DNA from: Brasilonema sp. CT11
GTDB taxonomy: Bacteria; Cyanobacteriota; Cyanobacteriia; Cyanobacteriales; Nostocaceae
DNA length: 64,000 bases
Direction: 5' to 3'
NCBI RefSeq assembly: GCF_017982655.1
Contig: NZ_JABXYX010000006.1
Coordinates: 62,001-126,000, forward strand
Positions 1 through 64,000 of this stretch are shown here, piece after piece. The position numbers and the translations under genes were made by a program. Positions within the stretch are counted from its first letter, which is position 1; every line of letters starts with the position of its first letter. Under the pieces are notes generated by a model. That model saw only the letters and a program-made list of their open reading frames with translations. It did no database searches and had not been told where the DNA came from.

Positions 1-1
1 T

Positions 2-265
2 TGGTTGGATGTACCAACCCATGCAACTTCTCTAAGTGAGCCGATAGATTTCATGACACCGAAAAACAACTCACCTGAAGCTGACAAGAAAAATGATATT
101 CTCTTGCCAGGAATGAAGCTTCTACTCAATCAAACTCTTTTGGAAGTCATGGCGGGAAAGTTAGAAGTAGTTCCCTCTCCCGCCCTTGAGGAACAAGCTG
201 ATGATGTGACGAGGCTACAAGTCTCTATCCCCCTAGTGATTCCTGAAGTTGAGCATCTACACTAA
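2..265 (+). CDS. 3' end of an unrecognised gene (partial)
   Basis: The frame is open at the left edge of the window and stops at 265. It is either the C-terminal end of a longer protein or a short gene starting at the TTG at 5. About 87 residues are visible. The stretch TLLEVMAGKLEVV followed by DVTRLQVSIPLV weakly resembles the last helix and strand of a histidine-kinase ATPase domain, but the glycine-rich lid that should precede it is not seen, so no function is assigned. Its last 41 bases overlap the end of the convergent acetyltransferase gene. Confidence 0.35.
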   Translation, partial: WLDVPTHATSLSEPIDFMTPKNNSPEADKKNDILLPGMKLLLNQTLLEVMAGKLEVVPSPALEEQADDVTRLQVSIPLVIPEVEHLH

Positions 266-698
266 GAGAATTAAATTTAGGTTGGTTATATAAGACCATT
301 GTGGTGGTAGAATTCTGTTGGAAACCAATCCTTTCGTAGAACCGCTGCTTGTGAGTTGTCATCAAATAGACACGCTCAACACGATTCATGCGCGGGTGAC
401 TCAAAACAGTTTCCACCAACTTACTTCCCAGTCCAGTATCACGGTACTCTGTATGAATGGCAACATCCCAAATAGTTGCGCGATAAACACAATCAGATGT
501 TGCTCTGGCAAAGCCAATTAATCGTTCTCCATCCCAAACGGTAATCACAGGGTCGCTGTTTGCAATGGCGATGCCTAAATCTTCAATGCTGCGATTATTT
601 GCCCAGAAAGCAGAAATGTTTAGCAGCTGTTGGATCTGATAAAGGTCCATTTTAGACTTGCGATCGCTAAATCGAATCTGATTGTGACTAGAGTTCAT
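225..698 (-). CDS. GNAT family N-acetyltransferase
   Basis: A 157-residue single-domain protein with the GNAT fold. The acetyl-CoA-binding motif A is seen as WDVAIHTEYRDTGLGSKLV (RDTGLG is the Q/R-x-x-G-x-G loop), and the terminal YERIGFQ matches the beta6-beta7 region. It would transfer an acetyl group from acetyl-CoA to an amine or protein N-terminus in the cytosol; the substrate cannot be read from sequence. The general look (IWDVAIH, MNRVERVYL) resembles the small cyanobacterial GNATs related to plastid acetyltransferases, which is an inference. The ATG at 698 is preferred over the one at 650 because the 16 residues between them (IRFSDRKSK) look like the conserved N-terminus of the family. 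It stands alone, convergent with the partial gene at the window edge. Confidence 0.8.
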   Translation of the reverse strand: MNSSHNQIRFSDRKSKMDLYQIQQLLNISAFWANNRSIEDLGIAIANSDPVITVWDGERLIGFARATSDCVYRATIWDVAIHTEYRDTGLGSKLVETVLSHPRMNRVERVYLMTTHKQRFYERIGFQQNSTTTMVLYNQPKFNSLSVDAQLQESLGG

Positions 699-805
699 GG
701 ATGTTACCGAATCGTTGGAGTTTATTCGCTACCTTTTTATCCGATTTTGTAAGATAGTGCTATACCTGTATCAATTGTAATCTTAAAAAAAGTTAATATT
801 TTCAT

Positions 806-1219
806 TTAACTACAAACCCATTTCCAGAAAGGATGACTTGGTCCTTGCTGACGTATTCGGAAAACCTGTTGTTCTAGGCGTTCCTTTTCCTGCGGTGGTA
901 GTCCGAATAAAATATTCCGACTTTGCCAAATCAGAACAGCAACGGTCATACCGAGACAAAAAAATAGACCAAGACTAGCCAAGAAATTGTAGTATAGCCC
1001 GTATCGGACAGCTACCCAGGTAAAATATTGTCGCCACAGAACAATTTCGCCTCGTAACTCCCATACACAAAAAGGCGCGATTGTCAACCATAAAAAGCCA
1101 ACAAATAACCATCTGCTATACACCTCTAGCTGGTGTAGCTTTTGTACTTGTTTTGCAAAAGACGCATCACTTTCGTCTGTGTACCAGCTAGTTTTTGGTG
1201 GTTCTTCCGGTTGATCCAT
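806..1219 (-). CDS. conserved membrane protein of unknown function
   Basis: A 137-residue protein that I do not recognise by family name. It has a soluble charged N-terminus (about 1-35), a hydrophobic segment at about 38-56 (WLFVGFLWLTIAPFCVW), a short connecting region with the motif LWRQYFTWVAVRYGLYYN, a second membrane segment at about 79-98, and a basic, glutamine-rich C-terminus ending HPFWKWVCS. Two membrane helices are therefore likely. It lies 42 bp downstream of secF on the same strand and could be co-transcribed with secD-secF, but nothing in the sequence ties it to secretion. Confidence 0.6.
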   Translation of the reverse strand: MDQPEEPPKTSWYTDESDASFAKQVQKLHQLEVYSRWLFVGFLWLTIAPFCVWELRGEIVLWRQYFTWVAVRYGLYYNFLASLGLFFCLGMTVAVLIWQSRNILFGLPPQEKERLEQQVFRIRQQGPSHPFWKWVCS

Positions 1220-1261
1220 AGATTAAGGAGTAACTAATAACTAATAAAGATGAATCATCTA

Positions 1262-2197
1262 CTATGTCTGATTGGTTCGCGTTGGTGATCTCCCCCGCCA
1301 CAAAGCGAGCAACGGACCAGCGACAAAAATACTAGAATAAGCGCCCACTGCAAAACCAATAATCAAAGCGAGGGCAAAGTTTCTCAAAGTTTCGCCGCCA
1401 AATATGAATAAGGCAAACAACGTCAGCAGCACGGTGAAAGTGGTGTTAAGCGATCGCGTCAGCGTCTGATTGATGGCATCATCTACAACTTGGTTAATAG
1501 GGTCATTGGGATGTTGGTTGAGAATTTCCCGAATCCGGTCATAAATGACTACCGTATCTGTCACCGAAAAACCAGTAATCGTCAATATCGCAACGACAAA
1601 CAGGCTGTCAACCTCAACACCTTGTACTAATCCTAAAATCGAGAAAATTCCCGTCGTAATGAGGACATCATGCAACAAGGCAATAATCGCAATCACGGCA
1701 TAATCGGTTTTGAAGCGCACGCTCAGGTAAATAATAATGCCGATAAACGAGACAATTAAAGCGGTTATTCCACTGGTAAACAATTCCTGACCCAGAGTAG
1801 GACCAACAGTCTCAATCTGAGTTGCTTTGGGGTCAAACCCTCCCAATTTTTCGCTCAATGCTGTTTGTAACTTTGTGCGTGCCTCAACATTTAACGTCTC
1901 AGTGCGGACTGATACTGCCTGTTGGTTTTGACCGACAACTTGGATGCTGCTGTTGCCTAATCCTTGAGCATCGATTACTTCCCGCACAGATGAAAGTTCA
2001 ATTGGCTTAGCACAGTTTTGCGCGATTGTGCAATCCCGTTCAAACACTAGGCGCGTACCACCGACAAAGTCCAGACTAGGACGAAGAGGTGCGCCTAACG
2101 TCTGCCAAGAAATCACCATCGCAATGATACCGCTGAGAATCAGAGCACCGGAAAGTGCCCACCATAGAAAACGCTGTTTGATGACACTAATTTTCAT
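1262..2197 (-). CDS. secF: protein translocase subunit SecF
   Basis: SecF, the smaller partner of the SecDF complex that uses the proton gradient to assist late steps of Sec-dependent export. The 311 residues show the family order. There is a first membrane helix at about 11-31, then the conserved DFVGGTRL stretch (43-50) that opens the P1-like extracytoplasmic domain. A block of five helices from about 140 follows, with the hallmark ALLHDVLITTG at 173-182 and TDTVVIYDRIRE in the next helix. Length is normal for cyanobacterial SecF. The start ATG overlaps the secD stop by 4 bp, so the two are translationally coupled. The complex acts in the plasma membrane and probably also the thylakoid membrane, an inference from cyanobacterial biology. 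Confidence 0.95.
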   Translation of the reverse strand: MKISVIKQRFLWWALSGALILSGIIAMVISWQTLGAPLRPSLDFVGGTRLVFERDCTIAQNCAKPIELSSVREVIDAQGLGNSSIQVVGQNQQAVSVRTETLNVEARTKLQTALSEKLGGFDPKATQIETVGPTLGQELFTSGITALIVSFIGIIIYLSVRFKTDYAVIAIIALLHDVLITTGIFSILGLVQGVEVDSLFVVAILTITGFSVTDTVVIYDRIREILNQHPNDPINQVVDDAINQTLTRSLNTTFTVLLTLFALFIFGGETLRNFALALIIGFAVGAYSSIFVAGPLLALWRGRSPTRTNQT

Positions 2198-3612
2198 TGT
2201 ACCGCCTCCGGCTCAGACTTAGTATACATTGCCAGATTAGGACAAAACAGTTCGGGCTTGCGCAAGTTAGGAAATCCGATTGCCACCAACAGCAACGTAC
2301 GACTACAAGTGATCGATGTAAACAAGTTCACGAGCAATCCTAATGCCAATGTCAGAGCAAAGCCTTTGACTAAACCAGCCCCAAGCCAAAAAAGCGTTGC
2401 ACAGGAAATTAAAGTTGTCACGTGAGAGTCTAAAATACTAGACCAAGCTCTGTAAAATCCTGCCTCTACCGAACGATACAGGCTTTTGCCAGATCGTAGT
2501 TCTTCACGAGTGCGCTCAAAAATCAGCACGTTAGCATCAACTGCCATCCCGATACTAAGGATGAATCCAGCAATGCCAGGAAGAGTTAAAGTGATAGCCA
2601 GTAAAACGAAGGTAGCATATGTCAGTAAGGCGTAGATGACTAAAGCAATGTCAGCAATGACACCTGGTAGTCTATAATACACTACCATAAATATTAATAC
2701 TAACACCAGACCGCCTATGCCAGCATAGATGCTACGTTGAATACTGTCTTTACCTAAGGTAGCTCCTACTGTACGATTCTCTACGATTTCCACGGGTACA
2801 GGTAGTGCTCCACCGCGTAGCTGCACGCCTAAGTCATTGGCTTCTTGTGAAGTAAATCGACCTGTAATCACAGCAGATCCTCCACCGATACCAGATGCGG
2901 CAAATTCTGGACCGACCGTAGGATAGCTGATCAATTCGTTATCTAGAAAAATACCTATGCTGCGTCCGGTACCGGCAAGTTGTTTTGTCAGTTCGCCAAA
3001 TAGTTCACCACCCTTATCATCGAAGCGAATGGCTACATTCCAGTTGTTGCCTTGGGTTGGTTCACCATAAGCGTCTTTGAGGTACTTACCAATTAGTGGT
3101 GGGTTTGTGCTTTCAAATAATTCAGCGATCGCTGAGTTACTCTTTTTCAGATCTTGCTGATTTTTCTCAATTGCAGCTTTGTCGTTAGTCTTTCGTAGTT
3201 CTGCTTGTTTTGCTTTCAATTGTGTTTTTGATGCGAAAAATGTATTCAGTTGAATTTCTGTATTTGGCTTTTGCTTTTTGAACTCTAACTGCGCTGTACC
3301 TCCTAGTACTCGTTCTGCTTGCTGTGGGTCGTTGACCCCCGGCAATTGTACTAATATTTTGTCTTGACCTGCTGTTTGGATAATTGGTTCCGAAACACCT
3401 AAACCGTTGATGCGACCTTCGACGACTCTTTTAACAGCCTCTAATTCTCGATCAGTGATTTGTTTAATTTCCGGTGTCGTTTTTACTTGAATTGTTAACT
3501 GTGAGCCCCCCTGCAAGTCTAATCCCAGAGATGCAGGAATTGTAGCAATCACCGCAATTGCGGCGATTACTAAAACTAAAATCAAAACTAATAGCGATCG
3601 CTGTCTTTGCAT
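2194..3612 (-). CDS. secD: protein translocase subunit SecD
   Basis: SecD, the large subunit of the SecDF export motor. The 472-residue protein has an N-terminal signal-anchor helix (about 6-27) and then the diagnostic LGLDLQGGSQL (29-39). A long extracytoplasmic region follows, with a charged coiled-coil-like insert (KQAELRKTNDKAAIEKNQQ) also found in cyanobacterial SecD. Six C-terminal helices carry GMAVDANVLIFERTREEL (around 355-372), which holds the conserved Asp of the proton path. An AAGGGT-like Shine-Dalgarno sequence precedes the ATG at 3612. It is first in the secD-secF pair and its stop overlaps the secF start. The residues after the last helix (NLRKPELFCPNLAM) form a short cytosolic tail. 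Confidence 0.95.
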   Translation of the reverse strand: MQRQRSLLVLILVLVIAAIAVIATIPASLGLDLQGGSQLTIQVKTTPEIKQITDRELEAVKRVVEGRINGLGVSEPIIQTAGQDKILVQLPGVNDPQQAERVLGGTAQLEFKKQKPNTEIQLNTFFASKTQLKAKQAELRKTNDKAAIEKNQQDLKKSNSAIAELFESTNPPLIGKYLKDAYGEPTQGNNWNVAIRFDDKGGELFGELTKQLAGTGRSIGIFLDNELISYPTVGPEFAASGIGGGSAVITGRFTSQEANDLGVQLRGGALPVPVEIVENRTVGATLGKDSIQRSIYAGIGGLVLVLIFMVVYYRLPGVIADIALVIYALLTYATFVLLAITLTLPGIAGFILSIGMAVDANVLIFERTREELRSGKSLYRSVEAGFYRAWSSILDSHVTTLISCATLFWLGAGLVKGFALTLALGLLVNLFTSITCSRTLLLVAIGFPNLRKPELFCPNLAMYTKSEPEAVQ

Positions 3613-3714
3613 ACCCTTACTTGCTGCGACAAAGGCTATGATAGCGCTCTTTGGAAGAGTTGTGACCTATAACTTAACAGTTTTGAGTGACAACTTTTAC
3701 CGAAAAACTGGGTT

Positions 3715-4056
3715 TAAAGCCCCGTCCTTCTGGGACGGCTTTTCCAGAATCAAGGAATAAAAACGCGCTACAGTGCTACATTAATTTTAAGCGGCGGTAA
3801 TTCGCAATAAAAAACGAAGTAGGTCACGCGGTCAACTCCTGAACCGAAACCCTGGTAGTAAAAATCCTAGATGTTGTACAAGTGGGAGTCAAAGGAAAGC
3901 TTTGTAAAAACCTTCTCAAACGCGGTCGGGCAGTCCGTGTAAGCTTGTGGACGTATCCAAACAGGGATAATTGAGTGCTTGCATTCAAGTATCTAGGGAG
4001 GACGGTTGAAGCAAGAATCCTCATGCCTTTAGGCGCAGGAGTGTCAAAAAGAATTG
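3715..4056 (+). mobile_element. degraded IS200/IS605 (TnpB-type) end
   Basis: No intact gene lies here. At 4008-4052 the plus strand reads GAAGCAAGAATCCTC, a small hairpin (ATGCCTTTAGGCGC) and then AGGAGTGTCAA. The arrangement GAATCC - hairpin - GGAGTGTCAA is the usual right end just after tnpB in cyanobacterial IS605/IS1341-type elements and corresponds to the omega-RNA scaffold region. At 3716-3743 another hairpin (AAAGCC-CCGTCC, loop, GGACGG-CTTTT) resembles terminal hairpins of the same family. The tnpB reading frame between them is not recognisable, so this is a relic. The exact edges are my estimate. A 94-codon minus-strand frame inside (3824-4108) looks spurious. Confidence 0.4.
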
Positions 4057-4138
4057 GGGATTGTAAATTGTTAGTCTTTTGCTGTTGATATTTTACATCA
4101 TCAAGCACTCACTTCTAACTAGTCCCCAATTCCACCTG

Positions 4139-5122
4139 CTAAACGCGCAAAGCTACCATCTTTTCCACAGCCTCAACAATTTGTTCTGGTTGAACGATAG
4201 TTAATCTTTCTAAAGTTCCATTGTAAGGTGTGGGAATATCTTGGGAAGAAAGTCGCAATACAGGTGCATCCAATTCATCAAATAAGCGTTCATTAATAGA
4301 GGCAGTTAATTCCGCTCCAATGCCCCCTGTTCTCATGCACTCTTCCACAATAATCACTCGATGAGTTTTTCTTACAGATGCACCAATAGTATCAAAATCT
4401 AGCGGTTTGAGTGATATCAGGTCAATGACTTCTGGATCATAACCTTCTTTTTCCAATGTTTTGACAGCTTGCGTCACATGATGTCGCATGCGTGAGTAAG
4501 TCAGGATTGTGACATCTTTCCCAGAACGTACAACTTCTGCTTTATCCAAAGGCAGCAGATATTCTTTTTCTGGCAAATCTTCTTTCAAGTTGTAAAGTAG
4601 AACGTGTTCAAAGAACAACACTGGGTTATCATCACGAATAGCTGATTTGAGTAATCCTTTAGCGTTGTAAGCAGTGGAACAGGCAACAATCTTCAACCCT
4701 GGTACAGCTTGGAAGTATGCTTCTAAGCGTTGGGAATGTTCTGCACCAAGCTGCTTACCCACACCTCCAGGTCCACGAATCACCATTGGAATTTTAAAGT
4801 TACCCCCGGAGGTATAACGCAGCATTCCAGCGTTATTGGATATTTGGTTGAAGGCAAGAAGCAAGAAACCCATGTTCATACCTTCAACAATTGGTCGCAA
4901 CCCAGTCATTGCTGCCCCAACTGCTAAACCCATAAAGCTGTTTTCGGCGATCGGGGTGTCTAGAAGCCGGAGATCGCCATATTTTTTGTACAAGTCTTTG
5001 GTCACTTTGTAGGAACCACCATAGTGTCCTACGTCTTCACCAAGAACAAATACAGTTGCGTCATGGGCCATTTCTTCATCAATGGCTTCCCGTAAAGCGT
5101 TGAAGAACAGTGTTTCTGCCAT
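4139..5122 (-). CDS. pdhB: pyruvate dehydrogenase E1 component, beta subunit
   Basis: The beta chain of the thiamin-diphosphate-dependent pyruvate dehydrogenase E1. With the alpha chain it decarboxylates pyruvate and passes the acetyl group to the E2 lipoyl domain. The 327 residues start [18 protein letters not shown] and show the ThDP/Pyr domain motif [19 protein letters not shown], the conserved [39 protein letters not shown] and the C-terminal transketolase domain with [13 protein letters not shown]. Length matches the cyanobacterial and plastid enzyme. The alpha subunit gene is not adjacent, as is usual in cyanobacteria. The gene stands alone; downstream lies the degraded IS end. Confidence 0.93.
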
Positions 5123-5373
5123 TAGACTTTTATATGCGACTATTGTTTTAGAATCTTAACGCGCATCTGCTCCCTAAGATGGTGAGCGATGCTGCAAAGT
5201 GTGCCGCTACGCACGCGAACGCACGAGTTGCTTGTCTTGCGTTTAAAATTATAGGCTATGTGACAGCAAGTACTTGAACAGTTAGCAGTTACCAGTTACC
5301 AGTTACCAGTGTTTGTTCCCCATAACCTTGAGCACTGTTCCCTGTTAAGCGTTAAGCGTTAAGCGTTCCCTGA
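5123..5373. repeat. intergenic region with two heptameric tandem repeats
   Basis: This spacer holds two short tandem repeats with 7-bp units: TTACCAG, about three copies at 5288-5310, and GTTAAGC, three copies at 5344-5364. Heptamer repeats of this kind (STRRs) are typical of heterocystous cyanobacterial genomes. Nothing else is seen except a palindromic fragment near 5190-5230. Confidence 0.7.
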
Positions 5374-5718
5374 TTAATATCCAACTTCATTTAAGTGGAA
5401 ACTAGGGGAATCAGTGACTTGATTAACCTGGCTTACCTGATTCACCGGAGGAGACGAATTAACCGGATTTTCCGGAAATCTTCTGGGTCTTCCTGGTTTA
5501 CGCTTATGTCGTTGATTGATAGATTTTTCGCTTGCTGTAGCCAGTTCTTCTGGTGTGCATTTAAACAGCCGCAATGCATCTAAATATTTTTTGGGTGTCA
5601 TGGTTGGTTCTGTGCGCCCTGCTTCCCAGTTGCGCACACTCGTTTCACTAATTGCAAGCCTGAAGGCAACCTCTGCGCGGCTGAGTCCCGCACGCTCTCT
5701 CAGGACTTGCATATCCAT
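5374..5718 (-). CDS. XRE-family HTH regulator with AT-hook-like tail
   Basis: A 114-residue DNA-binding protein. Residues about 3-55 form an XRE/Cro-type helix-turn-helix (LRERAGLSRAEVAFRLAISETSVRNWEAGRTEP), with the usual second and third helices and the N-W-E-x-G turn. Residues 72-80 (KRKPGRPRR) look like an AT-hook, a minor-groove DNA-binding element. The rest of the tail is rich in Pro, Asn, Val and Ser and probably disordered (PVNQVSQVNQV repeats). The ATG at 5718 is chosen because GGGAG lies 8 bases upstream; a TTG at 5724 would be too close. The gene stands alone, so its target is not known. It may bind AT-rich sites such as its own upstream region. Confidence 0.75.
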   Translation of the reverse strand: MDMQVLRERAGLSRAEVAFRLAISETSVRNWEAGRTEPTMTPKKYLDALRLFKCTPEELATASEKSINQRHKRKPGRPRRFPENPVNSSPPVNQVSQVNQVTDSPSFHLNEVGY

Positions 5719-5960
5719 AGCCAATGCTCCCTTTGCAAAACTATAGTACTTATTTATTAAATCAATTGACGTAAAAAAGCCAACTGAGCATTATTTGTTA
5801 ACTATATTATTTTATAATCTATTAGTTACGTATTTGGCAAACGGGCGATCGCCCTCACCCCCGCCAAAAGTTGCTAGTTGACAACATTTGCCCTACTAAT
5901 AGTGTAAATTTATCTGTCGTCGAAAAAGTCTTGGCATTCAAATTTATCTTCCAGTTAAAG

Positions 5961-6031
5961 GATAATCTCACACCCAGCCACAAAGACACCTAGATTTGCT
6001 CTTTGCCCTAGCGGTTTGGTGTGAGATTATC
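5961..6031. repeat. 14-bp inverted repeat downstream of hemB
   Basis: GATAATCTCACACC (5961-5974) pairs perfectly with GGTGTGAGATTATC (6018-6031) around a 43-nt loop. It lies about 50 bp past the hemB stop codon on the hemB strand. No T-run follows, so a simple terminator is unlikely. The rest of 5719-6083 shows no gene. Confidence 0.5.
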
Positions 6032-6083
6032 AAGCAAAGTTATCAAAACTTCACGTTGTAGCACTTGAGGCAAAACTCACCGC

Positions 6084-7064
6084 CTATCGCAACCACCGCG
6101 CTGCATCTTTGGCATGGTAAGTTAAAATCAAGTCTGCTCCAGCGCGTTTAAAGCCGATGAGAGTTTCCATCACCACACGCTGTTCATCAATCCAGCCGTT
6201 TAAAGCTGCAGCTTTCACCATAGAATACTCACCAGAGACGTTATAAGCGGCAACAGGGAGGTTGCAAGCTTCCTTAACACGGCAGATAACATCCATGTAT
6301 GCCAAAGCTGGCTTCACCATGAGCATATCCGCACCTTCGGCGATATCTAGCCCAATTTCTTTTAGAGCTTCACGAGAGTTACCGGGGTCCATTTGGTATG
6401 TGCGGCGATCGCCAAACTGTGGGGCAGAATCTGCAGCATCTCGAAATGGACCATAGTAAGCCGAAGCATATTTAGCAGCATACGACAAAATCGGGGTATC
6501 ATGAAATCCCGCATCATCCAGAGCGCTACGAATTGCTTGTACAAAGCCATCCATCATTCCGGAAGGAGCAATGATATCTGCCCCAGCCTTGGCTTGGGAA
6601 ACTGCTGTTTTTCCAAGTAAATCCAGCGTTGGATCATTCAAAACCCGTCCGGTTAAATCACCCACTTGTAGATAACCGCAGTGTCCGTGATTTGTGTACT
6701 CGCACAAACAAGTATCAGCAATCACAATCAAATCTGGTACTGCTTCTTTAACAGCAGTCGCTGCTTTTTGAACCATACCGCAATCATGCCATGCGCCAGT
6801 GGCATCAACATCTTTATCTGCAGGAATACCAAACAAAATAATCGCAGGAATTCCTAAGTCATAAACTTCTTTTGCCTCTTCCACTATTTTGTCTATCGAA
6901 AGTTGGTAGACTCCAGGCATCGATCTGACTTCATTCGCGATTCCTTCACCTGGTACAGCAAACAGAGGGTAAATTAAATCATTGGTGGTTAAAACAGTTT
7001 CGCGTACCATGCGGCGTAGTTGTGGATGGGTACGCAGACGACGTGGGCGATGGGTAGGAAACAT
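6084..7064 (-). CDS. hemB: delta-aminolevulinic acid dehydratase (porphobilinogen synthase)
   Basis: HemB joins two 5-aminolevulinate molecules into porphobilinogen, the second committed step to haem, chlorophyll and bilins. With the start at 7064 the protein is 326 residues and begins [20 protein letters not shown] as in the family. The longer frame up to 7130 adds an unlikely hydrophobic leader. Both Schiff-base lysines are present: Lys198 in [15 protein letters not shown] and Lys251 in [10 protein letters not shown]. The metal site [14 protein letters not shown] (118-130) carries three cysteines, the signature of the zinc-dependent class rather than the Asp-rich magnesium class of plants. 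The homo-octameric enzyme acts in the cytosol. The gene stands alone. Confidence 0.95.
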
Positions 7065-7368
7065 AAATTTTTGTGAACTTACTAATACAAAATGTACACA
7101 AAACAAAGCGTTACAAATAGCAAGATACAAACGCTTTGTAGTCAGAGATTCGGCAATTAGCGCTTAACTGTCACGCCATTTACCGAACTCGGGGCAAACC
7201 CCCGGAGGCTCCTCTGCCCTACTGTTTGTAACGCTGTGGGGTAATTTTGTATTTTACAGCGATATCGTCAAACAAAAATCTTAAAAATTACCTCTATTTC
7301 TGTTTTTGGACGTAATTAAAATTTAATGGTGATGTGCGCGTAATTAGTCCAAAATTAAAGGCTAACTA

Positions 7369-7600
7369 GTGCAGCTGAGTCCCAAGGGGAGCCACTGCGG
7401 ACGCCACATGCCGTGACAGTGGGAGATCCTCCTCCAGCAGTGGCTCCCCTTGGGGTTTCACGCCAGGTGCTTCAAGCGGGGGAACCCCGCCAACGCACTG
7501 GCTCAACGGACAGGTGCCTCAAGTCGGGAGACCCGCCCACGGCACTGTCCTCCCCAAGTGGAGCAAGTGGCGTGACACGCGCAAGGAACGCGGAATTCGC
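7369..7600. repeat. GC-rich palindromic repeat cluster
   Basis: A GC-rich stretch of repeated units sharing CAGGTGC(T/C)(T/C)CAAG, then GGG(G)GA-ACCCCGCC or GGGAGACCCGCC, then CACTGGCTC or CACTGTCCTC, with GGAGCCACTGC and GCAGTGGCTCC as inverted parts. The same units recur at 12950-13180 and 29160-29220 in this window. An 82-codon plus-strand frame runs through it but its composition is that of the repeat, so no gene is called. 7065-7368 upstream holds the hemB leader and nothing else I can name. Confidence 0.7.
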
Positions 7601-7787
7601 AAGCAGGAGAAATGGACTGCGTCCCGCAGCGCTAACAAAATTCAAAATGCTTATGACCTAAGTTTTTTATTGATTTTGTAGACGCGGAGCGGCTTCGGTG
7701 CAGGCTATAGGTGCGCTCAATGCGCCGTCATGTACTAGTAGCGCGAGTAATCTTATCAATGACTAACGAGTGGCGGATGACAAAAAA

Positions 7788-8129
7788 CTAAAAAACCCGG
7801 AAAATGTAGGGATAGCGGAAGGGTTGATCTGGATCGGTAAGAACATGAAAAACTGCCCAAATTGTTAGTCCCCAATGGGCAAGAAACCATAGACCTGCTA
7901 GTGGTAACAGCAAACCGAAGGTGATCCACATCAATCCTGTCACAATAGCTCCATAAAGCCATACATTAAAGTGGAAGTTAATGGATTCTTTAGCATTTTC
8001 CCTGACAACTGGATCTTCAGACACAAAGAGTATAGCGATGGGTAGACCTACAGACACAAAAGTAGCGCTCAAGAAAATTGCACCATGACTCAGTGCTGAT
8101 AAAATCTTTCGCTTATCTGGATCGTACAC
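7788..8129 (-). CDS. DUF4870 (Tic20-like) membrane protein
   Basis: A 113-residue membrane protein of the DUF4870 family. The hallmarks are LSALSHGAIFL near the N-terminus, VVRENAKESINFHFNVWLYG in the middle, and three to four hydrophobic segments (about 12-34, 52-72, 75-97). The family is distantly similar to the Tic20/HOTT membrane domain; the function is not established. The start is a GTG at 8129 with AAGGAG 10 bases upstream. It is divergent from prfC with about 135 bp between them. That spacer contains an AAGTT tandem repeat at 8226-8245. Confidence 0.8.
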   Translation of the reverse strand: MYDPDKRKILSALSHGAIFLSATFVSVGLPIAILFVSEDPVVRENAKESINFHFNVWLYGAIVTGLMWITFGLLLPLAGLWFLAHWGLTIWAVFHVLTDPDQPFRYPYIFRVF

Positions 8130-8264
8130 TGTTTTTTTCTCCTTCCGTTTGACTTGGTTATTATATAACGACCACTACATAGGCGTTGTTGTCTTAAGAT
8201 TAAAAGACTTACTAAAGTTGGAAAAAGTTAAGTTAAGTTAAGTTACAAGTAATCAAATAGCATT

Positions 8265-9896
8265 ATGTCTACTGAACTTGAGTCAGAACTACACAAAGCA
8301 GTTGATAGCCGTCGCAACTTTGCAATTATTTCTCACCCAGATGCTGGGAAAACGACGCTGACAGAAAAGCTACTACTGTACGGAGGAGCAATTCATGAAG
8401 CTGGCGCAGTTAAGGCAAGACGGGCACAGCGTAAAGCAACCTCTGACTGGATGGCAATGGAACAGCAAAGAGGTATTTCGATTACCTCTACAGTATTGCA
8501 GTTTGAATATCAGGACTGTCAGATAAATTTGTTGGATACGCCTGGACACCAGGATTTTAGTGAAGATACCTATCGTACCTTGGCAGCGGCAGATAATGCT
8601 GTGATGCTTATTGACGTGGCAAAAGGTTTAGAACCCCAGACACGCAAGTTGTTTGAAGTGTGTAAGCTGCGCGGTATACCCATCTTCACGTTTGTGAATA
8701 AGCTAGATCGTCCAGGAAGGGAACCTTTGGAATTGTTGGACGAAATTGAGCAGGAATTGGGCCTGGTAACTTATGCTGTTAATTGGCCCATTGGTATGGG
8801 CGATCGCTTCAAAGGTGTGTACGATCGCAAAGAACAACAAATACACCTATTTGAAAGAAGCGCCCACGGAAGCCGCGAAGCTGTGGATACAGTCGTTGAC
8901 TTAGGCGATGCGAGAATAGAAGAACTTTTAGAACAAGATCTCTACTACCAACTCAAAAACGATATAGAACTTCTAGAAGGAGTAGGACCCGAATTAGATT
9001 TGGAATTGGTTCATCAAGGCAAAATGACGCCCGTTTTCTTTGGTAGTGCCATGACCAACTTCGGGGTTGAGTTATTCTTGAAAGACTTTCTTAATTATGC
9101 CCTCAAACCTGGTCCTCATAGCAGCAGTGTTGGCGAAGTTACACCTATATACCCAGAGTTTTCAGGGTTTGTCTTCAAACTTCAAGCAAACATGGACCCG
9201 AAACATCGCGATCGCGTCGCCTTTATCCGTGTTTGTACAGGCAAGTTTGAAAAAGATATGACAGTCAGTCACGCCCGCACTGGCAAAACGATTCGCTTAT
9301 CCCGTCCACAGAAATTATTTGCTCAAGAACGGGAATCCATAGATGTTGCTTACGCTGGTGATGTGATTGGTTTGAACAATCCTGGTGTGTTTGCGATCGG
9401 CGATACTATTTATACTGGGCAAAAGCTGGAGTATGAGGGTATTCCTTATTTTTCGCCTGAGTTATTTGCAGTTCTGCGTAACCCCAACCCCTCCAAATTC
9501 AAGCAGTTTCAAAAAGGGGTTTCCGAATTGCGGGAAGAAGGGGCTGTGCAAATTATGTACTCAGTGGATGAAGCCAAACGCGACCCAATTTTGGCTGCAG
9601 TCGGTCAGTTGCAATTTGAAGTGGTACAATTCCGGTTGCAAAATGAGTATGGAGTAGAAACTCTGCTAGAGTTATTGCCTTACAGTGTCGCCCGTTGGGT
9701 TGAGGGCGGCTGGGAAGCGTTGAATAAAATCGGACGTGTCTTTAATACAACAACAGTAAAAGACAGCATGGGGCGTCCAGTGTTATTATTCCGCAATGAA
9801 TGGAATTGTAACCAATTACAGGAAGACCATCCAGAATTGAAATTGAGTACTATTGCCCCCGTCGTTTCTACACAACCGACAAATTCAAATAGTTAG
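8265..9896 (+). CDS. prfC: peptide chain release factor 3 (RF3)
   Basis: RF3 is the GTPase that recycles RF1/RF2 from the ribosome after termination. The 543-residue protein has the translational GTPase motifs in order: P-loop HPDAGKTT (24-31), the effector region RGISITS (69-75), DTPGHQDF (91-98) and NKLDR (145-149). Domain II ([23 protein letters not shown]) and domain III ([11 protein letters not shown]) follow. [14 protein letters not shown] is characteristic of RF3 as against EF-G. Length is normal. The stop codon lies inside an inverted repeat that starts the downstream terminator-like region. Confidence 0.95.
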
Positions 9897-9964
9897 TGGT
9901 TAGTGATTAACTAACCACTAACCAGATTCCCGTGTGAACCGTTGCTCAACACGGGAGTCTGGTT
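9892..9964 (+). terminator. double hairpin after prfC
   Basis: Two hairpins follow each other. GTTAGTGGTTAGT/ACTAACCACTAAC (13 bp, loop GATTA, 9892-9922) overlaps the prfC TAG stop. AACCAGATTCCCGTGT/ACACGGGAGTCTGGTT (9920-9964) follows with one mismatch. The arms share two or three bases, so the two structures may compete. No long T-run follows, so factor-independent termination is possible but not certain. Confidence 0.5.
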
Positions 9965-10064
9965 AATACGGTTCGGTTAAGACTGAAGTTTAGATCCTAC
10001 ATTTCGCACTTAAGCGAACAAATGGATGGTATTTTTGATTGATGCATTACGCAACACCATTTTT

Positions 10065-11684
10065 TTACGAGGCTCCAAAGTAGTTATATTTTAAATGATC
10101 TGCTAAACGCAATGCTAACGCAACAATCATTAACGTAGAATTAGCAGTACCTGAAGTAGGAAATGTAGAGCTTCCCGCAACAAACAGACCACTTACTTCA
10201 TGAACCTGAGAATTTACATTCACAACACCTTCCTTCGGGTTAGCTGACATCCTCGTTGTCCCCGTCTGGTGGGCTTTATCTTCAAAGTTTTCCTGCCAAT
10301 TTTCTTCCTTGTTTAACCAAGTAGAAAGATGCGGTGTAGGAAAGCCAATTTTTTTAAATTCTTGCGTAATCAATTGACTCATTCTTTGAGCAGTTTGTCG
10401 TTCTAACGAATTGACTTTCCAATTTACCTTGGCTAGTGGCATATTCAATCTATCTTTTTGGTTGCTAGAAAGAGTAATACGACTTTCTGGATCGGGTAAC
10501 TGCTCTAGCATACAGTGAAGCTCAATACGTTCAACTTTGATGAGTGGAGGACGGCGCTTGACGTAACGGCGGTGAAAGCCTGAGCTTATCTCCCTAAAAC
10601 TAGACAATATCGTGAATATATCTTGAGTTGATTGCTTGATCAACTCCCGTTTTCGTAGAGTAGTTTTAAGTCGCCTCATTGCTGACCAAGAATCATTTGG
10701 TAGTGGATTGTATTCTTCTAGATAAGCATCACATCTCAATAGGTTTTCTTGTTCCTGAATTTTGGGACTTAGTGATAATCCATGTAGATAAACATGAGTT
10801 TGTTGTTTATCTTTGATCAAATAGTGTCCAAATCTATTTCGTACACTGTAGGCAGAGTGATGAGCAAAAGAACCAATGACACATAAAGTATGATCCATTA
10901 AAAATCTACCAACCACATCATTTTGATTCCCTATTCCATTAGGAATGGTTCGGTTGGAGGCTAAAAGTAATCGCGCATTTTCAATCCCGCCACAAGATAG
11001 CACTAAAGCTTTTGCTTTAACAAACGCACGCTTACCCTCTAAGGTTCTCACTTCAACTGATTCAAAGCAAGTCCCCAATTCATTTGTATTAATATGGGTT
11101 ACATTGGCATGCAAAAGAACTTCAATGTTTGGACTATTATCAATGAAGAAATCGCGTCCAAACCTTATTGGTTCTCCTCGTTCCTTAAGACTCTTACTGA
11201 ATTGCCAGAATGTCGTGTCTAAAAATTTTGAGTCCATATTAGGTGTAGCAGGCAAAACTTTAAACAACTCCCAAAGTCGATTGTCATAACAATTTGGTCC
11301 AAGTCCCAAATTTTTTCCTGCTCGTTCTAATAATGGTTCTAATTCTTCGTATTTAAGATCCCATCCCGAGTAGGGGATCCAAGATCGTTTTTGAAAATCA
11401 GTAGGATTAAAAGGAGCACATCTACCTGTCCATGTATGTGAGGTTCCACCATAAAGCCGATTACGAGTATTGTCTTTTCGTGAAACTCCTACATTTTCGA
11501 TTTTACACAAGGCTTCCGTATCACTCTCTTTCTCAAAGCCACCGCTTTCTAAAATCCACACTTGAATCTTCGTCCCAGCAAACTCTTTTGCAATAGATAG
11601 ACCAGCAGGTCCGCTACCCACTATACATAAATCTGTTTCAATTAACAAATCATCCTCAAACTGACTCAGATCAGAAAATCTCAT
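10065..11684 (-). CDS. GMC-family FAD-dependent oxidoreductase
   Basis: A 539-residue flavoprotein of the glucose-methanol-choline family. The FAD-binding Rossmann motif DLCIVGSGPAGLSIAKEF is at about 18-35. GGTSHTWTGRCAPF (about 79-92) fits the second FAD contact. SCGGIENARLLLAS (about 230-243) is the GMC signature. HQTGTTRMS near 472 matches the C-terminal catalytic loop, and VAGSSTFPTSGTANST (about 498-513) closes the FAD site. It would oxidise an alcohol or sugar hydroxyl and reduce oxygen or another acceptor; the substrate is not predictable. No signal peptide is seen. A stand-alone gene, bordered downstream (minus strand) by the prfC terminator region and upstream by a degenerate stretch. 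Confidence 0.85.
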   Translation of the reverse strand: MRFSDLSQFEDDLLIETDLCIVGSGPAGLSIAKEFAGTKIQVWILESGGFEKESDTEALCKIENVGVSRKDNTRNRLYGGTSHTWTGRCAPFNPTDFQKRSWIPYSGWDLKYEELEPLLERAGKNLGLGPNCYDNRLWELFKVLPATPNMDSKFLDTTFWQFSKSLKERGEPIRFGRDFFIDNSPNIEVLLHANVTHINTNELGTCFESVEVRTLEGKRAFVKAKALVLSCGGIENARLLLASNRTIPNGIGNQNDVVGRFLMDHTLCVIGSFAHHSAYSVRNRFGHYLIKDKQQTHVYLHGLSLSPKIQEQENLLRCDAYLEEYNPLPNDSWSAMRRLKTTLRKRELIKQSTQDIFTILSSFREISSGFHRRYVKRRPPLIKVERIELHCMLEQLPDPESRITLSSNQKDRLNMPLAKVNWKVNSLERQTAQRMSQLITQEFKKIGFPTPHLSTWLNKEENWQENFEDKAHQTGTTRMSANPKEGVVNVNSQVHEVSGLFVAGSSTFPTSGTANSTLMIVALALRLADHLKYNYFGAS

Positions 11685-11791
11685 ATTAATTTCTTGTTTA
11701 CCTTGGTTTACGAAATTGAAAAAGTCAATGATCTGTAATGTCTATCAGCCAAGTTCTAAAAGGATGTTTGAAAAGTCATTAGGGAAAAAAG

Positions 11792-11955
11792 TCATGCCAA
11801 TCGCCTCACCACAATACGCATCATGGCAATGTAGACAAATATTTCTACTGTTTGGCGGTAATAGCTTGTAGTCTTTGTTCAAACTCCGACACAGATTGAG
11901 CAAGCTTTTGGTACCCTCCACTACCCACTGTTTGGGTAATAAGACAAAAGGCTTG
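11792..11955 (-). pseudogene. IS5-type transposase, C-terminal remnant with frameshift
   Basis: The minus strand encodes FVLLPKQWVVEGTKS then LLNLCRSLNKDYKLLP, followed in another frame by YYRQTVEIFVYIAMMRIVVRRLA and a TGA at 11792-11794. This matches the usual C-terminal end of IS5/IS4-type DDE transposases, where R/KWVVER, the catalytic Glu and SKDYELLP are followed by an AMIRIMLRRLA-like tail. The frame change near LLP and the missing N-terminal two thirds show it is dead. Neither terminal repeat could be placed. Confidence 0.65.
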
Positions 11956-13225
11956 AACCATTGCGGTCACAGCACCACCTATACAATCCAGTGACAAGAT
12001 TTATCACCCATTGCATAAACGGATTGCTATCAGAAACCGCCATCTACCCAAATGGTTACAACCGAGGCACAAGTTTTGCCATCTGTTTAACCTCTAAAGT
12101 GCCTGTTTGGCTCCCTCTAGCTTCGTTCAAATTGCTCTTGGGAAGATTGCTCTATGGTTGACTTATGGCTCTCTGGGTACTGTACTGCGTATTTGCAGCT
12201 TACACCTTGAGAGTTTTTTTGACTCTGTAGCCGACTTTTCTAACATCCTCTAAGTGCGCGAAATATTATCGAACCCACTCCATGATGAACCTAAATTGAA
12301 ATTCATGAACAAAGAAAGCGTTGATACAGAAAACATACCAACTGCTAGGATTACAAAAGATTTATTCAGCTTTCTTGTCAACTCCTTAACTAAATATTGT
12401 CGGCAGAAAATACCAAAAAGAATATAATCAAAAGATTTTTTTTATAATTATTTTCTACTGTAAATATTTAATTGAAAAGTTGTACGACCACTGTTTTTTT
12501 TAGACATATCATGAATTTTCTGGCAAATCAATAGTTTGTATAAGATACTTACTTATCCCACTTATCTTACTTATCCTCTTTTTCAGTTTTTCAGTCAAAT
12601 ATACTTTTAAAAAAAAATAATGTCTGCTTGTTTTTTATTAATTATGTAAATGAGCGTTATTGATTTGTGGAAATACATTTTAAAGCTTTCACTTTTAGTG
12701 TTCTATAGTACTTTTTTTGGAATTGCTATAGGGTATTGCCGTGGTTACTTCTTCAAGTTAGCTTCGTTCAAATACATTGCAAAGAAAAGTTACAATATTT
12801 GCTCTTGTTGTTTCTTAATTTGCCAATTAATGAAATTGCAAACGTAAGTAAATTCCGCATGACAATAAAGTCATTAAAAAGAAGTCAGAATGGGCTGCGC
12901 CCCGCTGCGCTAACAGCAATTCCTGAGGCAGAATCACTTCTGTTGGGGATGCGCGACCCCAACCGATTGTAGACAACGCTCTTATCCTACGGAGGGAGAT
13001 CCTCCTACAGTACTGGCTCCCCTGTAGACGGGAAACCACGGCAGGTGCTACAATGAGGGTTGCCCCGTTGTAGCATGTGGCGTGCGTCTGGCGTCAGGTG
13101 GCGTTCAAGACTGCGACCCCCTCACCTTCTGGCGGGCGTCTAAGCCTGTGAAACTCGCTTCCCTTGCACTGGCTCCCCTTACACCACTAGTTCTTGACAC
13201 TAGAATCAACAAAAAGCTCTAATAA
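11956..13225. other. 1.3 kb without a convincing gene; repeats at the right end
   Basis: Short open frames exist at 11961-12161 and 12650-12847 (65 codons, hydrophobic, cysteine-rich), but neither has a ribosome binding site or a recognisable sequence. 12240-12880 is very AT-rich. From 12886 to about 13190 the GC-rich repeat seen at 7369-7600 recurs (GGGAGATCCTCCT, CAGGTGCTACAATGAGGG and GTGGCGTGCG units), preceded by GGGCTGCGCCCCGCTGCGC, which is close to GGACTGCGTCCCGCAGCGC at 7612. Confidence 0.6.
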
Positions 13226-14959
13226 TTAGAACAAAAAATAACGCTGTGTCATAGGCAAAGAGGTAGCAGGTTCACAAGTTAACAACTTCCCATCTACCCT
13301 GACATGGAAAGTTTCTGGATCAACATCAATTTGTGGGGTAGCGTCGTTGAGTTTCAAATCTGCTTTTTTCAACTCACGTGTTTTGGAAACTGCTACCGTC
13401 CGAGTTTTTAAACCAAGTTTTTCGGGTATACCCTGTTTTAAAGCTTCGTTGGAAACGAAAGTTATAGAAGTTTCTGCCATTGCACCGCCAAAGCTACCAA
13501 ACATCGGGCGCATATGAACTGGTTCGGGGGTGGAGATACTAGCATTAGGATCGCCCATTTGTGAGTAAGCGATCATTCCTCCTTTGATCACAGTTTCTGG
13601 TTTGACGCCAAAAAATGCTGGCTTCCACAAACACAAATCTGCTAACTTTCCTTCTTCAACCGAACCTATATGATCTGCAACGCCATGAGCAATGGCAGGA
13701 TTAATGGTATATTTGGCGATGTAGCGTTTTGCCCTAAAATTATCATGAGTTTGGTGAGGATGACCAGGAGAAGGTAATAATCCTTTCTGTACTTTCATCT
13801 TATGGGCAGTTTGCCAGGTGCGAGTAATCACTTCCCCTACCCTTCCCATTGCTTGAGAATCGGAAGACATAATGCTGATAATCCCCATATCATGCAAAAT
13901 GTCCTCAGCCGCAATCGTTTCCTTGCGAATTCTGGATTCGGCAAATTTGACATCTTCACGAATGTTTTTATCGAGGTGATGGCATACCATCAACATATCG
14001 AGATGTTCGTCGAAAGTATTGATCGTGTAGGGACGGGTGGGATTAGTAGAAGCGGGCAAAACATTTGCTAGACTACAGACTTTCAGAATATCAGGCGCGT
14101 GACCACCGCCAGCACCTTCTGTATGGAAAGTGTGAATCACACGGTTTTTAAAAGCAGCAATGGTATTTTCCACAAATCCTGCTTCATTCAGAGAGTCGGT
14201 GTGAATTGCGACTTGTACATCGTACTCATCTGCAACCGAAAGACAAGTATCAATAGCGTTCGCCGTGGTTCCCCAATCTTCGTGCAGCTTTAAACCCATA
14301 ACTCCCGCAGCAACTTGCTCTATCAATCCTTCAGGTTTGCTAGTATTACCTTTGCCCAAGAAACCAACATTGACAGGGAAGCCATCAGCCGCTTGTAGCA
14401 TGCGGTAAATATTCCAAGGACCAGGGGTACAAGTTGTGGCGAGGGTACCCGTGGCAGGACCTGTACCACCGCCAATTAAGGTTGTCGTACCAGAGGCGAT
14501 CGCAGTTTCGATTTGCTGAGGACAGATAAAGTGAATGTGGGTATCAATCGCCCCAGCAGTCAGAATTTTGCCTTCTCCTGCGATCGCTTCCGTCCCAGGA
14601 CCAATAATAATATCTATATTGTCTTGTGTGTAAGGATTGCCTGCTTTACCAATTTTAAAAATTTTCCCGTCTTTAATGCCAACATCTGCTTTAATAATGC
14701 CTGACCAATCAAGAATCAAGGCGTTGGTGATCACCACATCTACTGCACCATCAGCATTTGAAATCGGGGATTGTCCCATACCATCCCGAATCACCTTACC
14801 ACCGCCAAATTTTACCTCTTCGCCGTAAAGCGTACCACCATAGGTTGTGTAATCTTGTTCCACTTCAATGAACAAATCCGTATCAGCAAGACGGATGCGA
14901 TCGCCAATCGTAGGACCAAAAGTATTGGTATATTCCCGTCGGTTCATAAAATAACTCAT
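13226..14959 (-). CDS. ureC: urease alpha subunit
   Basis: UreC is the catalytic subunit of nickel urease, which splits urea to ammonia and carbamate. The ATG at 14959 gives [20 protein letters not shown], the normal N-terminus, and 577 residues; the frame upstream of it is not family sequence. All active-site motifs are present. HIHFICPQ gives the nickel-binding His pair. [11 protein letters not shown] carries the carbamylated Lys. [10 protein letters not shown] and [12 protein letters not shown] supply two more nickel His. [20 protein letters not shown] is the mobile flap with the catalytic His, and [12 protein letters not shown] carries the nickel-binding Asp. The gene is separated from ureF by an IS982-type element ending about 130 bp upstream, so it may now depend on read-through or its own promoter. 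Confidence 0.96.
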
Positions 14960-15086
14960 GTTTAATATCTTTCTTGTGATCTGTAGAAACGCAATCTCTA
15001 CATTACTCCTCTCTCTGTGTACTCTGCGCCTCTGCGGTTCAAAAATAGGTATTTTTCTGCCGGTTCGCAAGTAAGAACAACTAACT

Positions 15087-16107
15087 AACGCGATGTGCAA
15101 CTTATTCTGTCACAAGGTCATCAAACTGTAAGGGTTCCAAAGCAAACAGACGATTTAACCAGACGCATACAGTGTGAGCTAATAGTTTGCGGTTTAAACG
15201 ACTTGTCAAATGCCACATATCCACTAGCCCACACTTTTTCAAAATTAAAGCGATTGCCTACGGCAGAGCTACGCTTAACGCTAAGTTGTCCAATTACCGT
15301 TTCAATTAGCCGGCGAACGGTTTGAAGTAACTTTACCCAGCGTTTGGGACGAGTGTCGTGCATATTGGAACGTAGGGCTGTTTGCAAATTAATGCCATAG
15401 CGTGCTAGTTCCTGGCGCAGAGTAGCACTAATGTATCCTTTGTCACCTATTACCATCCCCTGAATCAAACGCACGATATCCCATATAGCCTCCCGTTCAT
15501 CTCCATTAGCAGGGGTTAAAGTGAACCCTGTAATGACTCCACAGGCACTAATGAGTAAGTGACCATGAAATCCGTAATATGTTTCCTTTTTTGCAGCGCA
15601 GTAACCATAGCTGGCTTCGCCTTGAAAGCTACGACAGCCAGGAGCACGGCTAAAGCAACATAGCGGAATCGGAATTCCATCAATAATGTGCGTATTATCA
15701 CTCAGAGCGCCAAGTTCCCTTGCCAAGAGTTGTTGTAGCTTTTGCTTGTACTGCCATAAGTTTGCAGCTTGTCGTACAAAGGTTGAACGGCTTTTCATCT
15801 GGGGAAACATTGACATCCAGTGACGGCGAAAGTATTGCCAGAACTTTCACTGTATCAATACCTTGAAATTCTGCCACAATTTCCATCGTAATCACTTCAC
15901 TGTCACTTAAAGAGGGCTGAAATCCGCGACTACGTACAGGTTGACCATTGATTACTTCTTTCAATAGGTCGTCCACGCAGCAAAATACAGCTGTGATAAA
16001 GTCTTCCATAGATAACATTTGTCTCACCCTAGCAAGAGATAACAATCACAATCTCTCGATTAAGCATAGGGTGGGACTTTCATCTTTGGAAAGTTGCACA
16101 TCGCGTT
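15087..16107 (-). mobile_element. IS982-family insertion sequence between ureF and ureC
   Basis: An element of about 1.02 kb with 17-bp terminal inverted repeats: AACGCGATGTGCAACTT at 15087-15103 and AAGTTGCACATCGCGTT at 16091-16107, a perfect match. It is flanked by AACT at 15083-15086 and 16108-16111, a plausible 4-bp target duplication. The size and ends fit IS982. It carries one frameshifted transposase on the minus strand. The right end falls on the ureF stop codon: without the insertion ureF would end AGT-TAG, with it AGT-TAA, so the UreF protein is unchanged. Confidence 0.85.
15121..16045 (-). pseudogene. IS982-type transposase, frameshifted
   Basis: The frame from 16045 encodes the N-terminal part (EDFITAVFCCVDDLLKEV, SLSDSEVITMEIVAEFQGID). 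It loses the family sequence at about 15838-15846, where a one-base shift is needed to continue as WQYFRRHWMSMFPQ and STFVRQAANLW. The second frame runs to the stop at 15121, with GEASYGYCAAKKETYYGFHG, VIGDKGYI (DDE-type Asp) and RRLIETVIGQL (catalytic Glu). IS982 transposases are normally one frame of about 290-300 codons, so this is a single-indel pseudogene, unless +1 slippage at the GTTCTGG site rescues it, for which I see no strong signal. Confidence 0.85.
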
Positions 16108-16810
16108 AACTAGCAAATAATCTCTGAGCGAGTTTTTGATGCCGCATCTGAGCAATATCTATAGCCGGAGTACAAGACCACATTTCCTCCAGACTCATTG
16201 ATGCAGCAGTTTGGTAAACTGTCTCAATCTCTGGTGCTAACTGAAGCAGAACTCGTTGTGCTTGCAGATGTCCCACAACACTTAAACGGATAGCAGCACC
16301 CAACAAACCAGTGACGAAGCTATGCAAAAAACCCAGCACTGTATCCTGTTCACTCAAAAGAGCTGCTCTACCAACTACAGCAAAGACAACTGGATGTAAG
16401 CAATGAATTTTACCTTTGGCAGCATCTTGATTTAAAATGTCCAATTGAGAGTCTTGCCAAGTCGAACTGGCAACCATAAGTAATGCTCGTCCGCTTTTGC
16501 GTTGGGTTTCACGCGTTTTCTCAACTAGGGTTTGAGCAAATAGTCGAGCATCTGCGGCTCGTACTGCTTCTAAATCAGCGATCGCACTTCCTCGGTAGGC
16601 GTGGATCAGTGCTACTGTATCTGTGACTCCTATTTTGTTACGTAATAATAGCCGCAAAAAAGTTTGCAAATCTTCTGATCCACGCAGTTGATTTTCTTGG
16701 ACTAAGGATTCTAACCCGTGAGATAAAGTAAAAGATCCAGAGGGGAAGAAAGAATCAGACAACTGCATTAAGGCGAGTTGTTGGGCGAACACGGATGCAG
16801 GTAAACTCAT
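16106..16810 (-). CDS. ureF: urease accessory protein UreF
   Basis: UreF works in the UreD/UreF/UreG complex that delivers nickel to apo-urease and gates UreG GTPase activity. The 234-residue, mostly helical protein shows the family signature [21 protein letters not shown] at the N-terminus and [14 protein letters not shown] in the last third. The start overlaps the ureE stop by 4 bp, and it is the last gene of the tightly packed ureG-D-E-F run. The stop codon is contributed in part by the inserted IS982 element; the C-terminus LAQRLFAS is what the uninterrupted gene would also encode. Confidence 0.92.
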
Positions 16811-17331
16811 GAGCCGTGATCGTGATGAGTGTGTGGAGAAAAGTCGAGATATTGTTGTGGCGATCGCAGTTCAAAGTCAATCTCTAACCCAGGAATCTGA
16901 AAATCCCGAACGGTTGATTCCATAACTTCTACATCTGCTGCTAATTGAACGTAGAGTTTACCATCTTGTACGATAATAGGCCAATGGTGATTACCCAAGA
17001 CATGACCCAGATGAATTAATTTAATAGCATGCTCAGTAACTGGCTTCGTAAAACTAAGTACCATGACCTTTTGCTCTTGCAGATGAACAAGTAGTAACTT
17101 ACCTTCTTCTGTTTCTAAAACATCTCCTTCCCGCAGTGCCCAATCTCGACTTTTCACAATTCCTACAGCCACACCAGTAGTCGTGTGAGCGTGAATTCGA
17201 CCTTTGCGGCTATCAGTTTGACTAATATGAACTTCCCAGCAAAGTGCTGAGGATCGAGCTTTTTCTATCTGTTCAGATAAGCTGACATTTTCTTTTGAAT
17301 TGCCCAGGTAAATTTCTGCTAATTCAGTCAT
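16807..17331 (-). CDS. ureE: urease nickel metallochaperone UreE
   Basis: UreE binds Ni2+ and hands it to UreG for insertion into urease. The 174 residues include the N-terminal peptide-binding domain with [20 protein letters not shown] (about 59-78). The C-terminal metal-binding domain contains [14 protein letters not shown] (about 105-118), where the conserved GNHHWP His pair forms the dimer metal site. The C-terminal tail [11 protein letters not shown] is short but His-rich, suited to nickel storage. Stop and start codons overlap ureF and ureD by 4 bp each, so translation is coupled. Confidence 0.93.
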
Positions 17332-18206
17332 AAATCATTGGGTAAAGAAGGTTGATTAATCGAGCGACGTACACAGTTTAAGGCGTATTTTAAATAATTT
17401 TTGAGTTCGTGAGTTCCACTAGCCATAGCTCTAATCAGCAGACCCTTGTTTCGGGGTAAGATTGAGCTTGCTACAGTCAGACCGGAGCAGTTCGCTGCTT
17501 CTAAGTCTTCTACACTTTTACTCAATAATTCCAGATTTGTTTCAGGTAAAACTATAATCACATTACCAAGGACAGGTGAAGAGGCAAAGAGGTTAGTTTT
17601 AGTAAAGAGATTTCGCTTTCCTTCCAAGCGCATGGCATCAGTAAACCATAGCTCTCCACAAGTAGAAGTCACTTGCAGGCGGCTGAAGTAGTATTGAAAC
17701 TGGTAAAATTCTCCCCTCGCCAACCTTCCAGGTAGAATCATTTCACTCAAAAATAATTTTCCAGTCGGATGAATCTTGATATTTATAGTTTGCTCCAAAC
17801 TCGCATCAGCAAACAAAATTAATGCTTCTGGTACAAACTCTAAGGTAGCTTTTTCCCCAATTTCAATTTCATAATTGGTTGTCGCTTTTGAGCCTGCTAT
17901 AGGCATCGAATGAACTTTAGTAGCAGCCTGCTCTGTAAGATAAACGCTAGTATGATCTGCTAGTTGCAAAGATATATTCAACTTATCTTGTGCCAGTAAA
18001 CCTGGAGATGTACTCATAATATAGAGGTAGGCGCGGTGCAAATCAGCATCATCAAGACGGAATACTTGAGATACCCTCAAAGGATAAGCTGTGTATTGAT
18101 GGTCAAGAATAGTTTTACCAAAGCGATTGCCCGAAGGGCAGACGCCTTTAGGCGTAACGCACTTCAGTCCTAACTCCAAGTTATAGCGCTTCTCATCTAC
18201 GTCCAT
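17328..18206 (-). CDS. ureD: urease accessory protein UreD, with a repeat-encoded N-terminal insert
   Basis: UreD is the scaffold of the nickel-insertion complex. The 292-residue protein is a divergent member, but VYLTEQAATKVHSM, the stretch EALILFADASLEQ, and FYQFQYYFSRLQV followed by GELWFTDAMRLEG are recognisable family blocks. Residues around 16-29 (CVTPKGVCPSGNR) are encoded by a 38-bp palindromic repeat (18123-18160) of the kind dispersed in cyanobacterial genomes; it is inserted in frame. The start at 18206 lies 14 bp inside the end of ureG, and the stop overlaps ureE by 4 bp. The N-terminus before the insert is uncertain. Confidence 0.88.
   Translation of the reverse strand: MDVDEKRYNLELGLKCVTPKGVCPSGNRFGKTILDHQYTAYPLRVSQVFRLDDADLHRAYLYIMSTSPGLLAQDKLNISLQLADHTSVYLTEQAATKVHSMPIAGSKATTNYEIEIGEKATLEFVPEALILFADASLEQTINIKIHPTGKLFLSEMILPGRLARGEFYQFQYYFSRLQVTSTCGELWFTDAMRLEGKRNLFTKTNLFASSPVLGNVIIVLPETNLELLSKSVEDLEAANCSGLTVASSILPRNKGLLIRAMASGTHELKNYLKYALNCVRRSINQPSLPNDL
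18123..18160. repeat. 38-bp palindromic repeat inside ureD
   Basis: The plus strand reads GCGATTGCCCGAAGGGCAG followed by ACGCCTTTAGGCGTAACGC: two small hairpins (GCCC-GAA-GGGC and ACGCC-TTTA-GGCGT) with HIP1-like ends. The same type of unit is found between genes elsewhere in such genomes. Here it is read through in frame as part of UreD. Confidence 0.65.
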
Positions 18207-18870
18207 CTACTTCGACGTTCATCTGCGATTCGTTAACTCTTTGATGCATTACAGAAGCACTGCGAAACAGAACTGTCTCCAAAATAAAATCGATTACCTC
18301 GTCCAATCCTTCTCCCGTCTTGCAATTAGTATATGCAATAGGTTTGCCTCGACGGTATATCGGCGCTTCTTTGCGGATTAACTCCAAATCAGCACCAACA
18401 TAAGGAGCAATATCAATTTTATTCACCACCGCTAAATCAGCTTGTACAAAGCCAGGACCATTTTTACGGGGGATATCATCTCCCGCACCTACATCAATCA
18501 CAAAAATATACGAATCCACCAAATCATAGCTAAAAGTGGAGGCAAGATTATCACCACCACTTTCAATCAAGATTAAGTCTAATTCAGGAATGAGTAACTC
18601 AAAATCCTTTACTGCTAAAAGATTCATAGTTGGATCTTCCCGAATTGCTGTGTGTGGACAGCTACCTGTTTCTACTCCTATAATCCTTTCTGCTGGCAAA
18701 AACCCGCGACTTTTGAGTCGATCTGCATCTTCCGTAGTTAGTAAGTCATTGGTGACAACTGCTACTTCAATGCCCTGATTCATCAATGTTGGGACTATAG
18801 ACTCTATTAGAGCTGTTTTTCCGCTTCCTACTGGTCCCCCAATCCCCAGTCGAGCTGCTGACTTTAGCAT
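18193..18870 (-). CDS. ureG: urease accessory GTPase UreG
   Basis: UreG is the SIMIBI-class GTPase that carries nickel from UreE to the UreD-UreF complex and uses GTP hydrolysis to release it. The 225 residues show the P-loop GIGGPVGSGKTALIE (about 10-24), the metal-binding Cys-Pro-His in GSCPHTAIREDPTMN, LILIESGGDNLASTFS (Walker B-like) and the base-specificity motif NKIDIAPYVGAD. Length is slightly over the usual 205-220 because of a C-terminal tail. It is the first gene of the ureG-D-E-F run and overlaps ureD by 14 bp. No NtcA-type GTA-N8-TAC site was found in the 300 bp upstream. Confidence 0.95.
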   Translation of the reverse strand: MLKSAARLGIGGPVGSGKTALIESIVPTLMNQGIEVAVVTNDLLTTEDADRLKSRGFLPAERIIGVETGSCPHTAIREDPTMNLLAVKDFELLIPELDLILIESGGDNLASTFSYDLVDSYIFVIDVGAGDDIPRKNGPGFVQADLAVVNKIDIAPYVGADLELIRKEAPIYRRGKPIAYTNCKTGEGLDEVIDFILETVLFRSASVMHQRVNESQMNVEVDGRR

Positions 18871-19230
18871 GGCTAATCTATCCTGCTTGAACTCTTGGAG
18901 ACTGCTAGTATAATCAGACCCTAGCTATCTTCATTATTTTACAGTAGTCGTTACATACAAACGCAGCTATATCGCGGTCAACTACCTACACCTATCTGAG
19001 GTACAGATAAGGCAAAGCCCGTGAGCACTAAGCCGAACGGTGTAGGCTTGTGGCATATTTCTCAATGTTTCCAGAACTTCCTTCAAGGTGCTATTCCTCA
19101 TGCTTATGACTGAGTTCAAGGTTGAACGAATTCAGTACAGTAGATTAAGAAGCGGGTGCTGAAGGAGTGAGCCATTTCGTACGACAGATGCTCATAGTAG
19201 CAGCACCAATGAGGTTCGGAGGTTCAAACA
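18871..19230. other. divergent intergenic region between ureG and the BNR gene
   Basis: 360 bp without a gene. It must hold the promoter of the minus-strand ureG-D-E-F run and that of the plus-strand propeller gene. GGAGG at 19215-19219 is the ribosome binding site for the gene at 19231. No clear -35/-10 pair or operator was recognised. Confidence 0.5.
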
Positions 19231-20244
19231 ATGGATAATACTCTACAGCAAATAGTCGAGCAGGTTGAGCCGACTTCGCACAAGCAAACAGATACAGATT
19301 TTGCCAATGCCTCTGCGACGATACAGAAACCCGTAATAATAGCAGGAACATCTGATGGCTTGCTGTTTCTCGATTCCAGGCAATATGTTGAACTTGAAGG
19401 TCATTCTATCACTGCTCTTGCCTCAAGTCCGGATGGGTTGTGGGTTATCGTTGATCGCAACTCGGTATGGCATCGCAACCCAGAAGGCGAGTGGCACCAA
19501 ATAACTTCAATTGATGATTTAAAGCTGAACTGCATCCTGCCTTACAATGGCTCAGTTCTAGTCGGAACATCGCAAGCCCATCTCATCCGCATTGCAGACG
19601 GAAGCACTCATCGCATCAATTGCTTTGAGACGGCTGAGGGACGAGATGAGTGGTATACGCCGTGGGGAGGTCCTCCAGATGTTCGTTCGATGGCTATAGG
19701 TCAATCTGGTGAACTCTACGTGAATGTGCACGTTGGAGGCATTTTGCGCTCTGATGACCAGGGTAAGTCATGGCAACCCACTATCGAGGTTGATGCAGAT
19801 GTCCATGAAGTACGGACAGTTCCATCTCATCCGGATCTCGTGTTGGCGGCTACAGCCCAGGGACTGGCTGTGAGTAAAGATAGAGGGAATTCTTGGAGCT
19901 TTTCACGCGAAAACCTACATGCTGCTTACGCACGAGCCATAGCTGTGTGTGAAGAAACCATTTTGATGACTGCTTCTACCGGTCCTAGTGGTCACAAAGC
20001 AGCCATCTATCGACACCCACTCGACAAGCCAGGAGCTTTCGAGAAATGTGAGCGAGGGCTGCCGGAGTGGTTCGATCACAATATCAACACGGCAACTCTT
20101 TCTACGTCAGGGAATCTGGCTGCTTTCGGAACCACTGACGGTCAGGTCTTTTTCTCGGACGATGCTGGCAGTACGTGGAAGCAAGTTGCAGCAGATTTGG
20201 CTTCTATCTGCTGTCTGAATCTTATGGCGACTTCTAAGAAATAA
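19231..20244 (+). CDS. BNR/Asp-box beta-propeller protein (Ycf48/sialidase-like fold)
   Basis: A 337-residue protein made of repeated propeller blades. Three Asp-box motifs S-x-D-x-G-x-T/S-W are clear: SDDQGKSW (about 174-181), SKDRGNSW (about 215-222) and SDDAGSTW (about 310-317). No signal peptide is seen, so a cytosolic scaffold or an enzyme with an unknown substrate is possible. The catalytic residues of sialidases are not recognisable. GGAGG lies 8 bases before the ATG. It sits between ureB and ureG but on the opposite strand, so it is not part of the urease transcript. Its base composition looks slightly more GC-rich than its neighbours, which may mean transfer. Confidence 0.75.
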   Translation: MDNTLQQIVEQVEPTSHKQTDTDFANASATIQKPVIIAGTSDGLLFLDSRQYVELEGHSITALASSPDGLWVIVDRNSVWHRNPEGEWHQITSIDDLKLNCILPYNGSVLVGTSQAHLIRIADGSTHRINCFETAEGRDEWYTPWGGPPDVRSMAIGQSGELYVNVHVGGILRSDDQGKSWQPTIEVDADVHEVRTVPSHPDLVLAATAQGLAVSKDRGNSWSFSRENLHAAYARAIAVCEETILMTASTGPSGHKAAIYRHPLDKPGAFEKCERGLPEWFDHNINTATLSTSGNLAAFGTTDGQVFFSDDAGSTWKQVAADLASICCLNLMATSKK

Positions 20245-20294
20245 ATTACAGCACAATCGGGGCGCTCTTGCTTGCGCCCTTACCCGTTTTACAA

Positions 20295-20921
20295 TCATTT
20301 TTTCTGTTTCTCTAAAGATCCATTCACTAATCCGTTGAAACCATAAATTTCACGGCTACCACCGAATGGGACTAACTCGACTTCTCTTTCATCTCCTGGT
20401 TCAAATCTTATTGCTGTCCCGGCTGGAATATTTAAGCGTTTCCCGTAAGCTTGATTGCGGTCAAATTGCAGACCTTTCTTGTCTTGACTGCCATCATTAA
20501 CTTCATAAAAGTGGAAATGAGAACCAACTTGAATTGGGCGATCGCCTTGATTACTGACTCTGATTTTGGTAATCTCTCGCCCAGCATTGAGTTCGATTGG
20601 TTCTGATTTAGTAACTATTATTTGTCCTGGAGTCATTACTATTTTTTCGACTTTAATCGAGCAAGCCTCGTTGTTAAAGTTTTTTTCCTCAACCTTAATA
20701 TTTTTCAGGTCACCGACATTACTAGTAAAGATTTTACTCCTACCCCTAAATTCCTCGTCTTCGTATATCGTGACTTTCATGCCTGCTGGCACTGTTAAGG
20801 AACTCAGCTTCTTGTCACCAATTCCCAAATCGTAAATCTTATACTCCCCCTCTCCCAGTTCCTTGTGATTTCCCTTGTAGTTAGGAGCTTCATAAATCAC
20901 TACTTTGTTACTTGTATACAT
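20295..20921 (-). CDS. ureB: urease beta subunit fused to an N-terminal beta/gamma-crystallin domain
   Basis: Residues 96-204 are a complete urease beta subunit ([70 protein letters not shown]), a structural part of the (UreABC)3 enzyme. Residues about 5-93 are an added beta/gamma-crystallin domain with two Greek-key motifs: [11 protein letters not shown] and [11 protein letters not shown] (aromatic-x-x-x-x-x-aromatic-x-G). Two loops resemble the calcium-binding (N/D)(N/D)xx(S/T)S site: DKKLSS and NNEACS. The ATG at 20921 has AAGGGA 8 bases upstream, while the internal ATG at 20636, where normal UreB would begin, has no Shine-Dalgarno sequence, so the fusion is probably the real product. A short insert (NDGSQDKKG) lies before LQFDR. 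ureA lies 59 bp upstream on the same strand. Confidence 0.93.
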
Positions 20922-20980
20922 TTATAATTTCCCTTGCTGTCAACTCATAATCTAAAATTCTGTATCTTTTTTGGGAGATT

Positions 20981-21286
20981 TTAATCTTGAATGGGATTAT
21001 GTACCGTTACTAATTTTGTTCCATCAGGAAAAGTTGCTTCTACTTGCACTTCATGGATCATTTCTGGTATTCCATCCATAACATCATCCCTTTTCAGCAG
21101 CTTTCCACCCTCACTCATTAATTGACTCACAGTTTTTCCTTCTCTGGCACCTTCTAAAATAGCAGCAGATATATACGCCACTGCTTCGGGGTAATTTAGC
21201 TTTAACCCCTTGTCCTTACGTCTTTCTGCTACTAGAGCCGCTGTGAAAATGAGCAATTTATCTTTTTCTTGAGGTGATAGTTGCAT
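20981..21286 (-). CDS. ureA: urease gamma subunit
   Basis: UreA is the small structural subunit of urease. The 101 residues (family about 100) are typical throughout: [48 protein letters not shown]-like [10 protein letters not shown] and the C-terminal [28 protein letters not shown] stands 7-8 bases before the ATG. It is the first urease gene in transcription order and is followed after 59 bp by the crystallin-ureB fusion. The upstream region 21287-21480 presumably holds the promoter; no exact NtcA box could be found there. Confidence 0.95.
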
Positions 21287-21532
21287 AAAAATTTTCCTTT
21301 AATGACATTTGTAGTTTGTATTTACTTTACTCAATTCTCTTCTCTTTTCAAAATTTTTTATCAGTATTATTTGCAGTGGTAATTTTAGTTTCAGCGTTGA
21401 TAAAAATAGTATTTCAAATATTTTCGGCTACCGAAGTAAACATTCTTTCTCAAATAACATATATAGCAGTTGCCAGGTAGATTAGGACATCAACTAATGA
21501 GAAAACACGGAAACCACGGGACAATCACACGC

Positions 21533-21558
21533 CTGCTCCCTGCTCCCTGCTCCGTGCT
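21533..21558. repeat. heptamer tandem repeat (CTCCCTG type)
   Basis: Three near-perfect copies of CTGCTCC in CTGCTCCCTGCTCCCTGCTC, of the STRR class. It lies in the 400-bp gene-free stretch upstream of ureA. Confidence 0.6.
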
Positions 21559-21691
21559 ATACTTGTTTGATTAACCAATTTTACCCTAGTGGGGGATACG
21601 ACGATAGCCGTTCCATTAGTCATTAGTATTACTTTTCACTTTGAACAAACGGATGAAAAAACTGTTTTCCGTGGAATAAGTTAAGTTGATG

Positions 21692-22326
21692 AAAAAACGA
21701 AAAAACCGAGTCATCCCCTGGCGCTTCTCCCATCACTCACTCTCGTCGCCAAGCGTGTCAGCAGGACAAGCGAGCATACTTTGAATTCCCGAAAGAATGG
21801 GAGACTTACGCCGAACTTGTCAAACATACAGCGAGTTAGATCCTCAAGCATCGTTGGAGGCAGGGTTATCCGGAATTAAGCAAGGAGATTTCCAAAGTGC
21901 GATACGCGGAGCGTAAAGCGTATGCGCAAAGCGCACGCTGCGCGAACGACTGAGCGCTCACGCCGAAATCCTCCGGCTTATCGCCACTCTTGAAGCACTA
22001 ACCCAAAAAGTTGGTAACAGTAACATTTCTTTACAAGCACAAATCGGTTTAATTGTAGTTTATGTAAAAAGCGCTAATATCCCAAGGGCGATCGCTTCGC
22101 TACAGCATAGCGGCAGATCGCTTTATGCAAAACTCTTACTCAAAGTCAAAATTCTGAAGTACAACAGTGGGCAAATCACACTTTAAAGAGCTTGACATTT
22201 TACCGTAAAAATGATTTACAGGTTACTTGTTTGGAGCCTTTGGAGCAAAACACGAGATCCAAACTCTGCAAACTCATAGCGGTACAAGCATCTACAGTCC
22301 TCATCCCATTTGGTGTACCGTTTTAG
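21692..22326 (+). pseudogene. eroded gene of unknown function, several frameshifts and repeat insertions
   Basis: Three coding-looking pieces follow one another in different frames. The first reads SRRQACQQDKRAYFEFPKEW, continues as ETYAELVKHTAS, then has an in-frame stop and ILKHRWRQGYPELSKEISKV. The second reads LRLIATLEALTQKVGNSNIS. The third reads KTLTQSQNSEVQQWANHTLK with SLTFYRKNDLQVTCLEPLEQ, ending at TAG 22324-22326. Between the pieces lie palindromic repeats rich in GCG (21901-21953, 22086-22125). The parent protein, perhaps 200 residues with a helical middle, is not recognised. Confidence 0.4.
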
Positions 22327-22642
22327 CCGTTGTAACGCTGGCGGTTGGGCATACATTTTGTTAAAAGGTTAGTCATTAGTGACGACAACCTGCTGCACTG
22401 GACTCACCATAAGGCGTGGCCGTTCCCACTAGGGCGAAGCCGAAGGGTCACTAGTGATTTGATTTTTTACTGTACACTTGATAACTTCGCACGGCGATTT
22501 GTAAACAAAAGTTGCACAATTCTCAACAAAATGTTAATATTCTTTATATTAACAGCAATAGCCGATATACCGTGGGTTCCAAGCTTGCTTATCTGTGCGG
22601 CGGCTTGCGATATATAGCCTTTTTCTCCCCAACACAGCAGTT

Positions 22643-22669
22643 AATCAGCCAGTTAATGGCTGGTTTTTG
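22643..22669 (+). terminator. Rho-independent terminator without an obvious gene
   Basis: AATCAGCCA / TGGCTGGTT forms a 9-bp stem (one G-T pair) with a 5-nt loop, followed by TTTTT on the plus strand. No protein gene ends just before it. It may end a small RNA starting somewhere after 22330, or lie in the leader of the downstream RNA-binding protein gene. Confidence 0.6.
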
Positions 22670-23066
22670 TTTATTATGATATGAAACTGTGGAAAAAGTG
22701 TATTTGATGCTACTATGCAATTATGGTATTGCTAGAAATGTCTAATATGAACTGGCTGCGTGTAAAATAGCGTGATAATGTAGGGAATGGTGTTTGATTC
22801 TTTGGAAAAATAAAGGGTTGAAGAACTTTCGAGTTATAAGCAGTACGCAGAAAAATTCCAAATTTTTAGAATAAAGGTGTCGTTAGAATTGTGCGCTTTT
22901 GTATTAAGCAAGCTTTATCCTGGTAAAAAACTGTATTGTATAGGTTAACAGTTCGCAGAAAAAAATTGGTTTATGGCAGAATTGCTCAACAGTATTTATA
23001 TAAAGCCACAGCCAAGCTACTGTTTTTTGCCTGGTCGTTTTCACTCAACTTGTGGAGGTTTAGTTC

Positions 23067-23570
23067 ATGTCCATTCGCCTATACATAGGTAATTTGCCCA
23101 AAGAAGAAATAGATCGTCAAGAACTGCAGGCAGTTTTTGCAGAAGAAGGCGATGCTGTTACCACTAAACTGATTAAAGACCGAAAAACCGGCAAGTGTCG
23201 TGGTTTTGGTTTTCTCACAGTCAATAATGACGAACAAGCAGACCAAATTATTGAAAAATACAATGGTCAGTTGTTCAAAGACACTGCGATCAAACTCGAA
23301 AAAGCATTACCTCGTACTAAAGCAGAGGAAAATAACGAGGAGCAACCAACTAAAGTTATTAGTAATCCTACAACTAGCAACTCTAGTCCAACTCCAGCAA
23401 AAGAAAACAACCGTAGAGAGAAAAGCTCTAAGAAGTCTCGTCGTGGTGGCGGTGGAAGGGAAAATACACCAGCAGCCGCCACTAGCGACGATGCGATTCG
23501 TCCAGATCCCAGGTGGGCTAATGAGTTGGAAAAACTCAAGCAAATGCTTGCTGCACAAACGACGAGTTAA
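23067..23570 (+). CDS. RRM-type RNA-binding protein (Rbp family)
   Basis: A 167-residue cyanobacterial Rbp protein. One RNA recognition motif occupies residues 2-82, with RNP2 LYIGNL (5-10) and RNP1 CRGFGFLTV (47-55). A long low-complexity linker follows (Asn/Ser/Pro/Lys-rich, then RRGGGGRE). It ends in DPRWANELEKLKQMLAAQ, a conserved-looking C-terminal helix found on the longer Rbp type. Such proteins bind mRNA and have been linked to cold response and to placing photosystem mRNAs near thylakoids; which role applies here is not known. The 400-bp upstream stretch has no gene and ends in GGAGG before the ATG. A long AT-rich hairpin follows the stop. Confidence 0.9.
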   Translation: MSIRLYIGNLPKEEIDRQELQAVFAEEGDAVTTKLIKDRKTGKCRGFGFLTVNNDEQADQIIEKYNGQLFKDTAIKLEKALPRTKAEENNEEQPTKVISNPTTSNSSPTPAKENNRREKSSKKSRRGGGGRENTPAAATSDDAIRPDPRWANELEKLKQMLAAQTTS

Positions 23571-23586
23571 ACTTCAACTAGGTAGA

Positions 23587-23632
23587 GATTAAAAATTAAA
23601 AGTCAAGCTTGTTTGATTTTTAATTTTTAATC
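23587..23632 (+). terminator. AT-rich long hairpin after the rbp gene
   Basis: GATTAAAAATTAAAAGTCAA pairs with TTGATTTTTAATTTTTAATC (20 bp, one G-T pair) around a 6-nt loop. It lies 17 bp past the stop and between two convergent genes, so it probably terminates both. Confidence 0.6.
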
Positions 23633-23642
23633 TAGATATCCC

Positions 23643-24035
23643 TTAAGTATTAATGGGAAGCTGTAACCATACTTGTAAGTGCGATCGCAACTCTTGGGCA
23701 AAATCTGATCGCTGGCTATACCTTTGTGTGCGAATAGGCTTGCGTTCTTGATCTAGCGTCCACCCATAGTCGCTACTCAGACGCAGCTTGTCTTGCCAAT
23801 CTGAAATGGAAACGACAAGTCCAGATGCAGGGCTATTGTCTACACCTTGTACACGGAATACATAGTTGAAAGTATTTTGTTTACCAGGAGCGACAGTAGA
23901 GGGTTGCCCACATTCTACCAACAGTCGCGATCGCACTTGTTCGACAAGACCAGGTTTTACCAATTCTTCCAAAGTCCGAACCGCCAAAGTTAGGACAAAG
24001 TAAAATTCTTCCACAGGAACAAATTCTAATTGCAT
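23643..24035 (-). CDS. conserved hypothetical protein
   Basis: A 130-residue soluble protein that I do not recognise by family. It has a hydrophobic N-terminus (MQLEFVPVEEFYFVLTLAVR) that is too short and acidic to be a signal peptide. A helical start is followed by a strand-rich middle (NTFNYVFRVQGVDN, GLVVSISDWQDKLRLS) and a charged end. It is convergent with the rbp gene, which ends 72 bp away. The frame is good and the codon use is normal for the window, so I regard it as a real gene. Confidence 0.6.
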   Translation of the reverse strand: MQLEFVPVEEFYFVLTLAVRTLEELVKPGLVEQVRSRLLVECGQPSTVAPGKQNTFNYVFRVQGVDNSPASGLVVSISDWQDKLRLSSDYGWTLDQERKPIRTQRYSQRSDFAQELRSHLQVWLQLPINT

Positions 24036-24689
24036 ACAGTATCTTTCAGAGTGTGCCGGAGACTGAAGTCTCGAATCATTTTGTCAGATTGCTTATGTCG
24101 TCAATTAACTTACCATTTGTTGAGATATCCCTAACTAGAAATTAACAGATGGTTGATTTTAACTTTTTGTCTTGACTAACGAAGTAAAAAATCAGACATT
24201 GAGAGACGCATTGCTGAAATTTTAGTATTATTAATAACTTTAAATTATCATTAACAAGTTTTCGTAAGTTATATTTGTTCAATAAGACTCTTACCTTGGG
24301 AAGTTGTCCTTGGAGAATTTGCAGTCAATTAGGTAGATTTTGTCAATCATAGAAAGTAACTCTTTAGAAGAAAAAGGTACTATCTTATACTTAAAATCTA
24401 TAAAAATTACACAAAATAGTACGGTGATCTAGATGGATAAAACTCTATGTATGTCAGGATCATTACAAAACTTATGTTTTTTTATTAATAAAATAAGATA
24501 AAAATATAGCCACGCAATGTTTTAAGTAAGTATTAGTACTGAAGTTAGAAGATTACCTCTAGTAGCAGATGTATAAAAGTGTTGTAATCTTAAAATATAA
24601 TAAAGATTAATTAAAATTAGCCAGAGGTAAAAGTCTAGTTGCATACGCAATTTGCCTAGTACCTCTTAACCAGAAGACACCAACAAACT
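24036..24689. other. 654-bp AT-rich intergenic region
   Basis: No gene or RNA recognised. The stretch is strongly AT-rich with scattered A/T runs, and presumably holds the promoter of the glycosyltransferase gene and that of the divergent hypothetical gene. Confidence 0.5.
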
Positions 24690-25997
24690 ATGAACTCTAG
24701 AACTGAACAACGCGTCGCCCTAATTTCCGTACACGGTGATCCGGCTGTTGAGATTGGGAAAGAAGAGGCTGGAGGACAAAACGTTTACGTGCGCCAAGTA
24801 GGAGAAGCACTAGCCAAGCTTGGATGGCAAGTAGATATGTTTACTCGCAAAGTGAGTACAGAACAAGAAACAATAGTTCAACATAGCCCAAACTGTCGAA
24901 CGATTCGCTTAGAAGCCGGGGCTGTTGAATTTGTACCGCGAGACGATTTGTTCGCAAACTTGCCAGAATTTGTAGATAAATTTCTCCAATTCCAACAAGA
25001 AAATGGCTTCGTATACGCTTTAATTCATACAAACTACTGGCTTTCTAGTTGGGTAGGAATGCAGCTCAAAGAAAAACAAGGGAGCAAGCAGGTTCACACA
25101 TACCACTCCTTAGGAGCAGTTAAGTACAACACGATTGATATGATTCCTTTGGTTGCTGCAACCAGGCTAGCAGTAGAAAAACAGGTGTTAGAGACAGCGG
25201 AACGAATCGTTGCAACAAGTCCGCAGGAAAAAGAACATATGCGATCGCTTGTTTCCACAGAAGGAAACATCGACATTATTCCCTGCGGTACAGATATCGC
25301 AGAGTTTGGTTGTATAGATCGACAAGCAGCAAGAGCTAAGTTGGGAATCGACCCAGAAGCGAAACTTGTGATGTATGTAGGACGTTTTGACCCACGCAAA
25401 GGCATAGAAACACTAGTGCGTGCTGTCGGACAGTCTCAGTTGCGAGGACCTTCTTCAAAGCTGCAGTTAATGATTGCTGGTGGTAGCCGCCCAGGTCAAA
25501 GCGATGGAATCGAGCGCGATCGCATTGAAAGTATTGTCGCCGAATTAGGGATGAGCGACTTTACGACTTTCCCCGGTCGTGTCGAGCAAGAAATGCTGCC
25601 ATATTACTACGCGGCGGCTGATGTTTGTGTTGTTCCGAGTCACTACGAACCATTTGGACTAGTAGCTATTGAAGCTATGGCAAGTAAAACACCAGTCGTA
25701 GCAAGTGATGTTGGTGGACTTCAGTTTACAGTTGTCTCTGAAGAAACTGGTTTACTTGCACCACCACAGGATGTAGCAGCTTTCTCTACTGCAATTGACC
25801 GAATTCTGAGCAGTTCTCAATGGCGAGACGAGTTGGGTGAAGCTGCCAGAAAACGCGTAGAAACAAAGTTCAGTTGGGAAGGAGTTGCATCTGCTCTTGC
25901 TCAACTTTACACTCAATTGTTAGACGATAAAGCTGAAATAACACAACCGGAAATTTCCCCCGAAGACAAACAAAAAGAAGCAATATTGGCGAGTTAA
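24690..25997 (+). CDS. GT4 glycosyltransferase (sucrose-phosphate synthase/MshA-like)
   Basis: A 435-residue retaining GT-B glycosyltransferase of family 4. The N-terminal domain has the acceptor-side motif EEAGGQNVYVRQVGEALAKL (about 24-43) and HTNYWLSSWVG (about 112-122). The C-terminal nucleotide-sugar domain has VMYVGRFDPRKGIETLVRA and the E-x7-E motif in PSHYEPFGLVAIEAMASKTP. The GGQ-N-Y-V and H-x-HYWLS-type motifs are shared by sucrose-phosphate synthases and by MshA-type enzymes; single-domain SPS of similar length occur in heterocystous cyanobacteria, so sucrose synthesis is a fair possibility but not proven. It has an acidic Gln/Glu-rich tail. The gene stands alone between long hairpins. 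Confidence 0.8.
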   Translation: MNSRTEQRVALISVHGDPAVEIGKEEAGGQNVYVRQVGEALAKLGWQVDMFTRKVSTEQETIVQHSPNCRTIRLEAGAVEFVPRDDLFANLPEFVDKFLQFQQENGFVYALIHTNYWLSSWVGMQLKEKQGSKQVHTYHSLGAVKYNTIDMIPLVAATRLAVEKQVLETAERIVATSPQEKEHMRSLVSTEGNIDIIPCGTDIAEFGCIDRQAARAKLGIDPEAKLVMYVGRFDPRKGIETLVRAVGQSQLRGPSSKLQLMIAGGSRPGQSDGIERDRIESIVAELGMSDFTTFPGRVEQEMLPYYYAAADVCVVPSHYEPFGLVAIEAMASKTPVVASDVGGLQFTVVSEETGLLAPPQDVAAFSTAIDRILSSSQWRDELGEAARKRVETKFSWEGVASALAQLYTQLLDDKAEITQPEISPEDKQKEAILAS

Positions 25998-26005
25998 TAT
26001 CAAAT

Positions 26006-26053
26006 GTAAGAAGTTAACAATAAAAACTAAACTTTTTATTGTTAACTTCTTAC
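26006..26053 (+). terminator. 21-bp perfect hairpin after the glycosyltransferase gene
   Basis: GTAAGAAGTTAACAATAAAA(A) at 26006-26026 pairs perfectly with (T)TTTTATTGTTAACTTCTTAC at 26033-26053 around the loop CTAAAC. It starts 9 bp past the stop. One of several long AT-rich hairpins placed right after genes in this window. Confidence 0.65.
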
Positions 26054-26136
26054 ACTTCGACGAATATCGATTATCTCTCGTCGAGACATAACTTGCGATC
26101 GTACATTTAAATTTTTTAACATACATGTTTCGCGTC

Positions 26137-26162
26137 AGACTTCTTTGATGAAGTCTTTTTAT
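26137..26162 (+). terminator. second terminator-like hairpin
   Basis: AGACTTC/GAAGTCT (7 bp, loop TTTGAT) followed by TTTTTATTTTTT. A good Rho-independent signal on the plus strand, 140 bp after the glycosyltransferase stop. It would shield the following haemagglutinin gene from read-through. Confidence 0.6.
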
Positions 26163-26378
26163 TTTTTATATATTTTTTTGGGAAAGTAAAAATGACAACG
26201 TTTTGTAACAAACAACCTACAAACAGGTTACATAGTCTACAAACGTGATATTAATACTCAAGAGCTACTATTTTACTCCTTCGAGATCATTTTTGATTGG
26301 CATAACTGCAAACCAGATGATAAGGGCACACCATTGCTGTGCTCCCCAAAGCTAACCCCATCATCCAAAAATTGTAAA

Positions 26379-28985
26379 ATGCTGAGAATAAAACTGGTGC
26401 ATCATATTCTCTTTTTCCTCACCTTACCCCTAGCAACCATAGCAACTCTTGCGCATATCACCACCGCAGTTGCCCAACAAGTGACCCCTGATGGAACTGT
26501 ATCCACCACAGTTATCACTCCTGACGGTAAAAATTTTACTATCAATGATGGTACAACAAGAGGAGGAAATCTTTTTCACAGCTTCAAAGAATTTTCTGTT
26601 CCCACAGGTGGTTCAGCTAACTTTAACAATGCAGCCAATATACAAAACATTATCAACCGAGTCACGGGTGGTTCTGTTTCTAGTATTGATGGTTTGATTA
26701 AAGCCAATGGTGCAGCAAACGTGTTCTTACTCAATCCAGCAGGAATTGTTTTTGGACCAAATGCCAGCTTGAATATTGGTGGTTCCTTTTTAGGAACTAC
26801 AGCGCACAGTTTCCTATTTGACAATGGATTTGAGTTTAGCGCCACCAATCCCCAAGCACCGCCACTGTTAACTATAAATGTTCCGATTGGGTTGAGGTTT
26901 CGGGATAATCCTCAAAATATCGTTAATCGGTCTAGAGCCGTTGATAATAGTGGCAATATTGTTGGTCTTGGTGTTCGACAAGGAAACTCCTTAACACTAG
27001 TAGGCGGTAATGTCACCTTAGATGGTGGGGTACTGTATGCACCAGGAGGACGTATTGAAATCGGCAGTTTTGACAGCAATCAGGTTGTGAATCTCGTCCC
27101 AGTAGAACAGGGATTATCGCTCTCGTATCAAGGTACCCCCAGTTTTCGAGACATCCAGTTTTCTAAGGGTGCATCCGCCAATGTCACAGCAGATGGCAGC
27201 GGTTCTATTGCCATACTCGGGAGGAACATCAATTTCACCGATAAATCAGCTCTATTAGCTAATACCCTTGGTAATCAAAATGGGGGAGAAATTAGCATTG
27301 TTGGTGACTTTATAGGTTTCAATAACTCCAGCATCACCTCTAACACCTCCAGTTCCGGGAACGGCGGACAAATAAAACTGGATGCCAACAACATCAAGTT
27401 TGAGAATCGCAGTGGTGTAAACATTCAGACGTCGGACAGGGGTAATGCCGGAAATATCAACGTTCGTGCAAATTCTTTGGGAATCGAAGGCGGAACTGGC
27501 TTTGTGAGCACAACGACAGGAAGTAGCACTGGTAAAGCCGGAGACATCAACATTGCTGTCAATGGTCCGATGGCGATCGCCTTCGCAGGTATACAAACCG
27601 ACTCCTTTGGGACGGGTAATGCTGGCAAAATCAACATTAATGCAAATTCTTTGCAGATTGACACCTCGGGTCTCTTAAGCCGTGCGTTCAAGACAGATCA
27701 AGCCGGAGAAATCAACATTAATGTCGCAGACTCTCTTACGACCAACAAAACAGGTATACAAACCAGCACCTATGGCACGGCTGACGCGGGAAAAATCAAC
27801 ATCAGTGCAAATTCTTTTCAGTTTAAAGGACAAATTCTTAGCGAGGTGGGGGTAAGTAGCACAGGTCGGGGTGGAGAAATCAACATTACCGCAGGCTCTC
27901 TGGAAGTCCTACAAACTCCAGGAAATAGCACAGTTATATCTACAAAAACTGCGGGTATTGGTGACGCTGGAAAAATAAACATCAATGCAAATTCTTTTTT
28001 ACTGGAACGCTCAGGAGTCACTAGCAGTACCGAGGGAAGTGGCACAGGTAACGCCGGAGAAATCAACATTACCGCAGGTCTATTTAAGACCAACAACTCA
28101 GCATACGTGGAGACAAACAACTCGGGCAGTGGTAATGCTGGAGACTTGAAAGTGCGAGCAAAAACCCTAGATATTCGTCAAACAGAATTGGGAGTGGGAA
28201 ATACTGGTAATGGTAATGCTGGTAATTTGGAGATTGTGGCTGACACCATTAAGCTTGATGACAGTTCGCTTAACGCCAACACTCGTGGGGGAGAAGGCAA
28301 CATTACCGTGAAATCTGGTGACTTAATCTTGCGCAACAACGGCAAAATCACCACTAATGCTACAGGCACGGCTAATGGCGGCAACATTACGATTGATTCC
28401 CCATTAATCGTCGCTTTTCCCTTAGAAAATAGTGACATCACTGCCAATGCTTTCAGCGGTAACGGTGGGAACATCACAATTAGAACTCAAGGTGTGTTTG
28501 GAATCCAGCGCCGTTCCCAATTAACACCTGAAAGTGACATCACAGCATTTTCGCAACAAAACCCATCCTTAAACGGGACTATCAACATTATCACCCCAGA
28601 TCTTGACCCCACTCGTGGATTATTTGAATTGACAGAAACTGTTATCGACCCTGCACAGCAGGTTGCCCAAAATCCCTGTGTAAAAGGTTTTGGTAGTACT
28701 TTCACCATCACAGGACGTGGCGGATTGCCATCTGACCCCAATAAAATCCTCAGTAGTGACAATGTGCGCGTTGATTTAGTTGAACCTGTTCCCAGTACGG
28801 TAAGTTCAACAAGTACAACAGAAAAGAAACCATCTCAACAGCCAAGTGTCAAAAAGATAGTACCAGCCCAAGGTTGGATATATAACGAAAAAGGTCAGGT
28901 CGTGCTGGTGGCTTATGATCCTACCAAAACGGGTCCACAACGATCGCAGCCAGCACCAACTAGTAGTTGTGCTGCAACGAGATAA
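26379..28985 (+). CDS. two-partner-secretion filamentous haemagglutinin-type exoprotein (TpsA)
   Basis: A TpsA-type secreted protein of 868 residues. The ATG at 26379 gives a signal peptide MLRIKLVHHILFFLTLPLAT and a cleavage region near TTAVAQQ; the TTG at 26334 is less likely. The N-terminal haemagglutination-activity (TPS) domain covers about residues 30-160, with GGNLFHSFKEF, NRVTGGSVSSIDG, ANVFLLNPAGIVFGPNAS and ATNPQAPPLL. A long beta-helix of repeats of the G-N-A-G-(E/K/D)-I-N-I type follows. The C-terminus carries PCVKGFGSTFTITGRGGLP, LSSDNVRVDLVEPVP and PAQGWIYNEKGQVVLVAYDP, a cyanobacterial end module. It would leave the cell through a TpsB pore; none is in the window. A paralogue lies at 57575-60025. 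Confidence 0.9.
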   Translation: MLRIKLVHHILFFLTLPLATIATLAHITTAVAQQVTPDGTVSTTVITPDGKNFTINDGTTRGGNLFHSFKEFSVPTGGSANFNNAANIQNIINRVTGGSVSSIDGLIKANGAANVFLLNPAGIVFGPNASLNIGGSFLGTTAHSFLFDNGFEFSATNPQAPPLLTINVPIGLRFRDNPQNIVNRSRAVDNSGNIVGLGVRQGNSLTLVGGNVTLDGGVLYAPGGRIEIGSFDSNQVVNLVPVEQGLSLSYQGTPSFRDIQFSKGASANVTADGSGSIAILGRNINFTDKSALLANTLGNQNGGEISIVGDFIGFNNSSITSNTSSSGNGGQIKLDANNIKFENRSGVNIQTSDRGNAGNINVRANSLGIEGGTGFVSTTTGSSTGKAGDINIAVNGPMAIAFAGIQTDSFGTGNAGKININANSLQIDTSGLLSRAFKTDQAGEININVADSLTTNKTGIQTSTYGTADAGKINISANSFQFKGQILSEVGVSSTGRGGEINITAGSLEVLQTPGNSTVISTKTAGIGDAGKININANSFLLERSGVTSSTEGSGTGNAGEINITAGLFKTNNSAYVETNNSGSGNAGDLKVRAKTLDIRQTELGVGNTGNGNAGNLEIVADTIKLDDSSLNANTRGGEGNITVKSGDLILRNNGKITTNATGTANGGNITIDSPLIVAFPLENSDITANAFSGNGGNITIRTQGVFGIQRRSQLTPESDITAFSQQNPSLNGTINIITPDLDPTRGLFELTETVIDPAQQVAQNPCVKGFGSTFTITGRGGLPSDPNKILSSDNVRVDLVEPVPSTVSSTSTTEKKPSQQPSVKKIVPAQGWIYNEKGQVVLVAYDPTKTGPQRSQPAPTSSCAATR

Positions 28986-29351
28986 TGATGTCGCCCACAA
29001 TTCTCGTATAACCCCACCCCGGTTTTGTCTTGCGCCAAAATTTCCCTCAGGACTTACGGAACCTCACCCTGCCCTGTCGGGCATCCCTCTCCTTATTAAA
29101 GAATAAGGTAGTTGTGCGACGCTTAACCCAACAATAAACGTTTTGTGTTGGGTAACCGCAGCGTCAAACGCCACTCGCCTCAAGCCGGGGAACCCGTCCA
29201 CACCAGCGGTGGCTCCCCAACCTACCCACTATTCCCTATTCCCTGTTCCCTGTTCCCTGTTCCCTGTTCCCTGTTCCCTATCTTGTTGTTCACGAATGAT
29301 TTAAGATTGCTATACTGGCAATCGATACCTAAATAACAGCGACTAACCGTT
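28986..29351. repeat. intergenic region with GC-rich repeat and CCCTGTT heptamer array
   Basis: From 29160 to 29220 a unit of the GC-rich repeat seen at 7369 recurs (CGCCTCAAGCCGGGGAACCC, GGTGGCTCCCC). From 29231 to 29281 there are about seven heptamers CCCTGTT/CCCTATT. 29040-29100 looks like another intergenic repeat (AGGACTTACGG, CCTGCCCTGTCGGGCATCCC). No gene is supported. Confidence 0.65.
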
Positions 29352-31088
29352 GTGCAAACATTTGACTTTACAACTCTTACCGCTGTTTGTAGCGACATCC
29401 GCGCTCACTGGCTACCATCGCGCGTAGAGCAGGTTTATCAACGCAACAGCTACACTATTGCCGTAGCACTCCGCACCCTCAAGCAGCGGGGTTGGCTGGA
29501 AATTTCTTGGCATCCGCAAGCAGCACGTCTTCACATCGGTGAACCACCACCAAGAACACCAGATACTTTTACCTTTAGCCAACAACTAGTGCACCAGTTG
29601 GGCGGTTTGGCGTTGGTGGGGCTTGAGGCGATCGCTCCTTGGGAACGTGTAGTTGATTTACAATTTGCCCGTCGTCCAGGAGAAAGCGCCCTGTATCACC
29701 TGTACGTCGAAATCATGGGCAAGTACAGCAATGTTATTCTCACCGATGCCAATAACAGCATTATCACCGTTGCCCATCAAGTCAAACAACAACAATCTAG
29801 TGTGCGTCCAATTCTGACAGGACAGCCTTATGAAACACCACCCAGTCTCACCGCTGCTACACCCAGCTTAAGTGAATCTCAAGAACGCTGGCAAGAACGA
29901 GTTAGCTTAGTACCAGGAGCAATCAAGCGTCAGTTGCTCAAAACCCATCGCGGTGTTTCTCCTTCACTGATACAATCAATGCTGATGGTATCAGACATCA
30001 ACCCAGAGAGTTCGACACAGACCCTCAAACTTGATGACTGGCAACGGCTGTTTCACCATTGGCAAGAATGGCTGCAAAAGGTAGAAAGCGAGAAGTTTGA
30101 ACCTGGTTGGACACAAGAAGGTTACACCGTGGTTGGTTGGGGTGTCCACAAAAGGGCCAAAGATATCCAAGAGTTACTCAACCGTTACTACACGGATCAG
30201 CTCAATCAACAAATATTTTCCCAACTGCGGCATCAATTGAGTCAAAAACTGAATAATCTTTTGGAAAAATTACGAGTAAAAGCTGCTACTTTTGAGCAAC
30301 GCTTGCAGCAGTCAGAAAAAGCAGATGAGTATCGACAAAATGCTGATTTGTTGATGGCGTATCTCCATGAATGGCAAGTGGGAATGACAGAAATTGTTAT
30401 CCCTGATTTTGAAACTAGCGAACCAGTAAAAATCGCTTTACAGCCAGATAAAAATGCCGTCCAAAATGCCCAAAATCTCTACAAGCAGCATCAAAAACTT
30501 AAACGCGCTCGTATTGCCGTAGAACCATTATTGGCAGAAGTCAATGCTGAAATTGAGTATTTGGAGCAAGTCGAAGCAGCCATTTCGCAGATAGAAAATT
30601 ACAACACAGCAGAAGATTTACAAGCTCTTGAAGAAATCCGCGAGGAACTTATTCAACAGCGGTATTTAGAAGACTCAGAATATCGCCGTCGCAGTCCAAC
30701 GGAAGCTGCTAGCATGAACTTTTATCATTATCGCACTCCCAGTGGTTTTGAAGTTTTAATTGGTCGGAATAACCGCCAGAATGACCAATTAAGCTTTCGT
30801 GTGGCAAACGATTACGATTTATGGTTCCATGCTCAAGAGATTCCAGGTAGCCACGTGTTACTGCGTCTGGAAGCAGGTCGTGTCCCAGAAGAAGGTGATT
30901 TGCAATATGTTGCTAACTTAACAGCATACTACAGTCGTGGTCGTCAAAGTGAACAGGTTCCAGTTGTTTACACTCAGCCAAAATATGTTTATAAACCCAA
31001 AGGAGCGAAACCGGGAATTGCTATCTACAAGCAGGAGCGTATCATTTGGGGACAACCGCAGTCGTTAGTGCTCAATCCTAAGTCGTGA
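29352..31088 (+). CDS. NFACT family protein (Rqc2/FbpA-like)
   Basis: A 578-residue NFACT protein, the bacterial relative of Rqc2/NEMF that binds stalled 50S subunits with peptidyl-tRNA. The N-terminal NFACT-N domain begins FDFTTLTAVCSDIRAHWLPS and contains TFSQQLVHQLGGLALVG and RRPGESALYHLYVEIMGKYS. A coiled-coil middle follows, about 285-440 (EKADEYRQNADLLMAYLHEW, LEQVEAAISQIEN). The C-terminal NFACT-R RNA-binding domain holds YRTPSGFEVLIGRNNRQNDQ and DLWFHAQEIPGSHVLLR. The start is a GTG. The gene stands alone; its downstream terminator is shared with the convergent porin gene. The direct name in older annotations, fibronectin-binding protein, is misleading here. Confidence 0.88.
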   Translation: MQTFDFTTLTAVCSDIRAHWLPSRVEQVYQRNSYTIAVALRTLKQRGWLEISWHPQAARLHIGEPPPRTPDTFTFSQQLVHQLGGLALVGLEAIAPWERVVDLQFARRPGESALYHLYVEIMGKYSNVILTDANNSIITVAHQVKQQQSSVRPILTGQPYETPPSLTAATPSLSESQERWQERVSLVPGAIKRQLLKTHRGVSPSLIQSMLMVSDINPESSTQTLKLDDWQRLFHHWQEWLQKVESEKFEPGWTQEGYTVVGWGVHKRAKDIQELLNRYYTDQLNQQIFSQLRHQLSQKLNNLLEKLRVKAATFEQRLQQSEKADEYRQNADLLMAYLHEWQVGMTEIVIPDFETSEPVKIALQPDKNAVQNAQNLYKQHQKLKRARIAVEPLLAEVNAEIEYLEQVEAAISQIENYNTAEDLQALEEIREELIQQRYLEDSEYRRRSPTEAASMNFYHYRTPSGFEVLIGRNNRQNDQLSFRVANDYDLWFHAQEIPGSHVLLRLEAGRVPEEGDLQYVANLTAYYSRGRQSEQVPVVYTQPKYVYKPKGAKPGIAIYKQERIIWGQPQSLVLNPKS

Positions 31089-31361
31089 GTTGCGATTATA
31101 TTTGTTGTTCAAAATACAAAAAATTTATTTAACTTTTGATTTTTAATTCAAAATTTAAGTGATTTTCCGGCTACATACCATATTTAGAATTTTTCTTAAA
31201 GATGGAAACTTATTTTCTTCCTAAATATCTTTTTTTGATAAAAGTCATAAAAAATTTGTACTGACTGTTACAATATTGTTAAGAAAAGTATCCCGTTGCG
31301 TTTTGGGAACGCGCAACTTGGGGTTCACTGTTTTGAGAAGACAACACAAATTAAGATGTTT

Positions 31362-31393
31362 AAAAAGACCAGCTGTGGTAGGCTGGTCTTTTT
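31362..31393. terminator. bidirectional Rho-independent terminator
   Basis: AAAAAGACCAGC/GCTGGTCTTTTT, a perfect 12-bp stem with the 8-nt loop TGTGGTAG. T-runs are present on both strands, so it ends the NFACT transcript (plus, 270 bp upstream) and the porin transcript (minus, stop 22 bp away). Confidence 0.85.
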
Positions 31394-31414
31394 GTACTGT
31401 TTAATTTGTGCTTA

Positions 31415-33088
31415 TCAAAAAGTGAAGGTGGTTCTGACTGCACCAATCACAACACCATCGTTGTTACTGTTATGATCTGGCGCTGTCAGCCAAATGACTC
31501 CTGGAGTTATGCTAAGATTTTCGCTCACCTGATATTGGTAGAAAGCTTCAATGTGATATGAGGTGTCTTCGTCTTTGCCGATAGCTCTCCTCAGAGAATC
31601 ACTCACACCAGTCACTTTCGGCTCCATACCCACAATAATACCTGCGACGTTACCCTTTTTACCTAAATCCGGAAAGGCTAGGGTCACAGCATAATTCCAA
31701 ATCTCAAGTTCTCCACGGGGAATTGTTCCACCAACAGAGGACAAAGTGCGAGTATTGGTATAACCTGCCCAACCACCCAAAACAAACTTAGGACTGAGTT
31801 GGAAAGATGCTTCTATACCATAGGAATTACTAGAAACTGGTACCTCAATCCCTGAGAAGTTCGCCAAAGCGTCTGGTAGATTGGGATTATTTGCCAATGC
31901 TGATCGCAGGTTGGCACGGTTGCTGCCTGCACTACCGTTAGCAGTGAAATCAGTGTTATAAGAATTCACGTAGGTCAAACCAAAGGTAAATTTGTCAGTT
32001 GGTTTGATAGTTAGCTGTGCCATCGCGCCATAAGGACCATTGAACAGACCACTTCCCCTGTCAGGATTCGCTGCATCATTTGCCAAATACCCCAAGCTGA
32101 GTTCTAGATTCTTGCTGAACTCGTGCCTAAGTCCTAAACCAGCACCATTAAGATGATAGTAAATTGGGTTGCGAGTCCCAAAATGAGAAAGGGCACCACT
32201 GCCACCATCGCCATCTAGGAAAGGGTTAACTGTATTGGTAAAATCATCAATCGCACCTGCATTGGCTTCAACAACAACGGTTGTTTTCTCGCCAATCCGG
32301 AACTGATACAACAGTGCGTCTAGCCCTACATCATTACTGTTACCGTCATCGAAAGCGCCGCCTGCAAATCGGAAGTCACCTTCTGGTGTAAACGTAGAGG
32401 TTCCAGAGAAAGCATTTAGGTTGCCCGCCTGTAGTCGGGTTCTGAGTAAATCTTCGCCATTAAAGCTTGTGTCAAAATTGAGGCGAACCCGATCTCCTAC
32501 GATAGTATTCCGGCTTATTTTTTCTCCCCTTGCATTGTCTCCTGTCGCAATCCCTGCCACAGTTATCACAGCTTCAGCGTTGAGTTTGGTCGTAGTCGAA
32601 AATTGATTTGCCTCCAACTCAGCAGTTTTTGCTTCCAAAGTATCCACACGACCTCGCAGTGTCGCCAGTTCTGCTGCAAATTCTTCTTGTAATCTTTGTA
32701 ATGTCGCTAAATCTTGTTTATTTACCAAATCTGCTGTAGCTGTGGCTATGAGTTCGTTAACTCGGTTGAGACAAGCATTCAACCCAGCAGCGAATTCATA
32801 TCGCGTCATCGCCCGATTTCCGCGATAAGTTCCATTCGGGTATCCAGCAATACAGCCATAGCGCTCTACTAAAGATTGCAGTGCTTGAAAAGCCCAATCT
32901 GTGGGTTGTACATCTGATAGCTGAGACACCGAAGTGACTTGTGCCGCTGTCTTGTTTTGGGTGGTATTCTCAGCTTGTTTGATTTCTAAACTGGCAGGTG
33001 TTTCCCCTGCAACAGCAGCGCTACTCATCGCTAACATTGCCCCGAGAACTGCTGGACCAGCCAGCAAAGATTTCCACAAGTTTGTCAT
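31415..33088 (-). CDS. SLH/OprB-type outer-membrane porin (iron-uptake porin type)
   Basis: A cyanobacterial outer-membrane porin of 557 residues. The ATG at 33088 is chosen: GAGGAAA lies 5 bases upstream, and it starts a signal peptide MTNLWKSLLAGPAVLGAMLA ending near AAVAGE. Residues about 55-115 form one S-layer homology domain (DVQPTDWAFQALQSLVERYG, YRGNRAMTRYEFAAGLNACL), which binds pyruvylated cell-wall polymer. A coiled coil of about 40 residues (LATLQRLQEEFAAELATLRG) precedes the OprB-like beta-barrel, which ends in the usual aromatic residue (RTTFTF). The family includes porins implicated in iron uptake; a Fur-box-like palindrome 290 bp upstream (33376-33398) agrees with that. Confidence 0.88.
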   Translation of the reverse strand: MTNLWKSLLAGPAVLGAMLAMSSAAVAGETPASLEIKQAENTTQNKTAAQVTSVSQLSDVQPTDWAFQALQSLVERYGCIAGYPNGTYRGNRAMTRYEFAAGLNACLNRVNELIATATADLVNKQDLATLQRLQEEFAAELATLRGRVDTLEAKTAELEANQFSTTTKLNAEAVITVAGIATGDNARGEKISRNTIVGDRVRLNFDTSFNGEDLLRTRLQAGNLNAFSGTSTFTPEGDFRFAGGAFDDGNSNDVGLDALLYQFRIGEKTTVVVEANAGAIDDFTNTVNPFLDGDGGSGALSHFGTRNPIYYHLNGAGLGLRHEFSKNLELSLGYLANDAANPDRGSGLFNGPYGAMAQLTIKPTDKFTFGLTYVNSYNTDFTANGSAGSNRANLRSALANNPNLPDALANFSGIEVPVSSNSYGIEASFQLSPKFVLGGWAGYTNTRTLSSVGGTIPRGELEIWNYAVTLAFPDLGKKGNVAGIIVGMEPKVTGVSDSLRRAIGKDEDTSYHIEAFYQYQVSENLSITPGVIWLTAPDHNSNNDGVVIGAVRTTFTF

Positions 33089-33375
33089 TTTTTCCTCACA
33101 CCAATTCTCAATTACTAGCCACACTCTGCTTTCTTAAAACTCATTTTTTATAGAAAGTAGTTTCATTAATTTATCAGTAATCAGCAAATTGTTTAACAAT
33201 AAATTTCAAAATTTGTCATTAAATCTGCATATAATATATGTGAAAGTAAAACTCTTACACAACAAACTATAAGAGTTCATTCTGAATCAATCTATACTTT
33301 TTTTAGTATAAGTACATACAGTAGGACTCTTAAGAAATTTTCTTGTTACTAGTAACACCTAATCATGAGTATAAA

Positions 33376-33398
33376 ATAAGAATGATAATCGTTCTTAT
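33376..33398. promoter_or_regulatory. Fur-box-like palindrome
   Basis: The sequence ATAAGAATGATAATC-GTTCTTAT is an interrupted palindrome: 20 of its 23 positions are self-complementary (ATAAGAA-x-GAT-x-ATC-x-TTCTTAT). It resembles the GATAATGATAATCATTATC Fur consensus. It lies 290 bp upstream of the porin start. Iron-dependent repression is an inference. Confidence 0.5.
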
Positions 33399-33888
33399 AT
33401 ATTTGAGCAAACAAATCTCATTATCAACAAAACTTAAACACAGCAAAACAGGCAGTTTTCAGTAAGGACAAAACAGTGATCTGGACTGACACCAGATGCA
33501 GAAGAAAATGTAAAATTTTAGTACAACAGAATACAAAAATTGACAGTGTTAGAGGTTTGCCATGACATCCATATGGTGAGTCGCCATTGTGATATGCGTA
33601 GCGTCAAGCAAGCGGGCTTATCGCCCTTTGGGCGGTTCCCTTTGGGAGCATCGCTTGGGGTAATGCAAACTCCGTTTGCACTGGTGTTGCACCAAGTCGC
33701 ACTTTTACCCCAAAACCTTTTAGCAATCTACAGTCCTGCCTTCGGTCACTATCAACATCATCACTAATTGACACTTTTACACCTAGGATGACATGGCAAG
33801 CTTTCTGAGTCAGCCTACCACTGATGAGTTTCCCTGTCGCCTTTTGTGATATTGGTATTACAGCAGCTCTATCTCTACCTGAAGTGTT
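33399..33888. other. gene-free stretch with palindromic repeats
   Basis: 33600-33720 contains small GC palindromes (GCAAGCGGGC, CGCCCTTTGGGCGG, TGCAAACTCCGTTTGCA). An open frame at 33540-33767 is composed of these repeats and is not called. No promoter or gene is clear in the rest. Confidence 0.5.
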
Positions 33889-34105
33889 ATGGCTTTTGCG
33901 GATCTGTCAATTGCCGAGATAGCCACTGACTACAGTGTTCCTGTGGAAAAGGTGTTGTCTATGTGTGACGAACTTTTAATTGCCTACAAAAACCCTAAGA
34001 CCCCTTTGGCTCGCTTAGGATGCAAAGGCAATTATTTCCCAAATTCTGTCTGAACCACACTTAGAAGGTACTAGCAACACAAGTTATGAAACCGAAGTGA
34101 CTTGA
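33889..34105 (+). pseudogene. small conserved-looking gene upstream of psbV, frameshifted
   Basis: An ATG at 33889 opens MAFADLSIAEIATDYSVPVE and KVLSMCDELLIAYKNPKTPL. The frame then ends at 34053. A shift near CTTAGGATGC (about 34014-34022) lets it continue as DAKAIISQILSEPHLEGTSN to a TGA at 34103-34105. The two parts join into a sensible helical protein of about 72 residues, where L-A-R-L-E-D-A-K would be expected at the join. Either the gene is broken by a small deletion or the sequence has an error here. The name of the family is not known to me. Confidence 0.5.
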
Positions 34106-34226
34106 GTTGCTTATAGCTCGTGTCTAATAGCAAACAATATTAGCACTCAGCAATTAGCCATGAGCACGAATGAGGTTGAGCATTGTCATTTAGCTGTGTT
34201 GAGCATCAAAATCGTTAAGGGGAAAA

Positions 34227-34718
34227 ATGTTTAGAAAATTGTTTGGCATTTTTGCGGCTACTATTTTGCTGACCTTTCAATTCGTTGTCGGTAGCGCCTC
34301 CGCAGTGCAACTAGATAAAACGACCCGCACGGTGACATTAAATGAAGGTGGCGAGACTACTGTCGTTAGCCTTAAACAACTCAAAGAAGGCAAACGCTTA
34401 TTTAACAACACTTGCTCCCAGTGTCATCCTGGAGGTATTACCAAGACAAACCAAAACATAGGACTCGATCCTGAAACACTCGCCCTAGCAACACCAAACC
34501 GTAACAACGTTGAAGGTTTGGTGGACTACCTGAAAAATCCTACCACCTTTGACGGGGAAGAGGAAATTTCTGAATTACACCCCAGCACCAAAAGCGCAGA
34601 TATTTTCACAGAAATGAGAAATCTGAGCGATGATGACCTAGAGGCGATCGCTGGTTATATTCTCGTGCAACCGAAGGTTGACCCTATACGATGGGGAGGC
34701 GGTAAAATTTATTACTAA
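34227..34718 (+). CDS. psbV: cytochrome c550 (photosystem II extrinsic protein PsbV)
   Basis: PsbV is a luminal c-type cytochrome that stabilises the manganese-calcium cluster of photosystem II. The 163-residue precursor has a signal peptide cut after VGSASA (26), giving a mature protein starting VQLDKTTRTV. The haem-binding CSQCH is at 63-67. His118 (His92 of the mature form, in ELHPSTKSADIF) is the second axial ligand. The C-terminus PIRWGGGKIYY is the PsbV signature. AAGGGGA lies just upstream of the ATG. It is followed 620 bp later by petE, an arrangement also found in other Nostocales. Confidence 0.97.
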   Translation: MFRKLFGIFAATILLTFQFVVGSASAVQLDKTTRTVTLNEGGETTVVSLKQLKEGKRLFNNTCSQCHPGGITKTNQNIGLDPETLALATPNRNNVEGLVDYLKNPTTFDGEEEISELHPSTKSADIFTEMRNLSDDDLEAIAGYILVQPKVDPIRWGGGKIYY

Positions 34719-35342
34719 AACGAGTAGCTTGATTTAGTTATTAGTCATTAGTGAGCCAGGGCTGTACCGAGGTTTTCCTCGTGCCGGCTCTGGCTCTGCT
34801 GTTGAATCCTTAGAAACTCTATAATTAGGGACTAATAATTAGTCATTCGTACATTTAGTAAAAAAAGCACACACATTTTCATCGCTGCGCGTCTACAGAA
34901 TCATTGAAAAGCTTATGATCTAAGCTTTTTGGATTTAGTTGTAAGAGCGTGTCCACAGGACATATTTTGAATTCCGCGTCAGTACAAGCGTACGAGTCAG
35001 GCGTTAGAGCAAGCGTGTCTCGCCTTAGGACAACGAGCGCGGTACTACTGACTAACGACTACAAACTATTTTTAATGGAGTTGATTAACAGTTACAACAC
35101 TTAGGAAAATAGTTGGAGTCAGTGAACTGGAATTGAGGAGAAAAAGAGTTTTTGGAACTTAGTACTTAAGACTGATGAATCATATACATCTTTGTGTTTT
35201 AAGTCAAGTCGTCATTGCTGATGAGAATAGTATGATTCGCCAATATTAAAAAAAACTTTGCATCTACGACATATTGTCATATTTAGGCTTAAACTTATTT
35301 AAAATGGATAAGGAAGATAAAACCTGCTGTTAGGAGAAAGCT
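34719..35342. other. 620-bp intergenic region psbV-petE
   Basis: A GC-rich imperfect hairpin at 34753-34796 (AGCCAGGGCTGTACCGAGG / CCTCGTGCCGGCTCTGGCT) may end the psbV transcript. 34930-35060 holds small GC repeats. No gene. The petE promoter should lie in the last 300 bp, but no clear boxes were identified. Confidence 0.45.
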
Positions 35343-35762
35343 ATGAAAATGATCGCGTCAAGCTTACGGCGCTTTAGTCTAGCATTGTTAACAACTTTTT
35401 TCGTTGTTAGTAGCTTAGTTGTTTTTGCTCCCAGTGCTTCAGCGGAAACACATACTGTTAAACTGGGTAGTGATAAAGGAATGTTGGTATTTCAGCCAAA
35501 GCAATTGACGGTTAAACCAGGCGACACAATTGAATGGCTCAACAACAAAGTTCCTCCTCATAATGTTGTGTTTGATCCAGCCAAAAATCCTGGCAAGAGT
35601 AAGGAAGTTGCCAAAGAATTGTCTCATAAGAAGTTGCTCATGAGTCCTGGTCAAAAAACAACAACAACTATCCCAACAGACGCAGCTCCCGGTGACTACA
35701 CCTTCTACTGCGAACCTCACCGTGGCGCAGGTATGGTTGGCAAAGTCACTGTCGAAGGCTAG
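35343..35762 (+). CDS. petE: plastocyanin
   Basis: Plastocyanin is the small blue copper protein that carries electrons from cytochrome b6f to photosystem I in the thylakoid lumen. The 139-residue precursor has a twin-region signal peptide cut after PSASA (34), leaving 105 residues. The four copper ligands are present: His73 (VPPHNVVFD), Cys123, His126 and Met131 (FYCEPHRGAGMVG). AGGAG lies about 7 bases before the ATG. The cytochrome c6 gene 360 bp downstream encodes its usual iron-based substitute, so the two may be switched by copper, as known in other cyanobacteria. Confidence 0.97.
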   Translation: MKMIASSLRRFSLALLTTFFVVSSLVVFAPSASAETHTVKLGSDKGMLVFQPKQLTVKPGDTIEWLNNKVPPHNVVFDPAKNPGKSKEVAKELSHKKLLMSPGQKTTTTIPTDAAPGDYTFYCEPHRGAGMVGKVTVEG

Positions 35763-36124
35763 ATTTAAGCTGTTGACAGAAAAACTTCATCATGCTATAT
35801 AAGAGCGAAATACGCTTTTAGATAACAGACCCTAATGTTGGGATGTTTACATGAGGGGTTATCAGTGGTGACAAGTTTTATCCTCGTCCAAGAGTTGATG
35901 GCAACAAACAGAGATAAACTCGTCACCGCTAATTTTGAGAAAATTTGTATCTAAACAAACAAGTTACCTCGTTAGTCACAAACAATTTAGAGGATTACGG
36001 CGTAGTCGCACGAGTAAGTTAGCAACTGTATCAAAGAGTAGTTCCTTTAAGACTTCTGGCAGCCTTACAATAGTGACTGGAGACTGTTTTTGAGTCGCTG
36101 GAGGCTAGTTGCAAGGAGAATCTC

Positions 36125-36478
36125 TTGAGAATAGTTTTATTTATAGCTTTATTGGCGATTGCCTTGTTCCAATTTACATTTATTGATTCAGCACTTGCAG
36201 CCGAAATATCCTACGGTGCCAAAATCTTTAAAGCTAATTGCTCTTCTTGTCATATAGGTGGTGGTAACATCCTGATTAGCGAAAAAACTTTGAAAAAGGA
36301 AGCTTTATCAAAGTACCTGGAGGATTATGATGCAGACTCAATCCAAGCGATTATCTACCAGGTGCAAAATGGTAAGAATGCTATGCCCGCATTCAAGAGT
36401 AAGTTAAGTGAACAGGAGATTATAGACGTAGCTGCTTACATTGTCGAAGAAGCAGAACAAAACTGGCAAGATAGCTAA
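36125..36478 (+). CDS. petJ: cytochrome c6
   Basis: Soluble luminal cytochrome c6 moves electrons from b6f to photosystem I or cytochrome oxidase in place of plastocyanin. The 117-residue precursor has a signal peptide cut near SALAA (26). The haem site CSSCH is at 39-43. Met87 (KNAMPAFKSKL) is the sixth ligand, and the C-terminal IVEEAEQNW is typical. The start is a TTG, chosen because AAGGAG lies exactly 7-8 bases upstream and no ATG fits. A small insertion around EDYDAD makes it slightly longer than common c6 proteins, so a c6-like variant is possible. Confidence 0.9.
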   Translation: MRIVLFIALLAIALFQFTFIDSALAAEISYGAKIFKANCSSCHIGGGNILISEKTLKKEALSKYLEDYDADSIQAIIYQVQNGKNAMPAFKSKLSEQEIIDVAAYIVEEAEQNWQDS

Positions 36479-36495
36479 AAATACAATACAAAAAG

Positions 36496-36527
36496 AAAAC
36501 CCTCTGGAATACTAGAGGGTTTTTTAT
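36496..36527 (+). terminator. Rho-independent terminator of petJ
   Basis: AAAACCCTCT/AGAGGGTTTT, a perfect 10-bp stem with the loop GGAATACT, followed by a T-run. It begins 17 bp after the petJ stop and also faces the end of the convergent TonB-like gene. Confidence 0.9.
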
Positions 36528-36572
36528 TAATGGGAAGCAAGATAAGGTACTTTAGTTGAGTGATTACTATTT

Positions 36573-38525
36573 TTATTTTTCCTGATTGCCGCCTTGTCTT
36601 GTATCTCTAATTTGACGCAACTGTTGTAGTAATTTTTGACTATTTTGACCAGAAGCAGAAGCTTGATTGCTACTGACTTCTTGCTCAGAAGTTTGTTTAA
36701 GGTTAGCTTGTGGTGACGACGTACTTTGTCTGATAACAACCCGTTGCTGTAATGGCTGTGATGTTTGTTGTTGTTTATCAGTTTGTAAAGAAGATGCAGA
36801 CTGTCTGACAACAACTTGTTGCTGTGATGTTTGTTGTTGTTTATCAGTTTGTAAAGAAGATGCAGACTGTCTGACAACAACTTGTTGCTGTGATGTTTGT
36901 TTTTCTTGATTAGTTTGTGGTGCAGGCGTATTCTGCATCACAACCACCCGTCGCCGTCGTGAAGTTTGTTGTTCAAGATTTGCTTGCGGTGCAGACTGAG
37001 TTTGGTTTTGGGATAGTTGTTGGTTCGTTGATGATGAACTAAAGCCTTGAGCCAGGTTAACTTTTTGCGGTTGTTTGGATGGTTGTAAATTGACCCTGTC
37101 GGGACGCAAACCCTGAGTCATCTCGATTTTTTGTGGTTCTTTGGATGGTAGTGAGGTGACTGGTACTGAGCGCAAACGTTGAATTAAGCTGCGTTGTGCT
37201 GCGCTAGTTGCTGGTTGTGTTTGATTGACTCGAGATGAGGTTGACAGTTCTGATGCAGGAATTTTAGAAATATTGCTGTTAGGCTTGAACGAAATGTTAA
37301 ATGGGTAAAGCTTGGGCTTGCCATTTGCCTGCACAGGATTTTTTTGGAAATATTCTCTGAGATATTGCCTAGCAGATGTTTTCAACTCAGGTGAAACAGT
37401 ATTATTTCGGAAATCTATTGACTCTACTTGACCTTGACGATTGACTACCAAATCACCTTCAACGTTGCCCTGTTGTGCTGTTTTGCCATTAACTGTTTCA
37501 GCTATGGGCTGTTTAGTTTCTAAGTTAGGATATTGCTGTTTAGCTTCTGCCAAACGTTGTGGAAAGGTTTTAGGTGTTGACAGTGTTGACGGTGTTGACG
37601 GTATTAACGGTGTTGACGGTGTTGACAACGACCTGGCAATTGCTAGTGGGGGTAACTCAGGAGCTTGCAAATTTGAACCTTGCTGCAATTGCGGGAGGTT
37701 TTGCCTTGCTAAAGCGATGCTGTTATCTCCAACTTGTGGAGATTGTACAACAGGAGTTACCAGCTGCTGATTATTCGCACCTTGTAAAACTTCGCTCCCC
37801 GACTGAGTAGTTTGTGTAGCAGTGCTTACATCACCAGAGGGAGGCATCTGGTCAGGGGAAACAGGAGCAGAGGTGTTAAGGAGTTCCTGTTCCTGAGCTA
37901 TGTTAGCTGCCTGTATTGGAGGTACATTGTAGGGAGTTCTAGAAGATGCCAGTGGCTTAGCTTCTCCTAATTGTACCTTTTCTTCTGGATAACGAGGCAA
38001 TGGTTTGACTTTCGCACTTAACGATGGGTCAGGTTCTACATAACGAGGCAATGGTTTGAATTTCGCACTTAACGATGGGTCAGGTTGCAAATCTTTCTTG
38101 GAAAGAATTGGCAAAGACTGACTTTTAGGTAACGAAGCAATGGCTATATTATTCGTTTTGGTAGGCAGGGGGGGTAATATCAGGGCAGTAGAAGATCTTG
38201 ATGGTGGTAGAGGCGGTAATGATGGAATTGATTGATTGGCAAACTTTGGCGAAGGAACTTGTGGAAGTAATGCGGGTGCTGGCGGTTGTAAGGAGAGTTG
38301 TGGTACGCCTGGTTGTGGTAGACGGTTTTTTTCAGATTGACTTAATTCAACAAGTCCAACACTGCTTTTTAATGATGGTTCTTGCTTAGGTTTAGAAGAA
38401 TTCATTGGCACTATCGGCAGGAGAAAGGCGATAGCACTGTGAATGCCAAGAGATGCTAGGACTGCTATCCCAGTCGGCTGGCTTAAGAATTCGGGTATAT
38501 TTTTTAGGACGGAGACGTAGGACAT
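36573..38525 (-). CDS. TonB-like energy transducer, very long proline/glutamine-rich
   Basis: A 650-residue protein with one N-terminal membrane anchor (GIAVLASLGIHSAIAFLLPI, about 18-37), as in TonB. A long Pro-rich periplasmic region follows (LPQVPSPKFANQSIPSLPPL). A globular part at about 340-410 (AEAKQQYPNLE, GDLVVNRQGQVESIDFRNN, AREYL-like ARQYLREYFQ) resembles the TonB C-terminal fold. A further low-complexity, Gln-rich tail of about 240 residues follows it, which is unusual because TonB normally ends with the globular domain. Internal repeats: 17-residue units PDPSLSAKFKPLPRY, and 22-residue units with VVVRQSASSLQTDKQQQTS. It probably couples a proton-driven ExbBD motor to outer-membrane receptors; neither is in the window. 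Confidence 0.75.
   Translation of the reverse strand: MSYVSVLKNIPEFLSQPTGIAVLASLGIHSAIAFLLPIVPMNSSKPKQEPSLKSSVGLVELSQSEKNRLPQPGVPQLSLQPPAPALLPQVPSPKFANQSIPSLPPLPPSRSSTALILPPLPTKTNNIAIASLPKSQSLPILSKKDLQPDPSLSAKFKPLPRYVEPDPSLSAKVKPLPRYPEEKVQLGEAKPLASSRTPYNVPPIQAANIAQEQELLNTSAPVSPDQMPPSGDVSTATQTTQSGSEVLQGANNQQLVTPVVQSPQVGDNSIALARQNLPQLQQGSNLQAPELPPLAIARSLSTPSTPLIPSTPSTLSTPKTFPQRLAEAKQQYPNLETKQPIAETVNGKTAQQGNVEGDLVVNRQGQVESIDFRNNTVSPELKTSARQYLREYFQKNPVQANGKPKLYPFNISFKPNSNISKIPASELSTSSRVNQTQPATSAAQRSLIQRLRSVPVTSLPSKEPQKIEMTQGLRPDRVNLQPSKQPQKVNLAQGFSSSSTNQQLSQNQTQSAPQANLEQQTSRRRRVVVMQNTPAPQTNQEKQTSQQQVVVRQSASSLQTDKQQQTSQQQVVVRQSASSLQTDKQQQTSQPLQQRVVIRQSTSSPQANLKQTSEQEVSSNQASASGQNSQKLLQQLRQIRDTRQGGNQEK
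36756..36902. repeat. 66-bp tandem repeat in the TonB-like gene
   Basis: Two full copies of a 66-bp unit (starting CTGTGATGTTTG at 36756 and 36822) and the beginning of a third at 36888. The unit encodes 22 residues in frame, so copy-number change would alter tail length without breaking the gene. Confidence 0.8.
37990..38090. repeat. 51-bp tandem repeat in the TonB-like gene
   Basis: Two copies of a 51-bp unit starting TAACGAGGCAATGG at 37990 and 38041, encoding PDPSLSAKxKPLPRY units. A 9-bp repeat (GTGTTGACG type) at 37573-37630 encodes the STPSTP run. Confidence 0.75.
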
Positions 38526-38530
38526 AGCTG

Positions 38531-38618
38531 TTATCGTTCACTCGACTCAGTTGCAGTTATCTAGCAATCTATTACTTTGCTATTATCGTTCACTCGACTT
38601 AGTTGCAGTTATCTAGCA
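38531..38618. repeat. 36-bp direct repeats upstream of the TonB-like gene
   Basis: TTATCGTTCACTCGACT(C/T)AG followed by TTGCAGTTATCTAGCA occurs at 38531-38566 and 38583-38618, with one mismatch and a period of 52 bp. It sits immediately upstream of the TonB-like start codon, so it may be a regulatory site or part of the leader. Confidence 0.7.
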
Positions 38619-38843
38619 GTTTTATCTTTGAGGTAACATGTAACATATAGTATAGTAGTAGAACGGAAGCGCCCCTCTTCAAATAATAGCTTTCTATTTG
38701 AAATTGAAAACACCGAACAACACCAATTTTGTAACTTGTTATTTTTTCAAAAATGACGGATATTTTACTCAAAAGTTGCAATCGCTAACATTCTGCTTCC
38801 ACAATGATGCTTTTTCATCTTTAATCTGTATCCAAAATCAAAA

Positions 38844-39539
38844 ATGCCTTTACCGACAGTTATTTTGCCGGGATATCTAGAAAGCGGAGTCGCTTACCGC
38901 TCACTAGAACAATCTTTGCAGCAATTGGGTTTTCCTGCTGTGACTGTAGCACTGCGACGGCGTGACTGGATACCCACTCTTGGCCGAAGATCTGTGACAC
39001 CTATTTTGCAGCAACTCCATGCGACGGTCAACCAGATGTTACAGCGATGCAATACGTCTCAAATTAACTTGATTGGTCACTCAGCTGGAGGTTGGCTTTC
39101 TCGGATTTACTTGGGAGAAAAACCTTACTCCGGACGTGGTGAAGTCACATCATCTGTATGGCAAGCTCACCCTCTGGTTGCAACTCTGATTACATTGGGT
39201 ACACCTCATGTCAGCCAAGAACGCTGGACACGCTGGAATTTGGATTTTGTTAATCAAAACTATCCTGGAGCATTTTACAAAAATGTTCGCTACATTTGTG
39301 TAGCTGGAAAAACTATCTTTGGGCAAAGGCGCAGGGGTAGTTGGTTAGCTTACAGTAGCTATCAGTTAACTTGCGGGAAAGGTAACACGTGGGGTGACGG
39401 AATTATACCCATTGAGGCGGCTCATCTTCAAGGTGCCCAAAACATTGTTATAGAAGGAGTCAGGCATTCTCCTAAAAGCTCCAGATTGTGGTACGGTTCA
39501 CCAGAACCATTGAAAAATTGGGTTAAGTACTTAGTATAA
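38844..39539 (+). CDS. alpha/beta-hydrolase, lipase-like
   Basis: A 231-residue alpha/beta-hydrolase without signal peptide. The nucleophile elbow GHSAGG places Ser80 as the catalytic residue. PTVILPGYLESG near the N-terminus contains the oxyanion-hole HG/PG loop. TWGDGIIPI (Asp near 187) and GVRHSP (His near 210) fit the rest of the triad. The layout resembles PGAP1/triacylglycerol-lipase-like cyanobacterial proteins; the substrate could be a membrane lipid ester. The ATG at 38844 lacks a strong ribosome binding site. It is 96 bp upstream of the cytochrome b-like gene on the same strand, so an operon is possible. Confidence 0.82.
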   Translation: MPLPTVILPGYLESGVAYRSLEQSLQQLGFPAVTVALRRRDWIPTLGRRSVTPILQQLHATVNQMLQRCNTSQINLIGHSAGGWLSRIYLGEKPYSGRGEVTSSVWQAHPLVATLITLGTPHVSQERWTRWNLDFVNQNYPGAFYKNVRYICVAGKTIFGQRRRGSWLAYSSYQLTCGKGNTWGDGIIPIEAAHLQGAQNIVIEGVRHSPKSSRLWYGSPEPLKNWVKYLV

Positions 39540-39635
39540 AAGATAATTTATAATTCTTTTCAAAAACTAACTATTCTTAATAATTCTTAGTTACACTCGT
39601 AATACAAGTAAAGATAATTAAGGAAGTGCTTAGCC

Positions 39636-40292
39636 ATGCACAACACACAGTCAGATGTGGTTCTGCGGCGAATCACAACAATATTATCGGTAGTCATCAT
39701 CACTTTAACCCTGGTTGGTGCTACGACCGGAATTTTGTTGTCCTTTTACTATGAACCAGCAGCAGGTCGAGCTTACCAGTCATTGAAAATTATTGACACA
39801 GAAGTTCCATACGGGTGGTTGTTCCACAAAGCGCACCAGATAACTGGTAACGCGGTTGTTGTTATTGCTCTGATCCAAGTTGTGATCATGTTTGTCAGCA
39901 GACAATTTCGCAAGAGTTGGCTGACTGCTTGGATCAGTGGAATTTTCTTTACCCTAAGTGCGATTGGATTGGGTTGGACAGCGATGATCCTCTCTTGGGA
40001 TCAAGAAGGATTTTGGCGTTTTAACATCGAACTGGGAACCATAGAAGCTATTCCTTTGGTTGGTTCAATACTGGGAGAAATTTTGACTGGTGGTGGAGCA
40101 ATTAGTACCGTCACTGTCCAGCACCTTTACACAATACATAGTTATCTGATCTCGGTTACTGCCATAGTTCTATCTGTTGTGCATTTATTGAGCGTGCTGT
40201 GGCAAGAAAAACAATTGAAAAAAATGTATTCAGAAGGAACGCTCCCACAGACAGATAAAGTACAGCAGCAACCAGCCAATGCTCAGGGATAA
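39636..40292 (+). CDS. divergent cytochrome b6-like protein (cytochrome b N-terminal domain)
   Basis: A 218-residue four-helix membrane protein aligned with cytochrome b6 almost without gaps: FYYEPAAGRAYQSL (37-50), YGWLFHKAHQ (59-68), LSWDQEGFW (119-127) and HLYTIHSYL (163-171). Three of the four haem b His are present: His67 (b6 His86), His168 and His183 (b6 His187 and His202). The fourth, b6 His100, is Gln81. Cys35, which holds haem c-n in b6, is Ile16. It therefore probably keeps the lumen-side haem but not a normal stromal-side haem. AAGGAAG precedes the ATG. It is not the main petB, which should sit with petD. Its role is unknown, perhaps a membrane quinone or electron-transfer accessory. 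Confidence 0.85.
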   Translation: MHNTQSDVVLRRITTILSVVIITLTLVGATTGILLSFYYEPAAGRAYQSLKIIDTEVPYGWLFHKAHQITGNAVVVIALIQVVIMFVSRQFRKSWLTAWISGIFFTLSAIGLGWTAMILSWDQEGFWRFNIELGTIEAIPLVGSILGEILTGGGAISTVTVQHLYTIHSYLISVTAIVLSVVHLLSVLWQEKQLKKMYSEGTLPQTDKVQQQPANAQG

Positions 40293-40298
40293 GAAATT

Positions 40299-42221
40299 TT
40301 AAGATGTGGGAGCATCGCTGCTAGAAAGTTGAGAGAGTTTTGCCAACGGTATTTCTTCAACCTTCGGTAATTTTTCAAGGGCGAGCCGAGTAGATTGGCT
40401 AGCACCCGACAAGCGTTTTAATAATTGTGGTCTGGGATCGTGTAAGAGGTAGATAATGCGATCGCCAACTTCCCACTCTTGGGCTGCAGGCATAACTTGA
40501 AGATGTTCTTCTCGTTCTACCAATAGCGGTATCAACTCGCCAGCTCTAATTAATGCCATCAAATGCTCTTGTTGAAGGTCAAAACTAGATTCATTAAGCG
40601 TTGTTGTTCCCAACTTGACCTGTCCGTCATTCACATAATCATTCCAGGTTTTAATTGGTAAATCTGGGATCAAAGCCTGACTAACCGTATTCTCATTCGT
40701 AGAGATTGTTGCTTGTGGATCGCGAGGGAAAACAGCCAAGACACGTGGCGGGTTAAACTCTTCTGCTGCACGTTGTGCTAACACAAAATTAACTTCACCA
40801 TTACTAGTCATTGCTAAGAAAGTTCCCATTGAGCCAAGTCCCGCTTCTTCCAATACACCAGTATCCAAGGCACTGCTGGAGATAACTCTTAGATTTTGTG
40901 CTTGGGCTTGTTCACTGCGTTGTGCGTCAGTGTCAATCATCACCACTGGTTCTCCCCATTCTTGGAACAACCGAGCAATTAATAAACTCAAGGGGTTACA
41001 ACCGACAATCACCGCCCCTATGGCGTCTTTTGAGGTAATTTCCAGACATTTGGCAAACCAAGCAGCCGTTAACCCTTGACAGAACACAGTCATGATAATT
41101 GTGAGAAACACCAAAGCTTTGATAGCCTCACCACCGTTAATTCCGCGCTCAGTCAGTAAAATTGCAAACAAAGAAGCAACGGAGGCAGAAACTATTCCGC
41201 GTGGGGCAACCCAACTTAAAAACAATTTCTGTCGCCAGTTAAATTCACTGTTCCAAGTACAAAAGAGGATATTTAGCGGGCGAACGACAAACATCAAGAC
41301 CAGCACCGTGAACACACCACCCCAACCCAAAGCAAAGACACTCGCAATTGATAAGTCAGCAGCGAGCAAAATGAACAACACCGAAACGCTGAGAATAGTC
41401 AGTTGACCTTTGAAACGCCGCAACAATCGTTCTTCTGGCACTGAAGAAGCTCCAAAAACAACTCCTGCAACGACAACTGTCATTAATCCGGACTCGCTAC
41501 GAATCATTTGCGATAAAGCAAATAAGCCCCATAATCCCGCCAAAACAACCAGGTTTTTCAGCTCAAACGATAGAAAATTGGCACGTTTGGAAATTAAGGA
41601 CATTAGCCAGCCACCGGCTGCACCAATCACGCCACCAACACCTAAGCGCAGGGTGAGACTGCTCATTGCCGTCATAAAGTCGGTATGGTCGTTTAATATC
41701 GTGTTGAGCACTACAACGGCGAGGATAGCTCCTACTGGGTCAATAAGAACGCCTTCCCCTTCCAAAAGCGTTGCAACCTGCCGATCCACATTGATTTGTT
41801 TGAGCAAAGGACTAACAACAGTTGGTCCTGTAACCACAACTAAGGAAGCGTAGAGAAAAGCAATTGGCCAAGGGAATTCACCCAGCCAGTGCACTGCCAT
41901 ACTACCCCCAAGCAGGGTGATCATCGTTCCTAAGGTGACAAGCAGTTGCAGGCTAGTCGAAACTTTGCTTAACTCTTCGAGATCAAGGCTAAGTCCGCCT
42001 TCAAACAAAATAATTGCTGTTGCCAAAGCGACAATAACTTCCAGCCCAGTGCCTAGCATATGAGGGTCTAACAGCCCAAAGCCATCAGAGCCAAGCAGGA
42101 TGCCAAACATCAGCAAAAAGACGATGCTGGGTATCCGAAGGGATGCAGCCAGCACCTGAGCGCTAATACCTGCAAAGACGGCAATCACGATTTGCAGGGT
42201 GATTTCAAAAGATGCTTCCAT
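40299..42221 (-). CDS. Na+/H+ antiporter (CPA1/NhaP type) with TrkA-N/RCK domain
   Basis: A 640-residue cation:proton antiporter. The first 400 residues form 12-13 membrane helices with FEGGLSLDLEEL, TGPTVVSPLL (the unwound-helix region) and GEGVLIDPVGAI, where the Asp of the transport site lies. APRGIVSASVASLFA matches the late helix. Residues about 400-520 form a Rossmann TrkA-N domain (AVIVGCNPLSLLIARLFQEW, VVMIDTDAQRSEQAQ) that usually binds a dinucleotide. A TrkA-C-like end follows (LIRAGELIPLLVEREEHLQV). It would extrude Na+ or K+ and help pH homeostasis in the plasma or thylakoid membrane. It ends 6 bp from the convergent cytochrome b-like gene. Confidence 0.9.
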   Translation of the reverse strand: MEASFEITLQIVIAVFAGISAQVLAASLRIPSIVFLLMFGILLGSDGFGLLDPHMLGTGLEVIVALATAIILFEGGLSLDLEELSKVSTSLQLLVTLGTMITLLGGSMAVHWLGEFPWPIAFLYASLVVVTGPTVVSPLLKQINVDRQVATLLEGEGVLIDPVGAILAVVVLNTILNDHTDFMTAMSSLTLRLGVGGVIGAAGGWLMSLISKRANFLSFELKNLVVLAGLWGLFALSQMIRSESGLMTVVVAGVVFGASSVPEERLLRRFKGQLTILSVSVLFILLAADLSIASVFALGWGGVFTVLVLMFVVRPLNILFCTWNSEFNWRQKLFLSWVAPRGIVSASVASLFAILLTERGINGGEAIKALVFLTIIMTVFCQGLTAAWFAKCLEITSKDAIGAVIVGCNPLSLLIARLFQEWGEPVVMIDTDAQRSEQAQAQNLRVISSSALDTGVLEEAGLGSMGTFLAMTSNGEVNFVLAQRAAEEFNPPRVLAVFPRDPQATISTNENTVSQALIPDLPIKTWNDYVNDGQVKLGTTTLNESSFDLQQEHLMALIRAGELIPLLVEREEHLQVMPAAQEWEVGDRIIYLLHDPRPQLLKRLSGASQSTRLALEKLPKVEEIPLAKLSQLSSSDAPTS

Positions 42222-42501
42222 GCTGTAGATTTTGACCGAGATATTTCAAAATCTTTTGTAAAGAATAGTAAATCTTAATTCTACTGCGTGCAACATCACA
42301 CCGATAGTTTCTGACCAAATCGACTTATGGTTTCATATTTAGTTACTTATTATACATTTTTTCTGTTGTTGTGAACCAGGAGTGATGATTGCCTGTGACT
42401 ATACTCTGAGTTCTCCATTCTTCTTATAAAGTATTTTTGCTGGCAAACAGTTAGAGTGTCCCTATTTCTCATTTTCCTAGAAAGTTTTTTTCAAAAAGCT
42501 G

Positions 42502-42530
42502 TTGACATCAGTAAGAAAAATAGTTATAGT
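42502..42530 (+). promoter_or_regulatory. sigma70-type promoter of tRNA-Glu
   Basis: A consensus -35 TTGACA (42502-42507), a 17-bp spacer and a -10 TATAGT (42525-42530). Transcription would start near 42537, about 14 bp before the tRNA. Confidence 0.8.
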
Positions 42531-42550
42531 ATTTAAAGTGTTGACCTAGC

Positions 42551-42623
42551 GCCCCCATCGTCTAGAGGCCTAGGACACCTCCCTTTCACGGAGGCGACGG
42601 GGATTCGAATTCCCCTGGGGGTA
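42551..42623 (+). tRNA. trnE: tRNA-Glu (UUC)
   Basis: A complete cloverleaf: acceptor GCCCCCA/TGGGGGT (G1-U72), D-arm GTCTAGAGGCCTAGGAC, anticodon stem CCTCC/GGAGG with loop CTTTCAC (anticodon TTC), and T-arm GGGATTCGAATTCCCC with TTCGAAT in the loop. The discriminator is A; CCA is not encoded. In cyanobacteria glutamyl-tRNA is also the precursor of 5-aminolevulinate, the HemB substrate. Confidence 0.97.
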
Positions 42624-42627
42624 TTAA

Positions 42628-42681
42628 AAATAAGGAGAAAAGTAGAAAATATTCGAATATTTTCTACTTTTCTCCTTATTT
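42628..42681. terminator. 54-bp perfect palindrome between tRNA-Glu and the SRPBCC gene
   Basis: AAATAAGGAGAAAAGTAGAA and its exact complement meet at ATATTCGAATAT without a loop, 27 bp per arm. It starts 5 bp after the tRNA and overlaps the stop codon of the convergent SRPBCC gene. As RNA it would form a very stable hairpin that could end both transcripts. Note that it contains AAGGAGA/TCTCCTT. Confidence 0.75.
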
Positions 42682-43270
42682 ATGTTTCTAACACTCGTTG
42701 GCGAATGGCAAGAAGGTTCAACTGCATATCGTCGCTTATACGACGTTCGATGATTGCGATTGGCATAGTACGTTTGGGCCAAACCTTCACGGTATAGTAA
42801 AGATATGTCCCCATATATCCACTAAAGGAGTAAGGCTTTAATAGCCAGCTACCAGAGAAGTCTTTGAAATCTCCTTCTACCATACGGAAATTAATTTCCT
42901 TGGGAAAAGATTCTTCTAAGTCCAGAACAACACGCGCACAAAAGTTAAAGCTCAGAAACCGCTGAGCGCCTATTTGTTCTAAACGAATACCTCCTTGAGG
43001 ATGCTCAAGGAGGCGACTTTTTGTCAGATTGGGGATGAAGTCAGCTAAAGCTTCATAATCTGTGAGTACTTTCCAGACTTGTTCTACTGGTTGGGAAATT
43101 TGAAGCGAAGCCGTGATTTGTCGCTGTCGTTCTGCTATTCTCTCGATTTCGACGTCTACAGCTTGTAAATCATCTGCTTGAGTCGCTCCATTTCCTTCTA
43201 GATCGATGTCGTCGCTAATAACAGACAAATCCAGTCCCTCTTGTATGTTGTGTTCTTCAGTCACTTTCAC
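42680..43270 (-). CDS. SRPBCC (START-like/polyketide cyclase) family protein
   Basis: A 196-residue protein with a START/Bet v1-like ligand-binding fold from about residue 45: ITASLQISQPVEQVWKVLTD, YEALADFIPNLTKSRLLEHP, IRLEQIGAQRFLSF and FPKEINFRMVEGDFKDFSGS. The first 45 residues are acidic and probably flexible. The family binds hydrophobic molecules such as lipids, quinones or pigments; the ligand here is not known. The start is a GTG 3 bp after the stop of the histidine kinase gene, so the two are clearly co-transcribed. Its stop lies in the long palindrome next to tRNA-Glu. Confidence 0.8.
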   Translation of the reverse strand: MKVTEEHNIQEGLDLSVISDDIDLEGNGATQADDLQAVDVEIERIAERQRQITASLQISQPVEQVWKVLTDYEALADFIPNLTKSRLLEHPQGGIRLEQIGAQRFLSFNFCARVVLDLEESFPKEINFRMVEGDFKDFSGSWLLKPYSFSGYMGTYLYYTVKVWPKRTMPIAIIERRISDDMQLNLLAIRQRVLET

Positions 43271-43273
43271 AAG

Positions 43274-45358
43274 TTATGAGTCATTTTTATCAGAAAATTG
43301 GGGCAGTGTTAGGGTAAAGCAGATTGTACTGAAGCTAGAATCCTCTATAGGCGTACTTTCCACTGCAATTGTCCCATTGAGATGTTGAACTAAAGACTTG
43401 ACCAGAGCAAGTCCTAAGCCTGCCCCTGGAGTCCATCTCCCTTTCCCCCGACGAAACCTGTCAAATATGTAACTAGCTTCTTCTTCTGAGATGCCACGTC
43501 CAATGTTGCTCACTTTAATCATAACTTGGTCAACCTCTTGATTGACTTGATGAGTGACTTGCAAATGGACAACAGTGTCATGTTCTGAGTATTTACTAGC
43601 ATTTGTTAATAACTCCTGCAGAATACGGTCAAAACTCTCTCTTTCGGTTTGCACTGTGAGTGGCGAATCTGGGAAATCTAGAGAAAGGCTTATGCCCTTA
43701 TCTGCTAGTTTAGCCTCAAAAGTGGCAGATAAATCACGAATTCTTGTATTTAAATCAGTCGTTTCTAACTGTGGACGTTCATTATGGGTGGCTAATTCTT
43801 GGAGTTTTAATAAATCATTAATTAAATGAATCTCATCCGTACAATCTTGCTCGATCATATGGGCGTATTTGGTCTGACGCTCGTTTAATTGCCCCATTTG
43901 ACGTAAGTTACGGATAGCCACACTAATCCTTGTCAGTGGATGACGCAAGCGATCGCTAATATTGCTTAAAAATTCATCCTTCAAATCATTAAGCTTTTGT
44001 AATTGTTCAGTCTGTTGACGCTTCACTTCGTAAAGTCTTGCTTGAACTTCCAAACTACGTTGCAGTTGTGCTGTACGTTCATCTACCAATGTTTGTACTT
44101 GCCGTAGTGTCTGTGTTTGAATTATGGCATTGCTGAGTTGAGCACAGACCATTTGTACTATATTTAATTCTGTTGCTTGCCAATCGCGAGCAACTGCTTG
44201 CTGTAACACTAAAAATCCTAATACTTTTCCTTGAATTTCTAATGGCATTAATAGCACTACAGGCAGCGCTTCTATAGCAAATACTGGGTTAACTGTTAAA
44301 GTATCTTTTAAATCTGTATCATCATTAATAATTAATGGATTTCCAGAGTTCACGAAGGCACGCTGGCATAGACCACAGTCCTTCAGAAAAAAAGAAATCT
44401 GTGAAATATCTAACTGATTTATTAGGGGAGTTTCTGTCGTTCCATTCCACTGGGCCACTACAGAGGCTTTTGCTTGCGGAATTTGTTGTTGTCGTCGATT
44501 TCTAAACAATGGATCGGTATACTTGAGCAGTATAAGCAGACCACGATCTGCTTCGAGAGCCTCAGCTGTGGAAGCGAGCGCCAGCCGAAGCATTTGATTG
44601 GTCTCCAGATTGGTGCGACTTATAATAGTTAGTCGCTTGATTAAGCTTTGATGCTGTACACAAGTTCGCAAGTACTGATTTTGATCAGCAATCTGCTGTG
44701 TTTGTGCTACTTGAGAAAATGCGATCGCGCAACACGACTCGACAGCTTTTAATAGCTGTTTTTCTGATTCCCGCCAAATGTATGGCTGCGATTTGATCAG
44801 ACTAATTACACCGTTATTTTTACCACCAAATCGAGTGGGTATTGCTAAAACTGCCTTAATTGTCGGTGGCAAAGATTGACGTCCAATTGCCAAACATTTT
44901 TGAATTGTTGGAATATCCTCAATGGTGAATCTTTCAGACGCACATTCGATGACTGCTACGTCTAAGTGCTGTTCCATTGAAAACATTTCATCTTCTGCAC
45001 CAGACAACTCTAAGTTCTCTTCGGCACACCAGCTAGCAGTTATTGTCTCACTCGATACTTCTGGTGATACTGTCACTAAGCTACAACCATCGACTTGAAA
45101 GGCAACTCCTATGACTTTGGCAAGATCTTGCAGCATCCTTGTCGGAGTTGAGCTATTGGCAATTATTTTGTTAATTTTGTTTACTAACTGGTAGACAGGT
45201 TCTTCCTGATGCGGCATCAGCTTAACCGAATATTGTTTGTGTAGATTTACTTCATCTAAGCACTTGGACGGTGATAAAGGTTTGTTCATTCTTGCCACAC
45301 TCTTGAATATTGACCCCATTTTCTTCGTAAGCAACCTCTCAGAACATGATTCATCCAA
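43274..45358 (-). CDS. two-GAF sensor histidine kinase with altered H-box
   Basis: A 694-residue soluble sensor. Two GAF domains cover about 55-215 (LQDLAKVIGVAFQVDGCSLV) and 240-415 (LASTAEALEADRGLLILLK, VLLMPLEIQGKVLGFLVLQ). A coiled coil (about 420-460) leads to the HisKA-like helix LSNISDRLRHPLTRI (465-479). Where the phospho-acceptor His should be (S-H-x-L-R-x-P) there is Asp469, coded by GAT within a GCGATCGC octamer. The HATPase domain is intact: ELLTNASKYSEHD (N-box), VSNIGRGIS (G1) and GRWTPGAGLGLALVKSLVQH (G2). It may be a pseudokinase, or use the nearby His473. It is followed by the SRPBCC gene after 3 bp; no response regulator is next to it. Confidence 0.85.
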   Translation of the reverse strand: MDESCSERLLTKKMGSIFKSVARMNKPLSPSKCLDEVNLHKQYSVKLMPHQEEPVYQLVNKINKIIANSSTPTRMLQDLAKVIGVAFQVDGCSLVTVSPEVSSETITASWCAEENLELSGAEDEMFSMEQHLDVAVIECASERFTIEDIPTIQKCLAIGRQSLPPTIKAVLAIPTRFGGKNNGVISLIKSQPYIWRESEKQLLKAVESCCAIAFSQVAQTQQIADQNQYLRTCVQHQSLIKRLTIISRTNLETNQMLRLALASTAEALEADRGLLILLKYTDPLFRNRRQQQIPQAKASVVAQWNGTTETPLINQLDISQISFFLKDCGLCQRAFVNSGNPLIINDDTDLKDTLTVNPVFAIEALPVVLLMPLEIQGKVLGFLVLQQAVARDWQATELNIVQMVCAQLSNAIIQTQTLRQVQTLVDERTAQLQRSLEVQARLYEVKRQQTEQLQKLNDLKDEFLSNISDRLRHPLTRISVAIRNLRQMGQLNERQTKYAHMIEQDCTDEIHLINDLLKLQELATHNERPQLETTDLNTRIRDLSATFEAKLADKGISLSLDFPDSPLTVQTERESFDRILQELLTNASKYSEHDTVVHLQVTHQVNQEVDQVMIKVSNIGRGISEEEASYIFDRFRRGKGRWTPGAGLGLALVKSLVQHLNGTIAVESTPIEDSSFSTICFTLTLPQFSDKNDS

Positions 45359-45424
45359 AGCTTGTGCTACCTGTTATAGCCCCTTTCTATTGGAGATGGT
45401 CAAATCCTTTGTGAGAAATTTTCT

Positions 45425-45615
45425 TTATGTGTAAAAAATATTAAAAATTAATCTAGACGCTGTTGTCAAAGAATTTCGGGTATGTTCGTCTTCAATAATT
45501 AGCCAACCTAGACCTAGAATATCCTGCCAGCCTCCATATACAAACCGTAATTTCTCTGGTTTTGAGGCTAAAACTCGGTAAAATGTATCCGCGTTAACAC
45601 TGAGGTCTCTCTGAC
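45425..45615 (-). pseudogene. C-terminal remnant of an unrecognised gene
   Basis: A minus-strand frame of about 60 codons without a start. It reads IPSCQRDLSVNADTFYRVLA, SKPEKLRFVYGGWQDILGLG and WLIIEDEHTRNS before a stop at 45425-45427. The codon use and the hydrophobic-aromatic pattern look like real protein. Upstream of 45615 the frame is closed by TAA, so only the end of a gene seems to be left. The rest of 45359-46021 shows no gene. Confidence 0.3.
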
Positions 45616-46021
45616 AAGAAGGTATTTTTATTTATCGTTATGCATTTGGTAAATGGGTTGAACTCTGCTAGTTGAAGTAGAAGAAAATCCTATCACCACA
45701 AAGTTTCAGGGAAACTGTGTGACTCACTTTTAGAAAAAACCAAAATTTTTTTAGGTGTTTATAGTCTTACTCATAATTGTTTACAAAATTTTACTTCTGA
45801 CTCAGGTTTAGGGTTTTTATACCTCAGTGTTGTTGAAACTCCTGCGACCGAAACAGCCTCAGTCTTTTGCAAGGCATCCAAATCTATTGGATCAAAGAGT
45901 CTAATAATTTGATATCTTAAACTATTACATTTAGTGATAAATAAAGAGAAAACAAAATTTTGAATGCAGCCCGTTGCAGTATCACATAGAACAACTAAGC
46001 TGCATTCACAAAGAAAAAAGT

Positions 46022-46357
46022 TTAACCAGCTAAACTCTCGACACTCAGAGGAACCATATCCCCATTTCTTGTCAGTCCTAGTAACATTGGTTGTTTTGGT
46101 TGAATGAGTTGACCTGTTAGTACACAGCGTTCTTCTTGTTGTGCTGTTGCGGCTATGCTAGCCCGAATATCGGCTCGCGAAAATCGCGGCTTCCACTCAC
46201 CTGATTTTTGCTGCACATAATTCCAGAGGATGTCTCGAATCAGAGCTTGATATCCCTGATTACCAGCTAATTCTTTGAGTTTATCTTTCAATTCCCGTTC
46301 TAGACGGATGCTGGTGACTTCCATATCGGTGGTTGGTGTGCGAGCTATTGTATGCAT
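46022..46357 (-). CDS. ribbon-helix-helix type protein
   Basis: A 111-residue protein. Residues 12-52 (MEVTSIRLERELKDKLKELA, NQGYQALIRDILWNYVQQ) have the strand-helix-helix pattern of a ribbon-helix-helix DNA-binding domain. The second half (RFSRADIRASIAATAQQEER, LLGLTRNGDMVPLSVESLAG) is unfamiliar but looks folded. AAGGAG stands 8 bases before the first ATG, so the longer start is right. It is divergent from a run of three small plus-strand genes; only 70 bp separate them, so it may regulate both directions. Whether it is a transcription factor or an antitoxin-like protein cannot be told. Confidence 0.65.
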   Translation of the reverse strand: MHTIARTPTTDMEVTSIRLERELKDKLKELAGNQGYQALIRDILWNYVQQKSGEWKPRFSRADIRASIAATAQQEERCVLTGQLIQPKQPMLLGLTRNGDMVPLSVESLAG

Positions 46358-46427
46358 CAGTTTTTCTCCTTAAAGTATGGACAGGATAGTAATACAAGTG
46401 TAGTATGTTTAAAGGAATGTTCAATAG

Positions 46428-46676
46428 GTGAAATTTTCTGTGAAATCCATTTACCCCATCTCTACTTCCTTGCGTGTTGTCAACTGCCGATTTAGTTGGG
46501 AATCAGCCGCTGTGGGAGTGGAGTATTTATTTATGGGAGACGGTGGGTGGAATAAATGGCAAATCACACAAGGCAATTATGATTCTCAATATGTCAGCAT
46601 TCGTGTACTGAATGCAGTAGCAAAACTAGAACGACGAAGCGGGAGGTACAAGCAACAGGATGCTGTACCGATATAG
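46428..46676 (+). CDS. small protein of unknown function
   Basis: An 82-residue frame starting with GTG at 46428 (AAAGGAA about 11 bases upstream). It contains SLRVVNCRFSWESAAVGVEY, LFMGDGGWNKWQITQGNYDS and VLNAVAKLERRSGRYKQQ. It is not recognised. It is the first of three small genes divergent from the RHH-type gene and is separated from the next by a strong hairpin. Confidence 0.5.
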   Translation: MKFSVKSIYPISTSLRVVNCRFSWESAAVGVEYLFMGDGGWNKWQITQGNYDSQYVSIRVLNAVAKLERRSGRYKQQDAVPI

Positions 46677-46704
46677 AAGCACCAAGACTTAAAGGTCAAA
46701 TTCT

Positions 46705-46738
46705 AACCCCCGCTTCCACTCAATAAGAAGCGGGGGTT
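46705..46738 (+). terminator. hairpin between two small genes
   Basis: AACCCCCGCTTC/GAAGCGGGGGTT, a perfect 12-bp GC-rich stem with a 10-nt loop, followed by TGTTTATAAGGAG. The T-run is poor and the ribosome binding site of the next gene comes 8 bp later, so it may act as an attenuator or RNA-stability hairpin rather than a plain terminator. Confidence 0.6.
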
Positions 46739-46758
46739 TGTTTATAAGGAGTCAAGCT

Positions 46759-46968
46759 GTGACAAGCGCGATGCAAGTTTTAGAACAATCCGTGGTGGTG
46801 TTTTCTCAAAATGATTTGCCACTGTGTCGGGTTAATATCGAGCAAGCGATTGTATTTTTAGTAACAGGTAAAGCTGATCCACTATATTTTTCTAGCCAAA
46901 GCGGATCGGAAGTTCACTCACCCAGCTCAAGCAAACCTGGAATAACAGGAGAGCATAAGCAATGCTGA
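46759..46968 (+). CDS. short protein resembling the N-terminus of HNH endonucleases
   Basis: A 69-residue protein starting with GTG at 46759, 7 bases after a perfect AAGGAG. The core VFSQNDLPLCRVNIEQAIVF followed by LVTGKADPLYF matches the N-terminal beta-strand and helix that open many HNH endonucleases (xLN-x-x-x-P-L-x-x-x-x-W-x-x-A-I-x-L-L-x-x-G-K-A-E). The catalytic HNH part is absent; the tail (SGSEVHSPSSSKPGITGEHK) is low complexity. It could be a truncated relic or a stand-alone partner protein. Its stop overlaps the start of the next gene by 7 bp, a sign of coupled translation. Confidence 0.55.
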   Translation: MTSAMQVLEQSVVVFSQNDLPLCRVNIEQAIVFLVTGKADPLYFSSQSGSEVHSPSSSKPGITGEHKQC

Positions 46969-47378
46969 AATTAACATACACTGAAACGAGTTTTTGTTTA
47001 GAGTGTTTAGTTCAATCGTTGGAAGAATGGGTGCAAGCGCGAGTGATTTTGGCACTGCGAGTGGGGCAATCTTTATGTGTTGAACCCAGCACTGCTTCCT
47101 TTTTACTTCCTGTTAATTTGCCAGGAGTAGAAATACTTAAAGCTCTTGTCAATAGAGAGAACAGTGAAATTATTGCTCTTGTCAATTGTGATCACGAGTG
47201 TGTGGAAGTGACTTTGCGAGGTTATTGGCTATCAAATGGTTCTCAGGATGGTGATGGCATTTTTATCACCGCGAGCAGCGATTCATCTTATGGTGAACAC
47301 TCTGCTTCATTTACTGAGTTTTTCCTCCACAAACTTTGGCAAGAAGCTCAACACAGAGCCTCTGTGATGAGCGAATAA
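46962..47378 (+). CDS. conserved cyanobacterial hypothetical protein
   Basis: A 138-residue protein. It opens MLKLTYTETSFCLECLVQSL and has EEWVQARVILALRVGQSLCV, VEPSTASFLLPVNLPG and a C-terminal helix FTEFFLHKLWQEAQHRASVM. It is likely a compact alpha/beta protein; I recall similar cyanobacterial proteins of unknown function but cannot name a family. CAGGAG precedes the ATG, which overlaps the stop of the HNH-like gene. It is last in the three-gene run. Confidence 0.6.
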   Translation: MLKLTYTETSFCLECLVQSLEEWVQARVILALRVGQSLCVEPSTASFLLPVNLPGVEILKALVNRENSEIIALVNCDHECVEVTLRGYWLSNGSQDGDGIFITASSDSSYGEHSASFTEFFLHKLWQEAQHRASVMSE

Positions 47379-47659
47379 TGAGTTGTTGGCTTTCAGTGTG
47401 GTTGCTGAAAGCTGACAACTTTCATTGTTCTTTTTTTATAACTATAGCGTCACTCATACAAATACAATCTAATAAGTCAGAGCATGTATTGAATAACAAA
47501 TAAATCAAAGAAAGAGGTTTTCAATGTGTTACAAAATATTCCATTTTTATGAATTTTTTTATTATAAATTGGAAAAAAATATTTAGAATTAGACGTCTCA
47601 TCATCATTGAATGCGAATTTATGTATAAGCTATTCCGTTGATAGTAAATATTTTGTGCC

Positions 47660-48037
47660 ATGAGCAGACGTTTTCTTCCTCCTCTTTCTCCAGATGATTT
47701 GCCTCCTACTCGGGTGACACAACTTGATGAGTTATTACGAAGACAATTAGAAGATGTTATCTACAAACACTTTTTCAAAGCTTGTGATTCAATGATTAGA
47801 GCTTTATTGTCTAATTGTCACTGGTATTTTCAAATAAAGGGTGGGACTTTAATACTGATCATTGTTAGCTATGACATGGAAAGTTACTGGCATATAGCAA
47901 ATGCTATTCCTCAGATGGTTAACACATTAAAGCTATTTTCTAATAGTGCCAAAATCCGTTTCTGTCCTCCATCTAAAGAGGCTATACCTTGGGAAATTGC
48001 GGTAGATGAAATATCGGATGAAAACGATGTGTCTTAA
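47660..48037 (+). CDS. hypothetical protein
   Basis: A 125-residue protein that starts MSRRFLPPLSPDDLPPTRVT and continues with a helix (QLDELLRRQLEDVIYKHFFK), a strand-rich middle (WYFQIKGGTLILIIVSYDME) and an acidic end (VDEISDENDVS). It is not recognised. It has no strong ribosome binding site, and codon use is normal. It stands alone between a 280-bp AT-rich gap and a repeat-filled region. Confidence 0.5.
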   Translation: MSRRFLPPLSPDDLPPTRVTQLDELLRRQLEDVIYKHFFKACDSMIRALLSNCHWYFQIKGGTLILIIVSYDMESYWHIANAIPQMVNTLKLFSNSAKIRFCPPSKEAIPWEIAVDEISDENDVS

Positions 48038-48715
48038 CACATGGTTACGAATGCTTCGCGCCAAAAGACCTGTTTGCAGGACTTACGGCGAACGCGAGTG
48101 CGTGCGCTTTGTGCTCAGCCGTGTCGAAGGGATAGAAAATACCCGTAAGGATCAAGGCGTTTGTTTCAAAAACGCCTTCCCTGCTCCCAAGGAGCAGAGC
48201 TATCATCTCACGAGAGTCTTTGGGCAAGACATGCTGAGGAATTGTGCAAAGCGCACTTCCCTGACTGGCGATTGGGCGATCCTTATGTAAGGATTAGTAT
48301 TGCTTTATAGATAAAATGATTGATAAATTGATACATATATAGGATGATTCCGCAGATTTTTGCGAAGCTTCCTACAGTTTATGTTATGCGTTAAGCGCGA
48401 TGCACTGAGCGTGGTCGTTGTGTTCCCTACCTTAACTAGTAACTTCATAAACCAAACTGGATTCCTATATCATCTATATTTTCAGCTGGTAGTAGCAAAT
48501 ATAAGTAAGTTAGTGTTAAATTGTGCTAAAACTGGGAAAAAGTCAAACAGTCCTAAGCTAAATATTCACAAGCAAACTAGTAAATGCTGTGCCAAGAAAA
48601 ACAAGTTGTCTTTTCATAGGAAAACAGCGGGACAGAGATTTATTTTTACAAGGATTGACACTTGGTAGGATCATACCAAGACAAGATCATTATTACCAAC
48701 AAAATTGGTAAAAGT
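48038..48715. other. 680-bp region with palindromic repeats, no gene
   Basis: 48060-48290 contains small hairpins (AAGGCGTTTGTTTCAAAAACGCC, CTGCTCCCAAGGAGCAG) and GCGAACGCGAG-type repeats. Open frames here are made of these repeats. 48360-48660 is AT-rich with no recognisable protein. Confidence 0.5.
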
Positions 48716-49153
48716 ATGCCAAGAAAAGAACAAGGATGGATTACTTTTCAAACCTCAGAGGAGGAGCGAAAAATTTTAGAAGAGTTTTCAAAGCAGTCTC
48801 AGCGCACTAAAACAGAAATTTTGCGCGAATTGGTGCGTGGTCTCAACAAGGAGTCTGCGCAACAGCCATCACTACCAACTCAACGGTATGAAACAGAGGA
48901 GGCTTGGACTTCTAGGATAGAAGTTTTTGCTCGCAAAAAACCACTCAAAGTCAGCTCCCGCAATATTCTTAAAGGAATTATTAAACGAGTTGTTACAGGA
49001 GCAGTTAACACTGAAGTCACCCTGGAGATCGTTCACAAAGTTGAACTCACCTCAATTATTACAAGAGTGTCAGCTGATGAACTGGGTTTGTCTGAGGGTA
49101 CAGAAGCTTACGCAGTGATCAAGTCTAACGATATTGTTATTGCTAGGGATTGA
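48716..49153 (+). CDS. RHH-TOBE fusion protein (molybdate-responsive type)
   Basis: A 145-residue protein starting MPRKEQGWITFQTSEEERKI. Residues 1-45 look like a ribbon-helix-helix DNA-binding domain (LEEFSKQSQRTKTEILRELV). Residues about 77-145 are a TOBE/Mop domain, SSRNILKGIIKRVVTGAVNT with EVTLEIVHKVELTSIITRVS and ending VIKSNDIVIARD, the fold of molbindins that bind molybdate or tungstate. The upstream TTG at 48662 would add 18 unrelated residues. The combination suggests a small oxyanion-sensing regulator or storage protein. No molybdate transporter gene is in the window. Confidence 0.8.
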   Translation: MPRKEQGWITFQTSEEERKILEEFSKQSQRTKTEILRELVRGLNKESAQQPSLPTQRYETEEAWTSRIEVFARKKPLKVSSRNILKGIIKRVVTGAVNTEVTLEIVHKVELTSIITRVSADELGLSEGTEAYAVIKSNDIVIARD

Positions 49154-49280
49154 CATCTTCCCCCGCTAACCTTATAGTCCGTCAGTGACAAAATTATACA
49201 AAAGCCCTCACTCCTGATTCGTCTTCCAACTTGGAAAAGGATTTAGGGGTGAGGGTACTTTTAGAAGTATTAAATTTTTA

Positions 49281-49565
49281 CTAAGCTTCGACTTTCACGC
49301 CTCTCCAGAAAGCGACATAACCTTCAATTTGCTTAGCCTTCTCCTTTGCTTCAGGATAGTACCAAGCAGCGTCCTTATTGAGTTGTCCGTCAACTTCGAT
49401 ACTGTAGTAACTAGCGAGACCTTTCCAAGGACAAGTTGTGTGGGTGTTACTTTCCTTAAAGTACTGTTTGTTAACTGACTCAGGGGGAAAGTAATGATTG
49501 TTTTCCACAACTACGGTGTTATCGCTTTCGGCTAACACAGTACCATTCCAGATTGCTTTTGCCAT
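49281..49565 (-). CDS. DUF427 family protein
   Basis: A 94-residue member of the DUF427 family, compact beta-rich cytosolic proteins of unknown function. It begins MAKAIWNGTVLAESDNTVVV and has the family pattern YFPPESVNKQYF, THTTCPWKGLASYYSIEVDG and DAAWYYPEAKEKAKQIEGYV, ending AFWRGVKVE. The CPWKG motif is the hallmark. The ATG at 49565 is preferred to a TTG 9 bases upstream. The gene stands alone. Confidence 0.88.
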   Translation of the reverse strand: MAKAIWNGTVLAESDNTVVVENNHYFPPESVNKQYFKESNTHTTCPWKGLASYYSIEVDGQLNKDAAWYYPEAKEKAKQIEGYVAFWRGVKVEA

Positions 49566-49743
49566 AGATGACAAGTGCTAATAACGCTACACATAACATT
49601 ATGATTCTTCTGGTGAGCATCTTGCCCACGCATCAAATGGCTACACTGAGGAAATTTTTATCAAGGAAAATTCAAGGCATTTTGGATTGACATTGGATGA
49701 TTTTTAGATCACTGGTCAATTGCTATAGGTACTGGGAGCAAAA

Positions 49744-49802
49744 ATAATTATCAGTAAAAGCAGCCTCACTGCATATTAGCAGGTGAGGTTACTGATAATT
49801 AT
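49744..49802 (+). promoter_or_regulatory. long nested hairpin directly upstream of a ribosome binding site
   Basis: ATAATTATCAGTAA (49744-49757) pairs with TTACTGATAATTAT (49789-49802). Inside, CCTCAC/GTGAGG (49764-49769/49783-49788) and TGC/GCA extend the stem with one 6-nt bulge. The AGGAGGT ribosome binding site begins 2-3 bases after the right arm, so the hairpin could influence translation of the gene at 49820. Confidence 0.6.
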
Positions 49803-49819
49803 CAGGAGGTATTTTATTT

Positions 49820-50167
49820 ATGCACTCAGAGTGTCAATTTCTTGATGTTCAAGATCCAGATGGTAATGAGTACACCATTAAGCTAGAACAAGACCGCTTT
49901 ACTGTACTCCCTATTGCTAAGAATGACAAATCACGTTTTGTTTCTCCCTGTGCTGGTGATACCTGTAAAGCTGTTAATAAAAACCTGATTAAGGAGCAAT
50001 CTTATCCAGAAGAACTGATTAAGAATCTGTATGTCATCATAAAGCGTGATGGTAGGAGCAAGCAGCAAGTAGGTATTGCCTATGCTAATTTGCTCTTGAG
50101 CGATGAGGGTCAAAATTTAGTTGAAAAAGCTGGGTTTTTTCCTGTCAGGCTTGTTACTGAACCATAA
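49820..50167 (+). CDS. stand-alone PstS-like C-terminal lobe (phosphate-binding protein fragment)
   Basis: A 115-residue protein. The second half (SYPEELIKNLYVIIKRDGRS followed by GIAYANLLLSDEGQNLVEKA and GFFPVR) matches the C-terminal part of cyanobacterial PstS-type phosphate-binding proteins. The first half (DVQDPDGNEYTIKLEQDRFT, VSPCAGDTCKAVNKNLIKEQ) only partly fits. No signal peptide or N-terminal lobe is present. AGGAGGT stands 11 bases before the ATG, so it looks translated rather than dead. It may be a fragment of a larger gene kept by chance, or a small regulatory protein. Confidence 0.6.
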   Translation: MHSECQFLDVQDPDGNEYTIKLEQDRFTVLPIAKNDKSRFVSPCAGDTCKAVNKNLIKEQSYPEELIKNLYVIIKRDGRSKQQVGIAYANLLLSDEGQNLVEKAGFFPVRLVTEP

Positions 50168-50275
50168 GAGTCAGTGGATACTTTGAGACTCTGGCAAAAG
50201 TGTTATTCGTCTACTTGCTTAAGATTGACTATCATGTAAAGCAGGCACAATGCCTCCTTTCCAACACAGTCACTT

Positions 50276-52426
50276 ATGTCACAGAATCCCAATTTAGAAC
50301 AAGCGCTGAAATACTACTTTGGCTACGATAGCTTTCGCCTCGAACAGCGACAAATCATAGAACAAGCGCTACAAAATCGGGATTTAATGATTGTGATGCC
50401 GACTGGTGGCGGAAAGTCGCTGTGTTTTCAACTACCAGCATTGTTAAAAAAAGGTTTAACCGTGGTGGTGTCGCCGCTGATCGCCTTGATGCAAGACCAA
50501 GTGGAAGCACTGCGAGATAATGGAATTGCCGCAACATTTCTTAATAGCAGTCTGAATATTTATAAAGTGCGATCGCGCGAAGAATACATCCTCAGTGGTA
50601 AAGTCAAACTGTTGTACGTCGCTCCAGAACGCCTGCTGAGTGAAAGATTTCTCCCCTTTCTTGATTTAGTCCATCATCAAATTGGTATTTCTGCCTTTGC
50701 TATTGACGAAGCACACTGCGTCTCTGAGTGGGGACACGACTTTCGTCCAGAATATCGCCAATTGAAATCAGTACGAAAACGCTACCCAGATATTCCCGTC
50801 CTTGCGTTGACTGCGACAGCAACTGAGCGTGTCCGTGCTGATATTATCCAACAACTTGGGTTAAAGCAACCAAGCATCCATCTCGCTAGCTTCAACCGCA
50901 CAAACCTTTACTACGAAGTCCGTTCTAAAACGAAGTATGCTTACGCCCAATTGTTGGAACTCATTCGGGAAACAGAAGGTTCAGCAATTGTCTATTGCTT
51001 GACACGCAAAAAAGTTGATGAACTGACTTTGAAGCTGCAACACGATAAGATTTCAGTCTTGGCTTATCATGCTGGATTAACTGATGAAGAACGCACCAAA
51101 AATCAAACTCGATTTATTCGAGATGATGTGCGTGTTATGGTGGCAACAATTGCCTTTGGTATGGGAATTAACAAACCGGATGTCCGGCTAGTCATTCACT
51201 TTGATATCTCCCGTAATCTGGAAAGTTACTATCAGGAATCAGGTAGAGCAGGAAGAGATGGAGAACTTTCTCGCTGTACACTTTTCTACAGTTACGGTGA
51301 TGTCAAAACAATTGAATTTCTCATCAACCAAAAACCAGACCCTCAAGAACAGTTGATTTCCAAACATCAACTGCGGCAGATGATAGACTACACGGAAGGA
51401 ACCGACTGCCGACGGACAATTCAGTTAGGATATTTTGGGGAACGTTTTTCTGGTGATTGTGGTAACTGTGACAACTGTCGTTATCCCAAACCAGTAGAAG
51501 ACTGGACAATTGAAGCCATGAAATTTCTATCTTGTGTGGCTCGATGTAAAGAAAGATTTGGCATGGGTCATATTATAGATGTTTTGCGAGGAGCAAAAAC
51601 CCAGAAAATCACTCAATACGAACACGACAAACTTTCCACCTACAGTATTGGTAAAGATAAAACTACAGATGAGTGGCGAATGCTGGGGCGTTCTCTGTTG
51701 CATCAAGGGTTACTAGAACAAACTGCTGACGGTTATGCTGTCCTGAAACTCAACGCCTTAAGTTGGGAAGTGATGCGGCGACAGCGAACAGTTTCTATTG
51801 CAGTTCCTGTAGTACAAAAGATCGCTTGGGACGAAGGAAATGAAAAAGCCGCTGAGATGGAATTACTGTTACAAAGGTTGCGTGCTTTACGCAAACAAAT
51901 TGCTGATGCGCAGTCTGTCCCACCATACGTCATCTTCGCTGATTCTACTCTAAAATTAATGGTGCAGGTGCAACCCCAAACCTTACATGAATTCAGTAAA
52001 CTTTCTGGCGTGGGAAGTCATAAAGTTTCTAGCTATGGAGAAAAATTTATTGCAGAAATTCGCGCCTACCGTCAAGAGCAAGGTTTACTAGAAGAAAATT
52101 CCACACCTTTTTTCGGCTTACCTTCAGAAACTGAATTATTGACTTTACAGTTACACCAACAAGGTCTTAGCGTGACAGAAATTGCCGTCAAACGCAATCT
52201 TCGCCCTACAACAATTATTCGTCACCTTTCCGATTTAATAGAGAAAAATCAGTCAGTAGATTTTAATTTGTTAGTTCCTGTAGAAAAGCAGCAAAAAATT
52301 TTGCAAGTCTTAGAAATTCTTGGTGATATTTCCCTAACACCTATTAAAGAATATCTAGGTGATAACTATAGTTTTGATGAAATTCGCTTGGTAAGAGGAA
52401 AATGGCGACGGGAAAGTCAAAAATAA
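50276..52426 (+). CDS. recQ: ATP-dependent DNA helicase RecQ
   Basis: RecQ unwinds DNA 3' to 5' during recombination repair and fork restart. The 716-residue protein has all superfamily-2 motifs: [16 protein letters not shown] (motif I), [12 protein letters not shown] (Ia), [17 protein letters not shown] (II), ALTATAT (III), [16 protein letters not shown] (V) and [10 protein letters not shown] (VI). The zinc-binding motif [12 protein letters not shown] with CGNCDNCR follows. The RQC winged helix and an HRDC domain ([20 protein letters not shown]) come next, and then a C-terminal HTH-like region ([20 protein letters not shown]). Length is on the long side of the family because of that extension. 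Confidence 0.95.
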
Positions 52427-52563
52427 TATGCGTGTTATTTTTCAGAGTATCAGTATAAACCCGCATACCTGATTCTTCTCTTTATAAGAATCTTTACGTT
52501 TATTTTGCCCAAGTACTTATAAAATCTGGGTACAATTGCGTATAATCAAGTAAGTAACAGGAT

Positions 52564-54021
52564 ATGCTCAAGCAAATATTTACGGGTTTTGCTGATTATG
52601 GAAGTGTCAACGAGAGTTATCTCAGGCAGAGACAACTCAGAGGAAATACGGGTTTTTGGCTGTTATGGAGCTATGGAGTCGGCGTTGTCATATCAGGTAA
52701 TTTCACTGGGTGGAACTCTGGTTTGATAGCAGGCGGCTTTTGGGGTATGACAATTGCTACCTTGCTAATGGCAATCATGTATATATGCCTAACCTACAGT
52801 CTGTCTGAAATGTCAGCGATGCTCCCGCATACGGGAGGTCTTTACTCCTTCACGCGCACTGCCTTTGGTCCGTTTTGGGGCTATATATGCGGTGTAGCGA
52901 TGATTATTGAGAACGTACTTGCTCCAGTTGTCGCTGTGATTGCTGTCACCAGCTACTTGAAACCGTTAATTCCTGGTGTACCAGCTTATCTTGTTTGGGT
53001 GGTGATCTACGCTATCTTCACAGCGATTAATATCTGGGGGGTGGAACAGACTTTCAATGTGGGTTATGTGATCACGCTCATTGCGCTGATAATCTTAACA
53101 GTATTCTATGTATTAATACTGGGATTGGGCATTTTCAAAATGAACCTTCTTTTCAATGTTCCTGCTAATACAGGGCAATTGGCAACGTGGTTGCCCAAAG
53201 GTGTGTCAGGCATTTTCGCCGCAATTCCTTATGCTATCTGGTTCTACCTGGCGATCGAGCAACTTCCACTAGCTGCTGAAGAAAGCCGTGACGCCTGTCA
53301 GCAGATTCCTCGTTCTCTGATAGCAGCCATGTTCACTCTGGTTGTCCTTTCAGCATTTACCTTGGTATTAAACTCTGGCGTAGGCAATGGTGCTGTTGCT
53401 GTTGGTCAATCAACCGCTCCATTGGGATATGGGTTAGAAGCTTATTTTGGTAAAGGTCCGGTTACTACCTTTTCCACAGCAGTCTTAATGTCTTGTGGCT
53501 TGCTGGCTAGTTTCCATTTTACTATCTACGCCTATGGACGGACATTCTTCTCTCTTGCCCGTGCTGGGTATATCCCCCAGTGGCTAGCCGTTACTGGCAA
53601 AAGTTATACCCCTTACAGGTCATTATTTTTGGGTACAGTAGTTGGATTAATTTGTGCAGTTACTATTGATGTTTTAGGGGGTTCAGTCAAAGATGTCATG
53701 TTAAATATGGCGGTTTTTGGGGCATTAATCATCTATATTTTGGTGCTATTGAGCTATATCAAGCTCAAGAGTACTCATCCCGATTTACCAAGACCGTATA
53801 AAAGTCCACTAGGGATTTGGGGTGCGGCTGTTGGTGCTTTATTGGCAATTGTTGCCTTGCTTGCTTGTTTGTCTGTACCCGCATACCGACCTGGTGCTTG
53901 GGGCGTTGCTATCTTCACAGTCATAGCAATTCTCTACTTTTTCTTCTACAGCAAAAATCACTTGGTTGCTCAGGCTCCTGAAGAAAAGGCAGCACTTATA
54001 ATCATGAAGCAGCAGGTTTAA
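52564..54021 (+). CDS. APC-superfamily amino-acid/ethanolamine-type permease
   Basis: A 485-residue transporter with 12 membrane helices. WSYGVGVVISGNFTGWNSGL resembles the ethanolamine permease (Eat) branch of the APC superfamily, as does LPHTGGLYSFTRTAFGPFWG. FYLAIEQLPLAAEESRDACQ in the sixth-helix region is also typical of that branch (E-x-x-P-x-A-A-E-E). It would import an amine or amino acid by proton or cation symport at the plasma membrane; the substrate is not certain. No ethanolamine-ammonia lyase genes are in the window. The short hydrophilic tail (QAPEEKAALIIMKQQV) is cytosolic. Confidence 0.85.
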   Translation: MLKQIFTGFADYGSVNESYLRQRQLRGNTGFWLLWSYGVGVVISGNFTGWNSGLIAGGFWGMTIATLLMAIMYICLTYSLSEMSAMLPHTGGLYSFTRTAFGPFWGYICGVAMIIENVLAPVVAVIAVTSYLKPLIPGVPAYLVWVVIYAIFTAINIWGVEQTFNVGYVITLIALIILTVFYVLILGLGIFKMNLLFNVPANTGQLATWLPKGVSGIFAAIPYAIWFYLAIEQLPLAAEESRDACQQIPRSLIAAMFTLVVLSAFTLVLNSGVGNGAVAVGQSTAPLGYGLEAYFGKGPVTTFSTAVLMSCGLLASFHFTIYAYGRTFFSLARAGYIPQWLAVTGKSYTPYRSLFLGTVVGLICAVTIDVLGGSVKDVMLNMAVFGALIIYILVLLSYIKLKSTHPDLPRPYKSPLGIWGAAVGALLAIVALLACLSVPAYRPGAWGVAIFTVIAILYFFFYSKNHLVAQAPEEKAALIIMKQQV

Positions 54022-54483
54022 TAGTTATCAATTGTCACTTTGAGTTATCAGCTATAGCAGTCCTAAATAATTCATAAAAAAATCTTTTTGTGTCTTCCCT
54101 ACATTTCCTTTGTGGTAGCCTGCGGTCAGCCTGGCTCGTCACAAAGCGACACCCTACATTTAACGCATCTACATTTAACGCATCTACCATTTAAAAAAAA
54201 CTTACAACTCAAATAGGATTGCAATATCGGTTTTCTCGGTTGGATAACGGTTGGAATATCAGTTGATAGTGCTTGATGAATTACGTAATGACTCATTGGT
54301 AATAGATTAAAAATTCATAATTCATTAAGTTTTTTGAATTATGAATTTTTAATTGAAGCGATTTGCGTGAGTCATAACCTGTTTAATCTTTGCTCAACAC
54401 TCCTAGGGTGTTAGGGCAAGATTTTCATATTTTTGTACAGTCAATCTTTGATATGAGTCACACAAAATAAAGGAGGATTTATC
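54022..54483. other. 460-bp intergenic region with direct repeats and a long hairpin
   Basis: CTACATTTAACGCAT is repeated in tandem at 54161-54190. At 54306-54353 ATTAAAAATTCATAATTCA pairs perfectly with TGAATTATGAATTTTTAAT (19 bp, 10-nt loop). AAGGAGG at 54472-54478 is the ribosome binding site of the NRPS-like gene. No gene. Confidence 0.65.
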
Positions 54484-57400
54484 ATGACTAGTTTGGTTAG
54501 CAATCTAGTACAGCAACCTTTAGACTTGTCAGTTTTGACCACACCAGAATCGCATTTGTTGCTTAAAGAGTGGAATCAAACTCAAGCAGATTTTCCAAAA
54601 AATTTATGTATTCATCAGTGGATTGAATTACAAGTAAAGGTGACTCCTGATAAAGTCGCAGTCATTTTTGAAAATGAACAGCTGACTTACAGGGAACTGA
54701 ACCGCCGCGCAAATAAACTAGCTCATTATTTGCGGAGTTTGAATGTAGGATCGGAAGTTTTGGTGGGAATTTGCTTAGAATGCTCAACAAATCTTTTGAT
54801 TGGGCTTTTAGGTATTCTCAAAGCTGGTGGAGCGTATGTGCCATTAGATCCTGCATATCCCCAAGAGCGCTTGGAATGGATTTTAGAAGATTCACAAATC
54901 AGCGTGCTATTAACCCAACAGAATCTACTTGAGCGGCTGCCAAAACATCAAGCGCAAGTCGTTTGCATTGACACTGAGGAAGAAAGAATTGCGGTAGGAA
55001 GCGAGGAAAACCCTAAAACACAAGTCACTCCTGAAAATTTGGCTTACATACTGTATACTTCTGGCTCTACTGGTAAACCCAAAGGCGTGCAAATAGAGCA
55101 TCGCTCTGTTGTCAATTTCTTAAATTCGATGCGTAAAGAGCCAGGACTGACACAGGAAGATGTACTCCTAGCGGTGACAACTATCTGCTTTGATATTGCT
55201 GGACTCGAACTTTACTTACCATTGATTGTAGGCGCTCGGATTGTATTAGCAAGCCGTGAAGTTGCGAGTTCTGGAGAACAGCTAAGCAAGCTTCTCGCAA
55301 AATCTGGCGCTACAGTTATGCAGGCAACTCCAGCGACTTGGCGACTGCTTTTAGCAGCAGGGTGGCAGGGAAATAAACAGCTCAAAATTCTTTGTGGTGG
55401 CGAAGCATTAACCCCAGGACTGGCAAATCAGCTGCAACAATTGGTTCACTCCCTTTGGAATATGTACGGACCGACGGAAACCACGATTTGGTCCGCTGTT
55501 TACAAGGTAGAGCCTGGGAACATCCAAGTACCAATCGGCAAACCTATTGACAACACGCAAATTTATTTGGTGGAACCTCAGGTAGCCGGTAAGTTAGATT
55601 CATTGAAACCTGTGCCTATTGGTACCCCAGGAGAGTTATTGATTGGTGGTGCTGGTTTGGCTAGGGGATATCGCAACCGACCAGAATTAAACAGCGAAAA
55701 ATTTATTCCCAATCCTTTTAGCGACAAGCCAGGAGAACGTCTTTATAGAACTGGAGACTTGGCTCGCTATTTGCCAGATGGCAAAATTTTATTCATCGGA
55801 CGGATTGATAATCAAGTCAAAATTCGCGGCTTCCGTATTGAGTTGGGAGATATTGAGGCAGCCCTTAGCCAGCACCCAAGCGTGAGGGAAGTTGTGGTTG
55901 TAGCAACACAAGATAATCCTGGAGACAAACGCCTGGTTGCTTATCTGGTGAAAGAACCTAGCACTCAGAGATTATGTCTGAGAAACTTGCGCTCTTTTCT
56001 ACAAGGAAAGTTGCCCAAATACATGATTCCGTCTGTTTTTGTCTTGATAAACTCTTTGCCACTTACGCCCAATGGTAAAGTAGATAGGCGATCTCTCCAA
56101 GCACCCAATCAAGATACACCTATTTTAAACGACGCATTCGTTGCACCCCGTACCAAAGTCGAGAGACAACTCGCTCAAATTTGGACTCAGGTTCTGAGTG
56201 TTGAGTCAGTAGGGATACATGATAACTTCTTTGAGTTGGGAGGACATTCTTTACTACTAGTGCAGATGCTGGCTAGGGTGCGAGAAACTTTCCAACTGGA
56301 GTTACCTGTGTTGAGTCTGTTCCAAGCACCTACTATTGCTGGACTAGCTGAAGCTATAGAAGGGCGAGGGGATTCTACAGATTTATATGCTGAAGCCGTT
56401 TTAGATCAGGCAATTCGTCCTGTAACTGAACCCCAACGGCTTTTCTTAACTGGGGCAACAGGTTTCATCGGAGCTTTTTTATTGTGCGAATTACTGCGAG
56501 AGTTCCCTCAAGCCAGAATTTATTGTTTGGTTCGTGCGACTAGTGCTTATGTGGGCAAGCAGAAAATTCGCCAAAACCTAGAGCGCTATTTACTCTGGAG
56601 TAACGAATTAAACTCCCGGATTATTCCAGTTGTTGGGGATTTATCACAACCACTTTTCGGGTTAAATGAACAACAGTTTGGCGAATTGACAAGAGAAATC
56701 GATGTTATTTATCACAATGGGGCGTTTGTTAATTTAATTTATCCTTATGCTGCACTACGAGCAGTTAATGTTCTGGGAACCCAAGAAATTCTGAGATTAG
56801 CAAGTCTTTTCAAAGTCAAACCTGTACATTTCATCTCTACCTTGGATGTTTTCCAATCACCCACCTATCAGCAAATGAAGGTGATTTTGGAGTCAGACGA
56901 ACTCGCTGATTGTGAAGGACTCTCTAATGGCTACGCCCAAAGTAAATGGGTGGCGGAGAAGTTGGTGATGACAGCAAAGGAACGCGGCATTCCTGTGTGT
57001 ATCTACAGATTAGGCACGATTGTAGGGCATAGTCAAACAGGTGCTTCTCCAACTAACGATCTGATATCCAGAATGCTCAAAGGCTTTATCGATCTTAAGA
57101 GTGCCCCTGACTTGGATTTGAGTCTCAATTTGACTCCTGTAGATTATGTGAGTAAAGCGATCGCCTACTTGTCAAGACAAAAAACGTCTGTTGGCAAAGC
57201 CTTTCATATAGGAAATCCTCAAACGTTGCCTATGCGCCAGCTAGTGAGGAGTATCAACGATCTCGGTTATTCTGTCCGCTTCATCAGCTATGAACAGTGG
57301 CAAACAAACCTGTTAAATAGTCATCTTTCCCAAGACACTGCTTTGAGTCCTGTTGTATCTCTATTTACTGAGAAAATATCTCCTAAACAACAGACTTATT

Positions 57401-57531
57401 TAGAGACATCCGCACTTGTGTGCCAAACATTCGACTATCAAAACACCTTGAATGGACTGGCAGGTACTTCCATTGCCTGTCCACCAGTCAGTTTAAAATT
57501 GGTGAACTACCTTAAAAAAGAGGTGCGTTAG
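54484..57531 (+). CDS. single-module NRPS-like enzyme: adenylation - carrier - thioester reductase
   Basis: A 1015-residue A-PCP-R protein, the layout of carboxylic-acid reductases and NRPS release modules. The adenylation domain covers about 15-535, with ILYTSGSTGKPKGV (A3, 189-202), FDIAGLELYLPLIVGA (A4), NMYGPTETTIWS (A5), YRTGDLARYLPDGKI (A7) and PLTPNGKVDR (A10). The carrier domain has DNFFELGGHSLLLV, whose Ser near 589 takes phosphopantetheine. The reductase domain starts RLFLTGATGFIGAFLL (about 653), contains YHNGAFVNLIYPYAALRAVN and NGYAQSKWVAEKLV (Tyr/Lys catalytic pair), and would release the bound acyl as an aldehyde or alcohol. No condensation domain is present, so it likely reduces one amino or other acid. 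AAGGAGG precedes the ATG. No tailoring gene is next to it. Confidence 0.9.
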   Translation: MTSLVSNLVQQPLDLSVLTTPESHLLLKEWNQTQADFPKNLCIHQWIELQVKVTPDKVAVIFENEQLTYRELNRRANKLAHYLRSLNVGSEVLVGICLECSTNLLIGLLGILKAGGAYVPLDPAYPQERLEWILEDSQISVLLTQQNLLERLPKHQAQVVCIDTEEERIAVGSEENPKTQVTPENLAYILYTSGSTGKPKGVQIEHRSVVNFLNSMRKEPGLTQEDVLLAVTTICFDIAGLELYLPLIVGARIVLASREVASSGEQLSKLLAKSGATVMQATPATWRLLLAAGWQGNKQLKILCGGEALTPGLANQLQQLVHSLWNMYGPTETTIWSAVYKVEPGNIQVPIGKPIDNTQIYLVEPQVAGKLDSLKPVPIGTPGELLIGGAGLARGYRNRPELNSEKFIPNPFSDKPGERLYRTGDLARYLPDGKILFIGRIDNQVKIRGFRIELGDIEAALSQHPSVREVVVVATQDNPGDKRLVAYLVKEPSTQRLCLRNLRSFLQGKLPKYMIPSVFVLINSLPLTPNGKVDRRSLQAPNQDTPILNDAFVAPRTKVERQLAQIWTQVLSVESVGIHDNFFELGGHSLLLVQMLARVRETFQLELPVLSLFQAPTIAGLAEAIEGRGDSTDLYAEAVLDQAIRPVTEPQRLFLTGATGFIGAFLLCELLREFPQARIYCLVRATSAYVGKQKIRQNLERYLLWSNELNSRIIPVVGDLSQPLFGLNEQQFGELTREIDVIYHNGAFVNLIYPYAALRAVNVLGTQEILRLASLFKVKPVHFISTLDVFQSPTYQQMKVILESDELADCEGLSNGYAQSKWVAEKLVMTAKERGIPVCIYRLGTIVGHSQTGASPTNDLISRMLKGFIDLKSAPDLDLSLNLTPVDYVSKAIAYLSRQKTSVGKAFHIGNPQTLPMRQLVRSINDLGYSVRFISYEQWQTNLLNSHLSQDTALSPVVSLFTEKISPKQQTYLETSALVCQTFDYQNTLNGLAGTSIACPPVSLKLVNYLKKEVR

Positions 57532-57549
57532 CGAAAAGAGCCATTATCA
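57508..57549. repeat. 42-bp direct repeat, copy 1 (3' end of the NRPS-like gene)
   Basis: TACCTTAAAAAAGAGGTGCG then TTAGCGAAAAGAGCCATTAT and CA. It covers the last codons and stop of the NRPS-like gene. Copy 2 is at 61330-61371 with about 38 of 42 bases identical. Confidence 0.75.
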
Positions 57550-57574
57550 TATTTTACGCTGTCTAACACTGTAG

Positions 57575-60025
57575 CTATTTTGTTGCAGCACAATTACTAG
57601 TAGGCGCTGGCTGTTCACGCTGTGGACCAGTCTTAGTCGGATCATAAGCGACTAGCACCACCTCACCTTTTTCGTTATATATCCAGCCTTGAGCAGGTAT
57701 TATCTGTTTAAGAGGTGGCTTTTTAGATGGTTGCTTTTGTGTTGGAGTTGTTAAACTTACCTTACTAGGCACAGGCTGAATTAAATTAACACGCACATTA
57801 TCACTACTGAGGATTTTATTTGGATCAGTTGGGAATCCGCCGCGTCCGGTGGTGGTGAAACTGTTACCAAAACCTTTGACACAGGGATTTAGAGCAATCT
57901 GCTGCGCCGGATCAACCACAGTTTCTGTTAATTCAAATAACCCTTGAGTGGGGTCAATATCAACTACATTAATTAGTACATTACCACTCGACTGATTATT
58001 TACCCCTGTAGCGGTGATATCACTTGTATTTGAAGAAGCAGGATTGCGAGACTGAAAGCCAAAAATACCTTGGCTATTGATTTTGATATTACCGCCACGA
58101 GAATTAGCAGAGTTAGCAGTGATATCGCTATTGTCAAAACCAACCAGGATACTGGTATTAATATTGATGTTGCCGCCAATAACGTTTTCTCCTGTGGCGT
58201 TGGTTGTGATGTTGCTATTGCGACTTATGATCAAATCTTTTGAGTTAATATTAATTGTCGCTTGCTCTCTACTCGGGTCAACTTTAGCGCTTTGTGTATT
58301 GGCGGTGAGTAAAGCATTGTTGTTTAAGCGGATAGAGCGAGCATTTAATGTCATGTTGCCTGCAGTTCCTGTTCCGAGACTTTGCACGCTTACTCTTGCC
58401 CCATCTTGTACTAGCAAAGTATTGGTTTTTACCGTAAAATCACCCGCATCCCCTGTTGAGTTTGGCGTTGTAGAAGCAAACAAGCCACTGGCAACCTGAC
58501 CATCAGCACTTGTACCAATCAGTTGTACATCTTGGGCATCAACAGTCAAACTACCCCCCTTGCCCGCACCGGAAGTAGTAGTACTTACCTGTGCCCCATC
58601 TCGCACGAGCAAAGTATTGGTTTTGAGCGTTATATCACCTGCATTCCCTGTTGAGTTTCGCTCTGCATCAGCACTCAAGCCACTGCCAACCTGACCATTA
58701 GCGCTTGTACCAATCAATTGCACATCTTGCGCATCAACGCTCAAATTTCCCCCCTTACCCGCACCGAAAGTGCTAGTAGATACCTGTGCCCCATCTCGCA
58801 CTAGCAAAGTATTGGTTTTGAGCGTAAAATTACCCGCATCTCCTGTTGAGTTTGACCCTGCATAAGCAAACAAGGTACTGGGAAAACCATCAGCACTCGT
58901 ACCAATTAATTGTACATCTTGGGCATTAACCCTCAAATTTCCCCCCTTGCCCGCACTGAAAGTGACAGCACCTACCTGTGCCCCACCCTCAAGCCGCAAG
59001 CTATTAGCAATGATACTGACATCAATTCCCTGTCCATTTGCTCCTGGTCGCAGCTGATTAGCAATAAAACTATTGTTAAGATTTATTGCCCCGGTAGCAT
59101 TAACCGAAATATCTCCTGCTTGAGTACCAACTGTCCTTAAGCCTTCTCTTATTCCAGCGCCGAGGAAACTTTCTCCCGTCATCTCTAAATTCCGGGCATT
59201 AACTGCAATCCTACCGCCCCCGCCTGAGATAACATTAACTCTCGCACCATTCGTCAGCGATACATCCGCTCGCTGCACTCCCACAGGAAAACTCAAGCTG
59301 CCATCATTATTGAGTCCTATCGTCCCAACAGCAGATAATCCTCCTAACTCAACTCGTCCTCCTGGTGCATACAGTATTCCATTATCTAAGTTGACATTAC
59401 CGCCTATCAATGCTACTAGTGAGTTTCCTTCTGGTACCTGAAGAATAGGATATTCAGTTGTCGTGGATTGTGTGGTGATATTGCCCGGATTATTCCGAAA
59501 TCTCAAACCAATCGGAACATTTATCGTTAACAATGGCGGTGCTTGGGGATTTGTCGCACTAAACTCAAATCCATTCTTAAACAGCAAACTATTTGCCGTA
59601 CTTCCTAAAAAAGAACTACCCACATCCAAGCGAGCGTTTGGTCCAAAGATAATTCCATTCGGGTTGATCAAGAACAGATTCGCTTTGCCCAACACACCCA
59701 AAACACCTTGAATATTTGAGACATTACCCCCAGTCACTCTGGTGAGTATGTTTGCAATCCCTGCCGGATTGGAAAAATAAGCTCCTCTACCAGCGTTTAT
59801 ATTAAATTCTTGAAAACTGTGAAACAAGTTCGCCCCGCGAGTTGCGCCCCCGTCAATCCTGTCGCTAGGAACACCTTTAATCACATTCTGTGTGACGCGG
59901 GAGTTCTCTGCACCCAGCGTGTTATCAGGAGTGATTTGTGCTTTGGCTACGGCAAAGTAGGTCAAGCTGAATACAGTTGCAAGGGGTAACGTGAGGAGAA
60001 AGAGTGGGTGACGCACTTGTTTCAT
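57575..60025 (-). CDS. two-partner-secretion filamentous haemagglutinin-type exoprotein (TpsA), second copy
   Basis: An 816-residue TpsA protein with a signal peptide (HPLFLLTLPLATVFSLTYFA, cut near AKAQ). The TPS domain is at about 30-155, with GANLFHSFQEFNINAGRGAY, ILTRVTGGNVSNIQG and ANLFLINPNGIIFGPNA. The beta-helix contains three near-identical repeats of about 63 residues (around 350-545) sharing VDAQDVQLIGTSA, GNAGDITLKTNTLLVRDGAQ and VSTTTSGAGKGG. The C-terminal module (NPCVKGFGNSFTTTGRGGFP, LSSDNVRVNLIQPVPS, AQGWIYNEKGEVVLVAYDP) is nearly the same as in the copy at 26379-28985. No TpsB gene is in the window. It is convergent with the NRPS-like gene, 43 bp apart, and lies inside the 42-bp-repeat-bounded segment. 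Confidence 0.9.
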   Translation of the reverse strand: MKQVRHPLFLLTLPLATVFSLTYFAVAKAQITPDNTLGAENSRVTQNVIKGVPSDRIDGGATRGANLFHSFQEFNINAGRGAYFSNPAGIANILTRVTGGNVSNIQGVLGVLGKANLFLINPNGIIFGPNARLDVGSSFLGSTANSLLFKNGFEFSATNPQAPPLLTINVPIGLRFRNNPGNITTQSTTTEYPILQVPEGNSLVALIGGNVNLDNGILYAPGGRVELGGLSAVGTIGLNNDGSLSFPVGVQRADVSLTNGARVNVISGGGGRIAVNARNLEMTGESFLGAGIREGLRTVGTQAGDISVNATGAINLNNSFIANQLRPGANGQGIDVSIIANSLRLEGGAQVGAVTFSAGKGGNLRVNAQDVQLIGTSADGFPSTLFAYAGSNSTGDAGNFTLKTNTLLVRDGAQVSTSTFGAGKGGNLSVDAQDVQLIGTSANGQVGSGLSADAERNSTGNAGDITLKTNTLLVRDGAQVSTTTSGAGKGGSLTVDAQDVQLIGTSADGQVASGLFASTTPNSTGDAGDFTVKTNTLLVQDGARVSVQSLGTGTAGNMTLNARSIRLNNNALLTANTQSAKVDPSREQATININSKDLIISRNSNITTNATGENVIGGNININTSILVGFDNSDITANSANSRGGNIKINSQGIFGFQSRNPASSNTSDITATGVNNQSSGNVLINVVDIDPTQGLFELTETVVDPAQQIALNPCVKGFGNSFTTTGRGGFPTDPNKILSSDNVRVNLIQPVPSKVSLTTPTQKQPSKKPPLKQIIPAQGWIYNEKGEVVLVAYDPTKTGPQREQPAPTSNCAATK
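58390..58985. repeat. three tandem repeats of about 190 bp in the second TpsA gene
   Basis: The units share TCGCACTAGCAAAGTATTGG-type and TGTACATCTTGGGCATCAAC-type stretches, spaced about 185-195 bp. They are in frame and could expand or contract by recombination. Confidence 0.7.
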
Positions 60026-60286
60026 GTTTAAAAACAGTATTGTTAAGAGGAGTCGTAAAATTACCGTCTTTGAGTACTCATACCAGGTTTTTAGTCAAAA
60101 GTGCGCCCTTTGTAACTTTTTTTTGACAATAGGCGCGGATATTCCCCTCAGGAGTCAGCAAACCAACATTTCAAAGTCAGCTCAAAAGTAATCATACTCA
60201 TTGACAATATCGCACTCTCACCCGATTACCGCTTCTGGGGTTTTTAACACTCTCTTAGAGTGCGGAAAAATCCATGATCGCACTAT

Positions 60287-60394
60287 TTATACCAAGTTGC
60301 GTTCTGCTGTAGTACCGCTTTGGGGGAGATTGCTTCGCTCCACTTCGTTTCACTCGCAATGACAGGTACTACCTTTGATTGCAATTTGGTATTA
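60287..60394. repeat. MITE-like element upstream of the second TpsA gene
   Basis: TTATACCAAGTTGC (60287-60300) and GCAATTTGGTATTA (60381-60394) are terminal inverted repeats with 12 of 14 matches. GTAGTACC/GGTACTAC repeat the symmetry inside, and the middle carries AGATTGCTTCGCTCC and CACTCGCAATGACA. About 108 bp and non-coding. The rest of 60026-60484 shows no gene. Confidence 0.6.
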
Positions 60395-60484
60395 GAACAT
60401 TTTTAATATTGGAACAATAAAACCCGCCACTGGGGACAGGTTGAAGTGATATTGGTAATGTGAAACAGTATTAGAGTCTAGCTC

Positions 60485-60712
60485 CTAGTTAAAATTACTT
60501 GCTTTTTTAACTGCTTCCTTTAACCCTTCAAAGGTAATACCACCGGTTGAATTATACTGTGCTAGTAACTCTTGAGGGCTACTCACACCTGTTTCTGCTA
60601 AAACAACCGCACTTAAGCCAGGACTCGAAAAAAGATCATTAAGGGAGACTTTGCCATCTTGATCGGTATCTAAACTATTAAAAAGAGATTTCAGCTCTTG
60701 CTCGGTTGCCAT
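60485..60712 (-). CDS. small EF-hand calcium-binding protein
   Basis: A 75-residue soluble protein. Residues 15-26 (DTDQDGKVSLND) form a textbook EF-hand loop: Asp at 1, 3 and 5, Gly at 6, Val at 8, Ser at 9; position 12 is Asp instead of Glu. The flanking helices are EQELKSLFNSL and DLFSSPGL. A second loop around NSTGGITFEGLKEA is degenerate. It resembles the small Ca2+-sensor EF-hand protein described from filamentous cyanobacteria (CSE type, linked to photosynthetic electron transport), judged from memory of its size and shape. It lies between the GG-leader peptide gene and TpsA on the same strand. Confidence 0.8.
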   Translation of the reverse strand: MATEQELKSLFNSLDTDQDGKVSLNDLFSSPGLSAVVLAETGVSSPQELLAQYNSTGGITFEGLKEAVKKASNFN

Positions 60713-60959
60713 AAGTATTTATCGGAATTAATTTTTCAATTTAATATCTCAAAATCTTGACAAAGACGCAAGGACAATCAAGGTGTACGCTGTGATACAG
60801 GGTGAACAGTATGCAAATGAAAAATCAATAGGCTCGGTTGAGCCAAGATTCTTACGCAGTCAGAAATACCAACACAGCGTTCGACGAGATGGGCGTTTTT
60901 CAAGCTAAAACATATTGCGATAATGTACCTTTGAGCATTACCTGTAGAGCATTTGACTC

Positions 60960-61160
60960 CTAGCCATCATTTTCGAGTGGAAATGCCTTAATCTCATCGG
61001 ATTTTAGCGGAGGTGGAGGAGGAGGATTCCCGGCTCCTCCCCAGACGACATTACCGCCATTTATTTGTCGTAGTTCTTGGTCTGTTAATTCATAGGCTGT
61101 TGACGCGATCGGGCTATCGACTGGGTTTTTAGCCTGTCTCTTACTTTGTTTGTTGATCAT
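60960..61160 (-). CDS. double-glycine leader peptide with proline-rich core (RiPP/bacteriocin-like precursor)
   Basis: A 66-residue peptide. Residues 24-36 (ELTDQELRQINGG) form a classical double-glycine leader: E-L-x-x-x-E-L-x-x-I-x-G-G, the cleavage signal of peptidase-containing ABC exporters. The remaining core of 30 residues starts NVVWGGAGN, has six prolines in a row (46-51) and ends KSDEIKAFPLENDG. The core has no Cys and hardly any Ser or Thr, so lanthionine or sactipeptide chemistry is unlikely. No exporter or modifying enzyme is in the window. The ribosome binding site is weak. Confidence 0.65.
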   Translation of the reverse strand: MINKQSKRQAKNPVDSPIASTAYELTDQELRQINGGNVVWGGAGNPPPPPPLKSDEIKAFPLENDG

Positions 61161-61537
61161 GATTTAAGCTTTTGCAACTTCGCTGCCATCAGAAGCTTAC
61201 ATCATAAAGTGCCCAAAAAAAGCCCCTTTAGAATCGCCTTGGAGGGCTTTGTTTTTTGTGTCTGGGGTGATTGTACCTTTGGTAAAAAATCAAAAAAGAA
61301 TACATACGTACTAAAGAAAGAGATTTAGTTACCTTAAAAAAGGGGTGCGTTAGCGAAAATATCCATTATCAATAACAATATATTGAATATGAAAACTACT
61401 AAGTAGCTATTTCTTTTTCTACACTCGTAGCGGCTTCCTACCCGCTGGGACTTTGCAAGGTTCAGAGGTGCCATCAACGACTCCAGTAAATTTACCCCGC
61501 AGCAAAAGCAAAAGTATTTTATCTGTTATCTAGTTTG
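61161..61537. other. 376-bp intergenic region with terminator-like hairpin and direct-repeat copy 2
   Basis: AAAGCCC/GGGCTTT at 61219-61250 with T-runs on both sides is a possible bidirectional terminator. 61330-61371 is the second copy of the 42-bp repeat that ends the NRPS-like gene. No gene. Confidence 0.6.
61330..61371. repeat. 42-bp direct repeat, copy 2
   Basis: TACCTTAAAAAAGGGGTGCG then TTAGCGAAAATATCCATTAT and CA. Compared with copy 1 at 57508-57549 it differs at about four positions. It is not part of any gene here. Confidence 0.75.
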
Positions 61538-62650
61538 TTATTTTGCCAAAAATAACAAACTAGAATCAATCTTTTCCAAACTTGCACAACCACTGAGCGC
61601 CATAGCCACATCTAATTCATCTCGGAGAATATCAATGACATGAGCAACACCAGCTTCTCCTGCTACGGCTAATCCCCACAACACAGGACGTCCCACAAGC
61701 ACTGCTTTTGCTCCCAGTGCTAGTGCTCTGAGGATATCAGTACCTCTACGGATACCACCATCTAATAATACTTCAGCGCGATCGCCCACAGCATCTACCA
61801 CTTCAGCCAAAGCGTCAATAGATGCAACGGCTCCATCTAATTGACGCCCACCATGATTAGACACAACAATTGCCTTTGCTCCAGACTCGACAGCACGAAC
61901 AGCATCATCTGCCCGTAAAATTCCTTTCACCACCAAGGGGAGCGGACATAAAGACTCAAACCATTCTAAATCTTGCCACGTAACTGCAGGGTCAAGTTGC
62001 TGAGCAAAATAAGTAAACAATCCAGATTCCCCTTGTTTTTGGGAAATGTTCAACCCTGATAAATTTGTGAGATTAGCCAATTGCATATCTGGTGGTAGAG
62101 CAAACTCATTGCGTTTGTCTCGTTCTCGCCGTCCCAACACAGGAGCGTCTACAGTTATACAAAGTGCTTTATAACCCGCAGCATAAGCCCTTTCAACCAA
62201 GGCACGAGTTAGCCCTCTGTCTTTGTGGATGTAAAGCTGGAACCATTGGGGAGTTTGAAGATTTGTGTCGTGACGTACTGCTGCTACTTCTTCTATGCTT
62301 TTGGTAGAAAGAGTACTCAACACCATGCCAACACCAGCAGATGCAGCGGCTCTTGCTGTTGCAACTTCTCCTTGTGGATTGGCAAGACATTGAAACGCCA
62401 TCGGAGCAATCAACAAAGGTATTTGAAGCGGTTGAGCTAAAACCTCAGTTGCTAGGTTGCGCTGACTGACATCTACAAGCGATCGCGGACGAAGTTTAAA
62501 TTTTTCAAAAGCAGCGCGGTTATCCCGTAGTGTCACTTCATCCCACGCACCGCTAGCGTAGTAGTCCAAAGCCATTTTAGACAGAGATTTAGTCGCTAGC
62601 TGTTCGTATTCAAATAAGTTAAGTGGTTTAAACGATTTTAGTTTTTCCAT
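61538..62650 (-). CDS. FMN-dependent alpha-hydroxy-acid oxidase (L-lactate/glycolate oxidase-like)
   Basis: A TIM-barrel flavoenzyme of about 370 residues that oxidises L-lactate or glycolate to the 2-oxo acid, usually with O2. Motifs: LNLFEYEQLA at the start, the FMN-phosphate and substrate regions LLIAPMAFQCLANPQGE and VLSTLSTKSIEEVA, WFQLYIHKDRG, KALCITVDAPVLGRRERD, LPLVVKGIL (catalytic-site Lys) and VVSNHGGRQLDGA with the catalytic His and Arg. The sequence is close in style to the lactate-oxidase-type enzyme of Nostoc. The ATG at 62650 gives a normal N-terminus; longer TTG/ATG starts at 62719 and 62683 are possible. The gene stands alone. Confidence 0.9.
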   Translation of the reverse strand: MEKLKSFKPLNLFEYEQLATKSLSKMALDYYASGAWDEVTLRDNRAAFEKFKLRPRSLVDVSQRNLATEVLAQPLQIPLLIAPMAFQCLANPQGEVATARAAASAGVGMVLSTLSTKSIEEVAAVRHDTNLQTPQWFQLYIHKDRGLTRALVERAYAAGYKALCITVDAPVLGRRERDKRNEFALPPDMQLANLTNLSGLNISQKQGESGLFTYFAQQLDPAVTWQDLEWFESLCPLPLVVKGILRADDAVRAVESGAKAIVVSNHGGRQLDGAVASIDALAEVVDAVGDRAEVLLDGGIRRGTDILRALALGAKAVLVGRPVLWGLAVAGEAGVAHVIDILRDELDVAMALSGCASLEKIDSSLLFLAK

Positions 62651-62775
62651 CCCTGTATTCAATGCATTTATCCATACCAGCATATGAGGATAGTCAGAGT
62701 ATTTCTTGAAATTTTTCAAGTGGCATTGCTGTCTGTGCGTCGATCCAGATATGTCATTTTCAGGTTGACAGACTA

Positions 62776-63546
62776 CTAGGGCGTACTCGCTACGGCGCAG
62801 CTGTGGTCGAGCAACTCTTCCCCGCTCCCCCTGTCGCCATGCAGCAAGTTGGCTGTATCCGTTAAAAGGATAAACCCCTCGTCGCCATTCTCAAACTTTA
62901 CCCCCACTATGACAAGCGTCATAGCGCCCATGTTGTTTTGCGCCTCATGCTCCTGCAAGAGAAGGAGAAACGGATTGACGTTTCTCAGATCTGTGGAGTA
63001 GATGCGTCGCGCCCGGTAGTTATGCCTGTTCAGCTTGACCGACAGCGCTGCCCAGTCCGTGCTGATGGTGCTTAAATGCAAAAGCAGCGCCGAGCGAGTT
63101 TTGGGCGAGATGCAGTCGATATGGATATGCAGCTGGTTCTGGCTGCGCCCGTAAGCCGAATTCACTGCCAAGCCGATCTCGTCGCGCCGCAGCTTGCGCT
63201 GCAGACGCTGTGATATGAGGTCACGTGCTTCCCAGGCATATCTCCAGTATTCGGGCACGTTTTTCAATAGTAGAGCCGGACTCTCGATACCGGAAATGGC
63301 TGCGGTTGGGAGCAGCAAATATTGCGCCACGCCTACCTTGTCTTTGAGAAGCGCGTAGCCGTTCTTGAGATCGACGCGGACACAAGGTGCGGGATTGCCG
63401 CTCTGCTCCTCTTGGGGAACACAACGGTCATGTACGATATGCCACAACGCATCGCTTTTAAGCCCTATCCCCGTGGAACTCGCACAGTCCGCAAGTAACC
63501 CCATAGATAGCGTGAGCGCGAGATTTTTTATCCAATGCTTAACCAT
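62776..63546 (-). CDS. cdh: CDP-diacylglycerol pyrophosphatase (Cdh)
   Basis: A 256-residue enzyme that cleaves CDP-diacylglycerol to phosphatidate and CMP. An N-terminal hydrophobic segment (KNLALTLSMGLLADCASS) acts as signal or anchor, with a lipobox-like Cys. Family landmarks: DALWHIVHDRCVP (about 32-44), NGYALLKD, QYLLLPTAAISGIESP (about 75-90) and the HIT-like motif QNQLHIHIDC (136-145) with the catalytic His. The family is common in enterobacteria and other proteobacteria and rare in cyanobacteria. The gene is visibly richer in G and C than its neighbours, so recent acquisition is likely. The gene upstream on the same strand is a LysR-type regulator. Confidence 0.9.
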   Translation of the reverse strand: MVKHWIKNLALTLSMGLLADCASSTGIGLKSDALWHIVHDRCVPQEEQSGNPAPCVRVDLKNGYALLKDKVGVAQYLLLPTAAISGIESPALLLKNVPEYWRYAWEARDLISQRLQRKLRRDEIGLAVNSAYGRSQNQLHIHIDCISPKTRSALLLHLSTISTDWAALSVKLNRHNYRARRIYSTDLRNVNPFLLLLQEHEAQNNMGAMTLVIVGVKFENGDEGFILLTDTANLLHGDRGSGEELLDHSCAVASTP

Positions 63547-63672
63547 TTTTGTTCTCTATTTTGGCTTATTCAATCCCGATACCATTTTCGCTCTTGACTG
63601 CTTTTGTGCTTCGGTGGTTTAGTGTTCATTAGACATCTCCGAAATATAAGCACGGCTAATGTGCCGACTTAC

Positions 63673-64000
63673 TCAGCATCCATCAGACGCCTGTTCTTGT
63701 TCAAGTTGAGCAAAGTAATCAATCAAAAACTGGCGAAATAGTCGCGCTGCCGATGATAAGTAATGTTCTTCTCGCCATGCAACACCAATTGTTCGCTGAC
63801 AAAGCGGATTTGTAATGTGCAACTTGACTGGGATTAGTTCGTCAATACAACGCCACGCAAGTGCTGGAATCAATCCAACGCCGAGTCCCTTTGCCACTAA
63901 ACCACGGACGATCGTTAACTCGTCACCTTCAAAAGTGACTGTTGGTTCAAATCCTGCTTGGCGACAGAGTTGATCAATCTGTTCCCGTAAGCTATAACCT
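63673..64000 (-). CDS. LysR-family transcriptional regulator, C-terminal part (gene continues beyond the window)
   Basis: The frame is open to the right edge. The visible 108 residues (GYSLREQIDQLCRQAGFEPT, VTFEGDELTIVRGLVAKGLG, VGLIPALAW) are the second half of the LysR substrate-binding domain. The G-V-G-L-I-P motif is followed by the usual RTIGVAWREEHYLSSAARLF and a terminal helix. The DNA-binding N-terminus lies outside the window. It is 126 bp upstream of the cdh gene on the same strand; whether it controls cdh is open. The effector is unknown. Confidence 0.88.
   Translation of the reverse strand, partial: GYSLREQIDQLCRQAGFEPTVTFEGDELTIVRGLVAKGLGVGLIPALAWRCIDELIPVKLHITNPLCQRTIGVAWREEHYLSSAARLFRQFLIDYFAQLEQEQASDGC

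Follow-up and report, generated by a model that had tools for sequence, protein, structure and literature searches.

A beta/gamma-crystallin domain fused to the urease beta subunit in Brasilonema and other cyanobacteria

The stretch of DNA analysed here (the window) comprises 64,000 nucleotides from one contig of Brasilonema sp. CT11 (NZ_JABXYX010000006.1, positions 62,001 to 126,000) and contains a urease operon in the order ureA, fusion gene, ureG, ureD, ureE, ureF and ureC (Table 1). Before the last gene, ureC, stands an insertion sequence whose terminal inverted repeats measure 23 bp (91%) and whose transposase is split over two overlapping ORFs; the listed ureC ORF begins at a TTG (15100) inside this element. 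In the window's strain the element may cut ureC off from the promoter of the operon. Next to ureB, on the opposite strand, all five fused genomes of the window's genus carry a BNR/Sortilin-like gene; no such gene was found on the stretches fetched for the five other fused operons and for the two unfused congeners. Elsewhere in the window, two large related proteins (26334-28985 and 57575-60025) were seen by eye to resemble filamentous haemagglutinin-type secreted proteins.

Table 1. Coordinates of the urease operon, the parts of the fusion gene and the intervening elements, in window positions.
Feature	Position	Strand	Basis or remark
ureC (catalytic subunit)	13226..14959	-	likely start ATG 14959; listed ORF reaches 15100
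Insertion sequence between ureF and ureC	15081..16113	.	23-bp terminal inverted repeats
ureF	16106..16810	-	PF01730
ureE	16807..17331	-	PF02814/PF05194
ureD, window's operon type	17328..18206	-	PF01774
ureG	18193..18870	-	PF02492, operon position
BNR/Sortilin-like gene between ureB and ureG	19231..20244	+	Pfam scan, neighbourhood comparison
Crystallin-UreB fusion gene, 208 aa	20295..20921	-	ORF translation, Pfam; found in 9 other species genomes too
UreB proper, residues 96-208	20295..20636	-	PF00699 at 98-201; Met96 = unfused UreB start (MIPGEI/MIPGQI)
Calcium motif 2, NNEACS, residues 83-88	20658..20675	-	aligns with NNNVSS of protein S
Calcium motif 1, DKKLSS, residues 36-41	20799..20816	-	aligns with NNTISS of protein S
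Beta/gamma-crystallin domain, residues ~6-93, Greek keys 10-17 and 53-60	20643..20906	-	PF00030, AF2 model
ureA (gamma subunit)	20981..21286	-	PF00547

A sequence-only reading of this DNA had proposed that the ureB gene encodes a complete beta subunit behind an N-terminal crystallin domain with two Greek-key motifs, and each part of that description was borne out. A single ORF spans both domains. Scanned with hmmscan, its product matched Crystall (PF00030) with 36.4 bits against a cut-off of 25 (E 5.7e-9), in two stretches of which residues 49-93 gave the best match, and Urease_beta (PF00699) with 144 bits (cut-off 25) over residues 98-201, covering positions 1-97 of the 98 in the model. Both Greek keys obey the signature Y-x4-Y/F-x-G ([16 protein letters not shown]). 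The two Pfam families were matched together in all eight fusion proteins scanned of the ten known (E <= 0.001). Among the best 60 of 70 matches in a PDB sequence search, urease chains covered residue 96 onward only and crystallins covered the N-terminal part. An AlphaFold model built from eight fused sequences had a mean pLDDT of 66.4 and a pTM of 0.46; block means were 65-88 over residues 1-90 and 32-53 at the junction, with parts of UreB low too, and confidence in the modelled placement of the crystallin domain relative to UreB is correspondingly low. Using Foldseek, the modelled domain superposed on the N-domain of protein S (1nps) at 2.0 A, with a TM score of 0.82 by target length, and on clostrillin and a Flavobacterium domain at 2.1 A. 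On this model, the N-terminal part of the window UreB is a beta/gamma-crystallin fold. A PF00030 search of the window's own genome gave no match at E 0.001, which we read as a false negative because both the protein scan and the crystallin-domain profile search detect the domain; with the fused-domain profile, no second crystallin domain was found in that genome at E 1e-6. The crystallin-UreB fusion is real and conserved: its existence is firm, and its function is a matter of inference.

By genome labels, the fusion occurs in ten species genomes from five genera and two families, so that the search of other cyanobacteria added nine carriers to the window. The carriers are the Brasilonema group, Amazonocrinis, Cyanocohniella, Anabaena azotica and one Microcoleus MAG. 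The counts come from overlapping samples of relatives, family, order and phylum. Among 149 relative genomes (own included), eight carried the full fusion and 13 had no match; the other UreB matches mostly began at residues 85-99 and a few at 61-82, and two genomes (G075 and G112) matched over the crystallin part only. The 217 family genomes included nine carriers, namely the window, four of six congeners, two members of another genus and one member each of two more. When 388 genomes sampled evenly across the order were searched with the crystallin-domain profile, three fusions came up, two of them already counted and one new (G522), and the phylum sample of 386 genomes returned only the two fusions already counted. 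Finally, a scan of GTDB contigs with two short peptide patterns, which may miss divergent cases, gave seven loci that were all fusions by alignment: Brasilonema angustatum, Scytonema tolypothrichoides VB-61278, B. bromeliae, Anabaena azotica FACHB-119, Amazonocrinis nigriterrae CENA67, the Microcoleus MAG and Cyanocohniella sp. LLY.

The start codon determines whether the crystallin domain is made. The window gene has AAGGGA 8 nt upstream of the long start, and a purine-rich run resembling a Shine-Dalgarno sequence precedes the long start, as judged by eye, in all ten fused genes. At the window's internal ATG (20636), no Shine-Dalgarno sequence was seen within the preceding 22 nt. The earlier preference for the long start, which rested on the same contrast, is upheld by these observations for the window and qualified by three orthologs (G266, G030 and G522), in which AAGG or AGGA lies upstream of the internal Met96 start but 14 nt away. 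Codon 96 is ATG in eight of the ten fused genes, and this Met matches the one at MIPGEI or MIPGQI in 11 of 11 unfused UreBs examined, which indicates that the module was joined at UreB residue 1. The two exceptions have AAT (G082) and ACT (G038) at this position and lack any in-frame ATG, GTG or TTG across residues 51 to 125. Since start codons are absent there, UreB of these two genomes cannot start at its own N-terminus, and an internal start at Met96 is ruled out as the general case; TTG or GTG codons inside their crystallin domains (8, 32 and 44, or 32, 44 and 50) may still serve as starts. That the window's own UreB is translated from Met96 and its crystallin domain never made would fit the retention of Met96, its identity with the unfused start and the upstream motif of the three orthologs, but this reading is extremely improbable given the Shine-Dalgarno sequences at the long start, the two genes with no start codon near residue 96 and the selection on the crystallin codons described below.

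Selection was assessed as dN/dS by Nei-Gojobori counts in the 45 pairs among the ten fused genes. For UreB the ratio was 0.04-0.22 in every pair, and for the crystallin part it was at most 0.28 in 39 of the 41 pairs with finite dS, four of the 45 being saturated. By these counts, purifying selection acts on the crystallin part as it does on UreB. A pseudogene or chance ORF is ruled out by this selection together with the joint presence of both Pfam families in the eight proteins scanned. The two exceptions fall among the nine comparisons with the window, where the crystallin codons differed from those of G004 by 8 nonsynonymous and 2 synonymous changes (dN/dS 0.74; Fisher p 0.016 against UreB) and from those of G002 (B. 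angustatum) by 8 nonsynonymous and 4 synonymous changes (dN/dS 0.49; Fisher p 0.12 against UreB), both p values being uncorrected. This suggests relaxed constraint on the crystallin domain in the window's lineage.

The calcium sites of such domains follow the consensus N/D-N/D-X-X-S/T-S, given together with the Greek-key signature in PMC3551895. Seven of the ten fused proteins fit the consensus at site 1 (mostly as DN[KQ]LSS) and eight at site 2; six fit at both sites and nine at one or more. The orthologs of A. nigriterrae and S. tolypothrichoides are among those that fit. Site 1 is off consensus in G002 and G030 and site 2 in G038, and the window protein matches at neither site. The two loops earlier described as close to a calcium site are indeed present in the window protein, but each is one residue off consensus. 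In a profile alignment, both motif positions coincide with the protein S motifs listed in Table 1, and the PDB entry 1prr for protein S is titled 'complexed with calcium'. Judging from the motifs, Ca2+ binding is thus likely for the fused family and doubtful in the species of the window; a calcium role, plausible for the family as a whole, is weakest for the window's own copy. With neither of its sites on consensus, the window's domain may bind Ca2+ weakly and serve mainly a structural purpose.

The operon that carries the fusion belongs to a distinct type. Relatives of the window's UreD at E 1e-30 were present in 19 of the 217 family genomes, nine of them fused and ten unfused, and in 40 of the 388 order-sample genomes. 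In 19 other clusters that were fetched, UreD was 23-27% identical to the window's in 15 and was not seen in four. Twenty unfused genomes with the window's UreD type were fetched: the order A-B-G-D-E-F was found in 17, with ureC following in 11 of these, and in the other three (G434, G491 and G447) the fetched stretch holds only ureD, or ureD and ureE. Among the fused operons, ureC follows ureF in eight of ten on the fetched stretches, and in G003 the genes from ureG onward lie on another contig. Operons of this compact ureA-B-G-D-E-F(-C) type, which have a UreD lineage of their own, occur at scattered points in the order (L109, L142-L154, L159-L161). The data suggest that the common cyanobacterial urease genes have repeatedly been replaced by this compact type.

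A maximum-likelihood tree of UreA, UreG, UreD, UreE and UreF from 27 genomes (UreB left out; G522 with 285 residues only) separated the ten fused from the 17 unfused operons with an ultrafast bootstrap of 100, the split being unrooted and the tree midpoint-drawn. Among 39 crystallin domains (10 fused, 29 others), the urease-fused ones formed one group with a support of 100, and their loop before motif 2 is about six residues longer than in most other modules aligned. Branching within the fused group differs between the two trees: the operon tree places G030 with G266 and G522 (99), and the domain tree shows these three as successive branches (87-91). The splits are most simply explained by one fusion, and no domain loss was seen among the ten fused genomes; we infer that the crystallin module was joined to UreB once and then kept. 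The Microcoleus member falls together with that of Anabaena azotica (99). The 5.7-kb contig that holds its fusion carries a ribosomal protein S1 gene that is 98-99% identical to those of two other Microcoleus genomes, which have unfused UreB only. This identity assigns the contig to the Microcoleus host, so that contamination is ruled out as the source and the case is better explained by lateral transfer. The fused operon has probably moved between families, into Microcoleus.

One UreB and one UreC were found in the window's own genome (8.8-Mb assembly, 96% complete), and no second, unfused UreB was found there or in G082, G038 or G522. With a single UreB in its genome, the fusion is probably the only beta subunit of the window's strain. 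The window UreC aligns with that of Klebsiella over residues 52-624, and six nickel-site segments, which hold the nickel ligands, are intact in it and present in all seven other fused operons compared. In G038, G030 and G266, alignment showed a few UreC changes beside the nickel ligands. Some of the six crude nickel-site patterns tried did not match G038 and G030; the alignment shows THIH to SHIH, HTFHTEG to HTYHTEG and SSDSQAM to ASDSQAM, and the ligands themselves are unaffected. By analogy with known ureases, the fusion UreB may assemble into an active (UreABC)3. As a separate observation, all eight fused operons examined encode a UreC with an insertion of five residues (GGTxY) near its N-terminus, ahead of EVKFGGGK, at 14825-14839 on the minus strand of the window. 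A similar insertion occurs in unfused G361 and is absent from 14 other unfused UreCs checked. The idea that this insertion is a partner of the crystallin domain is weakened by G361, and the insertion is not tied to the domain.

Like the ureases of Klebsiella aerogenes (2kau) and Sporosarcina pasteurii (1ubp), that of the window has complete UreB, UreA and UreC, and its operon shares the accessory set and the UreC nickel-ligand segments with bacterial three-subunit ureases. It differs from them in the N-terminal beta/gamma-crystallin domain of UreB, PDB ureases matching from residue 96 only. The N-terminus of beta is also fused in the UreA of Helicobacter pylori and H. mustelae (gamma-beta fusion; 1e9y, 3qga) and in the single-chain ureases of plants (3la4), where the PDB sequence search places the start of the beta part at residue ~105-133. 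This end of the subunit therefore tolerates fusion; the partner in those proteins is the urease gamma subunit, whereas that of the window is an unrelated domain. On the crystallin side, the modelled fold resembles protein S (1prr/1nps), clostrillin (5ht8) and the Flavobacterium domain (3hzb) at 2.0-2.1 A, the Greek-key signature is common to microbial beta/gamma-crystallins including vibrillin, and both calcium motif positions of protein S match. Unlike these crystallins, the window domain is fused to a metabolic enzyme subunit and its motifs are degraded. Among the matches listed in open-access literature, no description of a crystallin-urease fusion was recognised, and a term search of the text of a cyanobacterial urease gene survey (PMC6737895) found no mention of crystallin. 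Together with the PDB matches, this agrees with the earlier statement that no described urease with such a domain was known to its author.

Crystallin modules also occur in other cyanobacteria on haem peroxidase, subtilase, astacin-like protease, Vps62-like and RTX/lectin proteins (L043, L040, L042, L044, L046). The presence of the module on several proteins of this phylum marks it as an add-on rather than something tied to urea. In BLAST alignments these modules were 22-48% identical to the window's domain, and by eye their calcium motifs are mostly of the canonical ND type; they differ from it in their partner proteins, and the urease-fused domains group apart from them. Two 208-residue frames with a crystallin domain (L073 and L074) were candidates for urease fusions by length only and on examination proved not to be.

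We tentatively favour the proposal that the crystallin domain is a Ca2+-tunable stability or assembly module of urease. The module, joined to the first UreB residue within the ureA-B-G-D-E-F(-C) operon, has been kept by purifying selection, and in its hosts the fusion is the sole UreB found. Bound at the two Greek-key sites, Ca2+ would stiffen the crystallin domain, and with only a few residues separating that domain from UreB, the stiffened domain would stabilise the assembly of UreB into the holoenzyme. Known ureases are (UreABC)3, in which each beta subunit occurs three times. With this stoichiometry and the fusion as the only UreB found, each enzyme would bear three crystallin domains, presumably next to the UreA/UreB junction, since other ureases (1e9y, 3la4) fuse gamma to the N-terminus of beta. 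The sites would fill during rises of Ca2+ under stress or nitrogen shortage; in the window's species, where they have drifted off consensus, the structural contribution may be the larger one. According to PMC3551895, the related vibrillin domain has a Tm ~10-14 C higher with Ca2+ than without and is protected by the ion more against unfolding by urea than by guanidinium; reported Ca2+ affinities of such crystallin domains are 4-100 uM. For Anabaena, PMC4284465 describes Ca2+ transients after nitrogen deprivation and after osmotic or salt stress, and about ten times more free Ca2+ in mature heterocysts than in vegetative cells. The more far-reaching claim, that Ca2+ switches the assembly or stability of the enzyme through its three crystallin domains and so makes it a calcium-regulated urease, we consider unlikely. 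Resting cytosolic Ca2+ probably lies below the 4-100 uM at which such domains bind it, which counts against a Ca2+-tunable module.

The main rival to the Ca2+-tunable module is an architectural role independent of Ca2+, in which the crystallin domains pair with one another and thereby join urease trimers into higher-order assemblies or keep them from aggregating. The Helicobacter pylori 12-mer consists of trimers linked by an extra UreA segment. In line with such a role, the domain is retained even where its calcium motifs are degraded, the fused domains share the longer loop before motif 2, and according to PMC3551895 the vibrillin domain assembles into dimers and octamers, and pairing is seen in many single beta/gamma domains. 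At least one consensus calcium site is nevertheless kept in nine of the ten fused proteins, which would be needless for a purely structural role, and we judge the architectural reading to be the less probable of the two, though a serious one. There is only a small chance that the domain instead controls maturation, modulating from the UreB N-terminus the binding of UreD, UreF and UreG and hence nickel loading. In Klebsiella, the UreB N-terminus takes part in docking UreB to UreA-UreC. The junction exactly at UreB residue 1, the position of ureB ahead of ureG, the accessory set inherited along with the fusion and the UreC insertion of the fused operons would all suit such control, but unfused operons of the same type carry the same accessory genes, the insertion is found in unfused G361 too, and throughout the fused operons of the window's genus, five in number, ureB is split from ureG by a foreign gene on the other strand. 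The sequence-only reading had also suggested that the domain ties urea breakdown to calcium or carbonate handling, and a link of this kind to CaCO3 formation, however well it suits the Ca-type motifs and the rise in pH and carbonate that urease causes, is highly improbable and finds no support here, since the protein, with no signal sequence seen by eye, is presumably cytosolic, no mineralisation gene was recognised among the neighbours read and the window's calcium sites are off consensus.

Urease is an intensively studied nickel enzyme, and its known variants join urease subunits to one another. The conserved crystallin fusion, whose partner domain is unrelated to urease and potentially binds Ca2+, suggests an input that regulates or stabilises the enzyme, and the occurrence of the same operon type with and without the crystallin domain offers a ready-made comparison. 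If the less likely reading of a calcium-regulated urease is true, the use of urea nitrogen in heterocyst-forming cyanobacteria would be coupled to the Ca2+ transients of nitrogen starvation and osmotic stress.
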